34,960 nt of DNA from the NCBI GenBank assembly GCA_013538855.1, contig JABXJS010000257.1, positions 1-34,960 on the forward strand. Reading direction: 5' to 3'. Positions 1-34,960 of the stretch are shown piece after piece. The position numbers and the translations under genes were made by a program. Position 1 is the first letter of the stretch; the number at the start of each line of letters is the position of its first letter. The DNA comes from Herpetosiphonaceae bacterium. Its GTDB lineage: Bacteria > Chloroflexota > Chloroflexia > Chloroflexales > Herpetosiphonaceae. The notes beneath the pieces were generated by a model that saw only the letters and a program-made list of their open reading frames with translations, searched no databases and had not been told where the DNA came from.

Positions 1-158
1 ACGGTTCCTTTCTTGGTTGGCACCACAAAGGATACCGCACGATTCGGCCGCCACACCGTTTACCCTGGCCCCAGGGAGTCCTGTGATCTACTGATGTTGA
101 CATACGCACATCCTCTTGTGGTTGAAATTCTAGGCGCATTGTAGCATATCGCTGGTGC
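1..158. other. Left edge, no supportable gene
   Basis: No gene can be supported here. On the minus strand a frame beginning at an ATG at 139 stays open to the window edge (46 codons). It has no ribosome binding site, and its start does not resemble a response regulator, which is the gene one would expect downstream of the neighbouring histidine kinase. A TTGACA hexamer on the plus strand at 97-102 has no convincing -10 partner. Confidence 0.4.
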
Positions 159-1322
159 TCATACGAGTATACTCAGCGGTGCCGACACTGGCAATCGCAG
201 GGTGATGGTGGCTCCATTCGAGCCATCGATCTCGATTGTGCCGCCTAAACGTTGTGCTCGCGCCTGAATCTGCGCAAGGCTCCCTTGCTGCTCAAGCGCA
301 TGCTCGGCGAGGCCCACACCATCGTCACTGATGGCGAGTACAACGTGATCTTCATCGCCATGGAGATCGACAACCACATGGCGAGCATTCGAATGATGTT
401 GAACATTGTGCAGCAGCTCTTGGATTGCGTGAACGATGAACTCGGCGATGGCGGGGCTAAGCAGCGGCATATGACCATCGTAGTGAAAATCACTGGTGAT
501 GCCATGGTCTGTGTGCAAGCTATGCAGTTCGGCCGCAACCAATTCAGCGAGTGTTTGTTCGGCGAGTGGCGATGGGCCAAAGGTGCGTAGCGCCCGCTGA
601 AGCTTGGCCAGACTGTGCTGTGTTTGGGTGAGCGCATTGCCAAGGTTGCGATCAGCACTGATTAGGTCGCTGGGCATGGCGGCATCAGCGGCGTGCAGGA
701 GCTGGCCTATATGCATCAGGTGGACAGCAGTGTGCTCGATCAGCTGGCGCGCATTGCGTAGCTGCTGCTCATTAACCTGCTGTGCCTCACGCTGCACAAG
801 ATCGCGTCGTGTGCGCGACTCCGTCAGAGCCGCAGCCCACGTGCCGAGCGCGGCGGTGACACTCTGAAAGATGAAGACCGGCAGGGCTGTGCGCCACGGC
901 AGGCGTAAAAAAAGAATCGCAGCATCAACCAGTAGCACCGTTGCGAGGGTGATGCTGCCGCCAAGGTAGCTCCACCAACGGCCAGCTGCTACCAATATCG
1001 GAATGAGCATTAAGGCCCACAGGCTGCCACGCGCCAGCAGATCGCCGGGCGTGTACCAGAGTAGCGCGGCGATGTGCACGATGTCGATCATCAGGAGCGT
1101 AGGCAAATACAGCCAGCGTAAAAGCTGCCGCGCTTGTGGGAGCAGCAGCAATCCGACCAGCACACCGCTCCAGAATATGAGCAGATTAAGTGGGCGATCC
1201 TGCAGCACATCCAAAAGTAGTGCCAGCCCGACTGAGAAAAGCAGTTGAAAAGCAAAGACAAGGCGCAGACCGCGCAGAACTCGGCGGTGACGTTGGCGAA
1301 TCCATTCTGCTGAACGGTTCAT
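159..1322 (-). CDS. Membrane-bound sensor histidine kinase, NarL/DegS-type ATPase domain
   Basis: A sensor kinase of 387 residues. About six hydrophobic segments occupy residues 18-165 with no sizeable extracellular domain, so it probably senses a membrane or intramembrane signal. A helical region (about 170-248) precedes a HATPase domain (about 255-378). The N-box is seen as QELLHNVQHHSN (301-312), the G1 box as DDGVGL (333-338), and a final GSNGATITLRLP. This layout is typical of the NarL/DegS/LiaS class. The usual acceptor motif E-[LI]-H-D is not present; the nearest match is IEHTAVHLMH (195-204), so the phosphorylated histidine is uncertain. It lies 19 nt downstream of recQ on the same strand and may be cotranscribed with it. 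A partner response regulator would lie beyond the left edge; none is visible. The ATPase assignment is firm and the signal is unknown. Confidence 0.85.
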   Translation of the reverse strand: MNRSAEWIRQRHRRVLRGLRLVFAFQLLFSVGLALLLDVLQDRPLNLLIFWSGVLVGLLLLPQARQLLRWLYLPTLLMIDIVHIAALLWYTPGDLLARGSLWALMLIPILVAAGRWWSYLGGSITLATVLLVDAAILFLRLPWRTALPVFIFQSVTAALGTWAAALTESRTRRDLVQREAQQVNEQQLRNARQLIEHTAVHLMHIGQLLHAADAAMPSDLISADRNLGNALTQTQHSLAKLQRALRTFGPSPLAEQTLAELVAAELHSLHTDHGITSDFHYDGHMPLLSPAIAEFIVHAIQELLHNVQHHSNARHVVVDLHGDEDHVVLAISDDGVGLAEHALEQQGSLAQIQARAQRLGGTIEIDGSNGATITLRLPVSAPLSILV

Positions 1323-1341
1323 TAATCATCCTCAATGATGG

Positions 1342-3960
1342 CTAGTGTTCACTGCTGATGCTTGCTGTTGCCGTGTGCTCGCTCACGATGATCTGCAGAA
1401 CTGCATCGCCCCACTGTGCCAGCTTTTGTGGCCCTACGCCTTTGATTGCGCTGAGCTCGGCATGGGTGGTTGGCTGAAAGACGGCGATATCCCAGAGCAC
1501 ACTATCGGGAAAAATGATATAGCGGGGCTTGCTGATGGCCTCGGCCTCGCTGGCCCGCCACTCCTTTAAGCGCTCTAGCAGCTGGAGGTCTGGCTGCTGC
1601 GCTGCCTGTGTCAGCGTGGAGGTCGGCTTAACATGCAGTGTTGGCAGCTGCTCAGGCTGTTCGAGCGCAGCCTCGCCGACAGGGGTTATGTGCAGCAGGC
1701 GCATACGATCACGCTCATCGCGGGCGACTAGGCCCGCTGTAACCAGCGCCTCGATAATATCCTCGATGGTGTTAATGGCCAGCTGGCTAAGTGCGCCATG
1801 ATCGGGCGAGCGCTGTGGGCCAACAGCGGCAGACGACGCGCCTTTGAGCAAGCGCGCTAGGCCGGTGCGCCCAAGCCCGAACGGCAGTCGCGTGAGGCTA
1901 CGCAGTACAGTCAGCACAGGCTCGCTATCAATCGTGCTCGCTTGATCGGCTGTTGCGATGAGCGTTGCGCCGCGGTAGGCGAGCTGTCCAGCCTCGACCA
2001 GCACGTCGATCTCCGCGCGCACAGAGTCAAATGAGCGATTGCCCAGAGCGCCGTAGAGCGGATGGTCGCCATAGCCACGCGACCCAGTCAGGATGTGGGC
2101 CAGATCGCGGCTGCTCAACGTGCCTGGGTGTGAGCGCACAGCTTCAATGATGATCCGATGGTGATCAAGCAGCGGTTGTATGCCCCAGGTGCTGGCCGCT
2201 GGCGTCAACGGCAGCGTGTGGGGCTGGTTGAGTGGAGGGGCTTCAACTGCACGCCCACGAGCACAGATATCGCATGCATCGCCGCATGGCTGGAGCCGTT
2301 GGCCGAAGTGTGCAGCCAGCATGCGGTGGCGACAGCGTTTGGTGTGTCGGGCATAGTCGCCGATGGCATCGATGCGCTGATTTTGCGCGCTGCGGTACTC
2401 TTGGAGCAGCCGTTGGATGCGCTGAGGTGTATCTTGCGGCGCAGGCAACAGCTCGAGCAGCAGCTCGCGGGCGACACCATCGTACTCGATCCAGCCAGCT
2501 TGGTGCCACGCAAGCAGCTGCGCCTCGATGGCGCTGAGCGGTAGGTTCAACACTGGAGCGAGGTCGTACAGCGACCACTCTTGGATGCGCGTGGTTAGCT
2601 CTAGCTGGCTGCAAAATGCCAGCGCCTGTGGGTCATTGAGTGGGGCTTGGCCACGGGCTAGGCGCACGACGCGTGGCGCATCGAAGTGCCGCCGTAGCAG
2701 CTCTGTGCGCTCAAGCATGCCCAGCGCGACGCGCAGGCGGGTGTCCTCCAGCCCGCTGTGCTGCGCAAGTACCTCGAGTGCGACAAGATTTTGCTGTTGG
2801 CCTAGCTGCTGCAGTAGCACGCGGTAAAGATCGCGTAGCTCTTCGAGCGTGAAGGCCTCCTCCTGCATCCAGGTGGTGAGCTGGCCTTTGTCGCTGGAGG
2901 TGTAGAGCAAGATACAGCGGGCAGGCAAGCCGTCGCGGCCTGCGCGCCCGGCCTCTTGAGCATAGTCATCGAGCGATTTCGGCAGATTCATATGGATGAC
3001 GGCGCGCACATCCGGCTTGTCAACGCCCATGCCAAAGGCGATCGTGGCCGCGATGACCCGCGTCTCGCCGCGCATAAAGCGATCTTGGATCGCATCGCGA
3101 TCAGGGCATTGGGCATGGTAGGCTTCGGCTTCGATACCAAGTTGACGTAAGCGCTCGGCAAGCCGCTCGCATCCTGCGCGTGAGCGCACATAGACAATGA
3201 TGGAGCCGTCGATGGTGGCGCACAGCTCCTCGGCAACCGCTTGGCGCACGCTATGGTTGGCAGCACGAATGACCTCAAGCTGAAGGTTGGGCCGAAAGAC
3301 ATTGGTGCGCACAACCTCTAGGTCGCCAAGATGCTGTAGAATCTCACGCTCGGTGATGGGCGAGGCGGTGGCTGTGAGCGCGAGCGTTGGTGGGTTGCCC
3401 AGCGTCTGCAGCGCCTCGCGGATAAACAAGTAGTCAGGCCGGAACGACAGCCCCCAGAGCGAGACACAGTGGGCCTCATCGACAACAAAGAGCGAGATGC
3501 CGACGTTTTGCAGCGCGGCTAAAAACTGGCGCTGGCGCAGGCGCTCTGGGGCGACATAGACCATTTTATAGCGCCCAGCCGCAAGATCACGCAGCCGCTG
3601 GCGAATCTCGGACCATTCGAGACTGCTGTTGATCAAGGTGGACTGCTCGCGCACGGCTGGCGGCAGACCGTCGATTTGATCCTTCATCAGCGCGATCAGG
3701 GGCGAGATAACCACGGTGGCATGGGGCAACAGCAAGGCTGGCAGCTGATAGCACAGCGACTTGCCTGCGCCAGTCGGCATCAGCGCCAGCGTTGAGCGCC
3801 CCTGCATCACGCGCTCGATCACCCGCTGCTGACCAGCTCGAAACCCTGGTAGCCCAAAATGGGCCGTCAGGGCACGGTTAAGTTCGATCGATAAAAGCTG
3901 GTCATCGGCGCTAGCGGCATCAAAATCGAACAGCTGAGTCTCTGGATCGTCCAAGTGCAT
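1342..3960 (-). CDS. recQ: RecQ family ATP-dependent DNA helicase
   Basis: A 3'-5' DNA helicase acting in recombination and stalled-fork repair. The frame is open further upstream, but I place the start at the ATG at 3960 (MHLDDPETQ) because GAGAGGA lies just before it; the upstream 54 codons look non-coding. From that start (872 residues), Walker A is MPTGAGKS (61-68) and the DEAH box is VVDEAHC (about 159-165). The second helicase half carries GMGVDKPDVR and the QEAGRAGRDG motif. A RecQ zinc-binding module follows (Cys of KRCRH, then CGDACDIC), then a winged-helix region and a C-terminal HRDC domain ending in the helix-hairpin motif IKGVGPQKL. The loop after DEAH reads SLWGLSFRPDY, where the familiar E. 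coli form has SQWGHDFRPEY. Full-length for the family. It is divergent from the methyltransferase gene, with about 196 nt between them. Confidence 0.93.
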   Translation of the reverse strand: MHLDDPETQLFDFDAASADDQLLSIELNRALTAHFGLPGFRAGQQRVIERVMQGRSTLALMPTGAGKSLCYQLPALLLPHATVVISPLIALMKDQIDGLPPAVREQSTLINSSLEWSEIRQRLRDLAAGRYKMVYVAPERLRQRQFLAALQNVGISLFVVDEAHCVSLWGLSFRPDYLFIREALQTLGNPPTLALTATASPITEREILQHLGDLEVVRTNVFRPNLQLEVIRAANHSVRQAVAEELCATIDGSIIVYVRSRAGCERLAERLRQLGIEAEAYHAQCPDRDAIQDRFMRGETRVIAATIAFGMGVDKPDVRAVIHMNLPKSLDDYAQEAGRAGRDGLPARCILLYTSSDKGQLTTWMQEEAFTLEELRDLYRVLLQQLGQQQNLVALEVLAQHSGLEDTRLRVALGMLERTELLRRHFDAPRVVRLARGQAPLNDPQALAFCSQLELTTRIQEWSLYDLAPVLNLPLSAIEAQLLAWHQAGWIEYDGVARELLLELLPAPQDTPQRIQRLLQEYRSAQNQRIDAIGDYARHTKRCRHRMLAAHFGQRLQPCGDACDICARGRAVEAPPLNQPHTLPLTPAASTWGIQPLLDHHRIIIEAVRSHPGTLSSRDLAHILTGSRGYGDHPLYGALGNRSFDSVRAEIDVLVEAGQLAYRGATLIATADQASTIDSEPVLTVLRSLTRLPFGLGRTGLARLLKGASSAAVGPQRSPDHGALSQLAINTIEDIIEALVTAGLVARDERDRMRLLHITPVGEAALEQPEQLPTLHVKPTSTLTQAAQQPDLQLLERLKEWRASEAEAISKPRYIIFPDSVLWDIAVFQPTTHAELSAIKGVGPQKLAQWGDAVLQIIVSEHTATASISSEH

Positions 3961-4156
3961 TCCTGTCCTCTCGGTTACGTGAGCATTATGGGCTGGTTTT
4001 GGGCTGCGTGTGTATTTGCAGACAGTGGAACTGATGTACTTCTTTAAATGCAACGGTGTTGCTTTTTCGCCCTTAGCATACCACAGCCGTCGGCAATGTT
4101 GGCAGCAGGGCGGCGCGGCCATGGTAAGATGGCCGCATCAAGAAATGAGGTGGCCT

Positions 4157-5260
4157 GTGTTGGATGCATATCGTTTTTTAGTGACTGCTGCGCCGGATGC
4201 ACTTGAAGCGGCGCTAGAGGAGCTGCGGTTCAAGCCGCATCATACCGTATGGGAGGAGGTTGCGCCAGGTGTTGCTTTGCTGGAGATTGAGCAGCCATTG
4301 GCGGAATGGTGCGCATGTATTGACGAGCGCCCGCCTGTCTTTGTGCGCCATATTAGCCCAGTGCAGCGCGAGCTGGTGCTTGAAGGCAGCGATGCCGATT
4401 TGGAGCGCCTAACGCGCGTAGCGCAGAGTCTCGCTGCCGAGCTGACGCCAGGGCGGCCCTTCGCCATCCAGACTCGTCTGCTTGACAATGATGTAACCCA
4501 TCTGAGCCGCTTTGTGGTAAACGAGCAGCTGGCGGCGGCTGTGCAGGCGGTAACCAACGCCCCGCTTAACGTGCGCGAGCCAAGTGAGGTGGTCTCGGTG
4601 GCGCTGACGCCAGCGCGCGCCTACGTAGGCGTGTCGCCAGTGAGCTTCAATCGCTCATCGTGGGCGGGTGGGGCGCAGCGCTTTGCCCGTGAGCAGGGCC
4701 AGATTAGCCGGGCTGAGTTTAAGCTGTTGGAGGCACAGGCCGTCTTTGATTTTGACTGGCCAACGTTTGGGCAGGCGCTTGATCTTGGCGCAGCGCCTGG
4801 CGGCTGGACGCGCATTTTGCGCCGGGTGGGTCTGCCGGTGGTAGCGGTTGATCCAGCAAAGCTTGATCCGCGCATTGCCCGTGATCGTGGCGTGCGGCAT
4901 TTGCAGATTGTGGCGCAGCGCTTTTTGCCTACCAGTGAGCGATTTAGTGTGATCGTCAATGATATTCGCATGGATGCGCGCGACTCAGCGTGGCTGATGG
5001 TTGAGGCCGCGCCTGCATTGGAGCCAGACGGCCTGGCTGTGGTAACACTCAAGCTGCCGCAGGCGCATATGGCGCGTGTGGCCTATCATGCGCTAAGCAT
5101 CTTGCGTGGTGCTTATCACGTCGTTGGCGCACGCCAGCTGTTTCACAACCGCTCGGAAGTGACCGCTGTGCTGACGCCCCGTGCGCAGATCGAAGCTGAG
5201 GTGCGTGATCGTGCAGTGCAGCAGCGTCGGCGCTATCGGCCTGCGCCAACCAGTGAGTAG
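4157..5260 (+). CDS. RlmM/RrmJ-like 23S rRNA ribose 2'-O-methyltransferase
   Basis: A predicted SAM-dependent RNA 2'-O-methyltransferase of the FtsJ fold. The C-terminal half shows the SAM motif LDLGAAPGGWT. A K-D-K-E catalytic tetrad can be read as the Lys of RAEFKLLEA, the Asp of VNDIRMD, the Lys of VTLKLP and the Glu of NRSEVTAVL. The N-terminal half looks like the extra RNA-binding region of RlmM, which methylates C2498 of 23S rRNA; simple RrmJ proteins lack it. The start is ambiguous. A Shine-Dalgarno-like GAGGTGG at 4147-4153 precedes a GTG at 4157 and a TTG at 4160; the TTG has the better spacing. An ATG at 4145 lies inside this region and is less likely. The MTase assignment is strong, the exact target is inferred. 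Confidence 0.82.
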   Translation: MLDAYRFLVTAAPDALEAALEELRFKPHHTVWEEVAPGVALLEIEQPLAEWCACIDERPPVFVRHISPVQRELVLEGSDADLERLTRVAQSLAAELTPGRPFAIQTRLLDNDVTHLSRFVVNEQLAAAVQAVTNAPLNVREPSEVVSVALTPARAYVGVSPVSFNRSSWAGGAQRFAREQGQISRAEFKLLEAQAVFDFDWPTFGQALDLGAAPGGWTRILRRVGLPVVAVDPAKLDPRIARDRGVRHLQIVAQRFLPTSERFSVIVNDIRMDARDSAWLMVEAAPALEPDGLAVVTLKLPQAHMARVAYHALSILRGAYHVVGARQLFHNRSEVTAVLTPRAQIEAEVRDRAVQQRRRYRPAPTSE

Positions 5261-5428
5261 CTCCTGGTTTCATACAGAGTGTATGCCGCAGTGCGTTGTG
5301 GACTAGGCTGCTCTAGGAGCGGATAGCTACCTTGAGGTGCAGTAAAACGGTGGTGCTTAGTTGCACGTAATGCTGCTATGCATTATGATGATGTGCACGA
5401 ATAAAAAATGAGCAACAAGGAGCGGGGT

Positions 5429-5614
5429 ATGCGTCGAATCAAAGCCGTGGCTGCATTTCTATTGGGGTTGATTGTGGGTCTTGTAGGTGGGGCGGCGCTT
5501 CTAGCCTATGCCTATCAAACGGCAGGTCTCTACCCTCCTGATGATGCCACGATCAAGTTTATTGCACAGGAACGTGGCTGGTTAAACGAAGCTGCACTGC
5601 AGGGCGAAGCCTAA
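5429..5614 (+). CDS. Small single-pass membrane protein, unknown function
   Basis: A 61-residue protein with a basic N-terminus (MRRIK), one strongly hydrophobic Gly/Leu/Val/Ala segment (about residues 7-30), and a polar tail ending in the acidic QGEA. I do not recognise a family. An in-frame ATG exists at 5408, but a clear AAGGAG at 5417-5422 lies six bases before the ATG at 5429, so the shorter form is preferred. The topology would put the short tail outside the cytoplasm if the basic N-terminus stays inside. It sits alone between the methyltransferase and the acyl-CoA synthetase, 75 nt before the latter. The upstream gap holds a small dyad (TAATGC at 5368-5373 with GCATTA at 5380-5385). 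Confidence 0.6.
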   Translation: MRRIKAVAAFLLGLIVGLVGGAALLAYAYQTAGLYPPDDATIKFIAQERGWLNEAALQGEA

Positions 5615-5689
5615 GACCTCTGCCTCTATGTTACGCTATAGCGCCCACTGTTTGCTCTTGTTGTCTCCAATGATCAGGAGGGTATCGTC

Positions 5690-7483
5690 GTGGATACACG
5701 CTGGACGCAACACTATGAACCGGGTGTGCCAACAACGCTCACATATCCTACCACGCCGCTAAGTGCGCTGCTCGATGATGCAGTGAAGGCGTATCCAAAT
5801 AACACCGCCATCAATTTTGTATTGAAATATATGGCGGGCGGCCATGTGGCCATGGGTGGCAAGCTCACCTATCGTCAATTAAAAGAGGCCGTGGATCGCT
5901 TTGCAACGGCGCTGCATGCGCTCGGCGTGCGCAAGGGCGACCGTGTGGCGCTGATGCTGCCCAACACACCGCAGTTTGTGATTGGCTTTTTTGCGGCCGC
6001 GCGCCTCGGAGCCATCATCGTCAATATCAATCCCACCTATACGCCACGTGAGCTTAAGCACCAGCTTGAGGACTCAGGTGCCGAGACGATTGTGCTGCTC
6101 AACTTGTTCTTGCCGCGCCTGCGCGAGATTCAGGCCGAGACGCAGCTTAAGCGCGTCATCGCTACGCACATCTACGACACGCTGGCCTTTCCCACCAGCA
6201 TGCTCGTGCGGCGCGCTCAGCAGAAAGAGCCGGACTGGGTGCAGGTGGAGCCAGACGAAAGCACCTTCTTGTTCGATCAGCTTTTGGCGGACTACCCGGC
6301 GGCTCCACCGCTCATTACCGTGGAGCCAGACGATGTGGCACTGTTCCAGTACACTGGTGGCACCACCGGCGTCCCCAAGGCGGCGATGCTCACGCACCAT
6401 AATCTCATGGCCAACACGGTGCAGCTGATGGCGTGGATGCCCAGCCTTGAGATGGGCCGCGAGCGCGTGATGTGCGCGATTCCTTTCTTCCACGTCTACG
6501 GCATGACAGTGGCGATGTGCTTTGGCATCGCAAAGGCCGCCGAGCTGATCATCCTGCCCAATCCGCGCCCGATCGATATTGTGATGGAAGCGCTGCACAA
6601 TGAGAAGGCCACCGTCTTCCCTGGCGTGCCAGCTATGTACATCGCGATCATTAACCACGACGACATCAGCCAGTACAACCTGCGCTCGATCAAAGCCTGT
6701 ATCAGCGGATCGGCCGCGCTGCCAATGGAGGTTCAGGAGACCTTTGGTGAGCTGACTGGAGGGCGGCTGGTAGAGGGCTATGCTCTCACGGAGGCGGCCC
6801 CAGTCACGCACTGCAATCCGGTCTTTGGCACGCGCAAATCTGGCTCGATCGGCATTCCGATGCCTGATGTCGAGGTGCAGGTGCTCGATCTTGAGTCCGA
6901 GCAGCCGCTGCCGATTGGCTCCGAGCGCGAGGGCGAGCTGCTGCTGCGCGGCCCGCAGATTATGAAGGGCTACTGGAATCGCCCTGACGAGACCGCCAAG
7001 ACGACGCTCGAGGGCGGCTGGCTGCGCACCGGCGATATTGTGCGCACCGATGAAGATGGCTACTTCTACATCGTTGATCGCAAGAAGGATCTGATCATCG
7101 CCTCGGGCTACAATATTGTGCCCCGCGAGGTTGAAGAGGTCCTGTTTATGCACCCGAAGGTGCTGGAGGCCACGGTGGCCGGCATCCCCGATCCCTATCG
7201 CGGCGAGACGGTCAAGGCCTATGTTGTCTTGAAGCCAGGTGAGGAAAGCTCGCGTGATGAGATTCGCGCCTTCTGCAAAGAGCGCTTGGCTCCCTACAAG
7301 GTGCCAACCCATGTTGAGTTTCTTGAGGAGCTGCCGAAGTCGCAGGTTGGTAAAGTGCTGCGGCGCGTGCTCGTCGAGCGCGAGAAGGCTAAGGCGAATC
7401 AGGCTGAGCAGCCCGCACCGTCGGCTCATGCGTCAGACATGCCTGCAGCAGCCGAGCCAGCCGAAACAACCACAGCGGAGTAG
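5690..7483 (+). CDS. fadD: Long-chain fatty-acid--CoA ligase (AMP-binding enzyme)
   Basis: Activates free fatty acids in two steps through an acyl-AMP to acyl-CoA. A 597-residue member of the ANL superfamily, full length. The phosphate loop is YTGGTTGVPKAAMLTH (221-236), the adenine/Thr-Glu motif is GYALTEAAPVTH (363-374), and the hinge region has GWLRTGDI and DRKKDLIIASGYNIVP (463-478). The A10 motif PKSQVGKVLRR puts the catalytic lysine at about K555. A 30-residue Ala/Pro/Glu-rich tail follows the fold. It starts at a GTG with AGGAGG seven bases upstream (5677-5682). It is followed after two bases by the first CpXC gene, so it leads a translationally linked set. Substrate chain length cannot be read from the sequence; a medium- or aryl-acid specificity is possible. 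Confidence 0.9.
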   Translation: MDTRWTQHYEPGVPTTLTYPTTPLSALLDDAVKAYPNNTAINFVLKYMAGGHVAMGGKLTYRQLKEAVDRFATALHALGVRKGDRVALMLPNTPQFVIGFFAAARLGAIIVNINPTYTPRELKHQLEDSGAETIVLLNLFLPRLREIQAETQLKRVIATHIYDTLAFPTSMLVRRAQQKEPDWVQVEPDESTFLFDQLLADYPAAPPLITVEPDDVALFQYTGGTTGVPKAAMLTHHNLMANTVQLMAWMPSLEMGRERVMCAIPFFHVYGMTVAMCFGIAKAAELIILPNPRPIDIVMEALHNEKATVFPGVPAMYIAIINHDDISQYNLRSIKACISGSAALPMEVQETFGELTGGRLVEGYALTEAAPVTHCNPVFGTRKSGSIGIPMPDVEVQVLDLESEQPLPIGSEREGELLLRGPQIMKGYWNRPDETAKTTLEGGWLRTGDIVRTDEDGYFYIVDRKKDLIIASGYNIVPREVEEVLFMHPKVLEATVAGIPDPYRGETVKAYVVLKPGEESSRDEIRAFCKERLAPYKVPTHVEFLEELPKSQVGKVLRRVLVEREKAKANQAEQPAPSAHASDMPAAAEPAETTTAE

Positions 7484-7485
7484 TT

Positions 7486-8379
7486 ATGCATGAAGTGCCG
7501 TTGATCGGCCAGTCGCGACAGGAGACGACCGAGCTGATCTGTCCTGTGTGCCAACACGAGTTCGCCGCACCAGTCTGGCTCGTCGTCGATGCCCAGGAGC
7601 GACCAGATCTCAAGGCGGCGATCCTTGATGGGTCGCTACAGCAGTTTGCCTGCCCCAACTGCGGCGCAGCCGGAACGATCACGGCACCAATGTTGTATCA
7701 CGATGGAGCCAGTGCCATGTTGGTGCTGGCTTTGCCGCTTTCTATCCAAACGCCCGCCGCCGCCCAAGAGCTGACCGAGCAGCTACACGGCTATTTGATT
7801 GAGTCGCTGCAACCCTTGCCTGCCACGCCACCGGCGTACTTGAGCAATGTTCAGCTTGCGGCCGAGCTTGATGGGCTGCAAGCTGCGCTAGCCCAGGCTC
7901 CCGATCCACTGACTGTTGCGCTTGAGGCGCTGCTGGCCGCTGAGGATGCGGCAGCCTTCAATGCCGTGTTGGTGCAGCATCGTGCGGCGCTGATGGAGCA
8001 CGCCGCCGACCAGGCGCTGGCGCAGATCGCGGATCAAGCGCGCGAGATCGATCCTGCGCTGGCCCGCCGTGCCGCCGACCAGCGGGCGACGCTCGGTCGC
8101 TTTCGTGCGACGCTGCAGAGCCGCCGTGCTGGGATGACGAGTCTGCTGAGCGAGCTAGGCGCGCTGACCGCTGCTGAGCAGGCGGTGCTGCCAGCGCTGG
8201 AGACGATGGTCCACGCCGTTGATCCACAGGCCGTGTACCGCCAGCGCATCGCACTCGATCAAGCGCAGCAGGCCCAGCTTGATCGGCTTATCGAGCGTCT
8301 GCTTGAGCTGGCTGAGACCGCCCGCCGCAGTGATCTGACAACATTTTTACTCACCTTACAAGATTTGCCGAATCAATGA
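7486..8379 (+). CDS. CpXC-domain protein, first of a tandem pair
   Basis: A 297-residue protein whose N-terminal about 100 residues match the CpXC pattern: two CPxC pairs (CPVC at 19-22, CPNC at 56-59) around a segment with VVDAQERPDL, then MLYHDG. The four cysteines probably bind a metal such as zinc. The remainder is Ala/Leu/Gln-rich and helical, with possible coiled coil. The function of the CpXC family is not established. Its ATG lies two bases after the fadD stop, and its end overlaps the next CpXC gene by four bases, so these three genes are surely expressed together. It lacks a signal peptide and is presumably cytoplasmic. Domain call good, role unknown. Confidence 0.75.
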   Translation: MHEVPLIGQSRQETTELICPVCQHEFAAPVWLVVDAQERPDLKAAILDGSLQQFACPNCGAAGTITAPMLYHDGASAMLVLALPLSIQTPAAAQELTEQLHGYLIESLQPLPATPPAYLSNVQLAAELDGLQAALAQAPDPLTVALEALLAAEDAAAFNAVLVQHRAALMEHAADQALAQIADQAREIDPALARRAADQRATLGRFRATLQSRRAGMTSLLSELGALTAAEQAVLPALETMVHAVDPQAVYRQRIALDQAQQAQLDRLIERLLELAETARRSDLTTFLLTLQDLPNQ

Positions 8380-9311
8380 ATATTTCTTTTGCCCAACCAT
8401 ACGATCTGGAGTGTCCAGTTTGTCATAGCGCGTTTACCTTTGATGCATGGGTCATCGTCGATGCGCAAGAGCGGCCTGACCTGGCGCAGGCGATCAGCGA
8501 TCTCACGCTGCACGATACGATCTGCCCGCGCTGTGGTCAGACAGGCGTTGTTGCTGCGCCGCTGCTGTACCACGATGCAGCGACACGCGCGGTACTGTTC
8601 GGGGTGCCGCGCGATATGGATGAGGCAGCGTGGCGTGAGGTCGCCCAAGGCTTGCTGTGGATGCTCATCGGCGCGCTGCCGCGCGAGCAGCAGCTGCCCT
8701 ACCTTGGCGATGTGCAGGCCGAGGCCGGGCTGGCCGGGGTGGCTGCGGCGCTCCAGCACCTTACACCTGTGCCGCAGACCGCCGCCGAGGCGCTTGGCGA
8801 TGCGCTTGGCAGCGAAGACGATGCGAGCATGCCGCCGCTGGCCGAGGCCATTATGCACCTGCTTGAGGCCCAGTCAACCGCCGATTTTGAGGCACTTTTC
8901 GCCCAGTACCCGTTTTTGCTTGATGAGGCTATGGACGATGGCCTGGCCGGTCTCGCCGAGGCGGCGATTGATCAAGGTGAAATTGCGGTTGGACAAGCCT
9001 TCGAGCGCGCACGGCTTGTGCTAACACAGCTGCGCTCGACGCTCGACCAAGCGACGATCTCGTCAGCGCCGCAGCCAAGCATAGAGCTGCCCGATCCGCC
9101 TGCGGAGTGGCAGGCGGCCGTGGCTGCTCTGCGGAAGGCCGAGACAGCTGCCGATATTGCTACCTTAGTTGCGACCTACCCGGTGCTGCGCGATCAGCAC
9201 GCTGACGCATGGCTCGCAGTCGATGAGCAAGCTATCCGTGATGTTGGCGATTTAGCTGCGGCACAAATATTGGCTGAAGCGCGGGCTTTGCTCCGTGGTG
9301 AGCGGAGCTAA
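8376..9311 (+). CDS. CpXC-domain protein, second of a tandem pair
   Basis: A 311-residue paralogue of the preceding protein. The CPVC (13-16) and CPRC (50-53) pairs flank the nearly identical VDAQERPDL, followed by LLYHDA, as in the first copy. The C-terminal two thirds are again Ala-rich and helical but clearly diverged, with two internal stretches that look alike (TADFEALFAQYPFLLDE and TAADIATLVATYPVLRD), suggesting a short helical repeat. The start codon overlaps the previous stop in an ATGA arrangement. The alcohol dehydrogenase follows after 35 nt with its own ribosome binding site. The pair most likely arose by local duplication. Function unknown. Confidence 0.73.
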   Translation: MNISFAQPYDLECPVCHSAFTFDAWVIVDAQERPDLAQAISDLTLHDTICPRCGQTGVVAAPLLYHDAATRAVLFGVPRDMDEAAWREVAQGLLWMLIGALPREQQLPYLGDVQAEAGLAGVAAALQHLTPVPQTAAEALGDALGSEDDASMPPLAEAIMHLLEAQSTADFEALFAQYPFLLDEAMDDGLAGLAEAAIDQGEIAVGQAFERARLVLTQLRSTLDQATISSAPQPSIELPDPPAEWQAAVAALRKAETAADIATLVATYPVLRDQHADAWLAVDEQAIRDVGDLAAAQILAEARALLRGERS

Positions 9312-9346
9312 CAGCGCGATCACTGTTCTCACGAAGGAGTTGTACG

Positions 9347-10510
9347 ATGCAGGATTTTTTTGAATTTCGTCTGACGCCACGTGTGCTCTACAAGGTTGGC
9401 TTGGCGTGCGATATGAATACGGAAGTGGCAGCGCTTGGCGGCACAAAGGCGTTCATTGTGACTGATGTCGGCGTGCTGAAGTCGGGCCTGGTTGATCGCA
9501 TTCGCGATGCGCTGCAGGAAACGATTGAGGTTGTCGGTGTCTATAGCGATGTGCCGCCGAACTCGTCGGTGCGCGTTGTTGAGGCGGCGGCGGCGCAGGC
9601 GCGCGAGGTTGGCACAGATATTTTGGTCGCCATCGGCGGTGGCTCGCCGCTCGATACGGCCAAGGGCATGCGTATCCTGCTCACCGAGGGCGGGCGTTTG
9701 CTCGACTACGAGGGCGTCAATGTGCTTACGCGCCCGCTCATGCCCATGATCGCGATCCCGACGACCGCCGGAACTGGCTCGGAGGTGACCACCTTTGCGG
9801 TGATCAAAGACGACGAGAATCATGTTAAGCTCTCGTTTACCAGCCCCTACTTGGCCCCTGAGCTAGCGGTTCTCGACCCAGAGATGACGGCGACGCTGCC
9901 GGCCCATCTGGCGGCGGCAACGGGTATGGATGCGCTGACACACGCCATCGAGGCCTATGTCTCCACTGAGCAGGAGCCGATGAGCGATGCGCTGGCGCTC
10001 GGTGCCATTGAGATGATCTCCAACCATCTCCGTGACGCCTGCCTGCCAGGAGCACAGAATGAGTTCGCCCGCGGCCAGATGCTGATCGCCTCGTGCATGG
10101 CCGGTATCGCTTTCACCAATGCCTATGTCGGCGCGGTCCATGCCCTGGCCCACGCCACCGGCGGCCACTATCCGGTGCATCACGGCCTAGCAAACTCGAT
10201 TTTCCTGCCCCACGTGATCCACTTCAACAGTGAGGATGAGGTGACGCTGGAGCGCTACACGCGCATCGGGCGCGCCTTTGGCATTAACACCGGCGGGCGC
10301 TCGCGCGAGGAAGTGGTGGCCGATCTGATCGCGGCGATTCAGCAGCTTGCGGCGGACTGCGGTCTGCCGATCCGTCTGCGCGACACGGACGTGCCAGAAG
10401 ATGGCCTTGAGCTGCTGGCAGAGCAGGCGTTTACCGATGGCGCGCTATTCCACAACCCACGCCTTGCCGAGCCTGAAGACTTGCTCCAGATTCTGCGTGC
10501 TGCGTGGTAG
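9347..10510 (+). CDS. Iron-containing alcohol dehydrogenase
   Basis: An NAD(P)-dependent, group III (iron-type) alcohol dehydrogenase of 387 residues, the usual family length. The nucleotide-binding motif is AIGGGSPLDTAKG (95-107), then IPTTAGTGSE (137-146). The metal ligands of the family can be placed at D195 and H199 (MDALTHAIEAY), H265 (AVHALAHATGGH) and H279 (VHHGLAN). Enzymes of this family interconvert primary alcohols and aldehydes, including long-chain ones. A good Shine-Dalgarno sequence (AAGGAG) precedes the ATG. Between an acyl-CoA synthetase and a putative acyl reductase, reduction of fatty aldehyde to alcohol is the natural guess, but substrate is inferred from context only. Confidence 0.9.
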   Translation: MQDFFEFRLTPRVLYKVGLACDMNTEVAALGGTKAFIVTDVGVLKSGLVDRIRDALQETIEVVGVYSDVPPNSSVRVVEAAAAQAREVGTDILVAIGGGSPLDTAKGMRILLTEGGRLLDYEGVNVLTRPLMPMIAIPTTAGTGSEVTTFAVIKDDENHVKLSFTSPYLAPELAVLDPEMTATLPAHLAAATGMDALTHAIEAYVSTEQEPMSDALALGAIEMISNHLRDACLPGAQNEFARGQMLIASCMAGIAFTNAYVGAVHALAHATGGHYPVHHGLANSIFLPHVIHFNSEDEVTLERYTRIGRAFGINTGGRSREEVVADLIAAIQQLAADCGLPIRLRDTDVPEDGLELLAEQAFTDGALFHNPRLAEPEDLLQILRAAW

Positions 10511-10511
10511 T

Positions 10512-12386
10512 GTGAAATACTGGTTGGCGGGCGCTAGTCTGATTCTGCTGGTGCTAGCTGGGCTGACTCTGGCTTTCCAGCGCCCGCTGCAGCTGGCCTT
10601 ACACATCGGGCGCGACGAGGGCTGGGAGAATGATCAGCCATTTGTCGTTGGCTTTCACGAGCCAGAGTTTCGCACCGATACGCTGGAGCGCTACCGCTGG
10701 ACCACGCAGGTGGCACAGCTGGTGTTTCCAGATTGGCCGCGGCGTCCAGCTGTGTTGACTCTGACGCAAAACAATGGCGTTGCGCCCACGCTGACACTCG
10801 CTGGCTGGCAGCTGCAAGGCCTTGATGTTGGTCGCACTGTGCATCTCTTTGTGCCGCCAACGACGCACCTGACGGTTGGTATCAGCGTGCCACAGCTATT
10901 TGATGGCGCTGCTGGCGATCCGCGCGAGCTTGGTGCGGCCCTGCAGGGTGGCTCACTCTCAACCACTGCGCAATGGGCCTGGCCGCCGCTGAGCGTGCTG
11001 CTGAGCTGGGCCGCCGTGCTTGGCGCGGTGCTGCTGATGGTGCAGCTTCTCGGCGGCGGCGTGAGCGAGGGCTTGCTCTTTGCTGGCTTCACTGGCGCTG
11101 GCGGTGTGCTTGCTACGTGGGCTGCGCCGCTACGGGTAAGCTTGGCTGCGCCTACGTTGGGCTTGACGGTTGTCTATGGCCTGGCGCTGGCGATGGGTTT
11201 GCTGCTGGCGCTACGGCGCAGCCGCTTTTTCGCTGCTGTGCCACCAAGCTATCTGCGCTGGCTGGTGCTGGCTACGACAGTTGTGTGGTCGCTGAAGCTG
11301 GGCGGGCGTATGCTGCCGGCGAGCATGCCTGGCGATATTGGCTTTCATCGCAACCGCGTGCTGGCGGTGATGATCGGCGATCTGTTTCGGCCTTCGCTGC
11401 ATCGCGGGGTGCAGTTCCCGTATCCACCGGCGTTGTACGTGCTGCTGCAGCCGCTGACGCTCACCGGCATTTCGATTGAGTGGCTGCTGCAGCTGGCAGC
11501 GGCGGCCTGCGAGGCGCTGGTGCTGCCGCTGCTGTTTGCGCTGGTGTATCGGCTGACCGCGCAGCCGCGCGCAGCACTGCTGAGCGCTATCTTGTATGGG
11601 GCCTTTCCCGCTGGCTATATGGTCTCGGCCTGGTCTTTTGACTCGCACATATTCTCGCAGGCTGTGACGCTCGTTTGGAGCGTGGCGCTGATCTGGCTCT
11701 GGGAGCGCTGGGCCGAGCGGCGCGTGTGGCTGGGTCTCTTGTGTGGGCTGATTCTGGTTGCGCTAGGGCACTTCGGCTTCTACATTAATATTTCGCTGCT
11801 GAGCGGTTTGCTGATTGTGCTGCTCTGGTGGCGTGGCGCGCGCCGCGCTGCCAAAACACTCGCGCTGCTGCTGGTGATCACGCAGGTGATCGTCTGGGCC
11901 ATCTACTACTCGGCATTTATCGATTTGTTTCTCCGGCAGGGCGAGGCAGTGGCCGCCGATGGCGTCAGCGGCATCAATCATCGTGCAACCATCCCGCGTG
12001 GGCGGCTGGCCTGGGAGACATTCTATCTTGGCTTTGTATGGCACTTTGCGCTGATCCCGCTGCTGCTGGCCCCGTTCGGCTGGCGTCGGCTCTGGCGCAG
12101 CACGGCGGGGCGTCCGGCGGCGCTGGTCATTGGTGCAACGTGGTGTGTTAGCGCTGGCCTAGGACTGCTACCGATTGTTACTGGAGTGCCGCTGACGACG
12201 CGCTGGCTGATGTTCAGCGCGTGGGGCCTGGCCGTCTGTGGCGGCGTGGCCCTCGACTGGCTGTGGCGCTGGCGACCGCTAGGCCGCTGGGCTGCGCTGA
12301 TCCAGGTTGGTGTGATCGTGGCAGCCGGCTGGGCTGTCTGGCTGCAAGCGATTGTGTATCGGATACGGCCTCCAGAGCCGTTCTAA
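10512..12386 (+). CDS. Polytopic membrane protein, GT-C glycosyltransferase-like
   Basis: About 624 residues. The frame extends upstream into the dehydrogenase gene, but I take the GTG at 10512, one base after the dehydrogenase stop (GTG at 10497 is an alternative). An N-terminal hydrophobic segment is followed by a non-membrane region of roughly 150 residues and then about ten or more hydrophobic segments. Two features recall GT-C lipid-linked sugar transferases of the PMT/ArnT type: a loop with acidic GDIGFHRNRV and the motif FPYPPALYVLLQPL, similar to the YPP[LF] loops of that family. I cannot assign a named family with confidence. The tight spacing suggests translational coupling to the dehydrogenase. 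It could act on a lipid-linked sugar at the outer membrane face, or be another integral membrane enzyme. Confidence 0.6.
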   Translation: MKYWLAGASLILLVLAGLTLAFQRPLQLALHIGRDEGWENDQPFVVGFHEPEFRTDTLERYRWTTQVAQLVFPDWPRRPAVLTLTQNNGVAPTLTLAGWQLQGLDVGRTVHLFVPPTTHLTVGISVPQLFDGAAGDPRELGAALQGGSLSTTAQWAWPPLSVLLSWAAVLGAVLLMVQLLGGGVSEGLLFAGFTGAGGVLATWAAPLRVSLAAPTLGLTVVYGLALAMGLLLALRRSRFFAAVPPSYLRWLVLATTVVWSLKLGGRMLPASMPGDIGFHRNRVLAVMIGDLFRPSLHRGVQFPYPPALYVLLQPLTLTGISIEWLLQLAAAACEALVLPLLFALVYRLTAQPRAALLSAILYGAFPAGYMVSAWSFDSHIFSQAVTLVWSVALIWLWERWAERRVWLGLLCGLILVALGHFGFYINISLLSGLLIVLLWWRGARRAAKTLALLLVITQVIVWAIYYSAFIDLFLRQGEAVAADGVSGINHRATIPRGRLAWETFYLGFVWHFALIPLLLAPFGWRRLWRSTAGRPAALVIGATWCVSAGLGLLPIVTGVPLTTRWLMFSAWGLAVCGGVALDWLWRWRPLGRWAALIQVGVIVAAGWAVWLQAIVYRIRPPEPF

Positions 12387-12395
12387 CACCAACGG

Positions 12396-12442
12396 CCGTA
12401 TTCCTCGCGCATGCGAAAAGGCGGGTTTTCCGCGGAGGTTTT
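12396..12442 (+). promoter_or_regulatory. Structured leader with partly masked ribosome binding site
   Basis: The leader of the reductase-like gene begins with CCGTATTC (12396-12403) and ends with GGAGG (12434-12438) four bases before the ATG. GAAAA (12415-12419) can pair with TTTTC (12426-12430). CCTCGCG (12403-12409) can pair with CGCGGAGG (12431-12438) apart from one bulged G, covering the Shine-Dalgarno sequence. The same start motif and ribosome-binding-site context recur before the gene at 16118. Confidence 0.4.
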
Positions 12443-14509
12443 ATGAAAGAAGTAGTTAGTATTACGCTGGGCCGCTCTGCTCGGGACTACGAGTTTACCA
12501 CCACATTGCTGGGCGAGACGGTGCATGTGCGGCGCATTGGCACCGATGGCAATGTCAGCCGCGTCAAATCGCTGATCCAAGAGTACGATGGTAAGGTCGA
12601 TGCGATTGGCCTCGGCGGCATCGTGCCGACATTTCACGTTGGGTCGGCGCGCTACACCCACAACGAGGCGCAGTCGATTGCCAATATGGCGCAGCAGACG
12701 CCAGCGGCCGACGGTGTGCTGCTTAAAGGTACGCTAGAGCGCTGGGCGGTGGCGCAGGCGGTGAAGCAAGAGCCAGGTCGCTTTAACTATCGCCGGGTGC
12801 TGGTGTTCTCGGGCATTGAGCGCTATCCGCTGGCACAGGCGCTGAGCACCTACAATATTGACCTGCGCTTTGCCGACCCGAAAATTCACTTTGGGTTGCC
12901 AGTTACGCTGCCGTCGCTGAGCTGGCTCGAGCGCTATGCGAAGTGGGCTATGCCGCGCTTAATCGACAAGCCCTACTATCGCATTCACCCGATTGGCCGC
13001 GATATGCCGACCGATCAGCGGCTGGAGTCCGACTGCAAGTGGGCTGATGTGCTGGCCGGTGACTTTGCCTTCATCCGCCGCTACGCTCCGCACAACTTAA
13101 AAGGGCTGACGATCTTCACCGACGATCCATCACGTGAGGAGATCGACGATCTGAAGCAGCGCGGCGTGCATACGCTGATCACGATGACGCCGCCAATCTC
13201 CGACGAGCGCCCATTTGTGCCCGCCGATATCTTAGAGGCCATGGTGCTGGCGGTCACTGGCCGCAGCAGCCTCGATGAGGCCTCGGTGATGCAGGTTATC
13301 TCGGAGGCGCAGTGGTCGCCAACAATCCAGCGTCTGACCGACGAAGCGGAGATTGATAAGTTTGCCTTTGTGATCCATCCGCTCTCGACGCGCTTTATCT
13401 ACAACCACCCCAAGCTGCGCATCTTCCGCTTTTTCCCGCAGCGCCTGGTCGAGTGGGTCGCGGCCTATATGCCGCCGCTGTACATCTCCCGTATTCGTGG
13501 CATCAAGTCCGAGGGCACCGGCAAGGAGATCGAGGGCATTCTGCTGACCTTGGGCGGCACGCCGCGTGAGTTGATGCGGCGACCGGAGAGCTTCACCTAC
13601 CGGCGGCTTATCCGCGCCTCACGCATGGCCGAGCGCATGGGCGCGAAGCTGATGGGCCTGGGCGCATTTACATCGGTGGTCGGCGATGCTGGCATCACCG
13701 TGGCCCAGAAGTCAGACATCGGCATCACCTCGGGCAACTCACTGACGACGGCGGCGACGCTGGAGGCAGCCAAGCAGGCGGTCAAGCTGATGGGCGGTCG
13801 GGTTGATCGCGGCACGGCTGTGGTGATCGGCGCAACCGGCTCCATCGGCGCGGTCTGCACGCGCTTGCTCGCGCAGGCAGTCGGTGATGTGATCTGTATC
13901 GCACCGCGCCCCGAGCGGCTGCTGGCGCTCAAACAGCGCATCGAGGCCGAGACGCCAGGGGCCAAGGTGACAGTCGCCACCAACGCCGATGACTATGTTG
14001 GGCGCGCCGACCTGATTGTCACCACCACCACGGCCTTAAATACCAAGATTGTTGATATTGAGAAGCTCAAGCCCGGCGCAGTTGTGTGTGACGTGGCTCG
14101 CCCGCCGGATATCACCGAGGAGGAGGCGGCCAAGCGCCCAGATGTGCTGGTGATTGAGTCCGGCGAGATCTTGCTGCCAGGCAACGTGGACTTCGGCTTT
14201 GACATCGGCCTGCCGCCTGGCACCGCCTACGCCTGTCTGGCGGAGACAGCGCTGCTCACGCTCGATGGCAAGTTCGATGACTACACGCTTGGCCGCAACA
14301 TCGACATGAACAAGGCCAAGGAGATGTATCGGCTGGCGCAGAAGCATGGTCTGAAGCTAGCGGGCCTGCGCTCGTTTGATCGCTACGTCACGCCAGAGAT
14401 GATCGCTGAGAAGCGCCGCCTGGCCGACGAGCGCCGCCGTGCTCTGGGCATCCCGCTGGAGAACGGCGACGAGCAGATACCCACCGAGATGGAGATGCAC
14501 GTTTCCTAG
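12443..14509 (+). CDS. AAR-like acyl-ACP/acyl-CoA reductase with long N-terminal extension
   Basis: A 688-residue protein starting at the ATG at 12443 behind GGAGG; the open frame upstream lies in the previous gene. The C-terminal half (about 350-670) resembles the cyanobacterial long-chain acyl-[ACP] reductase, which makes fatty aldehydes. It has AKLMGLGAFTSVVGDAG (401-417), a Rossmann motif VIGATGSIGA (461-470), and ACLAETALL with C598, followed by YTLGRN and a KHGLKLAGL segment. From memory, the cyanobacterial enzyme has a similar ACFAEAMLL...FSWGRN...KHGF ending whose cysteine carries the acyl group. AAR is about 340 residues, so this protein is twice that. The N-terminal half (1-345) begins with ITLGRSARDYEF and is a domain I do not recognise. 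With the synthetase and alcohol dehydrogenase upstream, an acyl-to-aldehyde role is likely but not proven. A COG5322-type dehydrogenase of other substrate is the alternative. Confidence 0.68.
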   Translation: MKEVVSITLGRSARDYEFTTTLLGETVHVRRIGTDGNVSRVKSLIQEYDGKVDAIGLGGIVPTFHVGSARYTHNEAQSIANMAQQTPAADGVLLKGTLERWAVAQAVKQEPGRFNYRRVLVFSGIERYPLAQALSTYNIDLRFADPKIHFGLPVTLPSLSWLERYAKWAMPRLIDKPYYRIHPIGRDMPTDQRLESDCKWADVLAGDFAFIRRYAPHNLKGLTIFTDDPSREEIDDLKQRGVHTLITMTPPISDERPFVPADILEAMVLAVTGRSSLDEASVMQVISEAQWSPTIQRLTDEAEIDKFAFVIHPLSTRFIYNHPKLRIFRFFPQRLVEWVAAYMPPLYISRIRGIKSEGTGKEIEGILLTLGGTPRELMRRPESFTYRRLIRASRMAERMGAKLMGLGAFTSVVGDAGITVAQKSDIGITSGNSLTTAATLEAAKQAVKLMGGRVDRGTAVVIGATGSIGAVCTRLLAQAVGDVICIAPRPERLLALKQRIEAETPGAKVTVATNADDYVGRADLIVTTTTALNTKIVDIEKLKPGAVVCDVARPPDITEEEAAKRPDVLVIESGEILLPGNVDFGFDIGLPPGTAYACLAETALLTLDGKFDDYTLGRNIDMNKAKEMYRLAQKHGLKLAGLRSFDRYVTPEMIAEKRRLADERRRALGIPLENGDEQIPTEMEMHVS

Positions 14510-14534
14510 AACCAGCGCTGACAGCGCCTAAAAG

Positions 14535-14567
14535 CAAACAGACGGGCCAGCGCGGCCCGTCTGTTTG
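14535..14567. terminator. Bidirectional hairpin between convergent genes
   Basis: A perfect 14-bp stem (CAAACAGACGGGCC at 14535-14548 and its complement at 14554-14567) with a five-base loop. The A-rich left flank and the T-rich bases of the right arm suit termination from both sides. It lies between the stops of the reductase-like gene and the convergent amidase gene. Confidence 0.8.
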
Positions 14568-14595
14568 TATCTGCTGCGTCGTGTTGGCGCTCGGC

Positions 14596-15744
14596 TTACA
14601 GCGGCAGGTTGAATGCGGCCTGCCACGTGTTGGGGCCGACAATGCCATCGACCGTGAGGCCCTTGCTCTGCTGCAGCTGCTTGACAGATGCCTCGGTGCC
14701 GGAGCCGAAGATGCCGTCAGCCGTGATCTGGAGCAGGGTTTGGATGGCGCGGACGGCATTGTTGTTGTCGCCCTTGCGCACGGTGGTGATCAGCTTTGTA
14801 AAGGTGGCGGCACCAATAACGCCATCGGCGGTGAGTCCGTTGGCGCTTTGGAAGGCTTGGGTGGCGCTGGTGGTTTGGGCGTCAAACAAGCCATCGACTT
14901 TGACCGAGTAGCCGCGGTGGCGCAGCAGGTACTCGGCGGCAGTCACGCGGCGGTTCCAATCGCCCTCGCGCAGCAGCGGCCATGTTTGGGCCGGGCCGCC
15001 ATCGAGTGCGGCCTGGACATCGCGGCGCAGCTGCGGCAGCATGGCGTAGAGGGCATCGCCAGGGCAGTCCGTGGCATTGAAGTCGCGGTGGCCTTTGATC
15101 TCGCTGGTGCTGATGCCGTACTTCTCGCACATATAGGCGCACAGGGCGACGAGCTGATTGTAGAGCGCGTTGGGCGGTGTGATCGAGCCGTACGAGCCTT
15201 CACACTCGATGCCCAGGTGGGTGGTGTTGTAGTTGTGGGTGTGCGCGCCAACACAGTGGGTCGTGCCGCTGCTGAGCGCCTCGAGGCTGCGGTGGCGACC
15301 CTCAAGGATGTAGCCGCCGCGGCTGATCGTAAACTGCTGGCCGGTGTCGATCCAGCCGCGCTCATAGATGTGGCTGTACTGAATGCTACGAGCTAGCTCG
15401 TAGGCGTGCCCTAGGCTGTAGTCTGTGGAATTGCCCGACTGTGTATTGTGCACGACGATGCCGGTCGGTTTGCTGTTAATAACCTGGACTGGCTCTGTGG
15501 CAGCCCGTGCGCCCCAGGCGCTTGTGCCAGCGATCGCCGGCGTATTGACGGCGGTTGGTGCGACTGCGTGAGGCGCGTCGTCAATCGGCACGACTCGGTC
15601 AGTTGGTACAGGCTCTTCACCGCCGATGGCGGTGTCGGCTGCAAGCGCGTGAGGTAGAAAGCGCAGCTCAACCCCACCGATCAGCACGCTGGTCCCGAGG
15701 CCTAAGGCGAGTTTCCCGAACGCACGACGTGACATCGACTTCAC
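14596..15744 (-). CDS. Tat-exported N-acetylmuramoyl-L-alanine amidase with two peptidoglycan-binding domains
   Basis: A zinc-dependent peptidoglycan amidase. I choose the GTG at 15744, eight bases after AGAAAGGA; the ATG at 15735 is close by and the longer frame to 15810 has no support. The N-terminus carries a twin-arginine signal (SRRAFGK followed by a hydrophobic stretch and an AxA-like ALAAD). The Amidase_2/PGRP domain shows zinc ligands in IVVHNTQ, and His and Cys eight apart in GHRDFNATDCPGD, as in T7 lysozyme. Two PG_binding_1 repeats follow; the end of each contains a TADG or TVDG and an IGxxT or VGPNTW motif. It probably acts in the cell envelope on wall turnover, with the C-terminal repeats holding it on peptidoglycan. 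It is monocistronic in this window. Confidence 0.9.
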   Translation of the reverse strand: MKSMSRRAFGKLALGLGTSVLIGGVELRFLPHALAADTAIGGEEPVPTDRVVPIDDAPHAVAPTAVNTPAIAGTSAWGARAATEPVQVINSKPTGIVVHNTQSGNSTDYSLGHAYELARSIQYSHIYERGWIDTGQQFTISRGGYILEGRHRSLEALSSGTTHCVGAHTHNYNTTHLGIECEGSYGSITPPNALYNQLVALCAYMCEKYGISTSEIKGHRDFNATDCPGDALYAMLPQLRRDVQAALDGGPAQTWPLLREGDWNRRVTAAEYLLRHRGYSVKVDGLFDAQTTSATQAFQSANGLTADGVIGAATFTKLITTVRKGDNNNAVRAIQTLLQITADGIFGSGTEASVKQLQQSKGLTVDGIVGPNTWQAAFNLPL

Positions 15745-16117
15745 TGGCGAAATCCTTTCTGTAAACGGGAGAGGTGGCGAGTGGAACAAGGCGTAGTCCC
15801 GTAGCGACAACTGTGTGCTTAATATAAGGCTTACGTATTAACAGAATCTTTAGGTTTGCTGGCGAGAAAGCGCTGTAGCGTGCGCATCCCCGGGCGCATC
15901 AGCCTCACGCTGGAGCGTAGAGCAGCAGTGGGGCTGATCGACATAAAGAAACATATGTGCTAAAATTGTCATCTACCATAGGTATTGGCAAGAAGCGCAT
16001 ATGCTATACTGCTGGTACTGGTGCCCGCAACTATGTGACAATTCGGCGCTGATCGGCGGGCTGATCACCGTATTCAGACGCCCACAAGTGCGGAATGGGT
16101 TTCCGGCGGAGGTTTCT
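15745..16117. other. Divergent intergenic region, about 370 bases
   Basis: Separates the divergent amidase and pseudokinase genes, so it must hold both promoters. It is AT-rich around 15820-15850. A TATACT at 16005-16010 could be a -10 for the pseudokinase; the only nearby -35-like hexamer (TTGGCA, 15985-15990) is 14 bases away, which is short. A nested weak dyad spans 15877-15911 (TGCGC at 15881-15885 with GCGCA at 15894-15898). No gene is supported. Confidence 0.4.
16068..16117 (+). promoter_or_regulatory. Leader similar to that at 12396-12442
   Basis: It starts with the same CCGTATTC (16068-16075) at nearly the same distance from the start codon (50 versus 47 bases) and ends in GGGTTTCCGGCGGAGG before TTTCTATG. 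A short hairpin CGGAA (16091-16095) with TTCCG (16101-16105) sits just before the ribosome binding site. The corresponding place in the other leader also has a hairpin with different paired bases. No masking of GGAGG is evident here. Confidence 0.35.
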
Positions 16118-18016
16118 ATGAGTGCCGCATCCTCGCGAAAGGCGGCGGCTGCCCGACGCGACGACGACCACGAGCTACGTAACTATCGTTTAGAAGAACG
16201 CATCGGCCAGGACGAGCTGGCCACACTCTATCGCGCCCGCCACCTAACGCTGGATCGGCCCGTTGAAGTACATGTCCTACGCCGCTCGGACTGGGTCTCG
16301 GTAAGTCGATTTCAGCAGGCAGCGCGGCTCGCAGCGCGTCTCAAACACGATCATATTCTTCCAGTCCTAGACGCCGGCCACGATGATCGCTTTGGCTACT
16401 ACTTGGTGACGGCTCCGCTTGGCGGGCGCTTGCTCCAAGATGTGCTTGACGATGGTCCGCTGCCAGTGGCCGATGTTGTGCGCATTTTTTCCGATATTGC
16501 GCGCGCCCTCGATGCGATCCATGCCGAGCAGATCATCCACCGCGATATTCAGCCCGGCTCGATTATGGTCGTGGAGCAGCCTGTCGCGAGCGGGGTCGTG
16601 CGCCACGCCTTTCTCACCAACTTCAGCCTCGCCTGGAGTCCTGATGGACCCGATTTGTCGGAGCTTGAGGAGGCCGACTATCTGACGGCGTATGCGCCGC
16701 CAGAGCAAGATTTCAAGCAGAATGCCACTGCGCCAGCGCTGGATATCTATGCGCTTGGCGCGGTGCTCTACCATATGCTCACCGGCGAGGTGCCGCCGCC
16801 GCCGGGCCAGTCGCCGCGCCCGCTCGGTGAGTTTGATGCTGCGCTGGTGCCCGCCGATCGGATTCTGCGGCGCATGCTCTCGCCACAGGCCAACCTGCGC
16901 TACTCGACCGCCGGTCAGGCGGCGGCGGCGCTGCGCCAAGCGCTCCGCGATGTCGTTGATGTAGAGCCACCAGCGTCGCCGCTGGCCGCCCCCAGCGCTC
17001 CCGAGGTCGAGTGGCTGGAGAACCCGGTCGAAACAGTGCTCAACCAGTATGTCGACGCAGATTTTATCGACGAGGGGCGCACCTGGGCGCGTCAGCTGCA
17101 AGACCCGCTTGTGCTACGGCAAGTGCTTAACACCTGGAGTCGCAAAAGCATGCTGCGCCGCCGCAATATGGGCAATGTGCTGGTGCCCGATCAGGTGGTC
17201 AGCTATAACTTCTATATCTATGAGCTGCGCGCCTACTATGAGACGCGCACCACGCCGCAGCCGCGTGAGAAGCCGTACCAGGGCAGTCGATTAAGCGAGC
17301 GCCACTCCCCGCCTGGCGTGTGGCAGATCCCGCTGCCCGACCCGCACCCTTTCGATGAGGTGCGCCCGCAGGAGATGACGGTGCCGCACTCCGAGCGGGT
17401 GGAGATGTGCATGTACTGCGGCGGCAAGGGCGATATTAACTGCACACGCTGCCACGGCCGCGGCCTGATCGAGGAGCGCCAGCTTGTGACCAACCCCGAC
17501 GGCACGCGCGAGCGCCGCGTGGTCACGCTGGACTGCCCCGGCTGCGAGGGCGAGGGCCAGAGCGACTGCGAGCGCTGTCAGGGCACCGGCCAGCTGCTTA
17601 CGGAGGATGTCTTTACATGGTCGCGCTGGGGCAAGCTCTGGGATAACACCGATGATGAGACCGATCTGCCGCTGGCTGATATCCGTGCGCGCGCTGCGCC
17701 AGTGTACTCGGCCCAGATCAACGTGCGCGATCCGCACTGGCACGCGATCGCCCCGCTGCACGAGCTGCTGCAGGCGGCAGAGCAGGTGGACGAGGATCAG
17801 CAGACCCGCATCCTCTATGCTGAGCTGACGATCTCGGGCGCGCACATGAGCGAGGTGGACTATGGCGAGCGCGGCAAGAAGCATCGGCTCTACTTGATCG
17901 GCACCGAGCAGCCAACTATTCGCGGCGATCTCTCGATCTACGATTGGGAGCGCATCGGGATGTATAGCGTTGTGGTGCTGTGTGTGCTAGTGCTGGTGGC
18001 GATTCTGGTGCTGTAG
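16118..18016 (+). CDS. Pseudokinase fused to DnaJ-like zinc finger and C-terminal membrane anchor
   Basis: A 632-residue protein; ATG at 16118 with GGCGGAGG five bases upstream. Residues 20-280 have a Ser/Thr (PKN2-type) kinase fold, but the catalytic residues are changed. The glycine loop is degenerate (IGQDELATLY), the VAIK lysine position reads VEVHVL (H52), HRDxKxxN reads HRDIQPGSIM (141-150), and DFG reads NFS (168-170). It is therefore probably not a kinase, though APPEQ and the DIYALGAVLYHMLTG helix are well kept. Residues 431-490 hold four CxxC pairs in the CxxCxGxG style of DnaJ (CMYCGGKG, CTRCHGRG, CPGCEGEG, CERCQGTG), likely binding two zinc ions. A single hydrophobic helix (about 613-632) ends the protein, giving a tail-anchored form with the domains in the cytoplasm. 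The lipoprotein gene follows. A signalling or scaffold role is inferred. Confidence 0.82.
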   Translation: MSAASSRKAAAARRDDDHELRNYRLEERIGQDELATLYRARHLTLDRPVEVHVLRRSDWVSVSRFQQAARLAARLKHDHILPVLDAGHDDRFGYYLVTAPLGGRLLQDVLDDGPLPVADVVRIFSDIARALDAIHAEQIIHRDIQPGSIMVVEQPVASGVVRHAFLTNFSLAWSPDGPDLSELEEADYLTAYAPPEQDFKQNATAPALDIYALGAVLYHMLTGEVPPPPGQSPRPLGEFDAALVPADRILRRMLSPQANLRYSTAGQAAAALRQALRDVVDVEPPASPLAAPSAPEVEWLENPVETVLNQYVDADFIDEGRTWARQLQDPLVLRQVLNTWSRKSMLRRRNMGNVLVPDQVVSYNFYIYELRAYYETRTTPQPREKPYQGSRLSERHSPPGVWQIPLPDPHPFDEVRPQEMTVPHSERVEMCMYCGGKGDINCTRCHGRGLIEERQLVTNPDGTRERRVVTLDCPGCEGEGQSDCERCQGTGQLLTEDVFTWSRWGKLWDNTDDETDLPLADIRARAAPVYSAQINVRDPHWHAIAPLHELLQAAEQVDEDQQTRILYAELTISGAHMSEVDYGERGKKHRLYLIGTEQPTIRGDLSIYDWERIGMYSVVVLCVLVLVAILVL

Positions 18017-18057
18017 CGCTGCCACGCCACGCGGCTGTGATATAGTTCAATGGTGCT

Positions 18058-18086
18058 CAGCGGGGCCGCTACGTGTGGCCCCGTTG
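18058..18086 (+). terminator. Possible hairpin terminator after the pseudokinase gene
   Basis: CGGGGCC (18061-18067) pairs with GGCCCCG (18077-18083), extended by CAG/TTG through one G-T pair. The loop is nine bases. There is no run of T after it, so it may be only partly effective. Confidence 0.4.
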
Positions 18087-18129
18087 GTATGTGAGCAGAC
18101 TCTACGAAGTGATAAGGATTTGAGAAACT

Positions 18130-19011
18130 ATGCGTGTTCGATGGATCGGTATGGTGGTGTTGGTCAGTTTCCTCGCTGGCTGTGGCGGCAATGCGGCCAC
18201 GCCGACGCCAGCAACAACGGTGCAGGCGGTGCTGGCGGCCTCCACAATCGTGCTGGGGCCAAATCGGCTGCCGATTGGCCTAGTTGTTGATGGCACGCCC
18301 ATCAATGAGCCACAGGCCAAGGTTAATCTGCGCTTCTACTATCTTGATGGCGATCCAGCCCAGAAAAATAAGGTGGTCGGCGAGAGCGAGGCGACCTACT
18401 TCGGCCAGAATCTGCCGATCGGCGTGTACGTCGCCTATCCCGTATTCCCCAAGGCGGGCGCGTGGGCGGTCGATGTCGAGGCGACGCTGCCCGGCCAGCC
18501 CACAGCGGTAAGCCGCCTGCGGCTCGATGTCCAGCAGAGCGATCCGACGCCACCACTTGGCAGCCAGGCTGTCGCTGTGGACACACCAACAGTCGCTACA
18601 ACCGACGATCTGACGAAGATCACCTCGGACCCTGAGCCAAACCCAGCGCTGTACCAGATCAGCCTGGCCGATGCGCTGCAGCAGAATAAGCCGGTGGCTG
18701 TGCTGTTTGGCACGCCGGGCTTCTGCAAGACCGCCACGTGCGGGCCGAGCGTCAAGGTGCTGGGCCAGCTACAGGAGCGCTACGGCGACCGTATGAACTT
18801 CATCCATGTTGAGGTCTATCAGTACCCCTTCGGCGAGTCGTTCAAGGCCAATCCGCCGCACTTCTCCGAGGGCATGCAAGCCTGGGGCTTGCAGACCGAG
18901 CCGTGGCTCTTTTTGATCGACAGCCAGGGCGTTATTCGCGCCAAATACGAGGGCGGCATCACCATCGACGAGATGGCTCCAGTCGTCGAAGATCTGCTGG
19001 CGCAGTCGTAG
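18130..19011 (+). CDS. Lipoprotein with thioredoxin-like C-terminal domain
   Basis: A 293-residue exported protein. The N-terminus has a short basic region, a hydrophobic stretch and a lipobox LAGC (15-18), so lipid attachment at C18 is expected. It is followed by a Pro/Thr-rich spacer. Residues 35-140 form a beta-rich region. Residues 175-290 look like a thioredoxin fold: VAVLFGTPGFCKTATCGP carries C199 and C204, TEPWLFLID supplies the cis-proline loop, and GVIRAKYEG the following strand. The two cysteines are separated by four residues, not two, so ordinary CxxC thiol-disulfide chemistry is uncertain. A redox or copper-handling role outside the membrane is possible. AAGGA lies 12 bases upstream, a rather long spacing. 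Confidence 0.75.
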   Translation: MRVRWIGMVVLVSFLAGCGGNAATPTPATTVQAVLAASTIVLGPNRLPIGLVVDGTPINEPQAKVNLRFYYLDGDPAQKNKVVGESEATYFGQNLPIGVYVAYPVFPKAGAWAVDVEATLPGQPTAVSRLRLDVQQSDPTPPLGSQAVAVDTPTVATTDDLTKITSDPEPNPALYQISLADALQQNKPVAVLFGTPGFCKTATCGPSVKVLGQLQERYGDRMNFIHVEVYQYPFGESFKANPPHFSEGMQAWGLQTEPWLFLIDSQGVIRAKYEGGITIDEMAPVVEDLLAQS

Positions 19012-19093
19012 CTGGAGCGGGCTGGCTTGGCTGACAACGAGACGATGTCGTATGCCGCGCCAGCCAACTTCCCTATAACCTTTGCGCCGAATA

Positions 19094-19102
19094 TGGTATG
19101 AT
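19094..19102 (+). promoter_or_regulatory. Candidate extended -10 promoter for the DnaD-domain gene
   Basis: TGGTATGAT fits an extended -10 element (TG-n-TATAAT with one change). The ATG at 19139 lies about 30 bases after the expected start of transcription, leaving room for the GGAGG at about 19128. No good -35 is visible, as allowed for extended -10 promoters. Confidence 0.4.
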
Positions 19103-19138
19103 TGAACCAGCATAAGTACCCGCCCCGGAGGTTTCTAC

Positions 19139-19840
19139 ATGGCAGCGTTTGAAGGTTTCTCGACCGAGAATCTGGTGCCGCTGCCCGCGGCGTTTTTCAC
19201 CGATGTACTACCACAGATCACCAACGCCGCCGAGCTACGGGTGACGTTGCACGTCTTTTGGGTGCTCAGTCGGCAACGTGGGCGGGCCAAGCGTGTGGCA
19301 TGGGATGAGCTTGTCAGCGACGAGGTTCTGGCCCGTAGCCTGCGCTCCGTTGCGCCAATGCGTCCGCCAATCGAGGTGTTGGAGGAGGGCATTGCGCTAG
19401 CGGTTGAGCGCGGCACGCTGCTGCATCTCGCGAGCACAGCCCCAGGGCGCATCGAGAGCTGGTATCTGGTTAATACAGCGGCGAACCGCGCCTGGGCCGA
19501 AAAACAAAGTGGCTCGCGTCTATCGCGTCCGCCCAGTGAGCCAGCGGACCGACCCTCGATCTTTAAACTCTACGAACAGAATATCGGCATGCTAACCCCG
19601 CTGCTGGTTGAGGAGCTGCGCGAAGCGACGCAGCACTATCCCTACGAGTGGATTGAGACCGCAGTTCGCGAAGCCGTGTTAATGAATATCCGCAACTGGC
19701 GTTACATACGCCGCATTCTAGAACGGTGGGAAGCTGATGGACGACAATCTGCGGCGAATCGACCTGAGCAATCTTTCGACCTTGATAAATACACAACCGG
19801 CAAGTACGCCGCCTTCTTCCGACGCGATGGCGACGAGTGA
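19139..19840 (+). CDS. DnaD-domain replication initiation protein
   Basis: A 233-residue protein. The N-terminal about 125 residues look like a winged-helix module with little sequence identity to known ones. Residues 140-205 match the DnaD/DnaB_2 domain: SIFKLYEQNIGMLTPLLVEEL, a central YPYEWIETAVREAV, and the diagnostic MNIRNWRYIRRILERW. In Firmicutes such proteins (DnaD, DnaB) bind and remodel origin DNA and help load the replicative helicase. The start has GGAGG six to seven bases upstream. Its last 104 bases also encode the start of the downstream DnaC-like gene in another frame. The pairing with a DnaC/DnaI-type ATPase supports a role in helicase loading or primosome assembly. Confidence 0.85.
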   Translation: MAAFEGFSTENLVPLPAAFFTDVLPQITNAAELRVTLHVFWVLSRQRGRAKRVAWDELVSDEVLARSLRSVAPMRPPIEVLEEGIALAVERGTLLHLASTAPGRIESWYLVNTAANRAWAEKQSGSRLSRPPSEPADRPSIFKLYEQNIGMLTPLLVEELREATQHYPYEWIETAVREAVLMNIRNWRYIRRILERWEADGRQSAANRPEQSFDLDKYTTGKYAAFFRRDGDE

Positions 19841-20549
19841 ACCTGCCTGTCCCAAGTGCAAAGATGCAGGCTACTACTGCTTAGATGTGCCAATTAGCGA
19901 CCCCAACTTCGGCCACTTGATCACCTGCGACTGCCGCTTGGAAGAGAAAGAGGCGCGGCGCAACCAAGAGCTGCGCAAGCTGAGCAATCTCGATGCGTTC
20001 GACGACAAGACCTTCGAGACCTTCAACCCAGATATCCCTGGCGTGCGCGCAGCCTACACCCGCTGCCGCGAGTACGCACGCAACCCACAGGGTTGGCTGT
20101 TTCTCTATGGCCAGTTTGGCTGCGGCAAAACACACCTGGCGGCGGCGATCGCCAATGAAGCGATCAATCGCGACATCCAGGTGATCTGGACGGTCGTGCC
20201 TGATCTGCTCGATCATCTGCGCTCGACATTTGGGCCGTCGTCGGAGGTGGCCTACGATCAGCGCTTTGAGACCATCCGCAACACCCCGCTGCTGATCTTA
20301 GACGACTTGGGCACCGAGAGCGCGACGCCCTGGGCGCGTGAAAAGTTGTTTCAAATCATCAATCACCGTTATAATCTGAAGCTACCAACGGTGATCACAT
20401 CCAACCGAGATCTTGATCAGATGGACCCACGCATTCGCTCTCGCTTAAATGATGTCGTCCTGTGCTATCCCGTGCTACTGAAGGCGGGCGACTTCCGGGC
20501 ATTAAGTGTCGAACAACGCTATGGCTCGTTTCGATCGTTTGGGCGCTGA
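19737..20549 (+). CDS. DnaC/DnaI-like helicase loader ATPase
   Basis: An AAA+ ATPase of 270 residues. A zinc-binding N-terminal part has C38, C41, C48, C64 and C66 (CPKCKDAGYYC, CDC), as seen in DnaI. The ATPase core shows Walker A GQFGCGKT (125-132), Walker B LLILDD (185-190), sensor-1 TSN (221-223) and the arginine-finger region RIRSRL (232-237). It belongs to the DnaC/DnaI/IstB group; the neighbouring DnaD-domain gene argues for a helicase loader and against a transposon IstB, and no transposase is nearby. The ATG at 19737 has GGTGGGA a few bases before it but overlaps the previous gene by 104 bases. An ATG at 19827 would reduce the overlap but has no ribosome binding site. Confidence 0.85.
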   Translation: MDDNLRRIDLSNLSTLINTQPASTPPSSDAMATSEPACPKCKDAGYYCLDVPISDPNFGHLITCDCRLEEKEARRNQELRKLSNLDAFDDKTFETFNPDIPGVRAAYTRCREYARNPQGWLFLYGQFGCGKTHLAAAIANEAINRDIQVIWTVVPDLLDHLRSTFGPSSEVAYDQRFETIRNTPLLILDDLGTESATPWAREKLFQIINHRYNLKLPTVITSNRDLDQMDPRIRSRLNDVVLCYPVLLKAGDFRALSVEQRYGSFRSFGR

Positions 20550-20580
20550 GCGCTAGGTTTGTGCAAGTTCGGAGGCTCCG

Positions 20581-23500
20581 ATGGGCAATCAGGCAATATT
20601 TGATCGTGCGATGGAGCAGCATCAGCAGGCCGCCCGTCAGGGTGACTGGGGCACTGCGCTCAAAGAGGGCGTGCGCGCCATGCAGGAGTTTCCGCAGCAT
20701 GAGCAGGCGCGGCTCGCTGTGGCAACGGCGCTGTTTCATAATAATAAGCTGCCGCAGGCGCTGCAGCTGTTCCGTGAACTCTACCAGGCCGATTCCGATA
20801 ACCTGGTGCTGTTGGAATATATCGCCCGTATTCAGCGTAAACAGGATCAGCTCGACGAGGCAATTCCGCTGTATATGCAGATCGCCGAGCGCTATGCGCA
20901 GCAGAAGCTGCTGCAGAAGGTCGTCCAAGCCTATCGCGAGGTGCTTGAGATGAACACGCAGCACGAGGAGGCGCGCATCCGCTTGGCGATGGTACTCGCC
21001 GAGTCCGGCGATAAACCTGGCGCGATCCGCGAGTTTATTGCGCTTGGCCAGCGCTACCTCGATGTCGGCGAGATCGACGCTGCCAAGGATGCAGTGCAAG
21101 AGGCGCTGAATGTCGATCCTTCTAGCCTATCGGCCCAGGACCTCCAGAAGCGCATCGCGGCGGCGCGTGCAGAGCAGGAGGCGGCCAATCGGCCCCAGGA
21201 CGATGGTCGCCTGCGCACCAAGGAAGAAATTGAGCGTGCCGCCGCACTGGCGATCGAGTATCAAAATAATGGCCGTCTTGAGGAGGCCGCAAAGCTCTAT
21301 GAGAAGCTGGTCGAGGCCCTGCCGGATCGTGCCGATGTGCGCTATAGCCTCGGCCTCATCTACGAGGAACTCGAGCGCCCCGATGATGCCCTGCGCCTGC
21401 TGGAGCAGGCCACGTACAATGATGAGTATGCGCTCTCTGCCCACTATGCCATGGGCAGCGTCTATCAGAAGATTGGCAAGCTCGAGCGCGCCGCCCAAGA
21501 GTTCGAGCAGGCGATTCGCTATGTTGACCTCCAGTCGGTCGGCAAGGAAGAGTCCGCCGACTTGATCGATATGTACGAGGCCACGGCAGCGATCTACCAG
21601 GAGCTTGGCGATATCGCCCGCGCCGCCTCGCTTTACTCAACACTGGCCGGGTTTTTCCAGGGCAAGCGCTGGGGGGCCGACCAGGCCACCCACTACAATA
21701 CCAAGGCCAAGGAGTTAACCGACCGCAGCATGATGTCGAAGCTGCGCATGCTTGGCACCGGCTTCTTGACCACCCCCCAATCAGAGCCAGAAGTCGCCGA
21801 GCCAGAGCCGGAGGCCAACACAGAGACCTGGGGGCGCATGCCGTCGATCACGGATTTCTTGCAGCCCAAGCGCCCGCCCTCACCTGAGGACGAGGCGGTT
21901 GCCCAGCTCGATAGCCTCTTAGCCGGCTCGATTATGACTACCGATGTCGATCCGCTCGATGTGCTGGCGGCCAATCTGCCCCCGCCTGAGGCCACGCAGT
22001 ACGCACCGCTTACGCCAATTGATATCGCTGGTCGCTCGGAGCGCGTGCAGCGGCTGGTCGAGGCCAGCGAACGCTACGCCGAGCAAAATTTGCTCTATGC
22101 GGCGATCGACGCCTGCCACGAGGTTATTCGCTACGATCAGGAGTTCTACCCAATTCACCTGCGCATGGCCGAGATCTTGGAGCGCATGGGCCGCGCCAGC
22201 GAATCGCTGTACAAGCTTAATCTGCTGATCGACACCTACAAGGCGCGCCACGAGAGCGAGCGCGCTGTCGATGTCTACTATCGGCTGATTGATCTCTCGT
22301 CGGACGCGACGGGCGTGCGCTCGGAGTTGGCTGAGCTGCTGCGCGAGCAGGGCCGCCACGCCGATGCCGCCGAACAGCTAGCCTGGGTCGCCAATCAGCA
22401 GTTCCGCATGGGCCAGACGATGAAGGCCCTAGAGCAGTTCCGCCGGGCGCTCGAGTGGGCACCAGCCAACGCAACTATTCGCAGTCAGTACGGCCAAGTG
22501 CTGCTGAAGCTGGAGCGTTGGGAGGCTGCGCTTGATGAGTTCCGCAAGGTGCTGCAGCAGTCGCCTGATGATCTGGTTGTGCTGGCGCAGGCCAATATCG
22601 CCCTGGCGATGCTCGGCGAGTACCCCGAGACGATCTGGGACTCGCTGGCAACCTTGATCGAGCGGCTGCCGAGCCAGCCAGGCGCGATCAACGATGTGCA
22701 GGCCGAGTACCGCTCGATCACCCTCATCGCTGATCGACCGATCTTGCACTTCCTGCTGGGGCTGGTGCAGCAGGCCGCTGGCATGAACTCGTCGGCGCTG
22801 CTCTCGTTTGAGCAGGCGCTGGAGCTGGTCGAGCTGGAGCCGGAGCCGCTGCTGCCCACGATCTTAATTCATCAGGCCATGGCCGATAGCCACATCGCCG
22901 ATGGCAACGCTGCGGCCTCGATTGAGCAGCTGCAGCGCATCGAGGCCCTACAGGCCACCGGCGGCGTGCCCAATGTGACCTCACGCCACACCTTTGCCAA
23001 GCCCTTCAACGAGGGCGAGCTGCAGCGCCGTCTCGCCGAAGCCTACGCTGCCGGCGATAATCTGGAGGGTGCGATTGTCGCCCTGCAGAAGGTGAAGCAG
23101 CTGCTGCCCTATGACCGCGCTGCATACACAAAGCTCGCCGATATCTACTTCCGCCAGGGCCGTCTGCCCGAGGCAATGGCACAGCTCGATGAGCTGGCGA
23201 CGTACTACGAGAACCAGAGCCAGCTTGATCGGGCGCTTGAGGTGCTGGCGAGCGCGCTCAAGCTGGCCCCCAACAACATCGCGATCAAGTCGCGCCACGC
23301 ACAGCTCCAGCTGCGCCGCGGCTACCTCGAGGAGGGCCTGGCAAGCCTCGACGAGCTGGCCGAGCTTCAGCGCAAGCAGGGCCAGCTGAAGGACGCTGTG
23401 CAGAGCATTCAGCAGGCTGCTGATGTGTACTGGACCTTGGGCCAGGTCGATAAGGCCGCCGAGCTGTACAACAAGATTGTGCACATCGCGCCGAACGACA

Positions 23501-23832
23501 CCGAGGCCCGCCAGCACCTCGTCAGCTTCAATATCTTGTCGCTGCGCACGAAGGAGGCGATTGAGCAGCTGCGCGAGATCGCACGCCTATCGATCCAGCA
23601 GCGCGACTTCGAAGAGGCGATCGCCTCGTATCACCAGGTTATTGCTCTTGATCAAAAAGACACCAACGCCTATGAAGCGCTGGCCGATGTGCTGATGCGC
23701 GTCAATGAGTATGGCCAGGCCGTCCGTGTCTATAAGCAGCTGTCGAAGCTGCTGCCTGGCGATGATCGCGTTGAGGCGCTGCAGAATGCAGCCCAGCGCA
23801 TGCTCGATCAGCAAGTCGCGTCAAATTCCTAA
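20581..23832 (+). CDS. Large tetratricopeptide-repeat protein
   Basis: A 1083-residue, almost entirely helical protein. TPR-type 34-residue repeats are seen in at least three blocks: about residues 1-190, about 215-365, and about 490-1075. Clear A-helix/B-helix signatures include GRLEEAAKLYEKLVEALPD, ADVRYSLGLIYEELERPDDA and GQVDKAAELYNKIVHIAPND. A linker at about 395-475 is Pro/Glu/Asp-rich. There is no signal peptide or membrane segment, so it is presumably a cytoplasmic scaffold; the binding partner cannot be read from sequence. It follows the DnaC-like gene by 31 bases. The ribosome binding site GGAG lies within a palindrome CGGAGGCTCCG directly before the ATG. It may be part of the same transcript as the replication genes. 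Confidence 0.88.
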   Translation: MGNQAIFDRAMEQHQQAARQGDWGTALKEGVRAMQEFPQHEQARLAVATALFHNNKLPQALQLFRELYQADSDNLVLLEYIARIQRKQDQLDEAIPLYMQIAERYAQQKLLQKVVQAYREVLEMNTQHEEARIRLAMVLAESGDKPGAIREFIALGQRYLDVGEIDAAKDAVQEALNVDPSSLSAQDLQKRIAAARAEQEAANRPQDDGRLRTKEEIERAAALAIEYQNNGRLEEAAKLYEKLVEALPDRADVRYSLGLIYEELERPDDALRLLEQATYNDEYALSAHYAMGSVYQKIGKLERAAQEFEQAIRYVDLQSVGKEESADLIDMYEATAAIYQELGDIARAASLYSTLAGFFQGKRWGADQATHYNTKAKELTDRSMMSKLRMLGTGFLTTPQSEPEVAEPEPEANTETWGRMPSITDFLQPKRPPSPEDEAVAQLDSLLAGSIMTTDVDPLDVLAANLPPPEATQYAPLTPIDIAGRSERVQRLVEASERYAEQNLLYAAIDACHEVIRYDQEFYPIHLRMAEILERMGRASESLYKLNLLIDTYKARHESERAVDVYYRLIDLSSDATGVRSELAELLREQGRHADAAEQLAWVANQQFRMGQTMKALEQFRRALEWAPANATIRSQYGQVLLKLERWEAALDEFRKVLQQSPDDLVVLAQANIALAMLGEYPETIWDSLATLIERLPSQPGAINDVQAEYRSITLIADRPILHFLLGLVQQAAGMNSSALLSFEQALELVELEPEPLLPTILIHQAMADSHIADGNAAASIEQLQRIEALQATGGVPNVTSRHTFAKPFNEGELQRRLAEAYAAGDNLEGAIVALQKVKQLLPYDRAAYTKLADIYFRQGRLPEAMAQLDELATYYENQSQLDRALEVLASALKLAPNNIAIKSRHAQLQLRRGYLEEGLASLDELAELQRKQGQLKDAVQSIQQAADVYWTLGQVDKAAELYNKIVHIAPNDTEARQHLVSFNILSLRTKEAIEQLREIARLSIQQRDFEEAIASYHQVIALDQKDTNAYEALADVLMRVNEYGQAVRVYKQLSKLLPGDDRVEALQNAAQRMLDQQVASNS

Positions 23833-23846
23833 GTAGTTGTACTCAT

Positions 23847-23877
23847 GCACGGCGGGCGACACGTATGCTCGCCGTGC
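23847..23877 (+). terminator. Hairpin between the TPR gene and cdaA
   Basis: GCACGGCG (23847-23854) pairs with CGCCGTGC (23870-23877), loop 15 bases. It sits in the 70-base gap, 14 bases after the TPR stop. No pure T run follows, so it may end transcription only partly. Confidence 0.45.
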
Positions 23878-23902
23878 TGTCGTTGTGTGAGGAATAGAAC
23901 CT

Positions 23903-24706
23903 GTGCCTAGCTTGCAACAGATCTGGGAGCGCCTGACACTGCTGTCGATCCTAGATATCGTGCTGGTCGCGCTGTTATTTTTCTGGCTGCTTGGGGTTAT
24001 CCGTGGAACGCGCGCGGTGCAGCTGTTGCGTGGAGTAGGCATCCTGGTGGTGATCGCGCTGCTGGCTGGTTCTATTCTGCCACTCACAACCATGCGCTGG
24101 CTGATGCGCGAGGTCGTCAGTCCTGTGCTGTTCGTCGGCATCCCGGTGCTGTTTCAGCCAGAGCTGCGCCGCGCCCTGGAGTCGCTCGGTCGCACCCGTG
24201 ACTGGTTCTCGCGCCCGTTTGGCCTCGCTAGCCACAGCGATCTAGAGGAGACGATCACCGTGATCGCACGCGCCTCGAAGCAGCTCTCGCAGCAGGGCAT
24301 CGGCGCACTCATGGTGATTGAGCGCGAGACGGGCCTGCAAGAGTACGCTGATCGCGGTGTTATTTTAGACTCGCGGCTGTCGGTGCCGCTGCTGGTGAAT
24401 ATTTTCTTTCCCAATGCGCCGCTCCACGACATGGCTGTGCTGGTGCGCGAAAATCGGATTCTCGCGGCCAACTGTGTGCTGCCGCTGAGCGAGAATGTTG
24501 TTGGCAGCACGCGCTATGGCACGCGCCACCGGGCGGCACTCGGGATCAGCGAGCAGTCCGACGCTATCGCCGTGGTGGTCTCCGAGGAAACCGGCAGTAT
24601 TTCGATCTCGCACGACGGGCGCATGGTGCGCCATCTCAGCGAGGAACGGCTGCGGCGCTTGCTGGCCTCCCTGTTGCGCGTAGAGCTTGAGGAGGAAGTT
24701 ACATGA
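23903..24706 (+). CDS. cdaA: Diadenylate cyclase CdaA (c-di-AMP synthase)
   Basis: Makes the second messenger cyclic di-AMP from two ATP. 267 residues, the usual CdaA size. Three N-terminal membrane helices (about 15-33, 41-59, 69-85) lead into the DAC domain (about 105-240). RHR (208-210, in TRHRAALGIS) is intact. The other signature, DGA in the common form PLHDGAVI, reads PLHDMAVLV (D176, M177, A178). The metal-binding aspartate is kept, but the glycine is methionine. Starts at a GTG eight bases after GAGGAA. It overlaps cdaR by four bases (ATGA). The CdaA-CdaR arrangement is widely conserved and supports the call. Activity of the M177 form is not certain. Confidence 0.92.
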   Translation: MPSLQQIWERLTLLSILDIVLVALLFFWLLGVIRGTRAVQLLRGVGILVVIALLAGSILPLTTMRWLMREVVSPVLFVGIPVLFQPELRRALESLGRTRDWFSRPFGLASHSDLEETITVIARASKQLSQQGIGALMVIERETGLQEYADRGVILDSRLSVPLLVNIFFPNAPLHDMAVLVRENRILAANCVLPLSENVVGSTRYGTRHRAALGISEQSDAIAVVVSEETGSISISHDGRMVRHLSEERLRRLLASLLRVELEEEVT

Positions 24707-26136
24707 AGCAGTCTGTCTATTCGACAAGCCTGCGTGCCTCAATTGCGATCGTGCTGGCGGCGGCGCTGTGGGTGTTTGTGAGTTTTACCGAGAATCCCCA
24801 GCAGAGCACGCCGCTTACCAACCTGCCCATCGCCGCCGAGGGCCTTGACCCGCAGCTGACGCTGGTTGATCCGGCGACAGGCGTGCCAATTCCTGTGCCT
24901 GACGCCGTGGTAAATGTGACGATGGTTGGGCCACGCAACTTGATCTCCACCTTCAGCAAGCAAAATGCCCAGCCGTTTGTTAATCTGGCTGGTCTCGGGC
25001 CAGGTATCTACCAGGTGCCGGTCAATGTGCGCGGTGTGCCGGCACGGCCAGAGGTGCGCTTTCAAAACATCACCCCTGAGCAGATCAGCGTCAATATCGA
25101 GCAGATTATCTCGGCGACAGTGCCGCTGACGATTACAACGATCGGCCAGCCGCCAACGAGCTATGAGGCCAGCGCGCCGATTGTAACAGTCAACTCGCAG
25201 CCGATTACCAATGTTGTGGTAACAGGCCCCAGCAGCCAGGTCGCACGTGTGATTGGCGGCGAGATCCAGATCGATCTGTCATCGCAAACGAGCAATATTC
25301 GCACACAGCGCGATGTGACGCCGATCGATGTGCTTGGGCGCACGGTCGAGGGCGTGCAGATTAAGCCAAGCACCGTCGAGGTGGCGATCAATATTCTGTC
25401 GTCGAGCGGCATCAAGCGCGTGCCGATTTTGTACCGCCTAGCCGCACCGCCGCCGCCAGGCTATGTGCCACAGATCAAGCTCGATCCTGAGCTTGTGTCG
25501 ATCATCGGCAGCTCGCGTATTTTGGCCCAAGTTGATGCGATTGAAACAGCGCCGATTGACCTGTCAGGAATTGATCCGGCCCAAGGTGTTGTAACGGCGA
25601 CGGTGGCGCTGCGCTTCCCGCCGGGCATTACCGCACGCGATCCCGGCATCGGCGAGCAGACAACGGCGCAGATTCGCCTGCTGCCAATCGACTTTCCCTT
25701 CAAGGTGGGCCTGCCGGTGGCAGCGCAAAATGTCGCTGCTGGCACGGTCGTGACAACTGATCCGCTGGTGATGGAGGTTGAGCTGCGCGGCCAGGCGGTG
25801 GCGCTCGAGCGGGTTGGCACACTCAGTGTGCAGGTTGATGTGGCTGGCCGCGGACCTGGCACCTACGCGCTGACGCCAACGCTTGCGCTGCCAGAGGGCA
25901 TCGAGCTGATCAGTGAGCTGCGGCCTGTTGTCGTGACCATTCGCTCGACGGCAACGCCAACACCGCTGCCAACGCCAACAGCGGCGGTGCCGCCGACACC
26001 GTCAGGCACGCTCCTGCCCACTATCACGCCGGAAGCTGAGCCAACGTCTGTGGTGTCACCAACGCTGCCAGCGCCAACACCGCCACCCCCAACGCAGCCG
26101 ATCTCGCCAACGGCGGCGGTCACGCCCACGCCCTAG
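24703..26136 (+). CDS. cdaR: YbbR-domain protein, regulator of CdaA (CdaR)
   Basis: A membrane-anchored extracytoplasmic regulator of the diadenylate cyclase. One N-terminal hydrophobic helix (about 10-27, ending in LWVFVSFTENP, a characteristic YbbR start) is followed by about four YbbR beta-rich repeats. Each has a motif like VTVNSQPITNVVVTGP, IKPSTVEVAINI or PELVSIIGSS. The last about 65 residues (from about 412) are a Thr/Pro-rich low-complexity tail of TPTP and PTPP units, looking like a flexible cell-wall spacer. The tail is longer than I expect for CdaR. Translationally coupled to cdaA through the ATGA overlap. In Firmicutes CdaR modulates CdaA through its external domains; the same is inferred here. 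Confidence 0.9.
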   Translation: MKQSVYSTSLRASIAIVLAAALWVFVSFTENPQQSTPLTNLPIAAEGLDPQLTLVDPATGVPIPVPDAVVNVTMVGPRNLISTFSKQNAQPFVNLAGLGPGIYQVPVNVRGVPARPEVRFQNITPEQISVNIEQIISATVPLTITTIGQPPTSYEASAPIVTVNSQPITNVVVTGPSSQVARVIGGEIQIDLSSQTSNIRTQRDVTPIDVLGRTVEGVQIKPSTVEVAINILSSSGIKRVPILYRLAAPPPPGYVPQIKLDPELVSIIGSSRILAQVDAIETAPIDLSGIDPAQGVVTATVALRFPPGITARDPGIGEQTTAQIRLLPIDFPFKVGLPVAAQNVAAGTVVTTDPLVMEVELRGQAVALERVGTLSVQVDVAGRGPGTYALTPTLALPEGIELISELRPVVVTIRSTATPTPLPTPTAAVPPTPSGTLLPTITPEAEPTSVVSPTLPAPTPPPPTQPISPTAAVTPTP

Positions 26137-26142
26137 GCCGCT

Positions 26143-26203
26143 ATTCGCAGACACGCACACGCGCAGCCGAGCATCGCTCCAGCTGCGCGTGTGCGTGTCG
26201 AAT
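26143..26203. terminator. Long bidirectional hairpin between convergent genes
   Basis: An 18-bp perfect stem (26150-26167 with 26182-26199) made of alternating purine-pyrimidine CACGC units. The 14-base loop holds an inner GAGC/GCTC stem. An outer ATTC (26143-26146) pairs with GAAT (26200-26203). It separates the stops of cdaR and of the convergent vault-like gene. Confidence 0.8.
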
Positions 26204-26211
26204 AGATGCGT

Positions 26212-27600
26212 CTAGCTTGAGCGAATGGTCAGATCGATGTCCGACGGCGTAAAGTAGAGCTGAGCGCTGCCCTTGCTGAGCGCCGTCAGCGCCTCTTGAC
26301 GCCGCAGCGTGTTGAACAGCGCCACCTTATCGATAATCGTCACTCCATCGCCGAGGCCATCGAGAAACGCCTTCACGCGCAGCGACTCGGACTCGCCCTG
26401 CAGCATGCCCTCGATCTGGGCGTGCTCACGGCGGAGCTGGAGCAGCTGGCTGCGCTGTTGCTCAACCTCTATCTCGCCCTGCAACTGCTTCAGATGCACC
26501 TCGTTGGCGCTCTCCTGCTTCTGCAGGCGGTTGATGCGGTTGGTTGTCTCGTTAATGATCTCCTGCAGCACCTTCTGCGTGCTCGGGTCTTTGCTGGCGA
26601 TCGAGCGCACCTCAACCGAGTGCAGCGTAACGCCGCGCTCGCTGTAGAAGCTGGTATCGCCGCCAAGCACGGCATCGGCGATAATCAGATTGAAGCGGTC
26701 GAGGAACTGCTCCAGGTTCACTTGCGAGACCGCCTGGATGATCGAGGAGCGGGCGTGGGCGCAAATATCGCCCGGCGTGTCGTCAGTGGCGTTGATCATC
26801 AGCGCTAGGTCGCTGATCTCCCAAAAGAACGTGATGCCGATGATCAGCTCGACATTGTCGCGGGTGCGGCTCTCAAACTCGTACCACATAAACTTCGGGC
26901 GCAGATCGAAGCGCGTGATTGCGAGGCTGCGACGATCTTTGTGCAGGCCCGCCGACCAGTGTAGCTCGACGATCTGGTCGTAGGGCTGGAGGAAGAAGGA
27001 GCGCTCGGCGTCGCTGCCACGGCGAAAGACATAGCGGCCGGAGATATCTTTAATGACCATGGCCTCTTTGTCCTCAAGCCGAATGCGCTGCTCAATGCGG
27101 TCGATTTTCTGCGTGGCGGTGGGGATGAAGACCTGCTGCTCCGTGACGAGGCTGAGCTGCCCGTTGCGGGTGTCGCGCAGCACCACGGCGGTCTCATCGT
27201 CGATGTTCACGCCCTCTTTGACATTTTCCAAGATCTCTTCGTCTGGGTGCAGATAGACGGTGTTCTCGCCGCGCTCGACGCGAATCGCGCCAGTTTTGCG
27301 GTCGATAAGGCGAATATACTCATTGTGCTTGAGCGGGATCGCCTTCAGCGTGCTGACGATCATCTCGTCGGCGGCCAGGAAGAAGAGCTGTGGCCCGAGC
27401 ACATTGCGCTGCTCCCCGGTGAGGGTGTTGCGCACGATCAGGTAGTCGACCGGGCCAAGCGTGAGCGCCGGGCGCTTCTTGACCTTCCAGAATGGGCGCG
27501 TCAGCACCCGGCCGGGGCCATTGACCGTCCAGCGGCGGGTGAATGTTTCGATCAGAAGCTGCTCATCCTCTTTGAGAAAATAGATCCAGGGAATGATCAC
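26212..27600 (-). CDS. Major-vault-protein-like protein (vault repeats, SPFH shoulder, cap helix)
   Basis: A 462-residue protein starting at a GTG at 27600 behind AGAAAGGCAGG. Its order of parts resembles the upper half of eukaryotic MVP, the shell protein of vaults. Vault-type repeats lie at about 45-87 (TLGPVDYLIV, GEQRNVLGPQLFFL), 88-130 (IPLKHNEYIRLIDRKTG, VYLHPDE), 131-170 and 172-215 (FFLQPYDQI). Then comes an SPFH/band-7-like shoulder (about 224-340; NVELIIGITFFWEI, GDICAHARSSI). A charged, Gln-rich coiled coil (about 342-415) corresponds to the cap helix. MVP is about 860-890 residues with nine repeats, so this would be a shorter version. There is no signal peptide or transmembrane segment. 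A flotillin-like SPFH protein is the main alternative, but the repeats before the SPFH region favour a vault relation. Self-assembly is inferred. Confidence 0.7.
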   Translation of the reverse strand: MIIPWIYFLKEDEQLLIETFTRRWTVNGPGRVLTRPFWKVKKRPALTLGPVDYLIVRNTLTGEQRNVLGPQLFFLAADEMIVSTLKAIPLKHNEYIRLIDRKTGAIRVERGENTVYLHPDEEILENVKEGVNIDDETAVVLRDTRNGQLSLVTEQQVFIPTATQKIDRIEQRIRLEDKEAMVIKDISGRYVFRRGSDAERSFFLQPYDQIVELHWSAGLHKDRRSLAITRFDLRPKFMWYEFESRTRDNVELIIGITFFWEISDLALMINATDDTPGDICAHARSSIIQAVSQVNLEQFLDRFNLIIADAVLGGDTSFYSERGVTLHSVEVRSIASKDPSTQKVLQEIINETTNRINRLQKQESANEVHLKQLQGEIEVEQQRSQLLQLRREHAQIEGMLQGESESLRVKAFLDGLGDGVTIIDKVALFNTLRRQEALTALSKGSAQLYFTPSDIDLTIRSS

Positions 27601-27648
27601 GGGCGGCCTGCCTTTCTACATCTGGTGGAAATTGCTGCGCTTAGGATA

Positions 27649-27697
27649 GCAAACAGCCAGCCCGGCGACAATGATCTGTGTCACAGGGCTGGCTTGC
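27649..27697 (-). terminator. Hairpin after the acyl-CoA dehydrogenase gene
   Basis: GCCAGCCC (27656-27663) pairs with GGGCTGGC (27686-27693); GCAA (27649-27652) and TTGC (27694-27697) extend the stem past a three-base bulge. A small inner GACA/TGTC stem sits in the loop. It lies between the dehydrogenase stop and the vault-like gene start, read on the minus strand. Confidence 0.55.
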
Positions 27698-27759
27698 AGG
27701 TGGTCCTAGCTCAGCAGCGCGGCTAGGCATCCGCCCGAGCGTGTAGCCGCTGGGCGCGC

Positions 27760-28920
27760 CTACATCTTGATGCGATGGCCTGCCTTCTTCAGCTCCTCGC
27801 CGGCGATGACATACTTCTGGATCTCGTTGGTGCCCTCGAAGATGCGTGTGACGCGGGCATCGCGGTACATGCGCTCCAGCGGCAGCTCGCGGCTGAAGCC
27901 CATGCCGCCGTGAATTTGGATGGCCTCGTCGATGACCTCGGAGGCTGCCTCGGTGCAGAACAGCTTGACCATGGACGACTCCAGGGTGGCGGGCTTGCCC
28001 GCGTCGACGAGTGCGGCGCAGTGGTAGACCATCTGCTCCATCGCGTAGATCTTGGTGCGCATCTCGGCCAGCTTGAACTGGATGGCCTGGAAGTCGGCGA
28101 TGGGGCGGCCAAACTGCTGGCGCTCGATGCTGTAGCTGAGGGCTAGGTCGTAGGCCTCCTTGGCCGCGCCCAGCGATGAGGCCCCGAGGCCGCAGCGCCC
28201 GATGTCGAGGGTGCTCATGGCCACGCCGAAGCCTGCGCCAATCTCGCCGAGCACATTTTCGGCGGGCACGCGGCAATCCTCGAAGAACAGCGATGCCGTG
28301 TGCGAGGCGCGCAGGCCCATTTTCTCCTCGACCTTGCCCACTTTGAAGCCGGGGAAGTCTTTCTCGACGATGAAGGCGGTGATGCCGCCGCGTGCGCCTT
28401 TCTCTTTGTCGGTGACGGCAAACACGACGATCACGTCGGCGAAGGAGCCGTTGGTGATCCACATCTTCGAGCCGTTGAGCACCCAGTCGTCGCCGTCGCG
28501 GGTGGCCTGGGTTTTGATGTGCGCGGCGTCGGAGCCTGCGTTTGGCTCGGTGAGCGCCCATGCGCCGATCTTCTCACCGGCGTTCAGTGCCGACAAGTAC
28601 TTGTCCTTCTGGGCCTCGTTGGCGGAGAGGTAGATCGACATAGCGCAGAGCTGCGTCTGGGCCGCAATGATGGTGGCGGTGGAGGCACAGTAGCGGTTGA
28701 TCTCCTCAAGCAGGAGGCAGTAGCCGACGATGCCAGCGTCGGCACCGTTGTACTTCTCTGGGAAGGGCACGCCGAGCAGTCCCATCTCCCCAGCTTTTTT
28801 GATGGTGGCTAGCGGCACGCGCTCCTCTTCATCGATCTCACGAGCGATGGGTTTGATCTCTTTGACGGCAAACTCGTGGACGGCGTCGCGCAGCATGCGC
28901 AGATCGTCGGAGAATTCCAT
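27760..28920 (-). CDS. Acyl-CoA dehydrogenase
   Basis: An FAD enzyme of 386 residues that forms the 2,3-double bond of acyl-CoA, the first step of beta-oxidation. It has all the family marks: an N-terminal helical domain, LTEPNAGSDA around the middle beta domain, WVLNGSKMWITNG, and the C-terminal FEGTNEIQ, in which E362 takes the place of the catalytic base of medium/short-chain enzymes. IHGGMGFSRE helps bind FAD. The ATG follows AAAGGA closely. It lies on the same strand as the fadN-like and thiolase genes, but the C45-hydrolase and four-helix-bundle genes separate it from them. In Bacillus the comparable gene is fadE of fadNAE, but that protein is larger, so the name is not used. Chain length is not readable; butyryl-type enzymes look similar. 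Confidence 0.93.
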   Translation of the reverse strand: MEFSDDLRMLRDAVHEFAVKEIKPIAREIDEEERVPLATIKKAGEMGLLGVPFPEKYNGADAGIVGYCLLLEEINRYCASTATIIAAQTQLCAMSIYLSANEAQKDKYLSALNAGEKIGAWALTEPNAGSDAAHIKTQATRDGDDWVLNGSKMWITNGSFADVIVVFAVTDKEKGARGGITAFIVEKDFPGFKVGKVEEKMGLRASHTASLFFEDCRVPAENVLGEIGAGFGVAMSTLDIGRCGLGASSLGAAKEAYDLALSYSIERQQFGRPIADFQAIQFKLAEMRTKIYAMEQMVYHCAALVDAGKPATLESSMVKLFCTEAASEVIDEAIQIHGGMGFSRELPLERMYRDARVTRIFEGTNEIQKYVIAGEELKKAGHRIKM

Positions 28921-28939
28921 GACTGGTTCCTTTCGGGTT

Positions 28940-28945
28940 TACAAT
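28940..28945 (+). promoter_or_regulatory. Candidate -10 box for the C45-hydrolase gene
   Basis: TACAAT lies seven bases before the ATG at 28953, so the message would start at or next to the initiation codon (leaderless). Only 32 bases separate the divergent start codons. The -35 region would fall inside the dehydrogenase gene and is weak. Confidence 0.3.
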
Positions 28946-28952
28946 AGAGGCT

Positions 28953-29978
28953 ATGAGCGATTATCAAATTATTGAGCTGTCTGGCTCGCCTGCTGAGATT
29001 GGCCTGTGCTTGGCACGCTCGCTGCGGCGCTTTCCGCTGCCGACGACGTTTCGGCGCAATCCGTGGGAGGACGACCTGCCATTTTTGCAGTCCTGCGCTG
29101 CGCTCCTGCGCTCGATCCACGCGCCGCTGTGGGAGGAGATCGCGGCCTTTGCCGCCGCCCTTGATCTGCCGCCTGAGCGTGGGCTGTTTCTGCGCGCCGC
29201 CCGCCTGCCACAGGGCTGCTCGGTGCTGGCTTGGCGCAGTAGCACCGGTCGTGTGCTGGTAGGACGCAACTACGATTTCTATGTGCAGATGCCGACTCGG
29301 CACCTGCTGCGCACAAGCACGACGTACGGCTACGCGCACATGGGCATGAATGGTGGCCTGGTGGGCGGGCGCTACGACGGTGTCAACGAGCGCGGGCTGT
29401 TCATCGGCCTACATAAGGTGATGGCCGACCGTGCGCCGAGCTATGCGCCTGGTGTGCCCTATCACTTGATGCCGCGCCTCGTGCTTGATCTCTGTGCCAC
29501 TACCGCTGAGGCGCTGCAGCTGTTTCGCTCCATTCCGCAGCTGGCGGCGTTCAACTATACCTTGGCCGATCAGGCTGGTGATCTGGCGCGGATCGAGTGC
29601 TACCCCGGCCTGCCGCTCGCGATCCAGCGCGCTGATGCCGTGCTGGCGACCACCAACCACTACAGCGCCCCTGATCTGCTGCCCTTGATTGGTCGGCGGC
29701 CCATCCGCGACTCGCAGGCGCGCGAGGCGAGCCTGCGTGCGTCCGTGGCCCATGAGCACGGCGATCCGTGGGTGCAGACAGCGCAGGCGATGAGCGAGCA
29801 TTGCACGCCGCTGTGCTGTCACAAGGAGTTTGGCACCACGCTCTGGTCGGGCCTCTACGATCTGACGGCCGAGCGGGTGGCCTATGCGTTTGGGCCGCCG
29901 TGTATCACGCCCTATCGCGAGTACGACTGGCCAGCGGCGCAGCGCTCATCGGACTTGCGTACGCTGCCCCGGGCCTAG
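28953..29978 (+). CDS. C45-type Ntn hydrolase (acyl-coenzyme A:6-APA acyltransferase-like)
   Basis: A 341-residue protein of the choloylglycine/penicillin acylase-acyltransferase superfamily. PQGCSVLAW (86-94), with GRVLVGRNYDFY after it, is the usual nucleophile region, with C89 as the probable N-terminal nucleophile freed by self-cleavage after G88. GVNERGLFIGLHKV and DLARIECYPG, then TTNHY, are the remaining C45 motifs. Members act on amide bonds (acyl amino acids, beta-lactam side chains, acylated amines), and many cleave linear amides. It is divergent from the acyl-CoA dehydrogenase and could feed fatty acids into the neighbouring beta-oxidation set by releasing acyl chains from amides; this is inference. 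Its end overlaps the convergent gene by 33 bases. Confidence 0.8.
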   Translation: MSDYQIIELSGSPAEIGLCLARSLRRFPLPTTFRRNPWEDDLPFLQSCAALLRSIHAPLWEEIAAFAAALDLPPERGLFLRAARLPQGCSVLAWRSSTGRVLVGRNYDFYVQMPTRHLLRTSTTYGYAHMGMNGGLVGGRYDGVNERGLFIGLHKVMADRAPSYAPGVPYHLMPRLVLDLCATTAEALQLFRSIPQLAAFNYTLADQAGDLARIECYPGLPLAIQRADAVLATTNHYSAPDLLPLIGRRPIRDSQAREASLRASVAHEHGDPWVQTAQAMSEHCTPLCCHKEFGTTLWSGLYDLTAERVAYAFGPPCITPYREYDWPAAQRSSDLRTLPRA

Positions 29979-30311
29979 CTGCTCAAGCTTGGCGCTGATC
30001 AGCGCCTGAATCTCTTGGGCGAGCTGCTGGGCGCGAGCACAGGTGGGCCGAAAGGTTGGGCTGTGCTGGGCTGCCTGCGCGAGCTGCACGTTGATTGCCG
30101 TTAGCAGCCCTTGCGCATGGTGCAAACACTGCTGCTGAGCGGTGATGCTCTGCCCACAGCAGTCGGCGATGGTATCGGTAAGCTCGACAGCGACCCGATG
30201 AAGCTGGACGGCGAGCGGCGCTGTCTGCACGCTTTGGCTGGTCAGGTCGTAGATCAGTACCATCAGATCCATGCTGCGTTGCCAGATCGGCTGTTGCGTA
30301 TGTGTGCGCAT
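29946..30311 (-). CDS. Four-helix-bundle protein, 23S rRNA IVS-protein-like
   Basis: A 121-residue all-helical protein. I choose the ATG at 30311 (MRTHTQQPIW) because GAGGAG lies seven bases upstream; the longer frame to 30407 has no support. The start IWQRSMDLMVLIYDLT and the next helix LAVQLHRVAVELTDTIADCCGQ fit the four-helix-bundle family first seen in proteins encoded in 23S rRNA intervening sequences, where the pattern is like W..a..L...iY.lt and Q..Ra..si..niaEg. No rRNA is nearby, as is common for free-standing members. Function of this family is unknown; related avd proteins bind nucleic acid in diversity-generating retroelements, but no reverse transcriptase is seen here. Its 3' end overlaps the C45 gene by 33 bases on the other strand. 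Confidence 0.6.
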   Translation of the reverse strand: MRTHTQQPIWQRSMDLMVLIYDLTSQSVQTAPLAVQLHRVAVELTDTIADCCGQSITAQQQCLHHAQGLLTAINVQLAQAAQHSPTFRPTCARAQQLAQEIQALISAKLEQLGPGQRTQVR

Positions 30312-30421
30312 GCTGCATCTCCTCACAAGTGATTTGGGATTTCTACTTTCCTTAATAATGCAATCCATGCGCCGTTTTAACCCACACGCGGTCAATCTGG
30401 TGCTCATTGACGGTTAGGCTT

Positions 30422-30459
30422 GCGCAGGCGCTACACCTGGGCGTGTGCAGCGCCTGCGC
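30422..30459 (-). terminator. Hairpin after the thiolase gene
   Basis: GCGCAGGCGCT (30422-30432) pairs with AGCGCCTGCGC (30449-30459), an 11-bp stem. An inner ACAC/GTGT pair continues it past a two-base bulge. On the minus strand it lies 14 bases after the thiolase stop and probably ends the fad transcript. Confidence 0.6.
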
Positions 30460-30472
30460 GGGCTAGGTGGGC

Positions 30473-31651
30473 CTACAGGCGCTCGAAGATGCCTGCCGCG
30501 CCCATGCCGCCGCCGATGCACATGGTAACCATGCCGTAGCGCGCCTCACGGCGGCGCATCTCGTTCAGCAGCTGCACGGTGAGCTTGGCTCCAGTGCAGC
30601 CGAGCGGGTGCCCGAGGGCGATCGCACCGCCGTTGACGTTGACCTTCTCCTGGTCCATGCCGAGGTGGCGCATCACCGCCAGCGACTGGGCGGCAAACGC
30701 CTCGTTCAGCTCGAACAGGTCGATGTCCTCCAGCGCTAGGCCCGCCAGCTTGAGCGCTTTGGGAATGGCGACCACCGGGCCGATGCCCATCACCTCGGGG
30801 CGCACGCCGCCGACGGCAAACGAGACAAAGCGGGCCAGTGGCTTGAGGCCCAGCTCGTCGGCGCGCTTGCGGCTCATCACCACGACAGCGGCGGCCCCGT
30901 CGTTCATCTGCGAGGCGTTGCCGGCCGTGACGGTGCCCTTGACGTGGAACACCGGCCGCAGCTTGGCCAAGCCCTCCAGCGAGGTGTCCTGGCGCGGGCC
31001 TTCGTCTGTGTCGAAGGTGACGGTGGTGCGCTTGACTGCGCCGCCGCCCTGCGCCTCGACGAACTCGACCTCCAGCGGCACAATCTCGTCGGCGAACTTG
31101 CCCTCGGCCTGCGCGGCCAGCGCACGCATATGCGAGCGATAGGCGAAGGCGTCCTGGTCCTCGCGGCTGACGTTGTGCTCACGGGCGACGTTCTCGGCGG
31201 TCAGGCCCATGTTGATGTAGATCTCCGGGCGATTCTCGGCCATCCACGGGTTGGGCGCGAACTTGTTGCCGGACATCGGGACCATGCTCATCGACTCGGC
31301 TCCGCCAGCGATGATCACGTCGCTGAAGCCGGCCATGATCCGCTCGGCGGCGGTGGCGATGGTCTGTAGTCCCGACGAGCAGAAGCGATTGACGGTCTGG
31401 CCGGGCACTTCCTCGGACAGACCGGCGCGCAGGGCGGCGATGCGGGCCATGTTCAGGCCCTGCTCGCCCTCGGGCATTGCGCAGCCAAGGATCACATCCT
31501 CAACCTCGTTGGGGTCGAGGCCCGGCGCGCGGTTCAGCGCCTCTTTGATCACCGCTGCGGCCATGTCGTCGGGGCGGGTGTAGCGCAGGGTGCCGCGCTT
31601 GGCCTTGCCGACGGCGGTACGGACACCGGAAACAATCACGGCTTCTTGCAT
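30473..31651 (-). CDS. fadA: Acetyl-CoA C-acyltransferase (3-ketoacyl-CoA thiolase)
   Basis: Cleaves 3-ketoacyl-CoA to acetyl-CoA and a shortened acyl-CoA, the last step of beta-oxidation. 392 residues, the standard thiolase length. The acyl-carrying cysteine is C91 in [13 protein letters not shown]348 in [14 protein letters not shown] and C378 in [11 protein letters not shown] complete the active site. The ATG has AGGAGA about seven bases upstream. It is separated from the upstream fadN-like gene by 83 bases on the same strand, matching the fadN-fadA order of Bacillus. The length and motifs fit the FadA/AtoB group; a degradative role is preferred because of its partner. Confidence 0.94.
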
Positions 31652-31734
31652 GTCTGTATCTCCTGTTGGTGGTTTGCTCGATTACTGGTGGCAGCCGCTC
31701 GGCTCTGCCAGCGGCTGCACACGCTTGCTCAACA

Positions 31735-34149
31735 TCAGTTCCGCAGCGGCTTATTGTTCTGGAGCATATACATAATACGCTCCATGGTCTTTGGCTCGCG
31801 GCATAGCTCAAGGAACACCTCGCGCTCCTTGGCCAGGATGTGCTCCTCGTCGACCCACTCGGGGCCGCTCAGGTCGCCGCCAGCGATGGCGTAGGCCAGC
31901 TTGTTGCCAATCAAGGCGTCGTACTCGGAGATGTAGCCGCCCTGCTGCATCATCCACACGCCGACGCGCATCGCGGCCAGGCCGGACGCACCGGCGGCGT
32001 AGACTTTCTCGCGCTGCGGCGCGCGGTAGCCTGCGGCCACCAGGTCGAGCACGAACTGCTTGGCGTGGCCGATCAGGTCATCGCCGTTCATGACGATGCG
32101 GTCGGCGTCGCTGAGGAAGCCCTGCTCGCGGGCCTCGAAGGCGCTCATGCCCACCTTGGCCATGCCGATCTGCTCGAACACGCGCTGGAGGTACGGCGTC
32201 GGGTCGGCGTCGGGGGCGCGCATCGCTGGCGAGATCACGCGGCGCACGAACTCTTTCACGCCGCCTGCACCTGGGATCAGGCCCACGCCAACCTCGACGA
32301 GGCCCATGTAGGTCTCGGCGGCAGCGCAGACGTGTGAGCCGTGCATCGTGACCTCAGCGCCGCCGCCAAGCACGCGGCCAAACGGCGCGGTGATGATCGG
32401 CTTGGGCGAGTAGCGCAGCGACTGCATGAGCTTGTGGTTCATCTCCAGCATGGTCTCAAGCTGATCGAACTGGTCGCTCTGCGCGGCCATCAGCAGCATG
32501 AAGATGTTCGCGCCAATGCAGAAATCTTTGCCCTGGTTGCCGATGACCATGCCGACCCACTCGTCCTGCTTGAGCAGCTCCAGCGCCTTGAAGCCCATCT
32601 CGGTGATGTCGCTGTCGAGCGCGTTCATCTTGGAGTGGAACTCGAAGCACAGCACGCCGTCGCCAAGGTCGAGCAGGCTGGCCGAGTCGTTGCTGGCCAC
32701 CTCTTTGCCGGCGGCGCGCAGCTCGTCGAGGCTGATGTGCAGCGGTGACACCGGCACGTCCTCGTAGGTGTTGGTGGCCGGGCTGAAGGCCTGGCGCACG
32801 CCATCGACGGTGCGGTAGAACGAGCTGTTGCCAGCCTCGAGCATGTTGGTGACCCAGGCGGGCACATCAAGGCCGTGGTCGCGCATCAGCTTGACGCCGT
32901 CGCCAACGCCGATGGCATCCCAGGTCTCGAACGGCCCTAGCTCCTGGCCGTAGCCCCAGCGCATGGCGTTGTCAACATCGTAGAGGTGATCGCTGATCTC
33001 GGGCACGCGGCGGGCGGCGTAGGCCAGCGTCGGCAGGATCATGTTGGCGACGAGGCGGCCGCTGCGGTCCTCGGTCTGCTGCACCAAAAACTTGATCCGC
33101 GCACCCAGGTCGCCCTGCTTCTTGGCCTGCTTAATGATCGGCAGATCGACGGCGAGCGGCGGGCGGTGCTCGCCGGTCTCCCAGTCCAAGGCCCAGAACT
33201 CTTTCTTGCCGCCCTCGCTGCGCACGGTCTTGTAGAAGCCGGTGCCGGTCTTCTGGCCGAGCATGCCGCGCTCGATCAGGCCCTGCACAGGCGCGGGGGC
33301 CAGCAGATACTCGCGTGACTCGTCGTCGGGCACCGCCGAGTAGAGGTTGTGCGCCACGTTGACCATCACGTCGATGCCGACGATGTCGGCTAGGCGGAAG
33401 GTACCCGACTTGGGCCGCCCGATCAAGGTGCCGGACAGCGCATCGACCTCCTCGATGGGGATGTTTTCGTTGACGATATACTGCAGGGCGGCCGCGCCGC
33501 TGAACGAGCCAATGCGGTTGGCGACAAAGTTCGGCGTGTCCTTGGCGATCACCACGCCCTTGCCTAGCTCCTGCTCGGCGAAGGCCTGCACGGCGGCCAG
33601 CACGGCCGGGTCGGTGTCAGGGGTGGGGATCAGCTCCAGCAGTTTCATGTAGCGCGGTGGGTTGAAGAAGTGCGTGCCGAGGAAGTGGCGCTTGAAGCTC
33701 TCTGAGCGGCCCTCGGCGATCTTGTGCACGGGAATGCCGCTGGTGTTGGTGGAGATGATCGCGTTGGGGCGGCGCACCTCGTCGATGCGCGCCATGAGCT
33801 GCTGCTTCGGCTCCAGCTTCTCGATGATGACCTCGATGATCCAGTCGGCCTCGCTGACGACGGCGAAGTCGTCCTCTAGGTTGCCTAGGGTGACGAGGCT
33901 GGCGGCGGATTTGGTCATCAGCGCCGGTGGGCTGCTCTTGACCACGCGGTCCCAGCCAGTTTGGACGATGCGGTTGCGCACTTTGGGCGACTCAAGCGTC
34001 AGCCCGCGCGCCTGCTCTTCGGCGCTCAGCTGGCCAGGCACGATGTCGAGCAGCACGGTGGGAATACCGGCGTTCGCCAGGTGAGCGGCGATGCCACCGC
34101 CCATTGTGCCGGAGCCAATGACGACAGCGCGATTGATCCGATACGTCAT
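31735..34149 (-). CDS. fadN: Bifunctional 3-hydroxyacyl-CoA dehydrogenase/enoyl-CoA hydratase, FadN-type
   Basis: Carries out the two middle steps of beta-oxidation. In this 804-residue protein the dehydrogenase comes first, as in Bacillus FadN and opposite to E. coli FadB. The NAD-binding motif VIGSGTMGGGIAAHLA is at 10-25, the catalytic His at H160 in THFFNPPRYMKLLE, and DTPNFVANRIG at 204-214. A second dehydrogenase-C-like part lies at about 360-440. The hydratase domain (about 490-700) has an oxyanion-type GKDFCIGANI (540-549) and two acid residues, E599 in LGGGAEVTMHG and E619 in LVEVGVGLIPGAGG. The ATG has GGAGG about eight bases upstream. It is the first structural gene after the MarR regulator. 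Confidence 0.93.
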   Translation of the reverse strand: MTYRINRAVVIGSGTMGGGIAAHLANAGIPTVLLDIVPGQLSAEEQARGLTLESPKVRNRIVQTGWDRVVKSSPPALMTKSAASLVTLGNLEDDFAVVSEADWIIEVIIEKLEPKQQLMARIDEVRRPNAIISTNTSGIPVHKIAEGRSESFKRHFLGTHFFNPPRYMKLLELIPTPDTDPAVLAAVQAFAEQELGKGVVIAKDTPNFVANRIGSFSGAAALQYIVNENIPIEEVDALSGTLIGRPKSGTFRLADIVGIDVMVNVAHNLYSAVPDDESREYLLAPAPVQGLIERGMLGQKTGTGFYKTVRSEGGKKEFWALDWETGEHRPPLAVDLPIIKQAKKQGDLGARIKFLVQQTEDRSGRLVANMILPTLAYAARRVPEISDHLYDVDNAMRWGYGQELGPFETWDAIGVGDGVKLMRDHGLDVPAWVTNMLEAGNSSFYRTVDGVRQAFSPATNTYEDVPVSPLHISLDELRAAGKEVASNDSASLLDLGDGVLCFEFHSKMNALDSDITEMGFKALELLKQDEWVGMVIGNQGKDFCIGANIFMLLMAAQSDQFDQLETMLEMNHKLMQSLRYSPKPIITAPFGRVLGGGAEVTMHGSHVCAAAETYMGLVEVGVGLIPGAGGVKEFVRRVISPAMRAPDADPTPYLQRVFEQIGMAKVGMSAFEAREQGFLSDADRIVMNGDDLIGHAKQFVLDLVAAGYRAPQREKVYAAGASGLAAMRVGVWMMQQGGYISEYDALIGNKLAYAIAGGDLSGPEWVDEEHILAKEREVFLELCREPKTMERIMYMLQNNKPLRN

Positions 34150-34178
34150 CGTAAAGGTCCTCCTTCTGGTGAGAGATG

Positions 34179-34613
34179 TTAGCCTTCGAGTTGATCTAGT
34201 TCGATCCGCGCAACGCGGCGCAGGCCGTCAGTTAAGCTGGTGATCATGTCGTCGCCGAGAGCAGCGCGCATGGCGTGCTCTACAGCATCGCCTCTGGCTC
34301 TGGCGGCAGGTAGGCGCGCTTGGCCGCTGCTGGTGAGGGCAATACGCACGGCGCGGCGGTCGTTGGGATCGGGCACGCGCTCGATCCAGCCATCACGTTC
34401 AAGACGATCAACAATCGGGGTGAGGGTGGAGTTATCGAGATAGGTGCGGGCGGATAGCTCGCCCATCGTCGGCTGCTCGCTGGGCTTGATCGCGGCCAAC
34501 ACAAAGTATTGGGTTGTGGTCAGGCCCAAGGGTGCAAGGACGCGGTTGTAGTGGCTGACGAGCTGGCGGGCAACTCGCCCAACTTGGAAACAGAGGTGAA
34601 AGTGGGTGTCCAT
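34179..34613 (-). CDS. MarR-family transcriptional regulator
   Basis: A 144-residue winged-helix repressor. I choose the ATG at 34613, five bases after GAGGAAG; a TTG at 34637 would add eight residues. The winged helix shows the recognition helix region TYLDNSTLTPIVDRLERDGWIER and the wing DPNDRRAVRIALT, where D and RR are typical of MarR proteins. It opens the fadN-fadA set with a 29-base gap to fadN, so it probably controls that transcript and itself. The ligand is likely an acyl-CoA or fatty acid by context, as for other regulators of fatty acid degradation, but that is an inference. Confidence 0.92.
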   Translation of the reverse strand: MDTHFHLCFQVGRVARQLVSHYNRVLAPLGLTTTQYFVLAAIKPSEQPTMGELSARTYLDNSTLTPIVDRLERDGWIERVPDPNDRRAVRIALTSSGQARLPAARARGDAVEHAMRAALGDDMITSLTDGLRRVARIELDQLEG

Positions 34614-34646
34614 TGCTACTTCCTCGTAGCCCGACAACTATGACGG

Positions 34647-34663
34647 GTGCGGATAGTCCGTAC
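34647..34663. promoter_or_regulatory. Candidate MarR operator at the transcription start
   Basis: GTGCGGATAGTCCGTAC is a 17-base dyad; six of the seven outer base pairs match (one G-T). It lies directly downstream of the -10 box of the regulator promoter, covering the expected start of transcription, a usual place for autorepression. A second small palindrome ATAGCGCTAT (34674-34683) overlaps the promoter spacer. Confidence 0.5.
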
Positions 34664-34670
34664 ACAAAAT

Positions 34671-34698
34671 ATTATAGCGCTATGACGCACCTTGTCAA
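34671..34698 (-). promoter_or_regulatory. Near-consensus sigma-70-type promoter for the marR-fadN-fadA set
   Basis: On the minus strand TTGACA (34698-34693) and TATAAT (34676-34671) are separated by 16 bases. Both hexamers match consensus exactly. The regulator ATG lies about 58 bases after the -10 box. Such a strong promoter fits a repressor-controlled gene set. Confidence 0.8.
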
Positions 34699-34960
34699 GA
34701 TTTGCTGCCACTCCGCCCTGGCAGGCGGCGCAGAATATCTTGCTATATCCGTTGGTGCATAGAGCACTTAACGCACTGCTTGTTTGTCGCACGCTGGCGC
34801 GAGGTGGCAGCGCTGGGCCGTGCGGAAATAAGCGGTTGGGCAGACCACACAGTGGATTCTCGGCTGAAGCCGTGGCGCTTGCGCAGGGCGCTTTTTTTCC
34901 ATACGTGGTACGGCTGTTTTTGAAAAGCTAGCTGTTGGCAGGTGCACGCAGGCTCCAGCG
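34699..34960. other. Right edge, no gene supported
   Basis: Short open frames here have no recognisable protein features or ribosome binding site. A small perfect hairpin CGGCT-GA-AGCCG (34861-34872) is followed by GCGC-rich bases and a run of seven T (34892-34898). This could be a plus-strand terminator for something not visible, or the end of an untranslated region. Confidence 0.4.

Follow-up and report, generated by a model that had tools for sequence, protein, structure and literature searches.

The 34,960-nucleotide stretch of DNA from a Herpetosiphonaceae bacterium that we analysed (the window) encodes a predicted tail-anchored protein in which a pseudokinase domain is joined to a module bearing a putative DnaJ-type zinc finger. 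Judged by its pattern of conservation, the pseudokinase is old and under purifying selection, its domain having been retained for a job. Nearly every related bacterium has both this protein and a live-looking sister of the same build, which suggests, without proving it, that they form a regulator-enzyme pair. Our leading, if tentative, reading is of a membrane-anchored, non-catalytic regulator or scaffold that most likely acts on the active sister. It is a further and more speculative step to propose a dedicated pair of tail-anchored kinase and pseudokinase, joined through their zinc modules, with the live partner under the control of the dead one at the membrane.

The kinase-like part of the protein matches the Pfam Pkinase profile (PF00069) over residues 23-228, scoring 68.3 bits where the cut-off is 31.7, and its AF2 model is a complete and well-predicted kinase fold, the best PDB matches of which (Foldseek) are PknA (6b2q; E 5e-15, TM 0.78 by target), then PknB and PknI. 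The profile match and the predicted bilobal fold place it in the protein kinase superfamily. Its resemblance to Ser/Thr kinases of the PknB/StkP type extends to an alignment with StkP over 206 residues; unlike those kinases, however, the window protein lacks the beta3 Lys, the alphaC Glu, the second glycine-loop Gly and the DFG Asp, continues into a zinc module and tail anchor, and falls far below the PASTA-kinase cut-off. The features of the gene and its product are listed in Table 1.

Table 1. Features of the pseudokinase gene and its product, in window positions
Feature	Position	Strand	Basis or conservation
GGAGG, Shine-Dalgarno-like, 5 nt ahead of the ATG	16108..16112	+	Read in the sequence
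CDS, tail-anchored pseudokinase/zinc-module protein, 632 aa	16118..18016	+	Open frame, intact from the ATG at 16118 to the stop ending at 18016; orthologues start near the same point
Pseudokinase domain, residues ~20-285	16175..16972	+	Pfam PF00069; AF2 kinase fold
His52 replacing beta3 (VAIK) Lys	16271..16273	+	H30/S8/A7/R2/Q/Y/F in 50 orthologues; K 20/20 in paralogue
Ala68 replacing alphaC Glu	16319..16321	+	Ala 49/50, Ser 1/50 in orthologues; Glu 20/20 in paralogue
HRDIQ, residues 141-145, catalytic Asp143 kept, Lys replaced by Gln	16538..16552	+	Asp 50/50, Gln 45/50 in orthologues
NFS, residues 168-170, replacing DFG	16619..16627	+	First position N41/G7/S/M in 50 orthologues; D 20/20 in paralogue
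Scaffold motifs APPEQ (193-197) and DIYALG (209-214)	16694..16759	+	F-helix Asp and Gly 50/50; APE Glu 48/50
C-terminal half, residues 297-632: helical hairpin, beta module with the zinc finger inserted in it, anchor	17006..18013	+	AF2; profile matches
Four CxxCxGxG units, residues 431-491, DnaJ-type zinc finger	17408..17590	+	Motif; invariant Cys; DnaJA2 fold match
Tail-anchor membrane helix, residues 613-631	17954..18010	+	Hydropathy; position near C terminus

The initial annotation, made from the window's sequence, had described all three catalytic spots of the kinase fold as changed and the scaffold motifs as kept. The scaffold motifs are indeed retained, and the first part holds for the beta3 Lys and for DFG; at the HRD motif the replaced residue is the Lys of HRDxK, and the catalytic Asp143 is still in place. 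Three further losses had escaped that description, namely those of the second loop Gly (Asp32 here, and Asp or Glu in 50/50 orthologues), of the alphaC Glu (Ala68) and of the catalytic-loop Asn, which is Ser148 in the window copy and is kept in 33 of the 50. Among the residues that mark an active Ser/Thr kinase, the beta3 Lys, the alphaC Glu and the DFG Asp are thus missing in every orthologue and the HRD Asp is present in every one. Two of the three residues by which pseudokinases have been defined (loss of at least one of the beta3 Lys, HRD Asp and DFG Asp; PMC12599244) are gone, and at the beta3, alphaC, DFG and glycine-loop positions the 50 orthologues hold no conserved basic substitute.

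Because the HRD Asp is universally kept, some catalysis is conceivable, and the protein might then be a catalytically unusual enzyme that performs other chemistry or a metal-independent phosphotransfer. The Asn retained in 33 orthologues would fit such an activity, as would the example of the DLHK pseudokinases, which keep the HRD Asp and are modelled with alternative ATP binding (PMC12599244). We nevertheless regard an enzyme of this kind as improbable, given that the beta3 position varies freely, that the alphaC Glu has become Ala or Ser and the DFG Asp N, G, S or M, and that the second loop Gly is replaced throughout by an acidic residue.

A search of 60 relative genomes, together with follow-up stretches, yielded 49 further distinct orthologues from the same bacterial order (50 with the window copy), including those of Herpetosiphon aurantiacus (CP000875.1), H. 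geysericola, H. llansteffanensis and H. giganteus. In eleven orthologue pairs the dN/dS of the pseudokinase domain ranges from 0.009 to 0.13, and in most pairs it is no higher than that of the C-terminal half. The mean distance among 14 species is likewise smaller for the pseudokinase domain (0.54) than for the kinase domain of the paralogue (0.77) or for the protein's own C-terminal half (0.97). Conserved positions that are specific to the pseudokinase group and not common to the active group number 26 in the pseudokinase domain as against 7 in the C-terminal half; several of the 26, among them D187, Y188 and T190, lie in the activation segment. Local decay of a once-active kinase, to which the missing catalytic residues could in themselves point, is in our judgment virtually ruled out, as the same losses are found in 50 orthologues across one order, with dN/dS at 0.01-0.13 and an intact frame. 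The earlier proposal of an old pseudokinase, as opposed to decay, is therefore upheld.

The same succession of kinase domain, eight-Cys module and tail anchor recurs in a second group of proteins, with about 25-31% identity along the aligned length. None of the 20 sequences examined in this group has lost the beta3 Lys, alphaC Glu, HRD Asp, catalytic-loop Asn or DFG Asp, though HRDxK is replaced by HRDxS/A/T. The domain order, which the initial annotation had proposed to look for in other genomes, is found both in the 49 further orthologues and, in nearly every genome, in this intact-kinase paralogue, so that the dead copy is not the only protein to have it. A tree of the C-terminal part splits the pseudokinase and active groups at 100/100; the intact residues belong to a separate paralogue, not to close relatives of the window protein, where they would have spoken for local decay. 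For the kinase domains, forcing the pseudo and active groups together costs 0.15 log units (p-AU 0.51), which neither establishes nor rejects a common origin of the two. The window's own genome has a copy of the paralogue, with HRDVS for HRDxK (C90:5061-6836; L058:3795-5852, minus strand). That genome also encodes two divergent kinases with DLS for DFG (L182, C16:73884-74639; L183, C82:3926-4690), one of them with HCD for HRD, which place weakly beside the pseudokinase group in the kinase tree.

Among 60 genomes of the order, each at least 90% complete, about 54 contain both forms, most matches having been assigned on their score, not on a tree, with the pseudokinase of one genome (G031) seen as a fragment only. 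The exceptions are three genomes with only a kinase-less form (G010, G033, G054), two with only the pseudokinase (G039, G050) and one with only the active paralogue (G427); the missing partners of G039, G050 and G427 may be assembly gaps. No conserved operon joins the two genes at the loci that were compared, and the pseudokinase gene has no conserved neighbours except in near relatives. Those of the active paralogue vary by family and, read by eye, include a GalE-like epimerase, an EPSP-synthase-like protein and an FHA/winged-helix regulator. Several genomes of one family have, a few genes away from the active paralogue, a gene whose product, by eye, joins an FHA domain to a winged-helix regulator (L067:9127-9879, L061:8969-9634). 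The evolutionary rates of the pseudokinase and its active paralogue covary in some pairs (partial r 0.52-0.74), and an unrelated control kinase family gave an equally high value (0.75, one control gene).

One genus with small genomes (g6) amounts to a natural experiment. Four of its genomes (G010, G033 and G054, each at least 90% complete, and G042, 87% complete) encode a protein of 353 residues (398 as called in one) that corresponds to the C-terminal half alone and retains the tail anchor (L125:4754-5815, L127:2649-3845, L128:4031-5092, L129:3296-4357). This form nests inside the pseudokinase clade on a long branch (enclosing fork 95/92), and no remnants of a kinase domain were found adjoining the genes. 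The active paralogue went undetected in all four genomes. Where members of the same genus do have the active paralogue (in G029, G035 and G037 and, by a fragment, in G056), pseudokinase sequence has been kept; G039 is the exception, with a pseudokinase present and the paralogue undetected. The joint loss of pseudokinase domain and active paralogue was probably one evolutionary event. This pattern of presence and absence suggests that the pseudokinase domain is useful only where an active kinase is present; as it probably reflects a single event, the co-loss suggests such dependence without proving it.

The C-terminal half is confidently modelled (residues 297-632, AF2 mean pLDDT 93) as a helical hairpin, a long-stranded beta module split by the four CxxCxGxG units, and the membrane helix at the end. 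The four units start at residues 431, 442, 473 and 484, in agreement with the initial description, and their eight Cys are invariant in a 41-sequence alignment covering both paralogue groups. Just ahead of them is a Trp-Asp...Pro stretch that may resemble one preceding such units in animal SSUH2-type proteins, a tentative lead. Likeness to the zinc-finger region of DnaJ/Hsp40, to BSD2 and to anti-TRAP is seen in the CxxCxGxG-type units and in weak sequence and fold matches: the Pfam DnaJ zinc-finger profile scores 16.5 bits, below its cut-off of 32.7, DnaJ and BSD2 are weak sequence matches, and the fold match to DnaJA2 (7zhs; E 2.7e-4, TM 0.12) covers the zinc-finger region only. Unlike those proteins, the window protein is below the Pfam cut-offs and is without a J domain, no J-domain family appearing among Pfam matches at E up to 1; it thus lacks the J domain with HPD of a type I DnaJ/Hsp40, a class in which four CxxCxGxG units bind two zinc ions. 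The surrounding alpha/beta module has no credible or full-length fold match in the PDB, and may be a well-predicted fold without a solved relative. Noteworthy matches in a BFVD fold search were limited to zinc-finger or DnaJ-like proteins, and tblastn against plasmids returned a short zinc-finger match only, with in-frame stops close on either side.

The membrane helix, as had been described, is single. Residues 613-631 have a mean Kyte-Doolittle value of 3.0, windows before residue 590 reach at most 1.2, and no other hydrophobic segment is present. In every aligned row that reaches the end, the helix is followed by no more than 10 residues, and by sequence it has the form of a tail anchor, a sole membrane helix within about 30 residues of the C terminus.

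Relatives of the module occur more widely than the kinase fusion. Other families of the phylum yielded, in profile searches, proteins of about 460-715 residues that have no kinase but carry extra CxxC units (L116, L118, L121, L123 and others) and as read end in a polar tail; in those other orders of the class that were sampled, only short zinc-finger matches were seen. Because the kinase-less proteins match the module on both flanks of the zinc finger, the module would appear to be older or wider than its fusion to a kinase. It is here that the main rival to a regulatory role arises, in which the zinc/beta module does the work, bound to the membrane and serving without Hsp70 in assembly or client binding, and the pseudokinase domain only binds some other client, ligand or cell-envelope protein independently of the paralogue. 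In addition to these relatives, the anchored 353-residue form of genus g6 would suit such a role, and plant DnaJ-like zinc-finger proteins are described as participating in plastid biogenesis (PMC4806229) and an algal protein, ZnJ6, as thylakoid-membrane associated (PMC7865324). We consider it rather unlikely, however, in view of the missing J domain and the weak similarity to DnaJ, and of the presence of the same module in a paralogue with intact kinase motifs, on account of which coupling to phosphorylation looks ancestral. The initial annotation had offered a membrane-bound chaperone or a signal scaffold; the former was suggested by the zinc-finger motif only, and the latter is the better half of that proposal.

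The Cys units might instead be disulfide-forming or redox-active in concert with a thioredoxin-like lipoprotein encoded immediately downstream (18130-19011), which is similar to Thioredoxin_2 at a weak level below the cut-off. We think this very improbable: among the compared loci that neighbour is kept only in the near relative L033, and the C-terminal anchor predicts that the Cys units are cytoplasmic.

For a regulator or scaffold acting on the active sister, we envisage that the C-terminal helix would hold the obligate pseudokinase at the cytoplasmic face of the membrane. Phosphate transfer would have been lost, and binding of ATP-Mg in the usual mode is probably absent. The retained kinase scaffold would work through contacts between proteins, as a switch or a scaffold, and its most likely target is the active paralogue. 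Perhaps the two meet at the membrane through their common, putatively zinc-binding zinc/beta modules, and the pseudokinase domain may activate, restrain or target the active kinase. Motif loss, purifying selection, common architecture, near-universal co-occurrence and co-absence in one lineage support such a pair; the lack of a conserved operon, the exceptions G039, G050 and G427, the probably single co-loss, the non-specific rate covariation and the universally kept HRD Asp count against it. If the proposal is true, a dead partner would control a live kinase at the membrane as eukaryotic pseudokinases do. The conserved dead/live pair of one build is available in named Herpetosiphon strains and offers a natural system for studying whether a pseudokinase regulates a kinase in bacteria.

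Bacterial pseudokinases as such are already known, and experimentally they are largely unexplored (PMC12599244). The membrane pseudokinases MviN (ActPs3) and EssB/YukC share with the window protein degraded catalytic motifs and membrane association, but the window protein keeps the HRD Asp and an ordinary kinase scaffold, and theirs are other domains in other organisms. DLHK, with its degraded ATP and metal motifs, likewise keeps the HRD Asp, but it is without a membrane helix, is linked to helicase domains and has no zinc module in its description. DYD resembles the window protein in its membrane association and its missing alphaC Glu, but has Lys replaced by Arg, a DYD motif and, again, no zinc module as described. 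By their published descriptions, MviN/ActPs3, EssB, GLW, CP1, DYD and DLHK are all set apart from the present protein (PMC12599244). A 2025 review of bacterial pseudokinase families mentions neither Chloroflexi nor a zinc-linked family (PMC12599244). The claim that no characterised protein has this combination of domains also stood up to searches of the PDB by sequence and by fold, and among the open-licence literature we found no paper describing the order of kinase fold, zinc module and tail anchor. The family may be new, a prior description elsewhere being possible.

Two smaller observations concern other genes. The window's own genome encodes a 77-residue protein that consists almost entirely of CxxC zinc-finger units (C169; L131:3354-3587). 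In the window itself, the pseudokinase gene is followed by a one-strand run of genes (19139-26136) for a DnaD-like protein, a DnaC/IstB-like ATPase, a 1083-aa TPR protein, the di-AMP cyclase CdaA and a YbbR-like protein, the first three of which are kept in the near relative L033.

What the first reader, a model, noticed from the sequence alone, without database searches (positions are those of the whole stretch)
26212..27600. Bacterial major-vault-protein-like protein beside cdaA-cdaR
The protein combines about four repeats resembling vault repeats, an SPFH/band-7 shoulder and a Gln-rich coiled coil, in the same order as the top of eukaryotic MVP. Phrases such as TLGPVDYLIV followed by GEQRNVLGPQLFFL, and IPLKHNEYIRLIDRKTG followed by VYLHPDE, follow the rhythm of MVP repeats that I remember (TLGPHNYCVILDP, IPLDENEGIYVQDVKTG). 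At 462 residues it would be a miniature of about half length. If it assembles, it would be a small bacterial cage or ring. Vaults are little studied outside eukaryotes.
Basis: partly seen in the sequence, partly recalled or inferred. Interest (0 to 1): 0.8.

Follow-up and report, generated by a model that had tools for sequence, protein, structure and literature searches.

The report
Compact bacterial vault-protein relative, five repeats
This bacterial gene encodes a half-length relative of the major vault protein, the brick of the giant barrel-shaped vault particles of animal cells; it belongs to a conserved family found in several bacterial phyla, so whether bacteria build small vaults can be tested in the laboratory.

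Summary
Pfam Vault_3 passes its cut-off. A profile of 20 relatives finds MVP in the PDB at 7e-20 and one SPFH domain at 0.14; the repeats alone find MVP at 2e-18 and no SPFH protein. The AlphaFold model (pLDDT 83.8) aligns over residues 1-449 with MVP 213-752 at Z 18.2; stomatin's SPFH domain reaches 13.4. Relatives occur in Chloroflexota, Oscillatoria, Muiribacteriota and Cloacimonadota; close pairs show dN/dS 0.01-0.15. Repeat number varies by whole units, 5 to 7. The cdaA-cdaR neighbourhood is not conserved. Bacterial MVP homologues are already reported (cited in PMC13404743), so this is a compact variant of a known kind. Most likely it packs side by side into a small dome; whether two domes close into a cage or one docks on a membrane is open.

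The parts
26212..27600 (-). complete gene of the mini-MVP, 462 aa, GTG start
   Evidence: Pfam Vault_3 and MVP_shoulder
27611..27617 (-). putative ribosome-binding site AGAAAGG
   Evidence: read from the sequence
27466..27591 (-). repeat 1 (residues 4-45), with the conserved hydrophobic first strand PWIYFL
   Evidence: AF2 strands; repeat HMM; pairwise similarity of repeat 1 to the other repeats is weak (z 0.6-1.9)
27340..27465 (-). repeat 2 (residues 46-87)
27211..27339 (-). repeat 3 (residues 88-130), the one matched by Pfam Vault_3 (90-123)
27085..27210 (-). repeat 4 (residues 131-172)
26959..27084 (-). repeat 5 (residues 173-214), next to the shoulder
26590..26958 (-). SPFH / MVP shoulder domain (residues 215-337)
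   Evidence: PF11978: 26.8 bits (cut-off 25), 23.5 bits; AF2; VIA-align
26356..26586 (-). single 77-residue helix (residues 339-415), counterpart of the MVP cap helix but shorter
26272..26337 (-). second C-terminal helix (residues 422-443)
26215..26256 (-). C-terminal tail (residues 449-462), not confidently folded (pLDDT under 50)

Best explanation
It is a compact bacterial member of the MVP branch of the SPFH superfamily (homology to MVP: about 0.97 likely). It is probably a soluble stave: five stacked beta repeats form a short wall, the SPFH shoulder makes the bend, and the long helix makes the lid. Inferred, not shown: many copies pack side by side through shoulder and helix, as in MVP and other SPFH proteins, into a ring-shaped dome (about 0.8). 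The number of repeats would set the height of the wall, which would explain why relatives carry 5, 6 or 7 whole repeats. The open rim would be formed by repeat 1 with its conserved hydrophobic first strand. It either meets a second dome to close a small cage (about 0.4) or sits on a membrane like a flotillin or stomatin dome (about 0.35). The likely role is a stand-alone scaffold that encloses or segregates other molecules; no dedicated cargo gene was seen travelling with it across distant carriers.
For: Pfam Vault_3 above cut-off. At E up to 1, MVP_shoulder in 20 of 20 and Vault_3 in 19 of 20 aligned relatives, Vault_4 in 3 of 20 with best 6.5e-11. Profile search of the PDB: MVP 7e-20, best SPFH domain (2rpb) 0.14; repeats alone MVP 2e-18 with no SPFH protein listed; C-terminal half MVP 0.0013 against 0.043 for 2rpb. 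AlphaFold model pLDDT 83.8 with five regular repeats, shoulder and helix; Foldseek ranks 1-13 are all MVP (best 3.7e-25), best non-MVP 1.6e-9; VIA-align Z 18.2, rmsd 29.5 A, 426 aligned, human MVP 213-752 on model residues 1-449. A seven-repeat relative folds as seven repeats, shoulder and helix and aligns with MVP from residue 45 on (Foldseek MVP 1.6e-27, best non-MVP 7e-10). Whole-unit repeat variation. dN/dS 0.012-0.145 in five close pairs of relatives (the window gene has no close enough partner). Highest 19-residue Kyte-Doolittle mean 1.72 in 20 members, so no clear membrane span.
Against: Assembly is untested; only monomers could be predicted (pTM 0.50 and 0.43, so the relative placement of the parts is uncertain). 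Superposition on full-length MVP chains is poor overall (rmsd 13.5-30.5 A; query-normalised TM 0.29-0.45), as expected for long bent chains but no proof of the same quaternary form. For the seven-repeat model MVP chains span Z 13.9-18.1 and overlap with stomatin at 14.0, which aligns only its SPFH-helix part. MVP_shoulder is at threshold for the window protein (23.5 bits, 26.8; cut-off 25). The helix is under half the length of MVP's helix-cap (77 against residues 647-814, PMC13347060 passage), and no cap ring is confidently predicted. The helix shows only a broad hydrophobic periodicity maximum at 96 degrees per residue, so its packing is not established. Neighbours indicate no function.
Confidence: 0.7

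Rival explanations
1. Membrane-docked dome: the protein works like flotillin, stomatin or QmcA, with the N-terminal rim on the cytoplasmic membrane, marking out a membrane patch, and never closes into a cage.
For: The SPFH domain and long helix match stomatin, prohibitin, HflK/C, erlin and flotillin structures with Z 10.1-13.4; Band_7 matches 18 of 20 members. P4 is invariant and W5 nearly so in the hydrophobic first strand, which would lie at the open rim; in 3 of 20 members the most hydrophobic 9-residue stretch is the very N-terminus. [quoted passage not shown]
Against: No membrane-span-like stretch in any of 20 members; the place of the usual anchor is taken by five vault repeats, which match only MVP.
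Confidence: 0.35
2. Ordinary SPFH/flotillin protein; the vault resemblance is superficial.
For: The shoulder is an SPFH fold, and by sequence the shoulder is about as much SPFH as MVP (Band_7 18 of 20, MVP_shoulder 20 of 20). The genome has seven other Band_7 matches, one of them partial.
Against: Repeats match MVP at 2e-18 and no SPFH protein; the whole protein ranks MVP above every other SPFH structure. A G-x-x-K segment at the wall-shoulder junction (G218 and K221 invariant) aligns with SAGRPK of MVP; the typed pattern hit 14 of 20 members and no long ORF in 20 loci fetched as other Band_7 or weak SPFH-like matches.
Confidence: 0.03
3. Part of a bacterial vault-like RNA-protein particle together with a TROVE (Ro60/TEP1-like) protein and its Y-like RNA.
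For: A TROVE gene is in the same genome, with a tRNA-like RNA just upstream. In 400 genomes of the window's phylum TROVE occurs in 8 of 10 carriers of mini-MVP and 9 of 390 others. PMC13404743 (passages) cites earlier work that places bacterial MVP homologues and ncRNAs in RNA-repair operons.
Against: The two genes are not linked in the window's genome (different contigs), and no TROVE or RtcB gene was recognised among the neighbours that were annotated. 0 of 11 genomes reached through the other carriers have TROVE; ten of them are metagenome bins of untold completeness. Seven of the eight co-occurrences are in one family, so shared ancestry can explain them.
Confidence: 0.07

Closest known systems
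Eukaryotic major vault protein (MVP; PDB 4v60, 9r86, 9bw5)
   Same: Vault repeats, then SPFH shoulder, then long helix, in the same order; best match by sequence and structure.
   Different: 5 repeats (7 at most in the relatives seen) against 9; 462 aa against 861-893 in PDB entries; helix under half as long; no confidently predicted cap ring; no evidence yet for the 78-mer.
Previously reported bacterial and phage MVP homologues (Daly 2013; Sokolskyi 2019 preprint; Burroughs and Aravind 2016; Santos 2023 preprint), known to me here only as citations in PMC13404743; bacterial homologues are also mentioned in PMC7916137
   Same: Bacterial proteins with vault homology.
   Different: Their length and architecture could not be checked (none of the originals was read). 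PMC13404743 says some share operons with RtcB; here no RtcB or TROVE gene was recognised among the neighbours annotated, but most neighbours found by ORF calling were not annotated.
Flotillin, stomatin, prohibitin, erlin, HflK/C, QmcA (SPFH family)
   Same: SPFH domain followed by a long helix; Z 10.1-13.4.
   Different: Their structural match begins at model residue 131 or later, and they lack the tandem vault repeats; their membrane-span-like anchor is not seen in this family.

Membership tests
MVP (vault) family | Tandem vault repeats | tested here: met
   Vault_3 31.3 bits over the 28.8 cut-off; repeats-only profile finds MVP at 2e-18; five repeats in the model
MVP (vault) family | MVP shoulder domain | tested here: met
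   PF11978 26.8 bits over the 25 cut-off in six-frame search, but 23.5, just below, in hmmscan; 20 of 20 members match at E up to 1, best 1.8e-8
MVP (vault) family | Long cap helix directly after the shoulder | tested here: met
   Residues 339-415 predicted as one helix, shorter than in MVP
MVP (vault) family | Nine repeats | tested here: not met
   5 repeats in 17 of 20 relatives, 6 in 1, 7 in 2; hence filed as a compact variant, not as canonical MVP
MVP (vault) family | C-terminal cap ring | tested here: inconclusive
   Helix 422-443, then a tail with pLDDT under 50
MVP (vault) family | Assembly into a closed 2 x 39 barrel | not testable with these tools
   No multimer prediction or experiment available
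MVP (vault) family | Adenine-nucleotide (NAD+, ADP-ribose) pocket at the shoulder | not tested
   The pocket is described in PMC13174449 (passages); the paper with the binding study is not held
SPFH / flotillin-stomatin family | SPFH (Band 7) domain | tested here: met
   Band_7 in 18 of 20 members; the window protein itself has no Band_7 row in hmmscan but scores 31.2 bits (cut-off 23.6) in the six-frame search; SPFH fold
SPFH / flotillin-stomatin family | Transmembrane helix or hairpin before the SPFH domain | tested here: not met
   Highest 19-residue hydropathy mean 1.72 in 20 members, and no member has its maximum at the N-terminus; lipidation or interfacial strands are not excluded

The most novel reading that the evidence does not exclude
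Bacteria of several phyla build genuine miniature vaults: closed or domed cages of this protein, whose wall height evolution tunes by adding whole repeats (5, 6, 7), with at least one cultured carrier available for study.
Probability: 0.4. Interest if true: 0.85.

Novelty: new variant of a known kind. Interest (0 to 1): 0.62.

Why it matters
Vaults are among the largest particles of eukaryotic cells, their function is unknown, and recent abstracts still call them exclusive to eukaryotes (PMC11855390, abstract start) or absent from prokaryotes (PMC9778704, abstract and passages). A half-length, well conserved bacterial relative gives a small and tractable system. It can be expressed whole, its height can be compared across natural 5-, 6- and 7-repeat versions, and the gene can be removed in cultured bacteria. 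It also bears on whether the vault wall grew by adding repeats to an SPFH domain in bacteria before eukaryotes.

Tried and rejected
Flotillin-only reading: rejected. Link to c-di-AMP signalling through cdaA-cdaR: their ORFs cluster with none in the flanks of 19 relatives (flanks of very unequal length, ORFs called mechanically, blastp E 1e-8). Operon partner: none shared across distant carriers. Both Cloacimonadota loci have an M28 peptidase gene downstream, and one of four clustered ORFs beside the gene in four of five g2 loci is a ClpS match. Immediate neighbours annotated elsewhere are unrelated: DHODH-like in L007, trypsin/PDZ in L005, DUF4236 in L002, nothing in L003 and L033. Annotated in all: ten proteins, nine window genes, three; the rest were only clustered. 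Defence reading: no PADLOC match for 4 proteins. Mobile or viral origin: no PHROGs match for 3 proteins; no relative confirmed in IMG/VR by the two peptide patterns tried; no tblastn match in plasmids (E 1e-3) or phages (E 1e-2). In the viral structure library the named hits among the first 20 rows are SPFH, Band-7, HflC/HflK or prohibitin-type, two Harvfovirus proteins of 507 and 802 aa first (1.5e-13 and 6.4e-13). TROVE/RNA-particle reading: association within the window's phylum, 0 of 11 elsewhere. Phylogeny: the tree leaves the window on its own branch and does not settle transfer between phyla; no eukaryotic or long bacterial MVP was included, so the root against MVP is unknown. Rows dropped: L019 (a further g2 genome, at a contig edge) was left out of the 20-sequence alignment; 7 of 20 were left out of the half-length alignments A4 and A5 (L009, L010, L022 with extra repeats; L015, L017, L020, L021 with close neighbours in the tree). 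The structure jobs used 12 of the 20. The repeat HMM was trained on the sequences that it then counted, so its scores are not independent. Signal peptides were not tested.

Full report
What is there. The window's minus-strand ORF 26212-27600 encodes 462 aa from a GTG start. Relatives start with ATG at the same or the next residue, and a plausible ribosome-binding site lies 10 nt upstream. One match was found in the genome held. Upstream on the same strand is an acyl-CoA dehydrogenase-like gene (27760-28920). Downstream, and convergent, are the diadenylate cyclase gene cdaA (TIGR00159, 2.4e-70) and its YbbR-type neighbour (PF07949).

Is it MVP-like? Yes. The single sequence matches Pfam Vault_3 at 2.3e-7, above the cut-off. 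It matches MVP_shoulder at 23.5 bits (cut-off 25) and at 26.8 bits in the six-frame search. phmmer against the PDB gives six MVP sequences at 7e-7 to 4e-5 and otherwise only a ribosomal protein at 0.27. A profile of 20 relatives gives MVP at 7e-20; the SPFH domain 2rpb follows at 0.14. Split in two (13 of the 20 sequences each), the repeats give MVP 2e-18 and no SPFH protein. The shoulder-helix half gives MVP 0.0013 and 2rpb 0.043. Among the 20 members scanned singly, at E up to 1, MVP_shoulder matches 20, Vault_3 19, Band_7 18 and Vault_4 3, with a best Vault_4 E-value of 6.5e-11. The shoulder is thus about equally SPFH and MVP by sequence; it is the repeats that decide.

Structure. AlphaFold2 on 12 sequences gives mean pLDDT 83.8, pTM 0.50: five beta repeats (residues 4-214), an SPFH domain (215-337), a helix of 77 residues (339-415), a second helix (422-443) and a loose tail. 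Foldseek ranks 1-13 in the PDB are all MVP, best 3.7e-25; the first non-MVP is an SPFH-protein chain, 7vhq_G, at 1.6e-9. VIA-align gives Z 18.2, rmsd 29.5 A, 426 aligned, over model 1-449 and human MVP 213-752; the ten full-length MVP entries lie at Z 15.6-18.2. Stomatin's SPFH domain has Z 13.4, rmsd 2.6 A, 111 aligned. The large rmsd and low TM-scores (0.29-0.45 by query) mean that the long chains bend differently, so only domain order and local folds are supported. The seven-repeat orthologue of Oscillatoria sp. PCC 10802 also folds as repeats, shoulder and helix (pLDDT 81.1, pTM 0.43). It aligns with MVP from residue 45 on (Z 18.1, rmsd 26.8 A, 458 aligned). There the MVP chains spread over Z 13.9-18.1 and overlap with stomatin at 14.0, so for that model Z alone separates less well; Foldseek still ranks MVP first to sixteenth, 1.6e-27 against 7e-10 for the first non-MVP.

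The family. A scan of GTDB species genomes, limited to exact peptide patterns and so to close relatives, found 11. They are 56-63% identical to the window protein (43% in Cloacimonadota), in bins of Chloroflexota and Muiribacteriota, in two Oscillatoria and in two Cloacimonadota. Of 400 genomes of the window's phylum (inferred to be Chloroflexota), 10 carry it; the 8 and 5 further weak matches in those calls cover only about residues 229-460 and look like other SPFH proteins. All seven genomes listed from the window's own family (f1) carry it, and no f1 genome is among the misses that one search lists. Repeat number is 5 in 17, 6 in 1 and 7 in 2 of 20 sequences. dN/dS is 0.039, 0.012, 0.036, 0.145 and 0.021 in the five close pairs computed, none of which includes the window gene. 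No neighbour is shared across distant carriers, so the gene acts alone or with products encoded elsewhere. The tree has well-supported recent clades but an unresolved centre.

How it may work. Shown: sequence homology. Predicted: the fold. Inferred: lateral packing into a dome, because MVP and other SPFH proteins pack through SPFH and helix (PMC13100048, passages). Inferred: wall height set by repeat number. Open: whether two domes meet at their N-terminal rims, as half-vaults do, or one dome sits on a membrane. For the second, the conserved hydrophobic first strand (P4 invariant, W5 at least 90%) would be the contact; but none of 20 members has a membrane-span-like stretch. The vault shoulder is reported to bind NAD+, ADP and ADP-ribose (PMC13174449, passages); whether this family does was not tested.

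RNA-particle lead, mostly rejected. Animal vaults contain TEP1, which has a TROVE domain, and vault RNA. The window's genome has a TROVE gene with a tRNA-like RNA just upstream: Rfam tRNA model 42.9 bits over a stretched 149-base hit. The sequence shows a second similar copy further upstream (by eye), and ARAGORN calls no tRNA there. They look like the tRNA-mimicking Y-type RNAs known beside bacterial Ro proteins (recalled). Within the phylum 8 of 10 carriers and 9 of 390 others have TROVE, but seven of the eight are one family, and 0 of 11 other carriers have it, ten of them bins of untold completeness. I read this as shared ancestry.

What is known. PMC13404743 (passages) cites reports of bacterial MVP homologues, of MVP homologues in RNA-repair operons, and a preprint on phage MVPs; PMC7916137 (passages) notes putative bacterial homologues. 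I read none of those originals (look-ups, by recalled DOIs, failed; the two preprints were not looked up). Other abstracts still say that vaults are exclusive to eukaryotes or absent from prokaryotes (PMC11855390, PMC9778704). My ten searches (open-licence papers only, listings seen) brought up nothing that I recognised as describing this compact family, which is weak evidence of absence. Verdict: a real, conserved, compact variant of the MVP kind; assembly and function remain to be shown.

Noticed in passing
L076:2616-2860 and L076:945-2594 (own genome, contig C60), also L072:9084-9190 and L073:9469-9861: Stretched tRNA-like RNAs (one Rfam hit in the own genome and, by eye, a second similar copy upstream of it; one hit in L072, two in L073) just upstream of a TROVE (Ro60-like) gene and not called by ARAGORN; they look like Y-type RNAs that mimic tRNA.
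   Followed up: partly
L009:8001-9644, L010:8001-9656, L022:1495-3018: Natural insertions of one or two whole repeats in orthologues (507, 547 and 551 aa against 462).
   Followed up: yes
window 16001-18016 (+): A protein-kinase-domain gene (PF00069); ORFs of the same blastp cluster (F1) also lie near the mini-MVP gene in L009, L010 and L033, possibly by chance since such kinases are numerous.
   Followed up: no
window 26212-27600 against A1 and the tree: The window protein is closest in identity to Oscillatoria (63%, another phylum) rather than to the other genus of its own family (58%); this hints at transfer but the tree does not resolve it.
   Followed up: partly
G102 contig C1 (L034): A carrier in genus g2 has a contig of 6,346,587 bases, which I recall as the chromosome size of Herpetosiphon aurantiacus DSM 785; unverified, but it would give a cultured host.
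   Followed up: no
viral structure library: Two giant-virus (Harvfovirus) proteins annotated as SPFH and prohibitin-domain proteins, 507 and 802 aa, are the best viral structural matches and align over 435 and 594 columns; whether they carry vault repeats was not checked.
   Followed up: no
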